DNA from: Chthoniobacterales bacterium
Lineage (GTDB): Bacteria; Verrucomicrobiota; Verrucomicrobiia; Chthoniobacterales; Terrimicrobiaceae
Assembly (NCBI GenBank): GCA_014879575.1
Contig: JACSRU010000086.1
Location: forward strand, 1-39,510
Reading direction: 5' to 3'
DNA: 39,510 bases
Both the position numbers and the translations under genes were made by a program. How positions within the stretch are numbered: position 1 is the first letter of the stretch; each line of letters opens with the position of its first letter. The notes beneath the pieces were generated by a model. The model ran no database searches and had not been told where the DNA came from. It saw nothing but the letters and a program-made list of their open reading frames with translations. Below are positions 1-39,510 of this stretch, in pieces.

Positions 1-73
1 CACGATTCTCAATACCCCAGCCCTTCGGACTGGGCTATTGAATCATGCGCCTTTGGCGCAGGGCATCTCATCT

Positions 74-128
74 TTGCACTTATTGGAGATGCGCCCCGGC
101 GGAAGGGATGCATCTCCGATAATTGCAA
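74..128. repeat. Large imperfect palindrome, first copy of a direct repeat
   Basis: The arms are 74-92 and 110-128, and the loop is 93-109. The arms match at 17 of 19 positions, and one of the two differences is compatible with a G-U pair in one strand. The core GATGCGCCCCGGCG at 88-101 spans the end of the left arm and the loop. An upstream GCATCTC at 63-69 could pair alternatively with the left-arm GAGATGC, giving two mutually exclusive folds. Confidence 0.7.
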
Positions 129-191
129 GAAAGCTGGCGAGCATTCGCCCGTGAGCAGAAGCAGCGGGGCAAGCTGCCCACGCTCCGTTGG

Positions 192-223
192 TTGCACAAA
201 ACGGCGATGCGCCCCGGCGAAAG
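192..223. repeat. Second, degenerate copy of the 74-105 repeat
   Basis: TTGCAC and GATGCGCCCCGGCG occur here with exactly the same 14-nt offset as at 74 and 88, followed by a similar AAG tail. About 26 of 32 positions agree. The copy lacks the matching right arm, so it is a partial unit. It lies about 70 nt upstream of the lgt start. Confidence 0.6.
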
Positions 224-292
224 CGTTCAGGCGTTTATTGGGCGATGTTTTGAGGTTGTCAGGAGCTTAACGGGTGGCGATGTTCGGGGGCT

Positions 293-1237
293 GTGTTGCT
301 GGCGTATTATGTTCATCATTTCAGTCCGTTTCTATTGGATTTCGGAAATGGCTTTGGGTTGCGGTGGTATGGCCTTGCGTATGTGGCGGCGTTTCTTGTC
401 GGGTATTTGCTCTACACGCGCCTCGTCCGGCAGGGCTATGGGGATCTGGCTCCGGATCAGGTGGGCGATTTCATCACCGGCGTGGCGATCTTTGGGGTGA
501 TTCTCGGCGGCAGGCTGGGATACATGTTCCTTTACGATTGGGCGAATTTTTCGGCGAATCCGTTCGTGTTTTTCAAATTTTGGGATGGCGGGATGTCCAG
601 TCACGGGGGAATGATCGGCATCGTTGTCTTCACGCTCATCTATGCCAGGCGAAAGCATGTTTCCTGGCTCAACATCGGGGACAATCTTGTGGTGGTCGCG
701 CCGATCGGGCTATTTTTTGGACGCTGCGCCAATTTCATCAATGGGGAACTTTTCGGGCGTGTGACCGGTGTTTCCTGGGCGATGCAATTCCCGAAGGAAC
801 TTTTTGATGCCCCCCCGGAGACCGTCCAACTCGCGGTGTCTGAGGCGGTGACTCTCAATCCCGGGTGGACCACGGTGACGGCCATCGTGGAGAACGTCCA
901 AAACTCCCCCGCTCTCCGCGCGCAACTGGCCGGCACACTCTCCCCGCGGCATCCGTCACAGATTTACGAGGCGTTCCTGGAGGGGGTGCTGCTCTTTGTC
1001 CTCCTCTACACGCTGCGCACGCGGTTCCGTCTTCCGAACGGGGTTCTGACCGGCGTCTTTTTTGTGGCTTATGCGGTTCTCCGGATCATCGGGGAAATCT
1101 TCCGACATCCGGATGCCCCGATGACGCTGGGGCTCTCCCGGGGACAGTTTTTGTCACTCTTTCTCGTGATTCTGGGAGCCGGATTTTTGGTGTATGCCAT
1201 TCGCAAGCCCACCTGGGCGCCGAAATTCCGGAATTGA
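293..1237 (+). CDS. lgt: Prolipoprotein diacylglyceryl transferase
   Basis: Lgt is an inner-membrane enzyme that moves a diacylglyceryl group from phosphatidylglycerol to the lipobox cysteine of prolipoproteins, the first step of lipoprotein maturation. The 314-residue product has several hydrophobic segments and the family signature GRCANFINGELFGR near residue 144. It also has the upstream GGRLGY stretch and the late RHPSQIYEA motif, all typical of Lgt. The start is a GTG at 293; the frame is closed at 251-253 and offers no upstream ATG. A TTG at 296 would sit better spaced from the GGGGG at 286-290, so the exact start is uncertain by one codon. Substrates are plentiful: at least four lipobox proteins are encoded in this window. 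An M29 peptidase gene follows after 31 nt. Confidence 0.95.
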   Translation: MLLAYYVHHFSPFLLDFGNGFGLRWYGLAYVAAFLVGYLLYTRLVRQGYGDLAPDQVGDFITGVAIFGVILGGRLGYMFLYDWANFSANPFVFFKFWDGGMSSHGGMIGIVVFTLIYARRKHVSWLNIGDNLVVVAPIGLFFGRCANFINGELFGRVTGVSWAMQFPKELFDAPPETVQLAVSEAVTLNPGWTTVTAIVENVQNSPALRAQLAGTLSPRHPSQIYEAFLEGVLLFVLLYTLRTRFRLPNGVLTGVFFVAYAVLRIIGEIFRHPDAPMTLGLSRGQFLSLFLVILGAGFLVYAIRKPTWAPKFRN

Positions 1238-1268
1238 TTTTTCCTGAGAGGGGGAGAGATTCGACGAA

Positions 1269-2387
1269 ATGTACGACGCCCGCTGCGACAAATTGGCCGA
1301 TGTTTTAACCCGCCACTCCACCAAACTCGGGAAGGGGGAGAATGTGCTCATTGAAATTTTCGATGCGCCGGACGAGATGGCGATTTCGCTGATCCGGGCC
1401 GTGCGGGCCCGGGGGGCGGTTCCCTTCGTGACACTGCACCATTCCCGCATCGCGCGGGAACTTTCCCTCGGCGCAACGGAGCCGCAACTTGCGGTGTCGA
1501 GCGGGGTGGAACTTCTGCGCATGAAAAAAATGCAGGCCTACATCGCGGTGAGGGGCAGCCATAACATCACGGAAATGTCGGATGTCCCGGATGAGAAGAT
1601 GCGGCTCATCACGGGAAAAATGCGTTCGGTGATGGATTGGCGGATCAACCGGACCAAGTGGGTCGTGCTCCGCTGGCCGACTCCGGCGATGGCCCAGCAG
1701 GCACAGATGAGTACACCCGCATTCGAAGATTTCTTTTTCAAGGTCTGCACCCTGGACTACTCGCGGATGGCGCCCGGCATGGAAGCACTCAAGGCACTCA
1801 TGGACAAGACCGACCGGGTGCATCTCAAGGGGCCGGGCACCGACCTCCGGTTCTCGATCAAGGGGATCGGCTCGGTGACTTGTGGGGGAGACCGAAACAT
1901 CCCGGATGGGGAGGTTTTTTCCTGTCCGGTGAAAACCAGCGTCGAGGGACATGTCACCTTCAACGTGCCGAGCATTTATCAGGGCCAGGCCTTCGACGGG
2001 GTGCGCCTGGAGTTTTCCAAGGGCCGCATCTGCAATGCCACCGCCAACAACACGGCCGCCCTCAACAAGATTCTCGACAGCGATGCCGGAGCACGCTTCA
2101 TCGGGGAATTCAGCCTCGGATTTAATCCCCACATCCTCCACCCGATGCGGGACATTCTTTTCGACGAAAAGATCGCGGGATCGTTTCACTTCACACCGGG
2201 GCAGGCCTACAAAATCGCCGGGAACGGGAATACCAGCAGGATTCACTGGGACATGGTGTGCATCCAGCGCGCGGACTACGGGGGCGGCGAAGTCTGGTTC
2301 GATGGCAAGTTGATCCGCAAGGATGGGATCTTTACCCTGCCCGCCTTGAAAAAATTAAATCCCAATTTTCTTCTCGGGAAGCGGTAG
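1269..2387 (+). CDS. M29 family metallo-aminopeptidase
   Basis: The 372-residue product matches the thermophilic-type aminopeptidase family M29 (AmpS/PepS-like), cytoplasmic dinuclear-metal exopeptidases that release N-terminal amino acids. The order of putative metal-site segments fits the family: a Glu in [12 protein letters not shown], a Glu in [13 protein letters not shown], a His in AGSFHFTPG, and the closing SRIHWDMV segment with the His-x-Asp pair. There is no signal peptide. A purine-rich GGGGGAGAGA lies upstream of the ATG at 1269. The rnc start follows the stop by 4 nt, so the two are probably co-transcribed. Substrate preference cannot be read from the sequence. Confidence 0.88.
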
Positions 2388-2391
2388 TGGC

Positions 2392-3114
2392 ATGCGGACT
2401 TCCTCGATCATGAATCCGCTGGAAGAGCGGATTGGCTACAAGTTTCGCAACGGATTATTGCTGGCGGAGGCGCTGACGCACCCGAGCATCTCCCTCGAGA
2501 GAAAGGACTATCCCTTCGACAACCAGCGGCTGGAGTTCCTTGGAGATGCCGTCATTCAGGTGGTGGTCACGGAACACCTGTTCCGGATGTTTCCGGACTT
2601 CGATGAGGGACGCATGACAAAACTCCGCACCCGGATTGTCTCCCGCATGGCCCTTCGGGAAAGGGCCGTCGCCTTGGATCTCGGGAGCTTTCTTATGATG
2701 GGTCGCGGCGAGGAGGCCAGCGGGGGCCGGGAACGCGCCTCCAATCTGGCCGATGCCTTCGAGGCGGTGGTGGGCGCCATTTACCTCGATGGCGGATTTG
2801 AGGCCTCCCGGATTTTTCTGCTTCGTCAGATGGAGGAAGTCTTTGCCGATCTGGCCAGCCAGCCGGAGGAGATCAATCCGAAAGGCTCTCTTCAGGAGAC
2901 GCTCCAATCCCTGGCGCCAAACGCCCCGGTTTACGAGTTGCTTTCCCAAACCGGCCCCGAGCATTCCAAGCGGTTTGTCTGCCGTGTGGTGTGGAAGGGA
3001 CACGAACTGGGTCGCGGAGAGGGGCTGAGCAAGAAGGAAGCCCAGGTAGCGGCTGCCGTCAGCGCACTGGAGCAACACCTTTGGGAGAAGCGTCGAAAGG
3101 TGACAACCACATGA
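2392..3114 (+). CDS. rnc: Ribonuclease III
   Basis: RNase III cleaves double-stranded RNA, for example in rRNA maturation. The 240-residue product has an N-terminal RNase III domain with the signature RLEFLGDAVIQ (E48, D52) and the second acidic motif NLADAFEAVVGAIYLDGG (D121, E124). A C-terminal dsRNA-binding domain ends with the usual KKEAQVAAAVSAL helix. The length is normal for the family. The first ATG is at 2392; a second in-frame ATG at 2410 (MNPLEERIGYKF) is nearer to the conserved N-terminus and is a plausible alternative. The stop overlaps the next start as ATGA, indicating translational coupling to the downstream membrane-protein gene. Confidence 0.96.
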   Translation: MRTSSIMNPLEERIGYKFRNGLLLAEALTHPSISLERKDYPFDNQRLEFLGDAVIQVVVTEHLFRMFPDFDEGRMTKLRTRIVSRMALRERAVALDLGSFLMMGRGEEASGGRERASNLADAFEAVVGAIYLDGGFEASRIFLLRQMEEVFADLASQPEEINPKGSLQETLQSLAPNAPVYELLSQTGPEHSKRFVCRVVWKGHELGRGEGLSKKEAQVAAAVSALEQHLWEKRRKVTTT

Positions 3115-3662
3115 TTTACCAATTGAACCTGCAAACCACCGGACTGGCCACAGGGCTTCTCCTCCTCTTGTCCCACGTCTTCGCCCTGGTGCGTCCGGAC
3201 CAGACCATCCAATGGGCGAAAGCCTTTCCCCGTTCGCGGGGTGCGGCCGGAGTTCTTCTCCCGATTGTTGCCGTCTGGAGCTTTCTGCTGGTGAGGTCCA
3301 TCGATCTCGGGGAATTTTCCCCGCTCAGGAACATGATCCTCGTCGCCATTGTTGTCGGCACCGTACTTTCCTGGATCTATGTGCCGGAATTTCTGGCGGT
3401 GAGGACGCTCGGCATGCTCCTGTTGCTGGCGGCTGAGCCGTTGCTTGAGTCCGCCGTCCTGCGGCATGAGCCTTCGCGTCTGCTGTTGGTGGTGATTGCG
3501 TATGTGTGGGTGATAGCCGGTTTGTTTTTTGTGGGCATGCCTTATTTGCTCCGCGACGGGATCCAATGGGTGACCGCAAGCCGGACACGTCTTAAAATCG
3601 GAGCCCTTGCGGGGGTGGTCTATGGGCTCGCGCTCGTGGGGTGTGCGTTGGCCGTTTGGTAG
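3111..3662 (+). CDS. Small polytopic membrane protein of unknown function
   Basis: The 183-residue product has about five or six hydrophobic segments separated by short charged loops (for example VRPDQTIQWAKAFPRSR). It has no recognisable catalytic motif. I do not recognise the family. The start is chosen at 3111 because its ATG overlaps the rnc stop by 4 nt; the same frame extends further upstream only inside rnc. It is the last gene of the lgt-M29-rnc run and converges on recG, whose stop is 5 nt away. Function is unknown; the only inference is inner-membrane location. Confidence 0.75.
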   Translation: MIYQLNLQTTGLATGLLLLLSHVFALVRPDQTIQWAKAFPRSRGAAGVLLPIVAVWSFLLVRSIDLGEFSPLRNMILVAIVVGTVLSWIYVPEFLAVRTLGMLLLLAAEPLLESAVLRHEPSRLLLVVIAYVWVIAGLFFVGMPYLLRDGIQWVTASRTRLKIGALAGVVYGLALVGCALAVW

Positions 3663-3667
3663 GAGGC

Positions 3668-6256
3668 TTACCCTTCGAGGATTTCCGTGCGGGCGGAAAG
3701 ATTGTTCAAAAACTCGCGATGGGGGGTGTGGGCGGGGTCTGCGAGGTGGGGATCCTTCTCCAGCAACTCTCTGGCCGCCTGCCGGGCCTCGGTCATCAAC
3801 TCCCCGTCACGCAGGAGATCGCCCAATCGCAGGGGGGGAAGTCCGGCTTGGGCGGTGCCCAGGATGTCTCCGGGACCGCGCAATTGGAGGTCGGCTTCGG
3901 CAATTTCAAACCCGTCGGATGTGCGCTCCAACACGGCGAGTTTTTCCTTGGCGGACTCACCGGGATCACGCTGCAGAAGGATGCAGTAGGATTTCTCGGC
4001 ACCGCGACCGATCCTCCCGCGGAGCTGGTGGAGTTGAGAGAGGCCAAAACGGGCGGCTTCCTCGATCAGCATGATGCAGGCATTGGGCACATCAACCCCC
4101 ACCTCAATCACCGTCGTCGCCACAAGCACGGAGAGATTGCCATCCCGGAACTGGCGCATCACGAGTTCCTTCTCTTCGGAAGTCAGACGTCCATGGGCCA
4201 GTCCCACCCTGGAAGGCGCGAGGAGCTTTGTCCATTTTTCAAACTCTTCGCGGGCGGCTTTGGCGTCCAGTTTCTCCGACTCCTCGATCAACGGATAGAC
4301 CACGTAAGCCTGACGGCCTTCGGCGATTTTCGTTCGGAGAAAATTGAGGATGTCGGGGAGCTTTGCCGGTTCCCGCACGGCGGTGAGCACCTTTCCGCGA
4401 CCGGCAGGTTTTTCGCGGAGGATCGAGACATCGAGATCACCGTAAAGTGTCTGGGTAATGGTGCGCGGGATCGGGGTGGCTGTCATCACCAGCACATCGG
4501 GCGCATCACCACGCGCAATGAGACGCGAGCGTTGGAGAACACCAAATTTGTGCTGTTCGTCAATGACGATGAGCCCGAGCTTGTGAAGTTCCGCCCTGTC
4601 GAAGAGGAGGGCATGCGTGCCGACGACCAGCGGCGGGATCCGGCGGGACGCCGGATCCGACACGCGGGACGCGTGTGCTCCCCGGAGGTCTTCACGGCCT
4701 GGCCACCAGACCCAAGGGTAGTCTTCGTTCGCAGGCACGATCTTGCTGTCCCAGGGATTGCGCGTGATATAGGAAAACTTCTCTTGGAGGTCGGATTCCG
4801 ACCGGATGAGCCGGTCGAAGGATTCCTTTTCCCAGACTGGGCCTGTTTTGCCATTCGCCCTGTTGATCTCGTGGGCTGTGAACGATTTGATGGAATGAAG
4901 GATGCCGGTAAGTGGATGAAATCCGCCAGCTTCATTTAAGGAAGGTTCGATGAGCAAGTGAACATGATCCGGCATCACACAAACGGCATAAAGGTGATAC
5001 CGCCTGCCGTTTTCATGAAGAATCGAACTCCGTATGATGTCCCGATCTTCTTCCGATAGTGCCGTTCTGTCATGAGTCGAGAACGTAACGGCATACTTCG
5101 CCCAAGGTCGTTCAAAGTGCGGAAGATTTCTCTTCGAATAGCGCGTGCCGTCACCTCCGGGGAGCACACCCGTCCCGGGTGTGGCGTCCGGCGTCCCGCC
5201 GGACGACTCTTTCCTCGTAGCCGTGCGCAGCACCACACCAATCCCAAGGGGATCCAGAATTCTGCGGAAGTTCAAATAATGTTGTTCGGCGAGGATCTGG
5301 GTGGGTGCCATGAGGGCCGCCTGCCAACCGGATTCCGCCGCCTGCACCATGGCATGCAGCGCGACGAGGGTTTTTCCCGAGCCAACATCTCCCTGGAGGA
5401 GACGGTTCATCCGGTGTGAGGAAGCAAGATCGGCGGAAATTTCGGCAATGACCTGACGCTGGGAGCCTGTCAGTTCAAACGGCAGGGCCTCCACAACCTT
5501 TTTCTGAAATTCGCCTGTCCCAGGCTTGGGAGTTCCCCCGGAATTCCGCGTCGCGGCATGCCGGGCACAAACAACCAACTGGATCCCAAAAAACTCCTCG
5601 CGCACGAGGCTGTTCCTCGCGGCCGCCTGTTCCTGCCAGGTGTCCGGGAAATGCACGTTCCGCCAGACGTTTTCGGAGACGGGATTCCCCGGCCAGAGGA
5701 GGGGAATTGTGGCGGGATCGGTCGCATCGAGCGCCCGATGGATCAACACCCTGAGCATCCGCGCAGTCAGGCCGTCACCGGCCGGATGCACCGGTGTGAT
5801 CCGATCGAAGTGGATCGAGCGCTCGGCATCTTCCTCGAGGATTTCAAATTCGGGATGTTCCATGACCACCTGGTGATGACGAACTCTCGGCTTCCCGAAG
5901 ACGATGATTTGCTGGTCGCCGGTGATCATCTTCTGCACCCACGGCATGTTGAACCAACGGCAGATCAGCGGGGAGCCAAGCAACCCGGCCGATTCGTCCT
6001 CGATGCGGGCCTCAAAAATCCTGCGGGCGCCGAATCTTCGATAGGCGGTTTTTTTCACAACACCAAACAGGCAGAGGGGCGCTTCGGAGGGTCCGTCCGG
6101 AAAGCGGTCGAATTTGATCCGATCCTCGTAGCGGCGGGGAAAGTGCTTCAGGAGGTCGCCGAGCGTGAGCAGGCCCAGTCGTCGCAGGGAGGAAATGCGC
6201 TGCCGGGGCACCCATTCCAAATCTTCGAGGTTTGTGGAGGCAGGGAGGGGAGTCAT
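3668..6256 (-). CDS. recG: ATP-dependent DNA helicase RecG with an in-frame RAYT insertion
   Basis: RecG remodels stalled forks and branch-migrates Holliday junctions. All helicase landmarks are present: Walker A GDVGSGKT (289-296), motif Ia APTQILAEQH (317-326), motif II DEQHKFG (566-572), TATPIPRT (592-599) and QLRGRIGRG (744-752). The protein is 862 residues against roughly 690 for typical RecG. The excess is one block of about 190 residues (about 351-540) lying between motif Ia and the VVGTHALL segment, where normal RecG has a short loop. The block is a complete REP-flanked Y1/HUH transposase that keeps the reading frame open throughout. Removing it leaves a normal-sized RecG. The start ATG overlaps the recJ stop by 4 nt. 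Whether the fusion protein is an active helicase, transposase, both or neither cannot be told from the sequence. Confidence 0.93.
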   Translation of the reverse strand: MTPLPASTNLEDLEWVPRQRISSLRRLGLLTLGDLLKHFPRRYEDRIKFDRFPDGPSEAPLCLFGVVKKTAYRRFGARRIFEARIEDESAGLLGSPLICRWFNMPWVQKMITGDQQIIVFGKPRVRHHQVVMEHPEFEILEEDAERSIHFDRITPVHPAGDGLTARMLRVLIHRALDATDPATIPLLWPGNPVSENVWRNVHFPDTWQEQAAARNSLVREEFFGIQLVVCARHAATRNSGGTPKPGTGEFQKKVVEALPFELTGSQRQVIAEISADLASSHRMNRLLQGDVGSGKTLVALHAMVQAAESGWQAALMAPTQILAEQHYLNFRRILDPLGIGVVLRTATRKESSGGTPDATPGTGVLPGGDGTRYSKRNLPHFERPWAKYAVTFSTHDRTALSEEDRDIIRSSILHENGRRYHLYAVCVMPDHVHLLIEPSLNEAGGFHPLTGILHSIKSFTAHEINRANGKTGPVWEKESFDRLIRSESDLQEKFSYITRNPWDSKIVPANEDYPWVWWPGREDLRGAHASRVSDPASRRIPPLVVGTHALLFDRAELHKLGLIVIDEQHKFGVLQRSRLIARGDAPDVLVMTATPIPRTITQTLYGDLDVSILREKPAGRGKVLTAVREPAKLPDILNFLRTKIAEGRQAYVVYPLIEESEKLDAKAAREEFEKWTKLLAPSRVGLAHGRLTSEEKELVMRQFRDGNLSVLVATTVIEVGVDVPNACIMLIEEAARFGLSQLHQLRGRIGRGAEKSYCILLQRDPGESAKEKLAVLERTSDGFEIAEADLQLRGPGDILGTAQAGLPPLRLGDLLRDGELMTEARQAARELLEKDPHLADPAHTPHREFLNNLSARTEILEG
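4639..4689. repeat. REP arm (left), two GGGAC-loop hairpins
   Basis: The arm contains two adjacent 6-bp hairpins, TCCGGC-GGGAC-GCCGGA and ACACGC-GGGAC-GCGTGT, with the same five-base loop, followed by the foot GCTCCCCGGAGGT. It is an inverted copy of 5153-5203, with 46 of 51 positions identical. On the recG strand it codes for residues around REDLRGAHASRVSDPASRR. Confidence 0.9.
5153..5203. repeat. REP arm (right), two GGGAC-loop hairpins
   Basis: In the recG sense it reads TCCGGC-GGGAC-GCCGGA then ACACCC-GGGAC-GGGTGT, then the same foot as the left arm. The second stem differs from the left copy at two positions that pair with each other, so the hairpin is kept. It codes for residues SGGTPDATPGTGVLPGG of the RecG fusion. 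Confidence 0.9.
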
Positions 6257-7941
6257 GCGGACCTCCGCACCCCGAGAATCCGCATTTGTGCTTCCGTGCG
6301 CCCCTGCCAGCAGTTCCAGTCCAGAGTGTAGGCCAGATCCCAGGGCGGGCGGGGAAGATCGGAAGCCTTCGCATTGAAAAAAACAGCCGGCACGCGGCGT
6401 CGGCCAACCGGAAACTCAAATTTCAGATGTTTGTCCTTCATCGTGCGCGGAGCTCCGGATGGGCTCACGGAGCGGGTGTAGAGGACCGGCTGCGGGTTTC
6501 CGGCTCCGAAAGGCTCAAGGAAATCCTGGGCCTCCAAGAGCGTGAAATCGAGATCCGGAAGCTCGATCTCCGCATCCAACCGGAGTCGGGGAGTCAGGAT
6601 TTCCGCATTGGCCAGTTTTCTCGCTCCGGTTTCAAAGGCCTCGCGAAAGGCGGGAAAGGCTTTCTCATCCATCGTCAGTCCGGCCGCCATGTCGTGGCCC
6701 CCAAATTTTTGGAGATGATCCGAGCAGCCGTTCAAGAGGTCCACAAGGGAGAGGCCCTCGATGCTTCGCCCGCTGCCCTTGCCCTGTCCTGACGCATCGA
6801 AGCCCACAATAAATGTCGGGCGGTGGCGCTGGCGCATCACTCGCGATGCCACGACTCCCAGCACCCCGACATGCCAGTCCCGCCGACCTGCGACGATCGT
6901 TGTGTCCCGAGCCGCTTCAAAATTTTGTTCCACCCACTGCTCGGCATCGCGGACGACCGCCTTTTCGACATCCTGTCGCTCCCGGTTGTGGGCATCGAGA
7001 TTGGCGGCGAGGCGGGCGGCCTCATCCGGATCATCGGTCAGAAGGAGGCGGAGGGCCTCCTGTGCCGGTCCCAGCCTGCCAGCGGCGTTAATCCGCGGGC
7101 CGAGCCGAAATCCCACATCCGACGTTCGCACCGGCGCCGAAACTCCGGAGACGCGCATCAGGGCGGCGATCCCAACCCAGCGGGTCGCGGCCATCCGCTG
7201 AAGCCCGTGCCGGACGAAGATTCGGTTTTCCCCGGTGAGGGGAACGATGTCCGCCACCGTGGCCAATGCCACCATGTCCAGGTAATGCCGGAGATCAAGA
7301 TCGGCGACCGGCGAAAGTTTCTGCATCGCATGGGCGAGTTTGAAGACCACGCCGGCACTGCACAGGTAATGGAAATTGTTCCCGCATTTGGGATTCACCA
7401 GAGCCGCGCAGTCCGGGCGTTCCGATCCCGGTTCATGGTGATCGAGCACAATCACCTCGACGCCCCGCGAGCGAAGGGAGGCAATTTCCCGGACGGATGT
7501 CGTCCCGCAGTCCACGGCAAGCAAAAGTTCCGGGCGGTGCAACTCGCAACACCTCTCGATTCCGGCCGGACTCAATCCGTAGCCTTCCTCGACCCGGAGC
7601 GGCAGAAAACACTCCACCTTTCCACCGAATGCCTTCAAAACCCGCGCGAGCAAGGCCAGTGAGGTGATGCCGTCCACGTCATAATCGCCATAGAGGACAA
7701 TCCTCCGTCCCGCCCGCACCGCCGCCCAGACGCGTTCCGCCGCCACATCCATCTGGGGCAACGCCTCCGGTGGCTGAAGGGATTTCAGTTTTGGATGCAG
7801 AAATTCCCGTGCCTCCGCGATGCTGCCATGCCCTCTTTGCGTCAGAAGAACTCCAAGAAACGCCGGGATTTCGAGTTCGCGGAGGAGCTGGCCTGTCAGG
7901 AGCGGATCCGTGGCCGGGGGCAAAATCCATCTGCGATTCAT
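6253..7941 (-). CDS. recJ: Single-stranded-DNA-specific exonuclease RecJ
   Basis: RecJ degrades single-stranded DNA 5' to 3' in recombination and mismatch repair, using two metal ions held by a DHH-family core. The 562-residue product shows the expected motifs: DYDVDGITS (86-94), VDCGTTS with D144, and the DHH triad at 167-169 in VLDHHEPGS. The DHHA1 segment follows with GSGRSIEGLSL and KFGGHDMAAGLTM. A C-terminal OB-like part ends near the WDLAYTLDWN motif. The length is typical. The stop overlaps the recG start as ATGA, so the two repair genes form a tight operon. The start ATG at 7941 faces a divergent lipoprotein gene 46 nt away, and that gap must hold any promoters for both. Confidence 0.95.
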   Translation of the reverse strand: MNRRWILPPATDPLLTGQLLRELEIPAFLGVLLTQRGHGSIAEAREFLHPKLKSLQPPEALPQMDVAAERVWAAVRAGRRIVLYGDYDVDGITSLALLARVLKAFGGKVECFLPLRVEEGYGLSPAGIERCCELHRPELLLAVDCGTTSVREIASLRSRGVEVIVLDHHEPGSERPDCAALVNPKCGNNFHYLCSAGVVFKLAHAMQKLSPVADLDLRHYLDMVALATVADIVPLTGENRIFVRHGLQRMAATRWVGIAALMRVSGVSAPVRTSDVGFRLGPRINAAGRLGPAQEALRLLLTDDPDEAARLAANLDAHNRERQDVEKAVVRDAEQWVEQNFEAARDTTIVAGRRDWHVGVLGVVASRVMRQRHRPTFIVGFDASGQGKGSGRSIEGLSLVDLLNGCSDHLQKFGGHDMAAGLTMDEKAFPAFREAFETGARKLANAEILTPRLRLDAEIELPDLDFTLLEAQDFLEPFGAGNPQPVLYTRSVSPSGAPRTMKDKHLKFEFPVGRRRVPAVFFNAKASDLPRPPWDLAYTLDWNCWQGRTEAQMRILGVRRSA

Positions 7942-7987
7942 GGCTGGACTTTACGCGGATTCGAAGCCGTGACAATTTGGAATCCGG

Positions 7988-8512
7988 ATGCCACGCCCCA
8001 TTTTTTTAACCCTCCTCCTCTTCCTTGGCGGTTGTGCGCCTTCGTATTTTGTCGCGTTCTCAAACGGCTACAATCCCGCCACCTCCTACACGCACAGCCT
8101 GCCGGCCATCGCCCTGGCGCCCGGGGAAACCCGCAAGGCATTTCTTCCGGCGGCAAAGCTCCCGATCCTGCCGAAATCCCCCGTCCGCATCGCCAGCGAA
8201 AACCCCGATGTGGCCATCATCTGGAAACAATTCGCTCCCGGGGACATCATCCGTCTCCAGGCTGTCGCCCCGGGATCAGCGATCATCCACCGGGGGAACT
8301 TTCCCTTTCCGGATTGGAAAAAGAAGGCGAATCCGGTCGAGCGGGCCGCCTGGCGGGCGGCACTTCGCCGTCACCTGCGGCCCCGGCCCGACGATGTGGC
8401 CTTCCGGGCCATTTCCGACGAGCAACTTTGGAAAACCGTCCTGCGTGCCAGATCCCAAGGCGCCATGCGGGTGGTCGTCGAAGTGGACCGTCTGGATTTT
8501 CAGCAACGCTGA
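7988..8512 (+). CDS. Small lipoprotein of unknown function
   Basis: The 174-residue product starts with a short lipoprotein signal, a hydrophobic stretch ending in FLGGC, so Cys16 should be lipidated by Lgt. The mature part has a glycine/proline-turn-rich N-half (around ALAPGETRKAFLPAAKLPILP) and a basic helical C-half (around WRAALRRHLRPRPDD). I do not recognise the family. The ATG at 7988 is preceded by GGAATCCGG. The gene stands alone between divergent recJ and the convergent DUF309 gene. Envelope location is inferred; function is unknown. Confidence 0.72.
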   Translation: MPRPIFLTLLLFLGGCAPSYFVAFSNGYNPATSYTHSLPAIALAPGETRKAFLPAAKLPILPKSPVRIASENPDVAIIWKQFAPGDIIRLQAVAPGSAIIHRGNFPFPDWKKKANPVERAAWRAALRRHLRPRPDDVAFRAISDEQLWKTVLRARSQGAMRVVVEVDRLDFQQR

Positions 8513-8592
8513 GGCGGATGGTCTGTCCGCATCAACCTCGCCGGTTGAAACGGGAACAACCTTCTGCCGGGGATTTTTTGGCGGCCGACAGC

Positions 8593-9042
8593 CTATTCTG
8601 CAGAAATGGAGATCTGCGGGCGCACTTCCATGTTCCAGGGATTGTCTGTGAAGTGCGAGCTTTCGATTTTGTGGACAAGGTGTTCGCACAGGGAGCAAAG
8701 GGCGCACACATCGAGTCCCAGATGGTGCGGGGCAAAGGGGCGGATGTTCGATGACCCAAGCACCAGAAGCCGACATGCGGGGCGGAGCCTCCGGCCATCC
8801 TTCGGATGCATGGGACGCAGAAATTGGAGACGCAGGTGGACGAATCCCCCGGCGATCTGGATGAGTCCCTTGTAGAATTGGGCCAAAGGCCCGGTGGAGT
8901 CCAACCAGAGATGCTCGAGCACGTCGTGGGCCTCGTAGTATTCGCCCGCGTTGAAATGGGAAAAGAAAAGTTCGTAGCAGGCGGGGAATTTGCCCGGCCC
9001 TCGGGAGAGAATTGATTCCGCAATGCGTTCGCGCTTGGTCAC
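8593..9042 (-). CDS. DUF309 family protein
   Basis: The 149-residue protein carries the DUF309 hallmark FNAGEYYEAHDVLEHLW (residues 30-46), followed by FYKGLIQIAGGFVHL. The family is a small all-helical domain with a conserved EAHE/EAHD motif; its biochemical role is not established to my knowledge. The C-terminal part is cysteine- and histidine-containing (DVCALCSLCEHLVH), which is less usual and could bind a metal; that is speculation. The start is a GTG at 9042, 22 nt after the lpxD stop, so it looks like the last gene of the bamA-skp-lpxD operon. Confidence 0.8.
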   Translation of the reverse strand: MTKRERIAESILSRGPGKFPACYELFFSHFNAGEYYEAHDVLEHLWLDSTGPLAQFYKGLIQIAGGFVHLRLQFLRPMHPKDGRRLRPACRLLVLGSSNIRPFAPHHLGLDVCALCSLCEHLVHKIESSHFTDNPWNMEVRPQISISAE

Positions 9043-9064
9043 GTCGCGAAAGGGTGCTGCGCCC

Positions 9065-10084
9065 TTACTCCTGGTTTTTGGCTTGCGCCTCCAGTTTCTT
9101 TACCCGGTCGTAAAGTTTATGGATGTTCTTCAGGAGTGCGTAGGTCGCCTTGTATTCGCGGATGGGTCGGGCCGGGGCGCCAAACATGATGCTCTTGGCC
9201 GGCACGTTCTTTGCAATGGCAGACATCGCGCCGAAGACCACTTCGTCGCCGATTTCAATGTGTCCGCTCAGTCCCACCTTTCCGGCCAACGTCACAAAAT
9301 TTCCCAGACGCGTGCTGCCGGAAATGCCAACCTGTGCGCAAAGGACGCAATTCTCACCGATCGTCACATTGTGTCCGATCTGGACAAGATTATCAATTTT
9401 CGTGCCCTTGCGAATCCACGTGCGTCCAAACCGCGCCCGGTCCACCGTCGTGTTGGCGCCGATTTCCACGTCGTCCTCGATGACAACGATTCCCGTCTGC
9501 GGGATTTTTTGATGCGCCCCGTCACGAAATTCATACCCGAATCCATCGGCTCCGATGACGACCCCGGAATGGAGAGTGACCCGGTTGGCCAGGGTGCAGC
9601 GCTCACGAATTGTCACGTTCGGAGAGATCCGACAATCCTCTCCGATGCAGGCTCCGTGGCCAATGTAGGCATGAGCGCAGACTATCGAGCGCGCTCCAAT
9701 GCGAGCCCCCGCTTCGATCACCGCGCAAGCACCGACATGAACCCCCTCGCCGAGCGTAGCCTCGGGATGAATCACCGCCGAAGGATGCACCCCGGCAGGG
9801 AAGGTGATGACCGGAGGAACAAAGGCCGGGAGCAGTTTCGCAAAGGCGGCACCCGGATCGTCCACCCAGATCCGGATCGCTGGCAGCTCCTCGCCAAATC
9901 CCTGCGGCACAAGAATGGCCGTGGCGCGGGATTTTCTGGCCGCCTTGAGATATTTTGGATTTCCAAAAAACGCAAGATCCCCGGGGTTGGCGTCGTCAAG
10001 CGACGCCAAGCCGGAGATTTCCTGTGCGGCGACTTCTGGAGCCACCCAGCCGCCCGTTTGGGCGGCCACCTCACCAAGAGTCAT
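9065..10084 (-). CDS. lpxD: UDP-3-O-acylglucosamine N-acyltransferase
   Basis: LpxD adds the N-linked 3-hydroxyacyl chain in lipid A synthesis, using acyl-ACP. The 339-residue product has the N-terminal uridine-binding domain (SLDDANPGDLAFFGNPKYL). A long left-handed beta-helix of hexapeptide repeats follows, including GADGFGYEF, KIPQTGIVVIEDDVEIGANTTVDRA split over two turns, and DNLVQIGHNVTIG with the family's conserved histidine. A C-terminal helix (ALLKNIHKLYDRVKKLEAQ) closes the trimer-forming protein. It starts 5 nt after the skp stop. The bamA-skp-lpxD order is the same as in Escherichia coli. Confidence 0.95.
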   Translation of the reverse strand: MTLGEVAAQTGGWVAPEVAAQEISGLASLDDANPGDLAFFGNPKYLKAARKSRATAILVPQGFGEELPAIRIWVDDPGAAFAKLLPAFVPPVITFPAGVHPSAVIHPEATLGEGVHVGACAVIEAGARIGARSIVCAHAYIGHGACIGEDCRISPNVTIRERCTLANRVTLHSGVVIGADGFGYEFRDGAHQKIPQTGIVVIEDDVEIGANTTVDRARFGRTWIRKGTKIDNLVQIGHNVTIGENCVLCAQVGISGSTRLGNFVTLAGKVGLSGHIEIGDEVVFGAMSAIAKNVPAKSIMFGAPARPIREYKATYALLKNIHKLYDRVKKLEAQAKNQE

Positions 10085-10089
10085 GCTCT

Positions 10090-10683
10090 TCAGGGAGCGG
10101 ATGTTGCCTTGGGTGCGGTCTTGTTGAGCGTTTCCACGATTTCCTTGCTGAAATCGAGGTCGCTGCGGGAGTAAACCAGAACCGGAATTTGTCCCATGCT
10201 CATTCCGGACTTGTCAAAAACGACGTCAAACCCGGCACTTTTGATTTTTTCGTTCACGACCTTCATGATCTCATCAATAATGTCCTTGCGCATGCGGACA
10301 AATTGTTCCTGCAACGCCCGCTCGCGGGTGCCGCGGAATTCCGTGATTTCCCGGTCGAGGTTGCGGGCTTCGTTCACCTTTTCATCGCGGGTCTTTGCCG
10401 CCTTGTCCTTTGCATCTTTGCTGAGCTCGGGTTTTTCGACATCCGCATTGATTTTATTGATGTCGTCCATGGCCTTCTTGAGGGTCTCCAAGCGGTCATC
10501 GAGTTCCTTTTTTGCTGCCGCACGGGCCTCATTGAGCTTCGCCTCAGCGTCCTTTGTTTTGTAATACTGGGTGAAGATGGCGTTCATGTCCAGGGTGCCG
10601 ATTTTGACCTGGGCGCTGGCCGACGGAGCGACTGCGAAGAGTGCTGTTGCCAGAATGGTGACGGATAGGATGGATTTGAGCAT
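10090..10683 (-). CDS. skp: OmpH/Skp family periplasmic chaperone
   Basis: Skp holds unfolded outer-membrane proteins in the periplasm and hands them to the Bam complex. The 197-residue product has a clear signal peptide ending at SASAQ (about residue 24). A strand follows with the family's IGTLDMNAIF, then a long charged coiled coil (about 45-140, rich in K, E, D and A). The C-terminal strand motif is AGFDVVFDKSG. It sits between bamA (80 nt upstream) and lpxD, the conserved context for Skp. Its length is close to the family norm. Confidence 0.92.
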   Translation of the reverse strand: MLKSILSVTILATALFAVAPSASAQVKIGTLDMNAIFTQYYKTKDAEAKLNEARAAAKKELDDRLETLKKAMDDINKINADVEKPELSKDAKDKAAKTRDEKVNEARNLDREITEFRGTRERALQEQFVRMRKDIIDEIMKVVNEKIKSAGFDVVFDKSGMSMGQIPVLVYSRSDLDFSKEIVETLNKTAPKATSAP

Positions 10684-10763
10684 TGTGGTTGTTTGGGTTG
10701 TATGAAGTGTTAAGTGGGTCTTATGTGAGGGTCAAGGTTTTGACCGCTTCCGCTGGGATTCGT

Positions 10764-13166
10764 TCAAAATTGATAGCCAATATTAAAATTGAATTTTCCT
10801 GGGGGCCCGTTCCAGCTGTCGTAAACGACCGGAATGCCATAATCCACGCGGATCGGGCCGATGGGCAGATCGAGGCGGAGGCCGATGCCCACGTCCACGT
10901 TCGTGTTTGTCGTGTTGAAGTCCCCGGCTTCGACATTGACGAAGCCCATGTCGCTGAAGACGGCTCCACGGACCCGGGACATGATCGGGAAGGTCATTTC
11001 AAAGGTCAGATAAGCCAGCGAGTTGCCGCCGATGGGATTGCCGTATTCGTCCACGGGGCCGACTTCCCGGAAATTGAAGCCGCGCATGTTGTTGGCACCG
11101 CCAAGGTAGAGTCGGTCAAAGATGGGAACCCCGTTGCCGTAGCCGTCGTCCTTTGACCCTTCGTTGCCACCCCACCCGTTGACGATGGCAATCTGCCCCT
11201 TGACGAGGAAGATCAAATCGTAGGGGAGCGAGAAGTATTTTGAAGCCTCAAGGGAAATTCCGTAATCCTGCACGTCCCCTCCCAGCCCCCCTCCGGCGAT
11301 GAACGCGGTGAATTCGACCACCTCCCCCTTCCGGGTGAGGAAGAGATTGTCCCGGGTATCCCAGATGAGCGAGCCCGTGAGGGCGCTCTTCACATACGTC
11401 CCTTCCGCGTCCTGGATGACGGGGCCGGCATTTTCATTGCCGTTGTAGCCGTCGTTGTAGCCGTTGTAGTAGAAGTAATCGTAGTCATCCTGCGTGTGGT
11501 CCACGTCGTAAATTTTGATTTGTTCGAGCCGGTATTCCGCCCGGGCGGAAAGTGCCCGCCAGATTTGCTTGCGGGCCTGGAGCGCGACGCCGAGGTTTGA
11601 CTGGTTGTAAACATCGGAGAGGAATGTCGCGTTCCGGTAGTAGCCCTCCACGCCGACGGAAAGTTTGTATCCCAGGAACCAGGGCTCGGTCAGGGCAATA
11701 ACGAAATCGCTGCGCTTGAGTCCATATTGTCCACGGATGCGGAACCTTTGGCCACCTCCCGTGAAGTGCGGCCAGTTAAAGAGGTCAAAGTTTGTTTGCT
11801 GGATTTCCGCAAACCCCAGGAGGCTGTCGATCGTGCTGAAGCCCACGCCGAAGTTGAACGATCCCGTGCGTTTTTCCTCGACGATCACATTGAGATCCTT
11901 GCGCCCCGGAACGATGGTGTCGGAGGGTGCGGTATCCACCCGGGAAAAATAGTTCAGGTTTTCCAGGCGGTTTTTGCTGACGTCCACGAGTGTGGTATCG
12001 AAGACATCGCCGGGTTTGACGGCCAGTTCGCGGCGGATGACGCGATCCTGTGTGCGGGTGTTCCCCTGGATGTTGACAAGGTTGACGTAGGACTGCACGC
12101 CCTCATCCAGGTGGTAGGTTACGTCAACCAAGCCGGGGCCGGCCGGCAGGATTTCCGGCGTGGCAAGCATGTCCACATACCCCCGGCTTCCGTAGAAATC
12201 CCGGAGGGTTTTGAGATCGTCACCCATGCCTTTTGGCGTGAAAAGTTGTCCGCCGAGCATTTTCAGACGCGTCAGAACCTCATCCTGGGACGTGACGTTC
12301 ACGCCTTCCAATTTGACCTTGTTCATGCGGTATTGCATGCCCTCGTTGATGGTCACGGTCATTTCCACCCCGTCGCGCTGCACCGGGAGCGTCTGGATGT
12401 CCGTGATCTCGACATCCGCAAACCCGCGGTTTTGGTAAAGCGTCTTGATGGCCGCGCCGTCCTCCTCGATCTGCGCGGGGACAAGCCGTCCGCTCTTCGT
12501 GAAGAACGAGAGCATGTCCTCGGGTTTTGTCTTCATCACCTTGCGGAGATCCTTGGCGAGGACGGAATCGTTCCCGACGAAGGTGATCCGCTTGACGATC
12601 AACTTGGGACCCTCATTGATCGCGTAGATGACCTTTGAGCGGTTGGTTCCCTTGATTTCCTCGATTTTGTATTGGACCTCGACTTCGGCGTAATTTTTGT
12701 CCTCGTAAAGTTTGATGATTTTCTGGCGGTCGTCCTCGACCCTTTCCTCGCTGATGACATCACCGACTTTCGTGCCGATTTCCCGGCGGACCCGGCTCAT
12801 TGGGATCTGGTCGGCTCCTTCGATCAGGACCTCCTCGATCACTGGACGGCCCTGCAGGAGCACGGTGACCTTGACTCCGTCGCCAAGGGGCTCCGCAAAG
12901 ATGCGGACGTTTGAGACACCCCCGGTCGCATAGAGTGCCCGGATGTCCTGCTCGGCGGCCCGCTCGCTGTAGGGGGAACCGATTTTTGTGGCCAGGTTGG
13001 CAAGCACGCGTTCCTTGGAAATGCTGGGAGCCCCGACATTTTCGACCGCAATCTCCCGGACCACCGGAGCGGTCGCAACCTGGGCATTCAAAGGGTGCAG
13101 AAGCACCGCAAACAATACCGACGCAAAGACCGACAGGTATCTATGTTGAAAACGGCAAAATGTCAT
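10764..13166 (-). CDS. bamA: Outer membrane protein assembly factor BamA
   Basis: BamA is the essential Omp85 barrel that folds and inserts outer-membrane proteins. The product has a signal peptide (MTFCRFQHRYLSVF to LHPLNAQ), about five POTRA domains (roughly residues 35-410) and a 16-strand-type barrel. The conserved loop is present as LYLGGANNMRGFNF, and the chain ends in an aromatic residue (NFNIGYQF). I place the start at the ATG at 13166, which gives 800 residues with a proper signal peptide; the frame runs open to 13241 (ATG at 13217, TTG at 13241) but those starts would precede the signal. One barrel loop is strikingly Tyr/Asn/Asp/Gly-rich (DDYDYFYYNGYNDGYNGN). It is the first gene of bamA-skp-lpxD. 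Confidence 0.95.
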   Translation of the reverse strand: MTFCRFQHRYLSVFASVLFAVLLHPLNAQVATAPVVREIAVENVGAPSISKERVLANLATKIGSPYSERAAEQDIRALYATGGVSNVRIFAEPLGDGVKVTVLLQGRPVIEEVLIEGADQIPMSRVRREIGTKVGDVISEERVEDDRQKIIKLYEDKNYAEVEVQYKIEEIKGTNRSKVIYAINEGPKLIVKRITFVGNDSVLAKDLRKVMKTKPEDMLSFFTKSGRLVPAQIEEDGAAIKTLYQNRGFADVEITDIQTLPVQRDGVEMTVTINEGMQYRMNKVKLEGVNVTSQDEVLTRLKMLGGQLFTPKGMGDDLKTLRDFYGSRGYVDMLATPEILPAGPGLVDVTYHLDEGVQSYVNLVNIQGNTRTQDRVIRRELAVKPGDVFDTTLVDVSKNRLENLNYFSRVDTAPSDTIVPGRKDLNVIVEEKRTGSFNFGVGFSTIDSLLGFAEIQQTNFDLFNWPHFTGGGQRFRIRGQYGLKRSDFVIALTEPWFLGYKLSVGVEGYYRNATFLSDVYNQSNLGVALQARKQIWRALSARAEYRLEQIKIYDVDHTQDDYDYFYYNGYNDGYNGNENAGPVIQDAEGTYVKSALTGSLIWDTRDNLFLTRKGEVVEFTAFIAGGGLGGDVQDYGISLEASKYFSLPYDLIFLVKGQIAIVNGWGGNEGSKDDGYGNGVPIFDRLYLGGANNMRGFNFREVGPVDEYGNPIGGNSLAYLTFEMTFPIMSRVRGAVFSDMGFVNVEAGDFNTTNTNVDVGIGLRLDLPIGPIRVDYGIPVVYDSWNGPPGKFNFNIGYQF

Positions 13167-13267
13167 GGCTTGGGCAGCAAACGGAGCGTTCTTGCCCCGG
13201 CGTGAAACAAGCTGCATGCCCGATACGCCCGGAAACGTCAAGAAACGAATGTCGGAGAATGTTTTAT
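13167..13267. promoter_or_regulatory. Divergent bamA/SulP intergenic region
   Basis: These 101 nt separate two divergent genes and should contain both promoters. On the minus strand TTGACG (13236-13241) resembles a -35 box, but no good -10 lies 17 nt away. On the plus strand GGAG at 13254-13257 gives a ribosome site 10 nt before the ATG at 13268. No operator palindrome is evident. Confidence 0.35.
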
Positions 13268-15043
13268 ATGCCTGTGCAACGGACGGTCTTTTCGATTAAC
13301 GTTCTCCCTCATGATTTCCGGCACGTGAACAGACGGAAAACAAGACCGATATTTTATCCGGCAATTCTTACCGCTCTCAGGAGGGGATACCACCGGAGTG
13401 ATCTGGGGTCGGACCTCCTGTCGGGAGCCACCGTTGGGTTGATTGCCTTGCCGCTGGCACTTGCGCTGGGGATCGCGAGTGTGCCCGTGGGAATCTCCTC
13501 CCCCTTCCCGGCGCCGGCGATGGGGATGTTCACGGCGATCATCGCCGGTTTTTTGATTTCGCTGCTGGGGGGCAGTCGCGTCCAGATTGGCGGGCCGACG
13601 GCGGCCTTTGTCCCCATCGTGCTTCTGGTGGTCGAGCAGCATGGCATCGGCGGACTCATGCTCGCCACCATCATGGCAGGAATCATCCTCGTGATCATGG
13701 GGCTCGCCCGCATGGGCGCCTTGATCAAATTTATTCCCTGGCCAGTCACAAGTGGCTTCACGACCGGCATTGCCGTGAGTATCATCTCCACCCAGGCGTC
13801 AGATTTTTTGGGCCTTCATGCCGATACGCCGCCTCCCCGGGAATTTTTGGAAAAGATCCTGTGGCTTGGGGAAAATCTTCCCCGCGTCAACGCCGTCAAT
13901 TTCGCCCTGGCCGTCGCGTGTGTGGCCATCATTTTCTTGTGGCCCCGGCTCGGAATCAAAAAGATTCCGGGTTCGATCGTGGCCATGGTGGCGGCCACGA
14001 TTGTCGTCCTGATTGCGGGTCTGGAACAAGGGTTCCAGGTGGCGACCATCGGGACGAAATATGGAGCCAATGCCATCCCGCAGGGACTTCCAGGGGTTCA
14101 CTGGCCCGACTTTTCCTGGAGTCATCTCCGCGATCTCATCGGCCCCGCGACAGCCATTGCCTTGCTGGGGGCCATTGAGTCCCTGCTCTCCGCCGTGGTG
14201 GCCGACGGCATGACCGGGGACAGACACGACAGCAACACCGAGCTGATCGCGCAGGGTGTGGCCAACATCGTCTGTCCGTTCTTTTGTGGACTCCCGGCGA
14301 CGGGTGCGATCGCGCGCACCTCCGCCAACATCACCAATGGGGCCAGATCGCCGATTTCCGGAATCATCCACAGTCTCACGCTCCTGTTGATCGTCATCCT
14401 GTTTGCCCGGGGGGCGGCCTTTGTTCCGGTGGCAGCGATGTCCGCCGTGCTGGTGGTGGTCGCCTTCCGCATGGGGGAATGGCACGAAATGAAGCGACTG
14501 ATGCTCATGCCTCGAAGCGATGCGCTCGTGCTGCTCACGACCTTCGCTCTCACGGTCCTTTTCGATCTCGTCATCGCCGTCGAGGTTGGCATGGTCCTGG
14601 CGGCGATCCTGTTCATCAAGCGGGTTTCCCAGACGACGGAAGTCTCGCGTGTCACGGAAAGCGATGTCCTCGAATCGCCCGAGCAACTGGTCTGCGGAAA
14701 GGAAATTCCCGATGGCGTGTTTGTGTATCGGATTTTTGGACCCTTCCTCTTCGGTGCCGCGGAGAAGATGGAGGATGCCTTGGAAGGTTTGGACAGAACG
14801 CCGAGAGTCCTGATTCTCCGTCTGCACCTTGTCAGCGCGATGGATGCCACGGCCTTGAATACGCTGGAAAGCATCACGGAACGCATGCAAAAGCAGAGCG
14901 CAACCGTGATCCTGAGCGGCCTGCACCGCCAACCGCTGGACATGATCCGCCGCTCCGGCTTCATGGATGTCATCGGCCGGAAAAATCTCTGCGCCCATTT
15001 CGATGATGCGCTCGCACGCGCCCAAGAAATTTTGAAAGGTTGA
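13268..15043 (+). CDS. SulP family anion transporter with STAS domain
   Basis: The product belongs to the SulP/SLC26 family of inner-membrane anion transporters (sulfate, bicarbonate and others). The membrane part (about residues 45-450) begins with the family stretch SDLLSGATVGLIALPLALALGIASG-like sequence and contains QIGGPTAAF. A cytoplasmic STAS domain follows (about 480-590, with VLILRLHLVSAMDATALNTLE). The ATG at 13268 is preferred because GGAG sits 10 nt upstream; an ATG at 13259 is also in frame, and the frame is open much further back only as a shadow of bamA. No carbonic anhydrase or sulfate assimilation gene lies nearby, so the transported ion cannot be assigned. Confidence 0.9.
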   Translation: MPVQRTVFSINVLPHDFRHVNRRKTRPIFYPAILTALRRGYHRSDLGSDLLSGATVGLIALPLALALGIASVPVGISSPFPAPAMGMFTAIIAGFLISLLGGSRVQIGGPTAAFVPIVLLVVEQHGIGGLMLATIMAGIILVIMGLARMGALIKFIPWPVTSGFTTGIAVSIISTQASDFLGLHADTPPPREFLEKILWLGENLPRVNAVNFALAVACVAIIFLWPRLGIKKIPGSIVAMVAATIVVLIAGLEQGFQVATIGTKYGANAIPQGLPGVHWPDFSWSHLRDLIGPATAIALLGAIESLLSAVVADGMTGDRHDSNTELIAQGVANIVCPFFCGLPATGAIARTSANITNGARSPISGIIHSLTLLLIVILFARGAAFVPVAAMSAVLVVVAFRMGEWHEMKRLMLMPRSDALVLLTTFALTVLFDLVIAVEVGMVLAAILFIKRVSQTTEVSRVTESDVLESPEQLVCGKEIPDGVFVYRIFGPFLFGAAEKMEDALEGLDRTPRVLILRLHLVSAMDATALNTLESITERMQKQSATVILSGLHRQPLDMIRRSGFMDVIGRKNLCAHFDDALARAQEILKG

Positions 15044-15081
15044 GGCGAAAAAGTGACGCCCCGGAAAGTGCCCCGCCTGCC

Positions 15082-15558
15082 CTACATCGGTGGCGCAAGG
15101 ATGCGGATGGCAGGATCTTCCTGGCGGGTCGTGCTGTAAATCCGGGCGGGCGCGGTGGACTTCAGTTCGTAACCCTTGAGAACGAACTCCGGATAGAAGC
15201 GGTCGCTTGCCGGCTCATAGACCTGTTCGCCGGAAAACCCGCCCATGAGACGGTATTCGTAATTGTTATCCGATCCGATTTTTCCCGCTTCGCGATCTGG
15301 CGCCAGTTTGGCCTGTTCGTTCAGCATCACATGCTTCGCCGTCTTCCAGGGTTGGCCGGGTTCGCGCACCCAGCCCCACATCTTGTAATCTTTTTTATAC
15401 ATCCGGCGCCCGACAAAATAATCTCCCGGCACCTCCGCCTGAATGGCGGCGTTCATCTCCGCACGGCCCGCCGCGCCGACATCCACGGTCTCGCAACCGG
15501 TGAGAACAATCAGCAGGCAGAGACTGCCCAGCAAGGGGAAGGGCTTGGATTTCATCAT
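15082..15558 (-). CDS. Lipoprotein of unknown function
   Basis: The 158-residue product opens with a lipoprotein signal (MMKSKPFPLLGSLCLLIVLTGC), so the cysteine at residue 22 should be lipidated. The mature part has a GDYFVGRRMYKKDYKMWGW segment and ends rich in Tyr/Pro/Thr. I do not recognise a family. The start is chosen at 15558 because the upstream stop TGA overlaps its ATG by one base (TGATG), and GGGAG lies just upstream; a second ATG at 15555 is equally possible. It is the last gene of the minus-strand run that begins at 22076. Confidence 0.75.
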   Translation of the reverse strand: MMKSKPFPLLGSLCLLIVLTGCETVDVGAAGRAEMNAAIQAEVPGDYFVGRRMYKKDYKMWGWVREPGQPWKTAKHVMLNEQAKLAPDREAGKIGSDNNYEYRLMGGFSGEQVYEPASDRFYPEFVLKGYELKSTAPARIYSTTRQEDPAIRILAPPM

Positions 15559-16481
15559 CAGACTCCCGCGCGTTGGAGATAGGGTTTTAACCATTCGGCC
15601 AAAGCCTCCTCGGAATCAATCCGGACCTCGTCCGCAATTTCAAAGAGATACCAATTCTCCGTGTGGGAGACAGATTCTCCGGGTGCCAGCGTTGCCAGCG
15701 GACTGAGCGATTCGATCTCGAGCATCTCCGAACAGGCGTAGGTCTCGAAATTGCAACCGCCATCCGGATAAATCGCCCCCTGGACATGGTCAAACGTCTT
15801 GAGGAAAAGCGAATCTTCGATGACATACGCGATCCATTTCTCCCGGTGGGCGAGTCCAAGCTTGGTGGGCGAGAAGCCTTCACTCTGGCGCAGGGTAAAA
15901 AAGTTTCGTCCGAGGTGCCACCGCGGGTCGGTGAGATCGGTGTAGGGCCAGAGGACGATTCCCCGGTTGGGCTGCAAATCGCGCGGATGTTCGCCCAGGG
16001 GAGGCTGCGGGATAATTTCCAGTCCCCCCGGCTTCATGACACTGAGCCCCCACGCCGCGATCTGGATCGGCTCATCGCCACGATTCCTCGCGGTGTGCCG
16101 AATCGTGACATGCGAGTCATTGTCTGCAAGCGTGACTCCCAGCGTTTTGAGAATCTTCCCGCAGTGGTCCTGCTGGGACTCAATGACAATCTCCTCCGTG
16201 AAATCCTCGACCCGATAGTCCACCGGAAAATTATCCGGGTGGTAGGAGAGAACCTCGTCCTCGGGGGCGATCCAAAAGCGGTGTCCCCCGCGGAGTTTGA
16301 ACGCGTCTTCTCCCGAACAGCCGAGTTGCTCGTCGCAGAGCTTGAAGACGTTGTCCCCATTCCTTCGTTTGTAACTCAAAATGCGGGGCCCGACATCGAG
16401 GGTTACGATCACTTCCGCAAATTCGTTTGAGAGCGAGAGATTCCGGTTCCAACCGGCGTAGGGGATGACTTCTGTGTTCAT
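15558..16481 (-). CDS. Aldose 1-epimerase-like (DUF4380-type) protein
   Basis: The 307-residue protein looks like the galactose-mutarotase-like beta-sandwich superfamily. An early strand segment reads VTLDVGPRILSY. GGHRFWIAPED gives a substrate-site-like His/Arg pair. AWGLSVMKPGG and a HTENWYLF segment come near the end. The overall layout resembles the DUF4380 group, which I recall mainly as uncharacterised sugar-binding or epimerase-like proteins. There is no signal peptide, so it is probably cytoplasmic. The stop overlaps the following lipoprotein start by one base. A 93-nt gap separates it from the ketosynthase-like gene upstream, so an own promoter is possible. Substrate is unknown. Confidence 0.72.
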   Translation of the reverse strand: MNTEVIPYAGWNRNLSLSNEFAEVIVTLDVGPRILSYKRRNGDNVFKLCDEQLGCSGEDAFKLRGGHRFWIAPEDEVLSYHPDNFPVDYRVEDFTEEIVIESQQDHCGKILKTLGVTLADNDSHVTIRHTARNRGDEPIQIAAWGLSVMKPGGLEIIPQPPLGEHPRDLQPNRGIVLWPYTDLTDPRWHLGRNFFTLRQSEGFSPTKLGLAHREKWIAYVIEDSLFLKTFDHVQGAIYPDGGCNFETYACSEMLEIESLSPLATLAPGESVSHTENWYLFEIADEVRIDSEEALAEWLKPYLQRAGV

Positions 16482-16574
16482 GAATGGACTCCGGGAATTG
16501 CCGGGGATGTGGGGGCATCCTTCACGAAATTCCTTCTGCCTTCCAGCGTTTTCGGAGCGGTTGGCATTTTCAAG

Positions 16575-17606
16575 TCATCCTTCCGGAGCCGCGAGAAGTG
16601 CGCAGGAGATCTGGCCGCTCCACCCCAGCACAGGGATCACCGCCCTTCCGGACGCCTCCAATGACTCCCAGCCGCACAGACACTGCAAAAGGCTGGATAC
16701 GGCAAAGGCTTCGCCCGCCACGGCTTTGGGAACCAGAGTGGGAATTCCGGAAAAACACTCGCGCACCGAATATTCCTCCTGGTGATTCGGACCGGACGAG
16801 GAAAGGACGGCCACTCCGGGCGTCTCTCCCCGGGTGGTCTCGCCAAGGATCTGAACAATTTTTCTGTGGCGGCTTGCCCCACGCGACAGCAGCTTTCCGG
16901 AATGCACGTGGAGGATTTGTGCATGCGCCGGATCTGCGGGGCCGACAACGAGAGCAACGGCGCCCTCCGTCAGCACGGCCCCCCGCCGGGAACGTCCCGA
17001 GGGTGTGGTGAGACCCCATCGCCGATAACCCTCGCAGGTAATCCAATCCAGTTCCTCGGCGGCAACCACCAGGCACTGGTCGGCCTCCCCCGAGAAAATC
17101 AGATCCGCAGCGGTGGCGAGCGCACTCAAGCCGACGGTGGCATCGTTCACGAGAGTCAGCACCACTCCATCCAGACCGAGCATGGCCGCGATGTGGCTGG
17201 CCGGGGCATTGTAAACGGTTTCCGGAAAAAGGAGCGGACTGCCGGTTCCCCGCGCAAGGACATCCTTATAAAAACGGCGTGTGTAAGCCACCGAACCATC
17301 CGAAGTGGCATAGACCAGAGCCATTCTGCCGCCTGGCAGCACCCCGCTGTTCCGAACCGCATCCTCTGCCGCCGCGCAGGCAAAATAGGAAATTCCGGCG
17401 GACCTTCGCAAACGGGTGGCAACACGCTCGGGAACTTCCGGCAGTGGCGTCTTGTAAACTTCGACAGGTGCCGGACAATCCGGCCCCTGCAGGGTGGAAA
17501 TTTCCGGCGGCTGGTTCTTCCGGATTCTGTCCCAGACAGTTTTCCAGTCGCGCCCCAGAGGCGTGACACATCCCGCGCCGAGAAGCGAGAGCCCCATGTT
17601 TTTCAT
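16575..17606 (-). CDS. Ketosynthase-like protein lacking the catalytic triad (chain-length-factor-like)
   Basis: The 343-residue protein has a thiolase-fold ketosynthase layout (GAGCVTPLG at 10-18, GRMALVYATSDGSVAY, TEGAVALVVG), but each catalytic position is changed. The cysteine position is Ala156 (LVNDATVGLSAL against SNACASGTNAL). The HGTGT segment is replaced by SSSGPNHQEE. The second histidine is Glu299 (KAVAGEAF against KGMTGHAL). It is shorter than active ketosynthases. Its ATG overlaps the stop of the active ketosynthase gene by 4 nt. This pairing matches the KS/chain-length-factor heterodimers of type II polyketide, aryl polyene and related systems, so it is probably the non-catalytic partner. 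The frame extends upstream to 17780, but only inside the neighbouring gene. Confidence 0.82.
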   Translation of the reverse strand: MKNMGLSLLGAGCVTPLGRDWKTVWDRIRKNQPPEISTLQGPDCPAPVEVYKTPLPEVPERVATRLRRSAGISYFACAAAEDAVRNSGVLPGGRMALVYATSDGSVAYTRRFYKDVLARGTGSPLLFPETVYNAPASHIAAMLGLDGVVLTLVNDATVGLSALATAADLIFSGEADQCLVVAAEELDWITCEGYRRWGLTTPSGRSRRGAVLTEGAVALVVGPADPAHAQILHVHSGKLLSRGASRHRKIVQILGETTRGETPGVAVLSSSGPNHQEEYSVRECFSGIPTLVPKAVAGEAFAVSSLLQCLCGWESLEASGRAVIPVLGWSGQISCALLAAPEG

Positions 17607-18820
17607 GGTCCTTTTTCCAGGAGGATTGTGGCGTTCGAACCCCCGAAACCGAAGGAATTGGACAGGACCTTGCAGGGCCTGGCCTTCCGGGCGGTGTTTG
17701 CCACGATGTCCAAACCGGAATCCGATTCGCGGAGATTGATGTTTGGCGGCAAAAATCCCCCCTCCATCGCCAGGAGGCAAAAGGCCGCCTCGATGGCGCC
17801 TGCCGCACCCAGGGCATGACCGGTCATGCCTTTCGTGCTGCTGACGGGCACCTTGGGGCAGACCGCGCGGATGGCCGCCGCCTCGCTGGCGTCATTGTAG
17901 GGGGTGCCGGTACCGTGCGCATTGATGTAATCCACCTCGTCCGCGGACCAGCCGGCGCTTGCAAGGGCGCGTTCCATGGAAAGTCGGGGACCAATCCCCG
18001 AGGGATCGGGCTGGGTGAGATGGTGGTTGTCATTGGCAAACCCCCAGCCGGCCACCGAAGCGCGCACAACCTCCCCGGGAACCTCCCCGCCCGCTTCGAT
18101 CAAAAAACAGGCCGCTCCCTCGCCCAGGACAAGGCCGGTTCGTGCGGAGTCAAACGGACGACACTTCTCGGCGGTTGAGGCGCGAAGGCTGTCAAATCCG
18201 GCAAAGACAAGCTCCGCCAGCGCATCGAACCCGACGACCAGCACGCGCTTCGCACGCCCCTTCTTCACGAGCCCGGCCCCGAGGCAAAGGGCGTTGGTTC
18301 CGGACGCGCAGGCGTTTGAGACCACTTGCAAGGGGGCGTCAAATCCGAAGCATTTCATCGCCTCGATCACGGGTTGCTGGGGCACATACCCGCGCACCAA
18401 CCGGCGTGCTGTCCGCTGGCTCACGCCGCCGGGAAGTGTTCGAAAAAACGCTTCCCCGAAGTCCATGCCTCCGCTGGTCGTGCCGGCCACCACGATGTCC
18501 GGAACAAATCCGGGACGACCCGCCAATGCCTCCTGCATGGCCAAAAAAACCTGCCGGGCCGCCCGGGACCACCGAAGAGAGGCGAGGCAACCGTTTTTTT
18601 CGCAACGGACCTCGAAATCCGGCGGCAACTGACCGGCTGTGCGAGAGTGAAAGGCCTCGACGGGAAAGAGCCTGACCTCGGAAACCCCATCCTTCCCATC
18701 CCGCAATGCCGTCATCGTCGAGGGAACATCACCGCCGAGCGGGCTTAAGCATCCCAAGCCGGTAATGACTGGAGGGAAGGGCGTCGGCTCCCGCCGGGAA
18801 ACAGGGCGATCAATATCCAT
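17603..18820 (-). CDS. Beta-ketoacyl-ACP synthase (KAS II/FabF-like), catalytically complete
   Basis: The 405-residue protein is a decarboxylating condensing enzyme. The active-site cysteine is C171 in VSNACASGTNAL. The two histidines are H302 in INAHGTGTPYND and H335 in KGMTGHALGAAGA, with K330 beside it. The closing GFGGSNATILL is standard. It condenses an acyl chain with malonyl-ACP. The next gene encodes an inactivated homologue coupled by ATGA, so I infer a KS/chain-length-factor pair rather than housekeeping FabF. Its start overlaps the end of the GH75-like lipoprotein gene by 11 nt. No acyl carrier protein, ketoreductase or dehydratase gene is adjacent, so these must come from elsewhere. 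The product cannot be named. Confidence 0.9.
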   Translation of the reverse strand: MDIDRPVSRREPTPFPPVITGLGCLSPLGGDVPSTMTALRDGKDGVSEVRLFPVEAFHSRTAGQLPPDFEVRCEKNGCLASLRWSRAARQVFLAMQEALAGRPGFVPDIVVAGTTSGGMDFGEAFFRTLPGGVSQRTARRLVRGYVPQQPVIEAMKCFGFDAPLQVVSNACASGTNALCLGAGLVKKGRAKRVLVVGFDALAELVFAGFDSLRASTAEKCRPFDSARTGLVLGEGAACFLIEAGGEVPGEVVRASVAGWGFANDNHHLTQPDPSGIGPRLSMERALASAGWSADEVDYINAHGTGTPYNDASEAAAIRAVCPKVPVSSTKGMTGHALGAAGAIEAAFCLLAMEGGFLPPNINLRESDSGLDIVANTARKARPCKVLSNSFGFGGSNATILLEKGP

Positions 18821-20180
18821 TCGTGCGATCCGGCAGATTCGTTGAAGCTGGCGGTGGAGAGATGACAGCCGGTTCGGGCTGTGGAGATGCGGAGGCAGGA
18901 ACCCCCTCCGGAGAGGGAGCGGGCGTCGGTGTTGGGGTGGGCGTTGGCCAGGGCTTCACCAGATTTGGCCAACTGTGAATGGGTGCCTTCACCCCCCCAA
19001 GTTCCTTGGCGAATTGCTCGCACTTTGCGCGCCAAGCCTCCAAATCGGGAGGGGCTCCCTGCTCCGCTGCCGTTCCAGGAAAAACAAGATAGGCCACTTT
19101 CAGATCGCTGGTGGCACCTGCGGCGGCTGAGGCTCGGGCGTTTAATTCCCGACAGAGGAGCAGGGAGGCTTCCCCCAGCTTAAACGAAGGACCTGCATCG
19201 CCAAGCACCGCCGGATACGCCCTGCCCCCGAAGAGCACGAGCGCGAAATCGCCAATGGCCGGGGAGAAAGGGTTTTCCTTGTCGCGCATCATGAACCCCG
19301 GCAGGACGATAAACGGATCGGTCTCCGACACCAGAAAGCTCCATTTCTTCATGTCAAAAATCCTCCGCTTGGCCAGAGCGATCCCCTCTTCGATTTCCTT
19401 TTTCCTCGTGGCATTGGCACCCGGCAACTCCGCCTTCAACGCGTTGAGACGGGCCTGTTCCACCGGAATAAACGGGTTTTCGCGTTCCGTTTGCTTCAGC
19501 CACCGATAACTGGTCTGGGGGAGGAAAAATTGGGAGGATCCGTCCACCGTGACATTTCGGTCACCATCCGAACCATCCACATTCACATCCATGTCGCCGA
19601 CCGCCAGCAGGGCGCGACGCCCGGTCGTCGGATTCTGCATTTCGAGAATCGTCTCGCAGTCATACAAATTATGCCGCGCCAGCAACCCGTCCAAGCGCGA
19701 CATCTCGCGTTCGATTTGCGCGAGTTTCAACGCATAAAGTTTCTCGTAAAACGGGGAAACATTGGCGCCGGCAAGCAGACTCCCAAAGTCCTCGAAGGCC
19801 CCGGGAAGCGAGGGCTCGTTTTTCAAAAAATCCTCCGTCGTCGTGCTGGGGCGCGGCAGGCGGGCCCGGACGGTGACCTCCACCTGATACGCCTGCAAAT
19901 CCTTCCGGTCCTGCGAGGCCAGTTCGGGGCTTTGCTCGGCCACCAGCCTGGTTTGAAGCGCGAGTCCGTTAAAAAGTCTGGCGGTGGCGAGCGGCTTGCG
20001 CGGAAGGGAGGGGATGGGAGTTGGCGTCGGAACCGGCGTGGGAGTTGGGCTCGGGGCGGGTGTCGGCGTCGGAGGTGGAGGGGGCGGCGGCTGCGACGGA
20101 CAGCCTACAAGCAGCAGACAGAACGCCAGGGAAAACAGCACCGCGGGAATCCGGAGTTTCAAACACCTGGGGATTCGCAT
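18810..20180 (-). CDS. Lipoprotein with GH75-like (chitosanase-type) domain and Pro/Thr linkers
   Basis: The 456-residue protein has a lipoprotein signal (LLLVGC, Cys27). A Pro/Thr linker of PTPTP type follows (about 30-60). A globular domain comes next (about 140-350), and a second Pro/Thr/Ser-rich tail runs from about 410. The globular domain resembles glycoside hydrolase family 75: YDCETILEM, GDMDVNVDGSDGD (195-207), DPFIVLPGFM, GDFALVLFGGRAYPAVLGD and GEASLLL, with D328 and E337 as candidate catalytic acids. GH75 enzymes cleave chitosan. Here it would be surface- or periplasm-anchored. The stop overlaps the ketosynthase start by 11 nt, and the thioesterase fusion gene ends 18 nt upstream. 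The family assignment is by recall of motifs and should be treated as probable. Confidence 0.65.
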   Translation of the reverse strand: MRIPRCLKLRIPAVLFSLAFCLLLVGCPSQPPPPPPPTPTPAPSPTPTPVPTPTPIPSLPRKPLATARLFNGLALQTRLVAEQSPELASQDRKDLQAYQVEVTVRARLPRPSTTTEDFLKNEPSLPGAFEDFGSLLAGANVSPFYEKLYALKLAQIEREMSRLDGLLARHNLYDCETILEMQNPTTGRRALLAVGDMDVNVDGSDGDRNVTVDGSSQFFLPQTSYRWLKQTERENPFIPVEQARLNALKAELPGANATRKKEIEEGIALAKRRIFDMKKWSFLVSETDPFIVLPGFMMRDKENPFSPAIGDFALVLFGGRAYPAVLGDAGPSFKLGEASLLLCRELNARASAAAGATSDLKVAYLVFPGTAAEQGAPPDLEAWRAKCEQFAKELGGVKAPIHSWPNLVKPWPTPTPTPTPAPSPEGVPASASPQPEPAVISPPPASTNLPDRTNGY

Positions 20181-20198
20181 GGAAAAATGGGCTCCGGC

Positions 20199-22076
20199 TC
20201 AGGCGTGCGCAATGAACGCCGAATACACATCCGACGGGATGTCCAGCATCTTGTATGTGCTGGAGGAGACGAACAACAGCGTCTGCTTGCCGCGTCCGAG
20301 AATGTGCCCGGCGGAGTCGAAAATCTCGTGTTCGAGCGTGGCGAATTTCCGGTTGTAGCCGGCCACGCGAATTTTAACGCTCACGGTCTCGAACTCGCGC
20401 GTCTCGCGCACAAATTTGTGCTCAAACGAACGGGTAAGGATGTAGTAGGGCGTGTTCTTCAGGTTGAATTTCGGCATCAGGCGGTTGAAGAAAAGTTCGC
20501 GCGTTTTGCCCACCCACATCGCATACATGCCAAAATAGACGTTGCCGACGGAATTGGTGTCCCCATACGTGGCGACAAACGAATGCACGAACCACTTGCC
20601 CTCGAAGTGTCCGCCCAGATTATGGGCAAACGCGGTGATCTCGGCGGCCGTGGGGATTACATGCGTGGCCGCGAGCGCCTCTCCCGGGGGATTTATCACT
20701 CCGCCGGCACTGCGATTTTCCTCGTCAACCGGCGCCTCCAGTTCCTCCTTGTCACTCAGGAATTCCTCCGAGGACCTCGGCTTGATCAACAGCCAGATCA
20801 CATACCCCAACGGGAGCAGGGAACCAAGAATCTGGAAGAACGGGGAACGGAGAAAGTAGCCGTAGGAAAAGATCACCACGGCCAGACTTCCGATACAGAA
20901 CATCTTGATCTGGGGGATCGCGTTGGCCCGGCTCACGAGATAGCAACGCACAATCGCGAGCAGGGAGTAGCCCACAAAAAACGTCGCATAGAAAATCATG
21001 AAAAACTCCAGTTCGAACCGGAGGAGCGCCCCCGCTAGCGCCACAAGCCCGCAGAGCACGAAGACCGGAATCGGGGAAGTGAGCAACTTGGTCGAAACGA
21101 GTGAAAAAATCGGATGGTTGCTCGTCTTCGCGTTGGATTGCAAAAACCAACGCAGGGCGACATACCCACTGTCGAGCGTGGTCAGCACGCACACCGACAC
21201 AAAAATCCCGTAGGCCGCAAAGGTCAACGGCCCGGCCTGCGAAAAGAGATGCATCAGGATTCCCTCGCCATACGGATGTCCGGTAATCCCCGTCTGGATG
21301 AACTTCGCGGCCTCCCCCCAATTCAACGCCCAGGCGGTCATCAGTCCATGGAACATGAGGAGGAGGAAAAAGAGGATCGAACCGATCCAATAACCCGCCG
21401 CGATCGAAACCCTTTCCCGATGCATCTGGATCGCCCGCTGCCACTGTTGGAGGTCCAGCCAGGGCCCCACAAGGAATCCGATGATGATCGGCACGGCATA
21501 GCCCCAGTAGTTCCAGTCATTCGTGGGAAGTTTCGGGAAGGAGAGCGGCCCCGTCCCCTTCATCACCGCATGGATGATGAGGCAGGCAACCGCCGGTGCC
21601 AGCAGCAAAAAAAGAACCCCGTGGCTGAACTTGATCCGCTTGATGTCGAACTCCTCCCCAAAAAGGATGGCCGCCGCGAGCACCACCAACAGCGTCAGTG
21701 GCAGGTAGAGCAGCCAGGGCTCGAGCCCCAACGGTTGCCAGACATATCGCAAAAACGCAAAAATCGTCAGAGTGATCGCCAAAATCTGGTAGAGGAAAAA
21801 GACCAGCCGGAAGGGCCGCGACCAGGCGGCAAAGAACTGGGCCAGGGATTCCGAGCCCTGTTGTCTGCGCGCCAGATGATGTGTCACCAACCCAAAACAC
21901 AACAGCCCAAGAAAATTTGGGATCGCAAATGTCAGAAGTCCGAAGACCCCGAATTGTGTGGTGAATTGGACGGAAAAAAACAATCCCAGCCCCCACATCC
22001 AGGACAGGGCGACCGAGTTTCCCCAGAGAATCGCCCCGAACCAACGGGGAAGATTTGACGTCGAAGTTGAGGCCAT
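20199..22076 (-). CDS. Transporter-like membrane protein fused to a hotdog thioesterase
   Basis: Residues 10-435 form about 12 membrane segments and resemble sodium:solute-symporter (LeuT-fold) proteins, for example GPWLDLQQWQRAIQMHRE at 204-221 and TTLDSGYVALRW. After a linker (436-480), residues about 485-620 are a hotdog-fold thioesterase with YGDTNSVGNVYFGMYAMWVG and KTRELFF. The Asn508 and Arg526 positions match the catalytic Asn/Arg arrangement described for enediyne-type polyketide thioesterases such as CalE7, rather than the Asp/Glu of the 4HBT type. The ATG at 22076 has GGGGA just upstream; a TTG at 22115 only lengthens the frame. Being upstream of the ketosynthase pair suggests it releases and perhaps moves an acyl product. 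Substrate and transport are unproven. Confidence 0.8.
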   Translation of the reverse strand: MASTSTSNLPRWFGAILWGNSVALSWMWGLGLFFSVQFTTQFGVFGLLTFAIPNFLGLLCFGLVTHHLARRQQGSESLAQFFAAWSRPFRLVFFLYQILAITLTIFAFLRYVWQPLGLEPWLLYLPLTLLVVLAAAILFGEEFDIKRIKFSHGVLFLLLAPAVACLIIHAVMKGTGPLSFPKLPTNDWNYWGYAVPIIIGFLVGPWLDLQQWQRAIQMHRERVSIAAGYWIGSILFFLLLMFHGLMTAWALNWGEAAKFIQTGITGHPYGEGILMHLFSQAGPLTFAAYGIFVSVCVLTTLDSGYVALRWFLQSNAKTSNHPIFSLVSTKLLTSPIPVFVLCGLVALAGALLRFELEFFMIFYATFFVGYSLLAIVRCYLVSRANAIPQIKMFCIGSLAVVIFSYGYFLRSPFFQILGSLLPLGYVIWLLIKPRSSEEFLSDKEELEAPVDEENRSAGGVINPPGEALAATHVIPTAAEITAFAHNLGGHFEGKWFVHSFVATYGDTNSVGNVYFGMYAMWVGKTRELFFNRLMPKFNLKNTPYYILTRSFEHKFVRETREFETVSVKIRVAGYNRKFATLEHEIFDSAGHILGRGKQTLLFVSSSTYKMLDIPSDVYSAFIAHA

Positions 22077-22235
22077 GCGTCCCCGGTTAATACCCTTTCC
22101 CCGCAGGCTTCGCAACCTTGGAAAATGCGGGTTCCGCCCGTTCAGAACGCCGCGCGGGATTTTTCCGCGCTGTGGGCAGGGAAATCGCGGCGGCCCTTTT
22201 CGCTTTTTGTTGCACGCGATTGAAGAGGGAAACCA

Positions 22236-22308
22236 TGCAGCCTACAGGACTCGAACCTGTGACCCCCACCATGTCAAGGTGATGCTCTACCAACTGAGCT
22301 AAGGCTGC
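22236..22308 (-). tRNA. tRNA-Val (anticodon GAC)
   Basis: The 73-nt cloverleaf is complete. The acceptor is GCAGCCT/AGGCTGC, the D arm is GCTC/GAGC, the anticodon stem is TCACC/GGTGG with loop TTGACAT, and the T arm is ACAGG-TTCGAGT-CCTGT. The discriminator is A. CCA is not encoded; the next bases are TGG. It lies 160 nt upstream of the thioesterase-fusion gene on the same strand. No integrase is nearby. Confidence 0.97.
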
Positions 22309-22499
22309 GGGAAAGGGTGGGGAGCCTAACGCAAAGGACTTCGGATGCAAAGAAAATTCCCGCCAGGCCCGAAATTTTCGATGGCGGATCCTTTGGCAGA
22401 TTCGTTGAGGAGTCCTTCAAGGAAGGCATCAATTCGTCCTGTGTGGGAGGGCTTGTGTTTTCCTTGTGTGGTCGGCGGACCTGTCATAAATGAGCTTCG
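22309..22499. other. Divergent tRNA-Val / secreted-protein intergenic region
   Basis: These 191 nt lie between the tRNA and the gene at 22500 and hold no gene. CATAAA at 22485-22490 could be a -10 for the downstream gene, with a weak TTGTGT upstream. Nothing stronger is visible. Confidence 0.4.
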
Positions 22500-23129
22500 A
22501 TGAAGCCCCTGCTCATCAGCATGTTTTTTCTGTGTGTTCTGCCTTTCTCCCGGGGCGAGGAGGGCCTGCGCGAACTTCCGGATCAGAGCATCTACGCGAA
22601 GGACGGATTATTTTTGAAGGTGGCACTCCTCGATGACCCCCAGGGCTTTATTTCCGCATGGCAGCGCGGCGGAAAAAGGCCCGGGCTTCATACCCGGACG
22701 GTTTTTCATCGCGGAGAAATCGTTTTTCCTGCGGTGATGTATTCGACCAATGCCCGGGATTCGGAAGGCAACGCGCACATCGAATACACGTTGCTCTTCC
22801 GGCGACCGGACGGTTCGATTTACGAGCACCTGCAAAATTTGACGGCGGTGAAAGGAACTCCCTCCAAGGAAGTGGCCTTATCCCAGGAGCGCGCCGGACT
22901 GAAAATCGAGGAAAAGGATCCGTTTGGTGAATACACGCTCAAAGTGACCCTTGCGGACAAGGTCAGGGATGTGACCGTGGAAATGCTTTTCACGTTTTCC
23001 GTTGTGGATCCGGATGCGAAGCCGGTTGAGTCACCGACACCCGGGGAGGGGCCGGATCCCGGGATCCTTCAGCGGCCGACCCCGCAACCGACAACGCGCA
23101 TGCGACCCTTTTCGGGTGGGATGCGTTGA
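22500..23129 (+). CDS. Secreted protein of unknown function
   Basis: The 209-residue product has a signal peptide (MKPLLISMFFLCVLPFSRGEE, cleavage probably near residue 19) and no lipobox. The mature part alternates short hydrophobic strands, for example IEYTLLFRRPDGSIYEHL and YTLKVTLADKVRDVTVEMLFTF, suggesting a beta-sandwich. It ends in a Pro/Thr-rich tail (about 175-205). I recognise no family. It converges with ispH 33 nt downstream and appears to be monocistronic. Periplasmic or exported location is inferred from the signal only. Confidence 0.72.
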   Translation: MKPLLISMFFLCVLPFSRGEEGLRELPDQSIYAKDGLFLKVALLDDPQGFISAWQRGGKRPGLHTRTVFHRGEIVFPAVMYSTNARDSEGNAHIEYTLLFRRPDGSIYEHLQNLTAVKGTPSKEVALSQERAGLKIEEKDPFGEYTLKVTLADKVRDVTVEMLFTFSVVDPDAKPVESPTPGEGPDPGILQRPTPQPTTRMRPFSGGMR

Positions 23130-23162
23130 GATTTCCGAGCGCGGGGATGAGTCGCCCGGGTG

Positions 23163-24362
23163 CTACACGAGGGTTTCGCCGCGCAGATCCAGAACGCGAC
23201 GAATCACCTCCTCGATGAGGTTGTTCGGACAACTGGCGCCGGCGGTCACCCCGATGGTTGCCGGGCGATCCAGGGGAAGCCAATCGGGGGATCGGGTTTC
23301 CGATTTGGTCTGCAGATCGAAGTGGCGGATCTCGCGGGGGGAGACGAGGCACCCGGCATTGCGCACGAACCATGTCGGATGATTTTTTTCGCCGATTTCG
23401 ACAAGGTGGGTGGTGTTTGAGCTGTTGTATCCCCCAATGACGATCAGCAAATCGAGCGGCTCCTTCAGCAGATGGAAAAGCGCATCCTGCCGATCCTGAG
23501 TCGCACCGCAGATGGTGTCGAAATAGCGGAAGTTTTCGGTGCTGCCGGCGTCTCGTCGGGCAATCGCCTCGCGGAGAAGATTTTGGATGGCTTCGGTTTC
23601 GCTGCGGAGCATGGTCGTTTGGTTCGCCACGCCGATGCGCTTGAGATGGATCAGCGGATCGAATCCCGGACTTGTGGCCCCCTGAAAGGCCGCCAGAAAC
23701 TCCTGCGCTTCGCCGCCGTTTACGAGAAATTCGCAAACCTGGCGGGTTTGTTCCATATCCCGCACGATGAGGTAGTGTCCCGTGCCCCCTGGGCCGAGGG
23801 CGCGGGAGGCGGTGGCGCGGGTTTCCTCATGCGAGGCTTTCCCGTGAATAATCGAAGTGACCTGCTCCGTGGCATTCTGCCGGACCCTTTTCCAGACGCT
23901 CATGACATCACCGCAAGTCGTGTCCACGACTTGGCACCCCCGGCTGCGGATGCGTTCAATGGTATGAACCTCCGCGCCGAATGCCGGAATAATCACCACA
24001 TCGTCCGGCCCCAGAAGATTCTCCTCGGCGTCCGATGGCCGCGACGCAAGATGCCGGATTCCCAGAGCGGTCATCTGGGCGTTGACATCCGGGTTGTGAA
24101 TGATTTCTCCCAGCAGAAAAATTCGGCGGCCTGCAAAAACCTTGCCCGCCGCGTAGGCCAGATCAATGGCGCGCTCGACCCCGTAGCAAAAGCCGAATTG
24201 CTTCGCGAGGCGAAGCGTGGTTTTTCCGACCCGGAGAAGCCCTCCCTGAGAGCGGAGCCTTTCCACAAGCTCGCTGTGATAATGGCTCTCCACCTGGGCC
24301 TGCACATGGGCCATCACGTCCGGAGTGCGGAGATTGACCCGAGCGGGCGAGGAGCCCTTCAT
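23163..24362 (-). CDS. ispH: 4-hydroxy-3-methylbut-2-enyl diphosphate reductase
   Basis: IspH is the last enzyme of the MEP pathway and makes IPP and DMAPP using an iron-sulfur cluster. The three cluster cysteines are visible: C59 (GFCYGVERA), C150 (DTTCGDVM) and C285 (DTICGATQDRQ). Other family segments are IHNPDVNAQM, IIHGKASHEET, GGYNSSNTTHL and GVTAGASCPNN. At 399 residues it is longer than the roughly 316 of Escherichia coli and resembles the longer cyanobacterial/plastid-type layout, with an N-terminal extension and an internal insertion (about 180-245). The ATG at 24362 is used; M17 is an alternative. A 206-nt gap separates it from the divergent gene at 24569. Confidence 0.94.
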   Translation of the reverse strand: MKGSSPARVNLRTPDVMAHVQAQVESHYHSELVERLRSQGGLLRVGKTTLRLAKQFGFCYGVERAIDLAYAAGKVFAGRRIFLLGEIIHNPDVNAQMTALGIRHLASRPSDAEENLLGPDDVVIIPAFGAEVHTIERIRSRGCQVVDTTCGDVMSVWKRVRQNATEQVTSIIHGKASHEETRATASRALGPGGTGHYLIVRDMEQTRQVCEFLVNGGEAQEFLAAFQGATSPGFDPLIHLKRIGVANQTTMLRSETEAIQNLLREAIARRDAGSTENFRYFDTICGATQDRQDALFHLLKEPLDLLIVIGGYNSSNTTHLVEIGEKNHPTWFVRNAGCLVSPREIRHFDLQTKSETRSPDWLPLDRPATIGVTAGASCPNNLIEEVIRRVLDLRGETLV

Positions 24363-24568
24363 GGCAGCATGGCTGCCGCCCCGGCCCGCTCAGGCAGCAT
24401 CCGCAGTGCCCTGGACGGACTTTTTTGAAGGCGGCCGGGAGCAGGACGGGTGGCGGAAAGTTTCCTCTTCATTCCGGAATGTCAAAAGTCGAAAATGGCG
24501 GGTTTGTCAAATGGTGGTTGAAAAATAAGCGGGATTGCAGGCGGCAGTGGGACCGCTATTGTGCCCGG

Positions 24569-25093
24569 ATGTATCAAGAGCATGATTTCCACTATGCGAT
24601 GGAAAACACCCGTGTGGTCGTGAGTCCGCAGAGCGGAATTGAGACCTTTGGGACCACACGCTTTCATTTTTCTCTCGTCAGCGAGCTGCTGGACGAGGTG
24701 GATACCGTGCGCATCCGCAAGGGACGCCTCGAGGCGGAGCGCCCGCGCATTGTCTCCCCGCATCACTTCAGCAAGCTTTTGCTCGACGGGTTCGGTGAGA
24801 GTGCCAGGGAATATGCGGACTGGATCGAATCCAACGCGACGGCCTTCAAAATCCTGCGTTACGGATTTCAATTTCGTAAAACCGATCTCTCCGAACACGT
24901 GGTTCGCGAGCCCATGGAGCAGGCACTCGATCGCTTAAAGGGGACGATCAACAGCGGAGACGATCCCCTGGCCACGCTGATCGCCGGGGTTGATGACGCC
25001 TGGGAGGTCTGTCTGTTGAAATTTTCGATGGAGATGATCCAACGCTCGGCCGGGGGAAACGTGGAGGAATGGCAAAGGCGGGGGTTGATATGA
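24569..25093 (+). CDS. Conserved protein of unknown function (PVC-type)
   Basis: The 174-residue protein starts MYQEHDFHYAMENTRVVV and contains TFGTTRFHFSLVSELLDEV and RIRKGRLEAERPRIVSP. The hydrophobic and charged segments LRYGFQFRKTDLSEHVV and GVDDAWEVCLLKFSMEMIQ follow, ending in a short RRGLI tail. I recall similar proteins in Verrucomicrobiota genomes, always uncharacterised. There is no signal peptide or membrane segment, so it is probably cytoplasmic. The frame is open from 24425, but the conserved part begins at the ATG at 24569. A TATTGT box lies about 10 nt before the ATG, which may mean a very short leader. The neighbour downstream is the LysM protein gene, 46 nt away. Confidence 0.75.
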   Translation: MYQEHDFHYAMENTRVVVSPQSGIETFGTTRFHFSLVSELLDEVDTVRIRKGRLEAERPRIVSPHHFSKLLLDGFGESAREYADWIESNATAFKILRYGFQFRKTDLSEHVVREPMEQALDRLKGTINSGDDPLATLIAGVDDAWEVCLLKFSMEMIQRSAGGNVEEWQRRGLI

Positions 25094-25139
25094 TTTCCGC
25101 ATTTCCCTTTTCCCACCGCAGTGCATAGGATGCCCGGAC

Positions 25140-25976
25140 ATGATAGCCAGAGTTATTGTCATTCTGATCCTTGTGGTCGCCATTCTTGGGGGGACGGCGT
25201 ATTTCGGCTACGAGCTTTACCTCAAGCCCCGGAAGCTTGATGTGGAGGAAAAAGCGCAGGGGGTCGTGGCGCCAACGCCCCCGCCGGATCCCAGCCTGGC
25301 GGCCTTCGAGGCCCTGAAGCCCACGCTGGAACTCAACACCCCCGAGGCGCAGGCCGCGCTCCAAACCTTTCTGGAAACCTATCCCGAATCCCCCATGGCA
25401 TCCGCCGCAAGAGCCGCCCTCGGCCGGATCAACGCCGCCATGATCCTCTCGCCCTCGCCCTCGCCGGACAAGACCCTCTACGCAGTTGTCAAGGGGGACT
25501 CGCTCGTGAAGATCGCCTCAAAATTCAAGACCGGGGCGGAGTTGCTCTACGCCGTCAACAATCTTCAGACGATCAATTTGCGGATCGGGCAGGAACTGGC
25601 GATACCCAGGCTCGACACCTCGCTGGTGATTGACCGGGCGGCCAAGACCGTCACAATCCAGAATGCCGGGGCCTTTGTGCGCGAGTATCCGATCAAGTCC
25701 CTGAAGATTCCCCCGACTTCCGGCACTGTCCAGACCAAGGTGAGCGACAAACTTGCGATGAAGGGGGACACGCGCGTTGCCTTTGGGACAAAGGATTACG
25801 AGGGCAGCGAGCGTTTCGTGATGCTCAGCCTGCAGGGCGTGATGCTCCGGGGGGCGCCGGCTCCGGCGGCGGATGGCTCGGAGCCACCCCTCCCGCCCGG
25901 CATTGTCCTCGAACCTGCGGACGCTGCGGAAATTTTTCTCCTCACCACCCGGGGAACCCCGGTGACCATCAAGTGA
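25140..25976 (+). CDS. LysM protein with a degenerate L,D-transpeptidase-like domain
   Basis: The 278-residue protein has an N-terminal membrane anchor (about 5-24). A helical repeat-like segment follows (about 60-100, LQTFLETYPESPMASAARAALG, reminiscent of TPR-type proteins). A LysM peptidoglycan-binding domain is at about 113-156 (YAVVKGDSLVKIASKF to LRIGQELAIP). The C-terminal part (160-278) runs LVIDRAAKTVTIQ to a GTPVTI end like YkuD-type L,D-transpeptidases. However, the catalytic SHGCIRLS segment reads PPGIVLEP, with no Cys and no upstream HG motif. The enzyme activity is therefore probably lost, leaving a wall-binding scaffold. It lies 7 nt before accA on the same strand. Confidence 0.82.
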   Translation: MIARVIVILILVVAILGGTAYFGYELYLKPRKLDVEEKAQGVVAPTPPPDPSLAAFEALKPTLELNTPEAQAALQTFLETYPESPMASAARAALGRINAAMILSPSPSPDKTLYAVVKGDSLVKIASKFKTGAELLYAVNNLQTINLRIGQELAIPRLDTSLVIDRAAKTVTIQNAGAFVREYPIKSLKIPPTSGTVQTKVSDKLAMKGDTRVAFGTKDYEGSERFVMLSLQGVMLRGAPAPAADGSEPPLPPGIVLEPADAAEIFLLTTRGTPVTIK

Positions 25977-25983
25977 CGCGCCC

Positions 25984-26940
25984 ATGAACATTCAACCGCT
26001 CGAATTTGAACAGCCCATTTTGGAACTCGAACAAAAGCTCAACGACCTGAAGCGGCGGCTTTCTGAGAGGAACATTGATCTCACTTCCGAGGTCGGGCAG
26101 ATGCAAAAGAAGATCGAGGCGACGCGCCGGGAGATCTACACCAACCTCACGGCCTGGCAGCGCGTCCAGATCGCCCGCCACACCGCCCGTCCATTTTTTC
26201 TCGACTACATCCAGCAAGCGTTCACGGACTTCGTCGAACTCAAGGGAGACCGGCTCTTCGGAGACGATGCCTCCATGCCCTGCGGGCTTGCCAGAATTGG
26301 GGGCATCCGATGCGCGGTGATTGGCCAGCAAAAAGGCCGGGACGTGAAGGAAAATCTCCTTCGGAATTTCGGAAGTCCGCATCCCGAGGGCTACCGCAAG
26401 GCACTCCGCGTGATGCGGATCGCCGAGAAGTTTGGTTTTCCGGTTGTGACGTTGATCGACACGCCGGGCGCATATCCCGGGGTGGGAGCCGAGGAGCGGC
26501 ATATTGCGGAAGCCATCGCGGTGAACATTCGCGAGATGATGGTTCTGCGAACTCCGGTTGTTGCGGTTGTCATTGGCGAAGGGGGTTCGGGTGGCGCCCT
26601 TGGCATCGGGGTGGCCGACCGCGTGCTCATGCTCGAAAATGCCTACTATTCGGTGATCAGTCCGGAAGGCTGCGCCGCGATCCTCTGGAAGCATCGCAAG
26701 CATGCTCCCGAGGCAGCGGAAGCCCTCAAGCTCGATGCCGCGGGTCTGCTCGAAATGGGACTCATTGACGGAATCGTCCCCGAGCCACTGGGGGGGGCTC
26801 ACCGCGATCCCACCGTCGCTGCGGCGAATCTCCAGACGGCCGTTCTGGCCGCCCTGCGGGACATTCTGGAAATCCCTGTCGAGAAACTCCTCGCGCAACG
26901 CTACGACAAATTCCGCAAAATGGGCGTCTTCCAGGAATAG
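25984..26940 (+). CDS. accA: Acetyl-CoA carboxylase carboxyltransferase subunit alpha
   Basis: AccA with AccD transfers the carboxyl group from biotin-AccB to acetyl-CoA, giving malonyl-CoA for fatty acid synthesis. The 318-residue product has the helical N-terminus (FEQPILELEQKLNDLKRR), then KGRDVKENLLRNFG, VTLIDTPGAYPGVGAEERH, GEGGSGGALGIGVADRVLMLENA and YSVISPEGCAAILWK. All are diagnostic of AccA, and its length equals the family norm. It begins 7 nt after the LysM protein gene with only a weak ribosome site, consistent with coupling. The accD partner is not in this window. Confidence 0.97.
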   Translation: MNIQPLEFEQPILELEQKLNDLKRRLSERNIDLTSEVGQMQKKIEATRREIYTNLTAWQRVQIARHTARPFFLDYIQQAFTDFVELKGDRLFGDDASMPCGLARIGGIRCAVIGQQKGRDVKENLLRNFGSPHPEGYRKALRVMRIAEKFGFPVVTLIDTPGAYPGVGAEERHIAEAIAVNIREMMVLRTPVVAVVIGEGGSGGALGIGVADRVLMLENAYYSVISPEGCAAILWKHRKHAPEAAEALKLDAAGLLEMGLIDGIVPEPLGGAHRDPTVAAANLQTAVLAALRDILEIPVEKLLAQRYDKFRKMGVFQE

Positions 26941-26955
26941 GGGATCCGGAGGCAG

Positions 26956-28068
26956 ATGAAGATTATTGATCGCACGGTCGGGTTCGGGATCTTTCTCACC
27001 ACGTTTTTTGGCGTGTTGGTTCTGAGCCTCATTCTGGTTCTGGGCAACATTTTCAAGGAACTCCTGGACATCCTGATCAACAACCCAGACGTGCCCATCA
27101 CGACCGTGTTGGCCTTCATGGCGCTCGTGTTGCCATTTTCCCTGACCTTCACGATTCCCTGGGGATTTCTGACCGCTCTCCTGCTCGTGTTCGGGCGCAT
27201 GTCCGCTGACAACGAGCTCATCGCCCTGAAGTCCAATGGGGTCAGCGTGCCGAGGATTTGTGTGCCCGCCTTCCTGCTGGCGATTGCGCTGACGCTGATT
27301 TGTTTCTGGATCAACATCGAAGTCGCGCCCCGGGCCGAACAGGCGATGACGCGGGCGGTCGTGGATATCGCCACCAGCAATCCGGCCTCCCTCTTCCGCG
27401 CGGACGAGGTTGTGGACAAGTTTCCCGACCGGCGCGTCTATGTGGGGAAAAAGGAGGGCAACCAACTTTTCAACATCATCGTTTTTGAACTGACCGAGGA
27501 ATTCGTGCCGAAGCAGATGATCTATGCCAGGGAGGGCGTGTTGACCACCGATCCCAAGAATGGCTCGCGTCTCCTCCTCCGGCTTTTCAATGCCCGCTTT
27601 GAACAGCGCGATGACAAAGACCCGCGGGATGTCGCCAAGATTCGGCAGGGAATTGTCATGGAGGAGGGCGTGTTTCCGATCTCGCTCGAAAAATTTTTTG
27701 AGGAATTCCAAGGGAGTCGTCGTCTGAGTTCCTACACTCTGCCTGAGTTGACGGATCTGATGCTCAAGGGGGCTGGGGATCGGCAAACCGAGGTGGTTGT
27801 GGAGTTCAACAAGCGGTTTTCGGTCTCCCTGGCCTGCGCCGCCTTTGTGTTGATCGCGATTCCCTTTGGTATCACGGCCCACCGGAAGGAGACATCGGTT
27901 GGCTTTGGGCTCAGTCTGATCATCGCCTTCACGTATTTTTTCTTCATCATCATGGCGGACACCTTCCGCAACAATCCCGCAGCACATCCGGCGCTTCTGA
28001 TCTGGGTGCCCAACGTCCTGTTCTTCTGTTTGGGATCGTATCTTTTTTACCGGTTGAGCAAGCGCTGA
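26956..28068 (+). CDS. LptF/LptG (YjgP/YjgQ) family permease
   Basis: The product belongs to the YjgP/YjgQ family. These are the inner-membrane components of the LPS export ABC complex LptB2FG, which push lipopolysaccharide toward the LptC-LptA bridge. The 370-residue protein has two or three N-terminal membrane segments (including TTFFGVLVLSLILVLGNIFKELLD and LPFSLTFTIPWGFLTALLL). The conserved early region FGRMSADNELIALKSNGVS and a periplasmic jellyroll-like middle (about 115-260) follow. Three C-terminal membrane segments complete the fold. Only one copy is here, so LptF and LptG cannot be separated. It follows accA by 15 nt. Confidence 0.9.
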   Translation: MKIIDRTVGFGIFLTTFFGVLVLSLILVLGNIFKELLDILINNPDVPITTVLAFMALVLPFSLTFTIPWGFLTALLLVFGRMSADNELIALKSNGVSVPRICVPAFLLAIALTLICFWINIEVAPRAEQAMTRAVVDIATSNPASLFRADEVVDKFPDRRVYVGKKEGNQLFNIIVFELTEEFVPKQMIYAREGVLTTDPKNGSRLLLRLFNARFEQRDDKDPRDVAKIRQGIVMEEGVFPISLEKFFEEFQGSRRLSSYTLPELTDLMLKGAGDRQTEVVVEFNKRFSVSLACAAFVLIAIPFGITAHRKETSVGFGLSLIIAFTYFFFIIMADTFRNNPAAHPALLIWVPNVLFFCLGSYLFYRLSKR

Positions 28069-28079
28069 CCTTCCCTTTC

Positions 28080-29093
28080 ATGCGATTCTTCGTTCGTCTG
28101 ATCTTCCTTCTTGTGGTCCTTGTGTTGTTGGCGATCGGTGGGGGGCTGGCCTGGTTCGGTTCCTGGCGAACGGAACGCATGGCCCACTTGAACTCGGCCT
28201 CTTCCATCGCGGAAACCTCCGCTGGGGATGTGGAATACTTGCAGGATGGCGAGGGCCCGCCCCTTTTGGTTTTTCACGGGGCACCGGGGGGTTGCGACCA
28301 GGCCCTGCTCCTTGGCAGCTCCCTTGCGGAGCAGGGCTTTCAGGTGATCGCGCCCTCGCGTCCGGGATATCTCCGCACTCCGTTGACTTCCGGATTGTCC
28401 CCGGAAAAACAGGCGGATGCCATGGCCGCATTGCTGGACAAGCTGGGGATTGAAAATGTGGCAGTTTTGGGATTTTCGATGGGCGCACCGGCGGCCGTGG
28501 AATTTTGTCGGCGCCATCCCCGGCGCGCGTGGGCCCTGGTGCTGATTTCTGCGGTTACGAAAAAGAGCCCGCCCCCTCCGGCAGATCCTCCGATGCCCGC
28601 AATTTTGAATCAACGGCTCACCGGGGACATCGGCTCGTGGTTTCTTGTTCACACCGCCGAGCGGGATCCCTCGAAGGCCCTGGGATGGTGTTTTGACCTG
28701 GCGCAGACGGGAAGCGAGACGGATCGAGCGAAATGGATCCTTTCGGTCCTTGGAAATCCCGGCCAACTTTCCTGGTTCCGCGATTTTGTCGGCACCTTCG
28801 CGCCGATCGCCCCCCGGGAGAGCGGATTAAAAAATGATCTCCTGCAATTGCGGGCGCTGCCCGAGTTGCCGTTTGACAAACTGACGGTGCCGATCCTGCT
28901 TGTTCAGGGTGCCGAGGATTCCTTTGTGCCGCCCGCAGAGATCGAGGTGGTAAAAAAGAAGGGGCCTGCCGCGGAACTGCTTGTTGTCCCCAACACGGGG
29001 CATGTGCCGGAACTCGGGCCGGAGAGTGACGGGATTTTCAATAAAGTCCGTGAGTTTCTGGATCGTTTTCATGGAGGCCAGAGCCTTCCTTGA
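28080..29093 (+). CDS. Membrane-anchored alpha/beta hydrolase
   Basis: The 337-residue protein has an N-terminal membrane anchor (about 5-27) and an alpha/beta-hydrolase fold. It has the oxyanion segment VFHGAPGG (64-71), the nucleophile elbow GFSMG with S133, the acid D280 in GAEDSFVPP and the base H308 in NTGHVPEL. Members include esterases, lipases and epoxide or haloalkane hydrolases; the substrate cannot be predicted. It starts 11 nt after the permease stop and is probably the last gene of the LysM-accA-permease run. The catalytic domain is expected outside the cytoplasmic membrane if the anchor is N-in. Confidence 0.85.
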   Translation: MRFFVRLIFLLVVLVLLAIGGGLAWFGSWRTERMAHLNSASSIAETSAGDVEYLQDGEGPPLLVFHGAPGGCDQALLLGSSLAEQGFQVIAPSRPGYLRTPLTSGLSPEKQADAMAALLDKLGIENVAVLGFSMGAPAAVEFCRRHPRRAWALVLISAVTKKSPPPPADPPMPAILNQRLTGDIGSWFLVHTAERDPSKALGWCFDLAQTGSETDRAKWILSVLGNPGQLSWFRDFVGTFAPIAPRESGLKNDLLQLRALPELPFDKLTVPILLVQGAEDSFVPPAEIEVVKKKGPAAELLVVPNTGHVPELGPESDGIFNKVREFLDRFHGGQSLP

Positions 29094-29210
29094 ACACCTC
29101 CAGAGATTTTCTGCACCTTGAAACACTCCGGGCGTCTGCCTGCGGGAAGAGGGTGTTAATTTTTGGGAAAGGGGTTTCCCTGGCGGCTTTTGAACAGTAA
29201 TTTTCCGCCC
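29094..29210. other. Intergenic region before the sensor kinase
   Basis: It contains the perfect small hairpin GGGAAA-GGGG-TTTCCC at 29164-29179, preceded by a T-run. TTGAAA at 29118 resembles a -35 box, but no convincing -10 follows. The hairpin lies about 30 nt before the kinase start and could affect its translation. Confidence 0.35.
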
Positions 29211-31880
29211 ATGCCCGACCAGCGATTGTCACGAGATGCGCGAATCCGGATACCTGCCGCGTTGGTGCTTGGATTGATTGTGCTCGTTTTAGGGCTTCTG
29301 GGCTTCGGGCATTATCTGGTGGAGAGCAGACAGATCGCCCGGGAAAAGCACCGGATGCTTGGTGCCATCGGCGAACTCACGACCAGGCAAATCCAGCAAT
29401 GGTGTGAGGCGCGGGTTCGTGAAGCCGACCGCTCGGCAAAAAGCGTCCGCATTCTCGAAATTGTCGAAGGTCTCATGAAGACTCCGGGCAACAAGGATCT
29501 CCTGGAACAGCTGAGAGAGCGGATGAAAAGCGAAATGCGCGGCGGGGAATATGTGGATGTCCTGATTTTTGATCGCGATCTCCGATTGCTGGCCTCCGTC
29601 GGGAACGCCGAGGCACCGGTGAGCGAGACCACAAAGCAAGCTGTCCAGGCGGCAGCTTCCACTTCCAAGACAGGCGTCCTCTCCGGTCTGTTTCTCTCGC
29701 CAGAGGACGAGGTCCAGATCGACACGGCATCGGCCGTGCGCGATGAAAGCGGGGTGCTTCTGGCGGTGTTGGTTCTCCGAAGCCGGGCGGATGTGCATTT
29801 TCCTTCGAGCATCCGAAGCGTGCCGGAAGCCGATCCGACGACGGAGGTGTATCTGGTCGAGCGCGACGGGGAGGAGGCCCTCTACCTGACCGGATTGCGT
29901 TCGCAGGAAGGTGCCACCCTTCGGTTGCGAGTGCCGCTGACGCTCACGGCACTGCCGGCCGTGCAGGCGGTTCTCGGCCGACGCGGGTTTTTCGAGGGAG
30001 TCGATTATCGCGGGGAAAAGGTGCTGAGCGATTTGCGACAGGTTCCCGACTCTTCGTGGTGGCTTGTGGTGAAGCTGGATGCCGGGCAGGTGCTGGCGGA
30101 GGCGAGGAGCCGGGCGGTCACATTCACGCTTGTTGTCGGGCTGCTCCTCCTGGTGACGGCAAGCTCGCTGGCGTATCTCTTTCTGCGCCGACAGCTCCGA
30201 CTTTCCCGGAAACTCCTTCAGGCGGAAATTCAGAAGCGCGAAGCCGAAAAATTGGAAGTCCAGGTGGCGCGACTTTCCCGTCTCCATGCGGCATTGAGTT
30301 ATTGCAACCTGGCCATTGTGCATTCTTCCACCGCCGAGGAGTTGTTGCCGAAAATCTGTCACAATGTGGTCAGCTACGGGGGGTTGAAAATGGTTTGGAT
30401 CAGTATGCTGGACAAGGCAACCGGCCTGGTCCATCCCGTGGCCGCTTCCGGCGACGGGATTGCCTATTTGGAGAACATTGAGATTTCAACGAATCCGGAT
30501 CTGGCGATCGGGTGCGGCCCCGTCGGCACGGCGATTCGCGAGGGACGCGAGGTCTGGATCACGGATTTCCAAAACGATCCCAAGACGCTCCCCTGGCGGG
30601 AGCGGGCCGCCGCCTTCGGGTGGAAGTCCTGCGCGGTAATCCCCCTCTACAAGGCGGAGGAGACGGTGGGTTCGCTCAACATTTACAGCGATCAATACGA
30701 TGCCTTTGGAGAAGAGGAGCGCAAGTTGGCGGTGCAGCTTGCCGCAGATCTCAGCTTTGCCCTGGACCGCTTCGTGCGCGAGGACGAACGACAAACCCTT
30801 CGGACGGCTGTCGAGCAGTCCGCCAGCGCGATTGTCATCACCAGTCTTTCCGGAGCCATCGAATATGTGAATCCCGCCTTTGAGAGAATTTCCGGCTATA
30901 CGAGCGAGGAGGTGATTGGTCAGAATCCCCGCGTTCTGAAATCCGGGAAGCAACCCGAATCCTTTTACCAGGTGCTTTGGAAAACGATCACATCCGGAAG
31001 AACCTGGAGGGGCCAGTTTCAGAACAAGCGCAAGGACGGCACGCTCTACTGGGAACGGGCAACGATTTCTCCGGTCCATAATGAGGGAGGAGAGATTGCC
31101 CACTTTATCGCGATCAAGGAAGATATCTCCCACCAGAAATCCTTGGAGGCGGATTTGCGCTCCGCGCTCGACCGGGCCGAGGCAAGCAACCGGGCGAAGG
31201 GCGAATTTCTTGCCGTGATGAGCCATGAACTCCGCACACCGCTCAATGGGATTCTCGGCTATGCGGAACTTCTCTCCTACACCTTTCTCAATGACGAGCA
31301 GAGGGAATTTACGCAAACCATCCGCACGAGCGGGGAGCACCTCCTGCAGATCGTCAACGACATCCTGGATTTCTCGAGCATCGAGAGGGAGGCCTTGCGA
31401 TTGGAGGTCGAGTCGGTTCTTGTTTCGGAACTCCTCGAAACATCCTGTCTTCCGATCAGGAAAACAGCCGCCGACAAGGGGATTGCCTTTCATTGCGTTG
31501 CGGCACCGGAAGTGCCGGAGCGGATCAACGGAGATGCCCAGAGGATCCGGCAGGTGCTTATCAATCTCCTCGGCAATGCGGTCAAGTTCACTTCCCAAGG
31601 ATCTGTGTGTCTTCGAGTGAGCGTCGGCACTGGGGAGGGGCGGCCGTTCACGGAGTTTTCCGTTGAGGATACGGGCATTGGAATGTCCCCGGAGACGATG
31701 GCCCGCTTGTTCCAGCCCTTCGTGCAGGGAGACTCGACCTTGAGCCGTACGTATGCGGGCACGGGACTCGGGTTGGCGATTTCGCAGCGTATCGCAAAAG
31801 CCATGGGAGGCGGGATCCGTGTGACTTCCATTCCGGGTCAGGGCAGCACCTTTATTTTTCGACTTCCCTGCGATCTTTAG
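29211..31880 (+). CDS. Membrane sensor histidine kinase with GAF and PAS domains
   Basis: The 889-residue protein starts at the ATG at 29211, just before the basic, then hydrophobic N-terminus; the frame opens 48 nt earlier. Domain order is TM1 (about 14-36), a large periplasmic Cache-like sensor (about 37-300), TM2 (about 302-325), a short coiled coil, GAF (about 356-524), PAS (about 529-644, YVNPAFERISGYTSEEVIG) and HisKA with H672 in MSHELRTPLNGILGY. The ATPase domain has its N box NLLGNAVKFT, then DTGIGM, LFQPFVQ and GTGLGLAIS. There is no receiver domain, and no response-regulator gene is adjacent, so it is an orphan kinase. The ligand is unknown. HisKA, GAF and PAS arrangement is typical of multi-input regulators. 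Confidence 0.93.
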   Translation: MPDQRLSRDARIRIPAALVLGLIVLVLGLLGFGHYLVESRQIAREKHRMLGAIGELTTRQIQQWCEARVREADRSAKSVRILEIVEGLMKTPGNKDLLEQLRERMKSEMRGGEYVDVLIFDRDLRLLASVGNAEAPVSETTKQAVQAAASTSKTGVLSGLFLSPEDEVQIDTASAVRDESGVLLAVLVLRSRADVHFPSSIRSVPEADPTTEVYLVERDGEEALYLTGLRSQEGATLRLRVPLTLTALPAVQAVLGRRGFFEGVDYRGEKVLSDLRQVPDSSWWLVVKLDAGQVLAEARSRAVTFTLVVGLLLLVTASSLAYLFLRRQLRLSRKLLQAEIQKREAEKLEVQVARLSRLHAALSYCNLAIVHSSTAEELLPKICHNVVSYGGLKMVWISMLDKATGLVHPVAASGDGIAYLENIEISTNPDLAIGCGPVGTAIREGREVWITDFQNDPKTLPWRERAAAFGWKSCAVIPLYKAEETVGSLNIYSDQYDAFGEEERKLAVQLAADLSFALDRFVREDERQTLRTAVEQSASAIVITSLSGAIEYVNPAFERISGYTSEEVIGQNPRVLKSGKQPESFYQVLWKTITSGRTWRGQFQNKRKDGTLYWERATISPVHNEGGEIAHFIAIKEDISHQKSLEADLRSALDRAEASNRAKGEFLAVMSHELRTPLNGILGYAELLSYTFLNDEQREFTQTIRTSGEHLLQIVNDILDFSSIEREALRLEVESVLVSELLETSCLPIRKTAADKGIAFHCVAAPEVPERINGDAQRIRQVLINLLGNAVKFTSQGSVCLRVSVGTGEGRPFTEFSVEDTGIGMSPETMARLFQPFVQGDSTLSRTYAGTGLGLAISQRIAKAMGGGIRVTSIPGQGSTFIFRLPCDL

Positions 31881-32001
31881 GAAACGGTTTTTTCGATCAC
31901 CTGAAATAAATTATTCCCTTGCACGGGCTTCGTGAGTTTGTCAGCTTACTGGCGGCAACGCAGCCGATTTTCTCCGCGCAAATTGCTGGGAGTAAATAAA
32001 T
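31881..32001. other. Intergenic region between sensor kinase and tRNA-Gln
   Basis: These 121 nt hold no gene. They are AT-richer than the surroundings near 31905-31920 and again at 31990-32000. No strong terminator stem is visible after the kinase stop, apart from a short T-run at 31890-31895. The tRNA promoter must lie here but is not clear. Confidence 0.35.
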
Positions 32002-32075
32002 TGCCTCGTGGTGTAACGGTAGCACTGCAGATTCTGGATCTGTGTGTCATGGTTCGAATCCATGCGAGGCAGCCA
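32002..32075 (+). tRNA. tRNA-Gln (anticodon CTG)
   Basis: The acceptor is TGCCTCG/CGAGGCA. The D arm is a short GTGT-AACGGTA-GCAC. The anticodon stem is GCAGA/TCTGT with loop TTCTGGA, so the anticodon is CTG for CAG codons. The T arm is ATGG-TTCGAATC-CATG. The discriminator is G, followed by an encoded CCA (32073-32075). Unlike the tRNA-Val in this window, the CCA tail is genomic. Confidence 0.96.
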
Positions 32076-32104
32076 ACTTTTTAAGCGAAAATTTTTCTTT
32101 CTAT

Positions 32105-32120
32105 GAACGCTCGGGCGTTC
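32105..32120. terminator. GAACGC-TCGG-GCGTTC hairpin downstream of tRNA-Gln
   Basis: A perfect 6-bp stem with a four-base TCGG loop lies 30 nt after the tRNA. A T-rich stretch lies before it and not after it, so it is not a textbook intrinsic terminator. It may act as a processing or termination signal for the tRNA transcript, or belong to the leader of the next gene. Confidence 0.35.
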
Positions 32121-32216
32121 GTCAGAGTTGCGGGGATATTTGGTTTTGCAAAGGCCATCCCTTGGGGGTATGACTCGGCACGCGGGTTTGGAATCCGCAG
32201 AAAACCCACAGATCGT

Positions 32217-32729
32217 ATGATTCGCCTTCCCACCCACTTGATTCTTCTTGCTGCGCTCGCAGTTTTGTCCGTCGGTTGCGCCTCTGGTCCGCAGGGAAAT
32301 CCAGCCATCACGGCGGCGGCCACTTCCCGGGGAGTGGATCCGGGGACGGTTCAAAAGATGAACAACGCCCAGGCACTGAACTACGCCGACATTGGGAACC
32401 TTGTGAGGAAAGGTGTGCCTTCCCAGACCATCGTGGATTACCTCAACAGCACGCGAAAAGTTTACAGCTTTTCGCAGGCGCAACTGACGCAACTGAAATC
32501 CGCGGGAGCCACCCCGCAACTTTTGAACTACCTCACGGACACCCAGGGGTTTTACGGAAACCATTCGTCGCGTCAGAGGGTTCGGGGCGCAAGGACGAAG
32601 GGACAATATGGAAACGGTCTTCGCAACCAGGCAGAGCAGCCTTTTGGCTACAACCAGCCAGAGGTGGACGACTGGTATGACTCCGGATATGAAGAGTCCC
32701 TTTACAGTCCGTTTTCCTACAACAACTGA
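32217..32729 (+). CDS. Lipoprotein with helical SHOCT-like segment
   Basis: The 170-residue protein starts MIRLPTHLILLAALAVLSVGC, a clear lipobox with Cys21. The mature N-part is Ala/Thr-rich. The segment IGNLVRKGVPSQTIVDYLNS and, 14 residues on, LTQLKSAGATPQLLNYLTD form two related short helical motifs of the type repeated in many Verrucomicrobia lipoproteins. The tail is Tyr/Asn/Ser-rich (YDSGYEESLYSPFSYNN). I do not know its function. The frame is open from 32103, but the lipobox start at 32217 is far more likely. The stop is directly followed by the start of the next gene (TGAGTGATG). Confidence 0.78.
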   Translation: MIRLPTHLILLAALAVLSVGCASGPQGNPAITAAATSRGVDPGTVQKMNNAQALNYADIGNLVRKGVPSQTIVDYLNSTRKVYSFSQAQLTQLKSAGATPQLLNYLTDTQGFYGNHSSRQRVRGARTKGQYGNGLRNQAEQPFGYNQPEVDDWYDSGYEESLYSPFSYNN

Positions 32730-32732
32730 GTG

Positions 32733-33305
32733 ATGCCCGGCGGGGTGCATCGTCGGCGAAAGCCGCCCGCCCGACTTCCTTCGGCGGAGTTGATAAGGGT
32801 TGTCGGCAGGATTTTGGGTGCCGAGGTGGAAAAACATCCGAATCCCAGGGAAATCGATCACCTCTGGATTCGGATTCAGGCAGACGGCGAGGTCGTTCTT
32901 TCCATCAATACGTCCTCCAAGAGGAACCGACTGGCGGGGTTCGACGCAAGAATTCGTGTGGGAGTGATTCGCGGGGAGTGGGAGGTTCTCCCGCCGAGTG
33001 GCACCTGGGTTTGTGCCTCTAACGATTATGCGGAATTGGAAAGCCAAACGAATGTCTTCTTCGAGCACTACGAACGTGAGCCGCTGGAAAATCTTCTTCT
33101 GGATCGCTGTCGGAGAGCCTGCCTTGTGGAAGTTTGGGGGGCACCCTTCCGACGGCAGGTGTCGGGCGTTCACCAGATCCACTGTCGGTGGGCGAGCTGT
33201 GCGGTGCCGGAGAGCCTTCACGGACGCGATGGCGCGGTGAAATTCTATTTTCAAGCCGGACAGGTAACCGAACACTTTCTGTTCAAGTTTTGTGGCCAGC
33301 CGTGA
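32733..33305 (+). CDS. Small unknown protein coupled to comEC
   Basis: The 190-residue protein is basic at its N-terminus (HRRRKPPARLPS) and then mixed alpha/beta (RVVGRILGAEVEKHPN, DHLWIRIQADGEVVLSINTS). It carries several Cys and Trp residues (CASND, RCRRACLVEVWG, CRWASCAVPE). No family is recognised and there is no signal peptide. The ATG at 32733 is 3 nt after the previous stop; a GTG at 32730 is also possible. The stop TGA overlaps the comEC start GTG (GTGA), so translation is likely coupled. The start codon lies inside a small GATGC/GCATC hairpin (32732-32751). Confidence 0.7.
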   Translation: MPGGVHRRRKPPARLPSAELIRVVGRILGAEVEKHPNPREIDHLWIRIQADGEVVLSINTSSKRNRLAGFDARIRVGVIRGEWEVLPPSGTWVCASNDYAELESQTNVFFEHYEREPLENLLLDRCRRACLVEVWGAPFRRQVSGVHQIHCRWASCAVPESLHGRDGAVKFYFQAGQVTEHFLFKFCGQP

Positions 33306-35593
33306 GTGTCCATCCTCCGATTAACCGGCAACGGCTGCCATTTTTTGGACTTCTGCTTGCTGCTGTCGCAGGCATCCTGATTGCTGATTTCACGGACTGG
33401 CCATCGTTGGGTTTCCTGATTCCCGCGATCCTCCTGGCAATGGCGGGGGTTGTGTTGGTGCGGGGACCCTGGATTTTCCTGTCCGTGGCCTGCGCCTTTG
33501 CCTGTGTGCATGTCTGGCAGACGAGGGAATCCCCGTCGCAACGTCTTGCCGACAGTGTCGGCGACGAAAAAATCCTGGCGATGGCCAAGGGGCGGGTGGT
33601 CACGGATCCGGTTCCCTATGGGGCAATGCACGAGCGGTTCACGCTGGCGGTGGAGGAGATCGGATGGGAGGGGAGAACGCTTTTCCCCTCCGCGCGCGTG
33701 GCTGTCATTGCGCCGATCCCCGCACCGGCCCAGGGCGACTTGGTGTCGTTAACCGGCAGCCTGCAGGAAATCGCCGGGCCGCGGAATCCGGGGGAGTTCG
33801 ACGCCCGCGCTTGGATGGCCCGAAGCGGCATCTTCAACCAGATCGAGGTGGCCGCCGCAGAGGATATGAGCATCCTTCGCAAGGCCTCCGGGTATTCCCT
33901 GATCCGCCTGGCCAACCGCTCCCGGGAGTGGATGGAAAAAACGCTGAGACTGGGAATCTCGGAGGATCCCGTTGTTTGCGATTTTCTCGCCGGCATGGTG
34001 CTTGGCGTGACGGCGTCAATCCCCGACTCTCTTCAACAGGAATTTCGGAACACGGGCACCTTCCACCTTTTCTCAGTGAGTGGATTGCATGTCGGAATGA
34101 TCGCCCTGATTCTCTGGCAGGCACTCAAGATGGCCGGGGTCAGCCGACCGTGGGCAGTGGCGTTGATCATTCCCAGTCTGTTCTTTTATGCCCTGCTGAC
34201 CGGTTGGAAGCCGTCCAGTCTGAGGTCGGCGACCATGTCGGCGATCTTTTTGATCGGCCTGACCGCCTCACAACGGCCGGTTCCAATCAACTCGCTCGGC
34301 GCGGCGGCTTTTTTCATCCTGGTGCAATGGACGAACGAAATTTTCAATCCGGGCTTTCAACTGTCCTTTCTGGTGGTGGCCGCGATTTTGTTACTGGCAC
34401 TGCCCCTTCACGATGGGATCCGGAGGCACGTGCATCCGGATCCTTTCGTGCCGCGCCGCCTGTGGACGTGGTGCCAGAAACAGTCGGCGGGATTGGTGGA
34501 AGGGCTCGGCGGACTCGTTGCCGTCTCGGTGGCCGCGTGGATCGGCTCCCTCCCGCTGACGCTCTACTATTTCCATCTGATTTCCTTCTCGGCCCTGCCG
34601 GCCAATCTGCTCGTCGTGCCGCTGGCGTTCCTCATCATGGTGACCGCTGTGCTGGCACTGTTTGGCGGAATTTTCAGCGTGACGGTGGCCGCGATTTTCA
34701 ACAATGCGAACTGGCTGTTTTCCCAGATTCTTCTCTGGGTCATCCACCTGATGTCCTGTCTGCCCTATTCGTTTGTTTATGTCGGCAGACCGGCACCGGC
34801 ACCGGTGGTCGTCACAGTGTTCGATTTCGGAGCCGGAGGAGGAGCGGCGATTGAATCCGACGGCGCGATCTGGCTGCTGGACTGCGGGCCCAAGTGGCAA
34901 CTGGACCGTGTGATTCTGCCGTGGCTGCGCAGCCGGGGAAAATCCGCTCCCGAAGGGTTGATTCTGACCCATGGCGACGCGCGGCATATCGGCGCGGCCG
35001 AAGAGTTGATCACAGACAACCGCCCCGGAATCATTGTCGAATCCATGCTCGATGACCGTTCGTCGCAACGTCAACGCATCAAACAAACGATGGAAGAACT
35101 CGGAATTCCGAAATCGTTGCACCGCGCGGGAGATCTTCTCCGCCTCTCGGATTCCGCCACCCTGAAAATTCTGTATCCCCCCACGGGAATTCTACGGAAT
35201 GTGGCCGACGACAAGGCGCTCGTTGTGAAGTTGGATGCCGGGAGTGCGAGCATTCTTTTTCTTTCCGACACCGGGGAGTCGGTCTGGGAGTGGTTGCGAG
35301 CCAACGCGGCTCCCGAATTGTCGGCGGACGTGATCGTCAAGGGAACTCCCCGGTCGGGAATTCCGCTGGACTTGGAGTTCATTGATGCGGTGAAACCCAC
35401 GTTGATCATCTCCACCGCCGCCCATTTTCCCGAGAGTGAGCGCATGGATGTCGCTTGGTTGGAGCATGTTGGGAAGCGGGGAATCCGGGTCTTTCGTCAG
35501 GATGTCACGGGTGCCGTGCGAATCGAAATCCAACCCTCCGGATTTCAGGCATCCGGATTTTATAATGGGGAACAATTCCCGGAGTCTGAGTAA
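33302..35593 (+). CDS. comEC: ComEC/Rec2 competence channel
   Basis: ComEC forms the inner-membrane channel for single-stranded DNA in natural transformation. The 763-residue product has two hydrophobic segments at the N-terminus, an OB-like DUF4131 region with the family signature GPRNPGEFDARAWMARSGI (about 158-176), the Competence core with FHLFSVSGLHVGMIAL and about eight further membrane segments, then a C-terminal metallo-beta-lactamase-like domain. In that domain the usual SHPHADHIGG is LTHGDARHIGA, so two metal ligands look changed. The start is a GTG at 33302 overlapping the upstream stop; the longer open frame back to 33134 lies within the preceding gene. No comEA or pilus genes are nearby. 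Confidence 0.92.
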   Translation: MSVHPPINRQRLPFFGLLLAAVAGILIADFTDWPSLGFLIPAILLAMAGVVLVRGPWIFLSVACAFACVHVWQTRESPSQRLADSVGDEKILAMAKGRVVTDPVPYGAMHERFTLAVEEIGWEGRTLFPSARVAVIAPIPAPAQGDLVSLTGSLQEIAGPRNPGEFDARAWMARSGIFNQIEVAAAEDMSILRKASGYSLIRLANRSREWMEKTLRLGISEDPVVCDFLAGMVLGVTASIPDSLQQEFRNTGTFHLFSVSGLHVGMIALILWQALKMAGVSRPWAVALIIPSLFFYALLTGWKPSSLRSATMSAIFLIGLTASQRPVPINSLGAAAFFILVQWTNEIFNPGFQLSFLVVAAILLLALPLHDGIRRHVHPDPFVPRRLWTWCQKQSAGLVEGLGGLVAVSVAAWIGSLPLTLYYFHLISFSALPANLLVVPLAFLIMVTAVLALFGGIFSVTVAAIFNNANWLFSQILLWVIHLMSCLPYSFVYVGRPAPAPVVVTVFDFGAGGGAAIESDGAIWLLDCGPKWQLDRVILPWLRSRGKSAPEGLILTHGDARHIGAAEELITDNRPGIIVESMLDDRSSQRQRIKQTMEELGIPKSLHRAGDLLRLSDSATLKILYPPTGILRNVADDKALVVKLDAGSASILFLSDTGESVWEWLRANAAPELSADVIVKGTPRSGIPLDLEFIDAVKPTLIISTAAHFPESERMDVAWLEHVGKRGIRVFRQDVTGAVRIEIQPSGFQASGFYNGEQFPESE

Positions 35594-35658
35594 GGAGGCA
35601 CTCGTTCCCGGATGATATCAGCCCTCTGAAAAGTCTGTCGCGTTCCGTTTGCTCCAGA

Positions 35659-36675
35659 TCACCATTGGATGACCGAGCTTGCGTAGGTCAAGCCTCCGCC
35701 GAAAACGACCAGGAGGATGTAGTCACCCACCTGAAACCTTCCCGTGCGGTTCGCTTCATCCAGGGCGATGGCCACAGCGGCGGCGGAGGTGTTGCCGTAG
35801 CGGTCGAGGTTGATGTGAAATTTGTTCATTGGCACATGGAGCCGGGAGGCCATCGCCTCGATGATTCGGATGTTTGCCTGGTGGGGGATGATGCACTTGA
35901 GGTCATCGGTTGTGAGTCCGCTTTGTTCGAGAGCCGTTTGGGCCGCCTTCATCATGGACGTGACCGCCTGCTTGAATGTTTCACGACCATTCATATGGAG
36001 GGTGTTGAGTTTCAGATCCACATTTTCCCGGGTGATCGGCTGGGCGCAACCTCCACCCGGCATGTGCAGGATGTCCCCGTAATTCCCATCGCTGCCCATG
36101 TAGGTGGTGATGACGCCATGAGACCCCTCACGATTGCGAAGGATGGCGGCTCCCGCCCCGTCGCCGAAGAGAACACAGGTGTTGCGATCCTGCCAGTTGA
36201 CGATCGAACTGAGCTTGTCCGCGCCAATCACCAACACCGTGCTGTAGGTGTGGTTGGCGATGAACTGCTGGGCGATTTCCACGCCATAAAGGAATCCGGA
36301 ACAGGCGGCATTCAAATCGAAGCAGGCGGCATTTTTTGCGCCGATCAACCTCTGGACATGACAGGCCGTGGAGGGAAAAAATGTGTCGGGGGTAATCGTT
36401 GCGACCAGAATGAGCTCGATCTCCTCCACGGTGATCCCGGCATTTTCCATCGCCTGCTTTGCGGCCTCTGCGGCGAGATGGCTGGTGAACTCGTCTTCCT
36501 TCGCAATCCGGCGCTCGCGGATCCCGGTGCGCTCGATGATCCACTGGTCATTGGTGTCCACGATGGCTTCGAGATCGGCATTCGAGAGAATGCGTTCCGG
36601 GACATAACTGCCGGTGCCGATGATCGAGACCGAGCGATTAAACTGGGGCGTTTTGACCGTTGGAGACTTTTTCAT
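35659..36675 (-). CDS. fabH: 3-oxoacyl-ACP synthase III
   Basis: FabH starts fatty acid chains by condensing acetyl-CoA (or a branched acyl-CoA) with malonyl-ACP. The 338-residue product has C125 (LNAACSGFLYG), H265 (IIPHQANIRI) and N295 (DRYGNTSAAA), the full Cys-His-Asn triad. The ending GGGLTYASSVIQW is typical. The ATG at 36675 overlaps the end of plsX by 38 nt; starts further back give only plsX shadow. The order DUF177-rpmF-plsX-fabH on one strand is the widely conserved lipid-synthesis block. Chain-starter preference is not predictable from the motifs. Confidence 0.95.
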   Translation of the reverse strand: MKKSPTVKTPQFNRSVSIIGTGSYVPERILSNADLEAIVDTNDQWIIERTGIRERRIAKEDEFTSHLAAEAAKQAMENAGITVEEIELILVATITPDTFFPSTACHVQRLIGAKNAACFDLNAACSGFLYGVEIAQQFIANHTYSTVLVIGADKLSSIVNWQDRNTCVLFGDGAGAAILRNREGSHGVITTYMGSDGNYGDILHMPGGGCAQPITRENVDLKLNTLHMNGRETFKQAVTSMMKAAQTALEQSGLTTDDLKCIIPHQANIRIIEAMASRLHVPMNKFHINLDRYGNTSAAAVAIALDEANRTGRFQVGDYILLVVFGGGLTYASSVIQW

Positions 36676-37672
36676 GATGTGCTTGGATCGCTTCGACGAT
36701 GCGCTGATTGACCTGTTGATTGATGGCGGTGCGGGCCACCCGGATGGCATTGCGGAGGGCTCTCGACGAGGAATTGCCGTGGGCTTTGATGCAGATGCCA
36801 TTGACGCCGAGCAGTGGGGTTCCACCGTATTCGTCCGTGCTCGTCCGGTTTTTTATGGAATGAAAAGCGCTCCAGCAAAGAACCGCTCCCAGGAGCCGGA
36901 TGGGATTTTTCTTCAATTCCTCACGCAGCCATCCGAAAACCGACTTGGCCAGCCCCTCGATGGTTTTCAGGACGATGTTGCCGACAAATCCGTCGCAGAC
37001 CACGACCTCAACGGGCTTGCGAAAGATCGAGTGCCCTTCCACGTTGCCGGCAAAATTGATCGGAGCGGCGGAGAGGAGACCGTGACATTGTTTTGTGAAT
37101 TCGGTTCCCTTGGAAGCTTCCGTGCCAATATTGAAAAGTCCGACCTTGGGATCCTTACAACCCAGGATTTCGCGGTAATAGATCGAGCCCATGACAGCGA
37201 AGCCGACAATGTGCTCTGGTGCGGGATCGATATTTGCACCGCCGTCGATTAAAAGGAAGACGCCGCCATCAGATGGGATGAACACGGCAAGCCCCGCCCG
37301 GTCAATGCCTGGCAGGGTTCGGAGTTTGATGGTTGCCGCAGCGACAAGCGCGCCCGTATGTCCGGCCGAAACAACCGCGTCGGCACCGCCGGTCTTTAGC
37401 AGATCAATGGCCCGGCTGATCGAGGAATCCTTTTTTTTCCTGACGCTGTCGAGCCCGCTGTCGTTCATGCCCACAACCTGCGAGGTGTGGTGGACGGAGA
37501 TTCTGTCCGTCAGCCCCTTTGTGTCGTGCCGCAGAAGCTCTGCTTGGATTTTCGACTCGTCGCCGACAAAAACGATGGAGACATCGGGAAAGTCCCGCAG
37601 TGCAGCGATGGCCCCTTCCACAGGATTCCCCGGAGCAAAATCCCCGCCCATCGCATCAAGGGCAATATTCAT
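36638..37672 (-). CDS. plsX: Phosphate acyltransferase PlsX
   Basis: PlsX converts acyl-ACP to acyl-phosphate, the donor for PlsY in phospholipid synthesis. The 344-residue product begins MNIALDAMGGDFAPGNPVEGA, the family's first signature. It continues with TGALVAAATIKLRTLPGIDRAGLAVFIPS-type text (split), LLIDGGANID, and NIGTEASKGTEF, then the FAGNVEGHSIF and DGFVGNIVLKTIEGLA signatures. It starts 27 nt after the rpmF stop and overlaps fabH by 38 nt at its end. The context and length are normal. Confidence 0.96.
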   Translation of the reverse strand: MNIALDAMGGDFAPGNPVEGAIAALRDFPDVSIVFVGDESKIQAELLRHDTKGLTDRISVHHTSQVVGMNDSGLDSVRKKKDSSISRAIDLLKTGGADAVVSAGHTGALVAAATIKLRTLPGIDRAGLAVFIPSDGGVFLLIDGGANIDPAPEHIVGFAVMGSIYYREILGCKDPKVGLFNIGTEASKGTEFTKQCHGLLSAAPINFAGNVEGHSIFRKPVEVVVCDGFVGNIVLKTIEGLAKSVFGWLREELKKNPIRLLGAVLCWSAFHSIKNRTSTDEYGGTPLLGVNGICIKAHGNSSSRALRNAIRVARTAINQQVNQRIVEAIQAHHEKVSNGQNAPV

Positions 37673-37699
37673 GCGGGAGAAACCCGGCTGCCCGCCGGA

Positions 37700-37882
37700 C
37701 TATTCGGCACCGATCGTCAAGACCTGCCGTTTGTTGTAATATCCGCAGGATGGGCAGGCAACATGCGAAAGGACGCCGGCACCGCATTGCGGACATTTGC
37801 CAAGTTTCGGTGCGCGCCAGCGGTTTGCCGCCTTGCGGGTGCGCAGGCGCATCTTAGAGGTTTTGCGTTTGGGAACTCCCAT
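37700..37882 (-). CDS. rpmF: 50S ribosomal protein L32
   Basis: The 60-residue protein reads MGVPKRKTSKMRLRTRKA at its N-terminus, the standard L32 start. A zinc-ribbon follows with CPQC (about 30-33) and CPSC (about 44-47), so this is the zinc-binding form. It lies 13 nt downstream of the DUF177 gene and 27 nt upstream of plsX. The leader before the ATG is unusually AT-rich for this window (TAAATATCTTATTTTTAG on the plus strand), perhaps to keep the start unstructured. Confidence 0.97.
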   Translation of the reverse strand: MGVPKRKTSKMRLRTRKAANRWRAPKLGKCPQCGAGVLSHVACPSCGYYNKRQVLTIGAE

Positions 37883-37895
37883 AAATATCTTATTT

Positions 37896-38336
37896 TTAGT
37901 TTTTTAGCTTGTCCAGTGCCTCCCATGCCGACGCACCCGTTTCCAACGGATGCTGACTGGTGCGCGGGGCACCGGCTGGGCACGCTGCTCCCGAATCGCA
38001 TCGCGGATGCGGAGGCAAGAGGAGATGAATATCCTCACGAACGAACGGGGTCAAGTCTATCTGTTCGTGTCCGGTGAGTTCAGTTTGAAGGGAGAACGGA
38101 TCGGCGACGATGTCGAGTTCCAGGTCATTCAGGCAGGCGACGCATTGCATGCGAACCCGAACCGAGACGCGACCGGTGGCAAAGAGTCCCCCCTCGCTGA
38201 GTCCGACATCCAGTGAATAGGAGAGCGGGGAAATCGGTGTCGCGCCTGCTTCCTGCAAATCCAGGGGGGCGGCCTCTTCCTCTCCCTCGATGTGAAGGGT
38301 CTCTCCCTGGGGGATCTGGCGAATGTGAACTTTCAT
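37896..38336 (-). CDS. DUF177 (YceD-type) protein
   Basis: The 146-residue protein starts MKVHIRQIPQGETLHIEGE and carries the DUF177 core, VRMQCVACLNDLELDIVADPFSL, with a Cys-x2-Cys pair. It ends with a DLTPFVREDIHLLLPPHPRC segment and a short acidic-basic tail. DUF177 proteins precede rpmF in most bacteria and have been linked to 23S rRNA production in some species; the exact biochemical role is uncertain. The start is set at 38336, with AAGGA a few nt upstream; the frame is open to 38396 without a conserved extension. Confidence 0.88.
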   Translation of the reverse strand: MKVHIRQIPQGETLHIEGEEEAAPLDLQEAGATPISPLSYSLDVGLSEGGLFATGRVSVRVRMQCVACLNDLELDIVADPFSLQTELTGHEQIDLTPFVREDIHLLLPPHPRCDSGAACPAGAPRTSQHPLETGASAWEALDKLKN

Positions 38337-38392
38337 GAATCCTTTCCATTCGGTAGCATCGCTTTCCCAAAGGGTCAACGACCTCCTCGGCT

Positions 38393-39376
38393 TCAATAAG
38401 ACCCCCGGAGATACGGAGCGACTTCCGCGACGTAAAACTGCCGCAACTTTTCGTGAAGTTCGGGAGGCAACGACGGCAACTCGGAGGCCTGAAGATTCGA
38501 TGTGGCATGGATCGGCTTGCTGGATCCTGGAATCACCACCGAGACGGCTGGGTGATCCAGCGTGAAGCGCAGGGCCATTTGCGAAAGGGGCATGCCCTGA
38601 GGGAGCATCGCCTGCAACTTCCCAACAAGCTCCAGCCCGCGATCAAGCGGCAATCCACAGAATGTGACGGAATCATTCGAGGATGGGGGGCCCGCAAACG
38701 GACTGCCGGTGTAGCCGGAAGGGACCGGGGGGGGGCCGGCAAGATGCCCGCTGAGAAGGCCGTCCGCGAGAGGAAGGCGGACAATGATGGCGATGCCCTT
38801 TTCCCGGGCAAGGGGAAGGATTTCCTCCTCCGGTTTCTGCCGAAAGATGTTATAGATCATCTGCAGAGACCGAAGCCCCGGCTGTTCGAGACAGATCCGG
38901 GCCTCCCCGATCGTTTCCACACTGGCCCCAAATTCCCGGATTTTTCCCTGTTCCTTCAAGCGTCGCAGCCAGTCAAAAATTTCCCCCTGCCGGAGCACCT
39001 CTTCGGGCACGCAATGCAACTGGGTCAGGTGGAGCGCAGGGATCCCCAGCCGCTTGAGCGAGGCCTCCGTGGCCGTGCGAATGGCATCCCAGGTGTAGCC
39101 GGAAGGATAGATCCCCCCAGCCCGGCCGACTTTTGTCGCAACCAGAAGATCCTCTTTTCTTTCCTTGAGAAAATGCCCCAACACTTCCTCACTCCGGCCG
39201 TTTCCATAGACGTCCGCCGTGTCGAAAAAGCGGATTCCCGAGTCCGCAGCGGCAATGAGGAGACTGCGCGCACGCAGGTCACTCAGGCCACTCCAGTCCG
39301 TGCCGCCAAGTTGCCAGCACCCCAGGCCGATTTCAGAAACCGAGCGACCGGTCTTCCCAAATTCCCGAGCGTTCAT
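38393..39376 (-). CDS. Aldo/keto reductase
   Basis: The 327-residue protein is an NAD(P)H-dependent oxidoreductase of the AKR superfamily with a TIM-barrel fold. The catalytic tetrad is visible: D52 and Y57 in FFDTADVYGNG, K82 in LVATKVG, H121 in TQLHC. Late motifs MALRFTLDHPAVSVVIPGSS are typical of cofactor binding. The ATG at 39376 is used; a TTG at 39382 merely extends the frame by two codons. It lies 56 nt upstream of the DUF177 gene on the same strand, so it may read into the rpmF block, but its substrate is unknown. Confidence 0.92.
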   Translation of the reverse strand: MNAREFGKTGRSVSEIGLGCWQLGGTDWSGLSDLRARSLLIAAADSGIRFFDTADVYGNGRSEEVLGHFLKERKEDLLVATKVGRAGGIYPSGYTWDAIRTATEASLKRLGIPALHLTQLHCVPEEVLRQGEIFDWLRRLKEQGKIREFGASVETIGEARICLEQPGLRSLQMIYNIFRQKPEEEILPLAREKGIAIIVRLPLADGLLSGHLAGPPPVPSGYTGSPFAGPPSSNDSVTFCGLPLDRGLELVGKLQAMLPQGMPLSQMALRFTLDHPAVSVVIPGSSKPIHATSNLQASELPSLPPELHEKLRQFYVAEVAPYLRGSY

Positions 39377-39441
39377 AGCCAAGAAAGAATGGAACCGATC
39401 GCCCGGAACTTCAAGAGCAGATAAGGGGTCAGTCCCATAAG

Positions 39442-39510
39442 TTATAATTTCTCGTTGTCACGGATCAAATTTCGCACCCTACTGGGATGGCCCATGACGA
39501 GGTGCTGCGC
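39442..39510 (-). CDS. C-terminal fragment of a RAYT/transposase-like protein, cut by the window edge
   Basis: The minus strand reads AQHLVMGHPSRVRNLIRDNEKL and then TAA at 39442-39444. The MGHPSRVRNLI segment resembles the short helix-turn-helix-like tail of larger RAYT-type transposases in Planctomycetes and Verrucomicrobia. Just after the stop on that strand lies AACTTATGGGACTGACCCC, a sequence I associate by recall with the ends of such genes. Only 22 codons are inside the window, so the assignment is tentative. Confidence 0.45.
   Translation of the reverse strand, partial: AQHLVMGHPSRVRNLIRDNEKL

Follow-up and report, generated by a model that had tools for sequence, protein, structure and literature searches.

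A REP-RAYT-REP element in frame inside recG of a Chthoniobacterales bacterium and its relatives in other housekeeping genes

Results

The recG locus

The window analysed, that is, the whole stretch of 39,510 nucleotides from a Chthoniobacterales bacterium, contains a recG gene interrupted in frame by a RAYT. The features of the locus, in the direction of transcription, are the following.

6253 to 7941, minus strand: recJ, directly upstream of recG
3668 to 6256, minus strand: recG, a single frame of 862 codons carrying the RAYT (ORF and profile matches), the sole recG of the genome
5204 to 6256, minus strand: RecG part 1, residues 1-351, with the wedge, motif I (GDVGSGKT) and motif Ia (APTQILAEQH)
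5153 to 5203, minus strand: upstream REP arm, translated (SGGTPDATPGTGVLPGG), with hairpins at 5187-5203 and 5165-5183, then CTCCCC
4694 to 5146, minus strand: RAYT (Y1/HUH) domain, residues 371-521 (profile, alignment and fold match)
4958 to 4966, minus strand: HUH motif H431-V432-H433 (alignment)
4769 to 4771, minus strand: catalytic Tyr496 (alignment)
4639 to 4689, minus strand: downstream REP arm, translated (DLRGAHASRVSDPASRRI), with GGGGAGC, then hairpins at 4660-4676 and 4639-4655
3671 to 4638, minus strand: RecG part 2, with VGTHALL, motif II (DEQH), motifs III-VI and the C-terminus of domain 3

The 862-aa ORF contains no stop codon. Its product scored 744.6 bits with the NCBIfam model for RecG (NF008168, cut-off 718), in a match split in two that flanks residues 344-543; domain searches returned the complete RecG set (wedge, DEAD, Helicase_C and dom3_C) and all RecG motifs are present. 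Codons 352-539 form an intact REP-RAYT-REP element, located between motif Ia (residues 317-326) and motif II (residues 566-569) and immediately ahead of the conserved VGTHALL. The initial annotation, made from the letters alone, had described such an element in frame at this position, with its HVH at 431-433, Tyr496 and inverted REP arms, and had proposed that it entered a loop of RecG; all of this was borne out by the analyses reported here.

The recJ-recG order was also found in the relatives G042, G050 and G027, and in the window rnc lies near recG on the opposite strand. No match indicating plasmid or phage carriage of the locus was obtained, and the PHROGs search gave zero matches. A second recG, proposed earlier as something to look for, was sought in the genome (assembly 97.7% complete) and none was found. 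As read from the sequence, the cell has to produce its sole RecG with the RAYT in it, unless the RAYT is removed; we infer that it does produce this fusion and that the fusion acts as a helicase.

The RAYT domain and its REP arms

The NCBIfam model REP_Tyr_transpos (NF047646, cut-off 80) matched residues 380-515, with 82.3 bits in a six-frame scan of the genome and 77.5 bits, just under the cut-off, when the whole fusion protein was the query. H431, H433 and Y496 are all intact. Modelled alone by AF2, the RAYT gave a pLDDT of 91, and its closest fold match in the PDB was 4er8 (E 3.8e-7), the E. coli TnpA_REP in complex with a REP hairpin. By NCBIfam and best fold match, the domain is of the RAYT type, not the IS200 type. 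The AF2 model of the fusion showed the RecG parts and a folded RAYT domain, with residue blocks within 391-480 at pLDDT 73-84; the linkers at residues 352-382 and 519-538, largely translated REPs, were of low confidence.

The two arms are 51-nt inverted repeats with 90% complementarity, each composed of two predicted hairpins (folding z -2.0 and -3.1), and both are read in frame within recG. Their order is reversed compared with most relatives, the CTCCCC/GGGGAG tags pointing inward, so that the window arms are not the outer ends that a canonical element would have. No further copies of the window arms were found in its own genome, nor was a dispersed REP population: the REP core, with at most one mismatch, gave nine matches, two of them the arms themselves, versus four for the control.

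In relatives, the homologous unit starts with (G)GG(G/T)AGC and ends with GCT(A/C)CCC, i.e. it runs from GGGTAGC/GGGGAGC to GCTACCC/GCTCCCC. The alignment of RecG-embedded with free-standing copies, from which the element ends were deduced, spans GGGTAGC to GCTACCCA and stops there. A GTAG tag is present in some relatives.

The element is open at both ends. Most copies have neither an ATG just upstream of the RAYT nor a stop ahead of the distal REP. In 68 of 75 copies, the 32 codons preceding the core contained no in-frame ATG, and none of the eight free-standing copies had one (0/8). In the free copies inspected, the start codon lay outside the element, and even in most free copies the reading frame continues across both REPs. 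With no near ATG and no stop, the RAYT would be translated chiefly, if not exclusively, as a domain within the frame it has entered. In-frame GTG or TTG codons, which could start a separate RAYT, occur in many copies (in the window, one GTG without an SD-like motif), making a separate weak RAYT start possible.

Distribution of close relatives among host genes

Relatives of the RAYT were collected with a nine-row alignment, used in an order-wide scan of 213 genomes, a scan of named genomes and region retrieval, yielding 100 close members; most of the genomes compared are MAGs. The best matches of the initial search already lay nearly all within long frames. Of the close members, 92 were in frame within identifiable host genes and eight were free-standing. 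RecG was the most frequent host (42 copies, which answers the earlier suggestion to scan for the same insertion), followed by AlaRS (24), MetH (14) and ThrRS (6), and a few resided in CarB, PriA or a restriction enzyme of the MmeI type. Group B, a set of more distant RAYTs, occupied LeuRS, ValRS, CarB and IspG. Hosts in Planctomycetota include IleRS, PurH, GcvP and a RarA-like protein. One or two sites per host gene cover nearly all cases, and a genome may hold several RAYTs.

The eight strongest matches phylum-wide (E below 1e-50) were all located in frames of 730-1316 aa. Other RAYT subfamilies of the same genomes, used as internal control, were mostly found in frames of about 120-430 aa. 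In Verrucomicrobiota, with further cases in Planctomycetota, this RAYT clade lives almost entirely in the frames of other genes.

Some loci showed other arrangements. A metH frame (L192, G175:C150, positions 3-3692) carries two in-frame RAYTs at different MetH sites, and L086 is an AlaRS in which the RAYT occupies another, second site of this host. In L052, L053, L056, L101, L116 and L222 the RAYTs lie in or beside restriction-enzyme-like frames, which are non-essential hosts (the MmeI type was shown for L101 and L222), and in the Planctomycetota loci L119, L131, L139 and L142 the RAYT is found beside the C-terminal portion of a frame encoding an RdgB-like NTP pyrophosphatase.

Filled, empty and scarred RecG loops

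Alignment with RecG of other genomes, which the initial annotation had recommended as a way to find the empty site, showed that APTQILAEQH and VGTHALL are separated by a short variable loop, without RAYT and in some cases with REP scars. This one loop was used in all RecG cases in which it could be read, and also in L277, from another order. Within the same genera of family f8, recG occurs about as often with the insert as without it, and three of the uninterrupted loops bear REP scars (L255, L265 and L266). Two f8 genomes, G163 and G169, contained recG on two separate contigs, once fused and once unfused, most likely two strains binned together.

In-frame scars without RAYT were found in L265, L266 and the same-genus relatives G003 and G001. 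In the latter two, REP arms occupy the same codons as the element of the window, which indicates that the site had been occupied earlier; either a RAYT would have been lost from these loops or a REP pair arrived first.

The loops of L158 and L176 are composite, with extra REP pairs next to the resident RAYT, and suggest several rounds of insertion. In the order of the window, the stretch before VGTHALL is variable and unlike that of T. maritima RecG even where there is no RAYT, and may itself have been shaped by past insertions.

Assembly chimerism was ruled out as a source of the fusions, since insertions in this one loop recur across many assemblies of independent origin and across more than one order, and the pattern is repeated in a genome on a single contig, with a RAYT inside IspG.

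Phylogeny and selection

The distances between RAYTs were hardly correlated with those of their RecG hosts (Mantel r 0.10, versus 0.77 between the two halves of RecG). When RAYT clade labels were mapped onto a tree built from 37 fused RecGs, they changed 12 times, compared with 11.5 when shuffled, and the starred branches of the RecG tree alone force 7-8 label changes. The pair L168/L181 is an example: the RecG proteins differ by 3.7% and the resident RAYTs by 43%; host DNA next to the insert is 96-97% identical upstream and 91-93% downstream, and the RAYT DNA 66%. The resident RAYT does not follow the phylogeny of its host RecG.

In the RAYT tree, moderately supported with stars on 17 of its 115 inner branches, copies from ThrRS, AlaRS and MmeI nest in one starred clade, MetH groups with RecG, and free copies also group with RecG. 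Because copies from different host genes nest together, the element must change hosts.

The embedded RAYTs are under purifying selection, with a median dN/dS of 0.12 (18 pairs), compared with 0.10 for the host part. By alignment columns, the second His of the HUH motif is present in 100 of 100 rows, the first in 97 and the Tyr in 95; all catalytic residues are intact in 92 of 100 copies, a count that supersedes the 72 of 99 given by a strict regular expression. The eight copies lacking a catalytic His or Tyr still have an open frame. Such a mixture of apparently active and dead residents in open frames fits a selfish element and not a required nuclease domain.

Alternative explanations

The main rival is homologous recombination, by which RAYT cassettes would travel with imported recG DNA through natural competence and without catalysis by the RAYT. 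The insertion site is constant, and its conserved flanks could guide recombination. A ComEC-like ORF in the same window (33134-35593, plus strand; TIGR00361 below its cut-off) points to possible competence. However, the discordant sisters L168 and L181 keep high host identity flush to the insert, with no foreign tract at 100-bp resolution, and this absence weakens the explanation. RAYTs of the same clade, moreover, reside in different hosts and as free copies, beyond the reach of recombination between flanks, and the catalytic residues are kept in 92 of the 100 copies. We consider this explanation unlikely.

The initial annotation had also put forward a domesticated helicase-nuclease, in which the RAYT would provide RecG with a ssDNA-nicking activity for fork processing. 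RecG and RAYT are both DNA enzymes, the RAYTs are under purifying selection and the window copy retains its catalytic residues. This proposal was not supported, given that RAYTs of the same kind reside in AlaRS, ThrRS, MetH, CarB, LeuRS and IspG, that the RecGs of close relatives are empty or contain an unrelated RAYT, and that four RecG-embedded copies (L183, L216, L223 and L237) lack a catalytic His or Tyr; domestication is thus very improbable.

We find it equally hard to accept a one-off insertion tolerated by chance and without wider meaning, since it is contradicted by the recurrence of the element in 42 RecG, 24 AlaRS, 14 MetH and 6 ThrRS genes. The length of the loop does vary naturally, and the GC3 of the RAYT (58.8, compared with 69-71 for recG, a difference of 10.6 points) is what would be expected of a recent arrival. 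The recent tolerated insertion proposed at the outset is thus half borne out: this composition fits it, but the REP sequence at the same codons in two same-genus relatives shows that the site was occupied before.

Least credible is removal of the insert, whether spliced out of the protein or the RNA or bypassed in translation over paired REP arms. The inverted arms could pair in the mRNA, and the spread over housekeeping genes is intein-like. Nothing needs to be removed, however, for the frame to stay open and in phase, the same arms flank free copies that lack any surrounding protein, and the arm peptides vary among clades and hosts with no common junction residues.

Discussion

These results probably describe a homing-like, non-splicing mobile element that is read in frame and uses housekeeping proteins as carriers, rather than a domesticated RecG-nuclease. 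The comparisons show the in-frame state, the common sites, the discordance between host and RAYT, the scars and the purifying selection. The mobile unit would consist of a RAYT, a Y1/HUH ssDNA transposase, between two sets of REP hairpins. It would repeatedly insert into one and the same set of tolerant loops in housekeeping genes; in the window this is the RecG loop that separates motif Ia from motif II. The element would persist in the host gene because it is read through in frame; insertions out of frame in housekeeping genes would be purged by selection. Loss by in-frame deletion would leave REP scars, and the loop could then be entered again. Expressed within the host protein, the RAYT would bind, nick and join REP hairpins on ssDNA and re-enter the same loops; we infer that this activity is what most likely drives the moves. 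Against the proposal we weighed the reversed arms of the window, compared with the canonical element, and its genome without dispersed REPs.

Known RAYTs are mostly single-copy and housekeeping-like, with "no evidence of tnpAREP mobility" (PMC8266576). They have been described as the first domesticated bacterial transposases, without evidence of the transposase gene moving (PMC8266576, PMC8049555), and reported to be vertically inherited (PMC8049555). E. coli TnpA_REP nicks and joins REP hairpins in vitro (PMC8266576). The elements described here resemble RAYT/TnpA_REP proteins with their REPs (REPtrons, e.g. 4er8) in the HUH/Y1 fold, the catalytic residues and the flanking inverted GC-rich hairpins; they differ in being translated within other proteins, in that several may occur per genome, and in being uncorrelated with host gene phylogeny. 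IS200/IS605 transposons share the related Y1 fold (matches to 2xma, 2f4f and 2vjv), whereas the present element is not a separate gene equipped with a start and a stop of its own.

Palindromic DNA in frame inside functional genes is known from intragenic REPs, found in housekeeping and repair genes including those of Opitutus terrae, a member of the Verrucomicrobia (Di Nocera 2013, PMC3733652), and from Rickettsia palindromic elements. Those insertions are short (about 20-30 codons, up to 82) and without transposase, whereas the loops described here house an entire RAYT element. Inteins and homing endonuclease elements likewise occupy fixed in-frame sites of housekeeping genes, with cycles of invasion, decay, loss and re-invasion of the same site and residents discordant with their hosts. 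Unlike inteins, the present element has an HUH transposase domain and its REP scar stays in the protein; domain and profile searches of the window fusion gave no intein family match or splicing motif.

Within the open-licence PMC literature, no previous description of whole RAYTs in frame in housekeeping proteins was found, and it is this residence that is new relative to known RAYTs; the absence of a report in that literature is not proof. A survey of TnpA proteins dropped unexpectedly long ones as fusions or annotation errors (PMC6006769), and surveys may have missed embedded RAYTs for this reason.

Whether these elements make up a distinct class of selfish DNA seems to us evenly balanced. 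Such a class would be a homing transposon without start, stop or splicing that survives as a translated domain in housekeeping proteins of Verrucomicrobiota and probably Planctomycetota, its HUH enzyme acting from within the host protein on the REP ends and re-invading the same loops. The family as described provides a bacterial parallel to inteins, minus the splicing. Its comparative data record RAYT mobility, in sites that are fixed or empty, in scars and in exchanges among host genes that are nearly identical, and it offers a natural experiment on how housekeeping enzymes tolerate insertions of 200 residues.

Follow-up and report, generated by a model that had tools for sequence, protein, structure and literature searches.

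The window, by which we mean the whole 39,510-base stretch of DNA analysed here, is a complete contig of a 3.6 Mb genome, and on its minus strand a run of four tightly packed genes reads in the order fusion, lipoprotein, ketosynthase (KS) and KS-like gene, with two further genes downstream:

20199..22076, minus strand: fusion protein (625 aa), a predicted SLC5/SSS-fold transporter (residues ~9-434) with a predicted C-terminal 4HBT_2 hotdog thioesterase (~495-621) bearing the motif DTNxVGNVYF...RE
18810..20180, minus strand: lipoprotein (456 aa) with a proline-rich linker and a GH75-like domain
17603..18820, minus strand: KS (405 aa), the putative active ketosynthase of a KS/CLF pair, with Cys, His, Lys and His present
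16575..17606, minus strand: CLF-like partner (343 aa), a degenerate ketosynthase without the catalytic Cys and without the C-terminal KS domain
15558..16481, minus strand: TTE1925-mutarotase-like gene, matching below the NCBIfam cut-off, the downstream neighbour of the KS pair
15085..15558, minus strand: small core lipoprotein (158 aa), present in 51 of 58 relatives

The packing described in an earlier sequence-only reading of this DNA proved exact to the base: a gap of 18 nt separates fusion and lipoprotein, lipoprotein and KS overlap by 11 nt, and KS and KS-like gene overlap by 4 nt. That reading had named the products as a complete ketosynthase, a ketosynthase-like protein without catalytic residues, a hydrolase-like lipoprotein and a membrane protein with a hotdog thioesterase, and the family searches agree. 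The KS has both KS domains by Pfam (PF00109, 7.2e-20; PF02801, 6.9e-33) and all of Cys, His, Lys and His; the KS-like gene matches PF00109 alone (1.7e-13), the C-terminal KS domain being absent in the Pfam search, and the first His is found in none of 16 aligned rows of such proteins; the N-terminal signal peptide of the lipoprotein closes with the lipobox LLVGC, as judged by eye, and the protein matches Glyco_hydro_75 (9.9e-9); and the C-terminus of the fusion matches 4HBT_2 (8.6e-11). A promoter scan of the run was near chance (2 against 1.6 by chance). Chance can be ruled out for the gene arrangement itself, because each of two gene pairs, KS with KS-like gene and fusion with lipoprotein, stays neighbouring across genera.

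The comparison covered 58 related genomes, comprising group A, 21 genomes (the window's included) with orthologues of the window KS that are 46-75% identical to it; group B, 14 genomes (one partial) with a KS that is 39-45% identical and adjoins a CLF; and 23 genomes with neither, among which G013, scored as lacking a KS pair, carries a fragment of a group-B cluster. A second sample came from a species-level genome scan with the CLF, in which the best 80 of 304 relatives gave 80 loci, many of them short, such that a gene absent there may lie past the contig end; most of the other relatives that the CLF search found carry the names Chthoniobacterales, Spartobacteria or Verrucomicrobia.

The proposal that the KS and its inactive neighbour are a KS/CLF-type pair has held up in both samples: KS stands beside CLF in 78 of the 80 loci (best 80 of 304), 40 of the 58 relatives have a match to the KS-like partner, and in the alignment the catalytic Cys occurs in 20/20 group-A KS rows versus 0/16 KS-like rows, with His, Lys and His likewise kept in the KS rows. 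The partner appears to be under selection, and not decaying, because it has strongly conserved stretches of its own, such as FPETV.NA, which are common to 19 aligned orthologues. In a KS tree of 81 rows, in which a long Streptomyces CLF branch and a quick search method limit finer claims, the group-A KSs form one clade (SH-aLRT 99) that is sister to the group-B KSs (99), the CLF partners of both groups form one clade (98), and the genome's own FabF, a separate gene (C121), joins the E. coli FabF side. A constraint placing group A with FabF was rejected (p-AU 6.5e-10) and the window KS misses the NCBIfam fabF cut-off (263 bits, cut-off 493.75), and by these results and its tree position a housekeeping FabF is ruled out, in agreement with the earlier reading, which had proposed this phylogeny as a check. 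In the NCBIfam search neither the window KS nor its LR76 orthologue reaches the cut-off of any family; against PRK09185, which we take to be the ApeO model, they score 257 and 294 bits, respectively, under a cut-off of 407. Profile searches against solved structures could not tell the classes apart, with many FabFs ranking alongside both KS and CLF, and a plasmid tblastn returned distant KS relatives only, some in unannotated records. We regard the pair as a predicted type II PKS-like KS/CLF, that is, a ketosynthase of the heterodimer type.

The other half of the run has a history of its own. The fusion occurs in 37 of the 58 relatives (38 before G050, a partial match of 26% identity, was dropped) and is adjacent to the lipoprotein in 32 of these 37 genomes, the lipoprotein being present in 55/58. 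Both halves of the run are found together in 11 of the 58 genomes, and the group-A KS and the fusion are close in 3 of those 11, all in the window's genus; similarly, fusion and lipoprotein stand beside the KS pair in 2 of the 80 loci (best 80 of 304), both again in the window's genus. The four-gene order of the window recurs in G003 and G001. On single contigs the KS pair and the fusion pair lie ~0.73 Mb apart in G006 and ~0.59 Mb apart in G009, a member of the window's family, and G002, from the window's own genus, possesses the fusion pair and lacks an orthologue of the KS pair. The distribution of the fusion does not follow that of the KS pairs either, since it is no commoner with a KS pair than without one (11/21 vs 14/23, p 0.76). 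The sequence-only reading had taken the four genes for one pathway and proposed testing their conservation across genomes, and that check found relatives with scattered genes, among them G006, G009 and G002, an outcome that the reading itself had named as refuting its proposal; the scattered loci and the lack of co-occurrence rule out a single conserved four-gene unit. Separate, older conserved pairs have been joined at the level of one genus, and there the place of fusion and lipoprotein beside the KS pair may be incidental; the earlier reading saw a true run and rightly split the KS pair from FabF, but took a one-genus arrangement for a pathway.

A separate observation concerns contig C112 of the MAG G020, where fusion and lipoprotein are immediately preceded, on the same strand, by group-B genes (acyltransferase, deacetylase, ACP, acyltransferase and dehydratase). 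This contig is possibly chimeric, because its fusion is missing 28 N-terminal residues and no such arrangement is seen in its close relatives G011 and G019; a second link between group B and the fusion and a chimeric contig are equally likely, and we do not rely on it.

Fusion and lipoprotein are a separate old pair and an independent envelope module. In the predicted structure (mean pLDDT 56), fusion residues 9-434 match CHT1 (9bfj) with Z 26.9 and rmsd 4.0 over 392, followed by DUR3, SGLT, NIS and the sialic acid transporter (SiaT), and the transporter part is modelled as a LeuT-type SSS fold that is SLC5-like; unlike these symporters, it has no SSS match in the Pfam search and carries a thioesterase tail. 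The thioesterase part of the model is of low confidence, and its assignment as a predicted 4HBT_2 hotdog thioesterase was therefore made from sequence: the motif DTNxVGNVYF...RE is invariant in 21 aligned orthologues, and the nearest solved relatives, all weak matches at 31-49 bits, are 5vpj, 9ccr, 4i4j (an ACP-polyene thioesterase), CalE7 and DynE7, which have [DE]TNxVGNVY[FY]...RE in common with the fusion. The enediyne thioesterases among them (CalE7, DynE7, 4i4j) differ from this tail, which is fused to an SLC5-like transporter and for which no enediyne synthase was identified. According to one report (PMC3107222), CalE7 sets free the polyene that an iterative synthase makes, and the likeness to the enediyne type is a suggestive hint at a polyene pathway. 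A phylum-wide scan of 288 genomes detected the fusion in 6: three belong to this order, counting the window's own, and the other three to a single genus from a different family within the class. The literature searched yielded no published account of an SLC5-like transporter-thioesterase fusion. The lipoprotein, in turn, resembles the GH75 chitosanases (viral V-Csn) by its domain match and by its two acidic catalytic residues, with an Asp/Glu pair aligned to V-Csn D148/E157 kept in 19/19 orthologues, the positions being taken from the D148N/E157Q entry names and the alignment; unlike those enzymes, it would be lipid-anchored and has a proline-rich linker. This pair of proteins might hydrolyse an acyl thioester beside a symporter on the cytosolic side and cut glycan outside.

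The mutarotase-like and small-lipoprotein genes, which follow the KS-like gene on the same strand, were overlooked in the earlier reading. They are a third old conserved pair, adjacent even in genomes without the KS pair, and in several families they come immediately after that pair. The small lipoprotein is predicted to fold as an OB-like barrel, its best structural match (Z 5.4) being unconvincing, and in three loci of family f8 the KS pair is followed by an LptD/LptA-like gene, recognised from its sequence by eye and not by a family search.

Halogenase-like FAD enzymes, an AMP-ligase and an MMPL exporter are carried by polyene clusters. The clusters around the sister KS/CLF of group B contain an ACP, a dehydratase, acyltransferases, an MMPL exporter, a polysaccharide deacetylase, a glycosyltransferase, an AMP-ligase and halogenase-like FAD proteins, and one of them a lipid A acyltransferase-like protein (PF03279); at 13 group-B loci, some of them ended by contig edges, the dehydratase is present at 9 and the ACP at 7. 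They have the look of an aryl polyene (APE) or xanthomonadin-like cluster, as judged from the usual content of such clusters and from the E. coli gene table in PMC8253772. In the loci examined, APE genes for transport, starter supply or reduction were found neither beside the KS-A pair nor beside the ACP or the dehydratase, and the KS-A pair likewise has no MMPL exporter or acyltransferase gene next to it, with an exception near L213 (G030), where AMP-ligase, halogenase-like and LPG-synthase TM genes lie by the KS-A pair.

An ACP and a dehydratase of the group-B kind are also encoded in the window genome, on contigs C26 and C57, respectively, each alone among unrelated genes. With presence cut-offs set after seeing the score gap (ACP E <= 1e-20, dehydratase E <= 1e-30), the ACP occurs in 19/21 group-A, 12/14 group-B and 4/23 other genomes and the dehydratase in 17/21, 11/14 and 2/23; for group A against genomes with no pair this gives p 9.7e-7 and p 1.6e-6, values that overstate independence because the genomes are related. 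The contrast holds in genomes at least 90% complete (ACP 18/19 vs 3/20; dehydratase 16/19 vs 2/20) and has the same direction inside families f2, f6, f7 and f12. Exceptions to the co-occurrence are G002, which has ACP and dehydratase although the KS pair is absent, and G045 and G053, KS-A genomes without the ACP; in addition, G010, G045, G047 and G051 are KS-A genomes without a clear dehydratase, and in three f4 genomes that lack both an A and a B pair the ACP scores in the middle range. Of 50 named KS/CLF genomes (50 of the best 80 of 304), 46 likewise encode the ACP, including Chthoniobacter flavus Ellin428. The best NCBIfam match of the ACP is PRK09184, presumably the APE-type ACP model, at 55 bits (under the cut-off of 70), compared with 20 bits for PRK06508, presumably the AcpXL model. 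None of 100 group-A loci (20 + best 80 of 304) has an ACP or dehydratase, and no KS or CLF was found at 20 dehydratase loci and 30 ACP loci, the latter only ~3 kb long; on the single contig of G006 the KS lies at ~2.61 Mb, the ACP at ~2.49 Mb, the fusion pair at ~1.88 Mb and the dehydratase at ~0.40 Mb. The earlier remark that no ACP or dehydratase is adjacent was therefore correct, whereas the notion that the host supplies them wholly was not, and is ruled out by dedicated, co-occurring genes at two further loci.

The best reading of these results, and the main one beyond the coordinates of the run, is an aryl-polyene-type pathway kept across the order with its genes spread over the chromosome, and we consider it probable, if by no means certain, that Chthoniobacterales chromosomes carry such a pathway, dispersed and without its gene cluster. 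The KS/CLF would condense malonyl units on the dedicated ACP, with the CLF setting chain length; a housekeeping FabG-type ketoreductase would reduce the keto group and the dedicated FabZ/FabA-like dehydratase would remove water; and with no enoyl reductase, double bonds would build up into a conjugated polyene-type chain that may end in the envelope. The putative KS/CLF step and ACP/dehydratase partnership rest on family and co-occurrence; which enzyme reduces the keto group, that the chain is a polyene, how it is started and where it ends up are inferred. Known APE systems (ApeO-ApeC, ApeE/F, ApeI/P) similarly combine a KS and a KS-like CLF with an ACP and dehydratase of their own and FAS-like chemistry, as described in PMC8253772 and PMC8358021, and in the latter ApeO-ApeC alone is reported to yield a fully elongated polyene in vitro. 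The window genome has KS/CLF, ACP and dehydratase as well; unlike in APE, pair, ACP and dehydratase are at three places, with one-cluster encoding at 0 of the 100 KS-A loci (20 + best 80 of 304), and the PRK09185 cut-off is missed.

The chief rival is a saturated product of the rhizobial kind, in which KS/CLF, ACP and dehydratase would make a very-long-chain or special saturated/hydroxy acyl chain destined for lipid A or a different lipid of the envelope, and we consider this doubtful. The four-part composition is the same as that of AcpXL-FabZXL-FabF2XL-FabF1XL, a dedicated ACP, a dehydratase and two KS-type proteins, although that set is clustered in rhizobia (PMC11901934). The PF03279 protein in the group-B cluster and the LptD/LptA-like gene after the pair in the f8 loci also fit a lipid A destination. 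However, the ACP is far nearer PRK09184 than PRK06508, presumably the APE-type and AcpXL models, respectively, and group B shares with polyene clusters its MMPL exporter, its AMP-ligase and its halogenase-like FAD enzymes.

That the four genes of the window cooperate in making a single acyl product and in releasing it, coupled to export, as the earlier reading had it, now seems improbable: the same-strand packing is tight, the order is identical in G003 and G001, the fusion thioesterase resembles polyene-ACP thioesterases and a thioesterase, ApeK, is also part of the E. coli APE cluster (PMC8253772), but the genes are scattered in the other genera tested, their co-occurrence is absent and the fusion occurs in 14 of 23 genomes without any KS pair. 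We give equally little credence to a genus-specific variant in which the transporter-thioesterase chimera in the KS/CLF operon cuts the polyene from the ACP at the membrane and passes the free acid to its own channel; if true, such a release-and-transport chimera would have no described counterpart in the literature searched. Very unlikely, finally, is a KS/CLF that uses the housekeeping ACP only and modifies normal fatty-acid synthesis while the co-occurring ACP and dehydratase serve otherwise, which agrees with the parts being physically unlinked at KS-A loci and is opposed by their strong co-occurrence and by the group-B clusters, where the same components accompany the sister KS/CLF.

A Udaeobacter MAG is reported in PMC7343977 with arylpolyene and ladderane calls that are weak (16% and 8%, respectively) and with no confirmed product. 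The transporter-thioesterase fusion adds a further unusual architecture. If the aryl-polyene-type reading is true, a polyene-type acyl pathway would extend across an order of mostly uncultured soil and lake bacteria, including Udaeobacter and Chthoniobacter; three unlinked loci would be predicted to belong together, and genome mining based on clusters would see such a pathway as fragments only.

In none of the 58 genomes compared was there found both a group-A ketosynthase/CLF pair (the dispersed orthologues of the window's own pair) and a group-B pair (the sister pairs of aryl-polyene-like clusters), and the two look as if they were mutual alternatives. On contig C112 of the metagenome-assembled genome G020 (locus L289, 1-5735), the group-B ACP, acyltransferases and dehydratase immediately precede, on the upstream side, the GH75-like lipoprotein and the transporter-thioesterase fusion, the latter truncated at its N-terminus, an arrangement that is either a genuine second linkage of group-B genes with this pair or a chimeric contig. 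A 2958-aa open frame on another contig of the window's own genome (C81, L125) matches ketosynthase and, at several places, ACP; it would belong to a system of the type I PKS or PUFA-synthase kind.

Further features of the window are:
3668-6256, minus strand: RecG, 862 aa, with a Y1_Tnp match
15085-15558, minus strand: small lipoprotein, present in 51/58 relatives
9065-13241, minus strand, and 26956-28068, plus strand: LpxD, BamA/Omp85 and LptF/LptG permease, envelope genes near the four-gene run

The Y1_Tnp (IS200-like transposase) match lies within the RecG helicase (residues 387-476, E 5.9e-5), probably an unusual architecture for RecG.

In relatives, the small lipoprotein is frequently adjoined by the mutarotase-like gene or the ketosynthase pair; a Pfam search with it returned zero matches, structure prediction (pLDDT 80) points to an OB-like barrel for it, and comparison of that fold with known structures gave nothing convincing. 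LptF/G-like genes likewise lie close to the fusion in several relatives.
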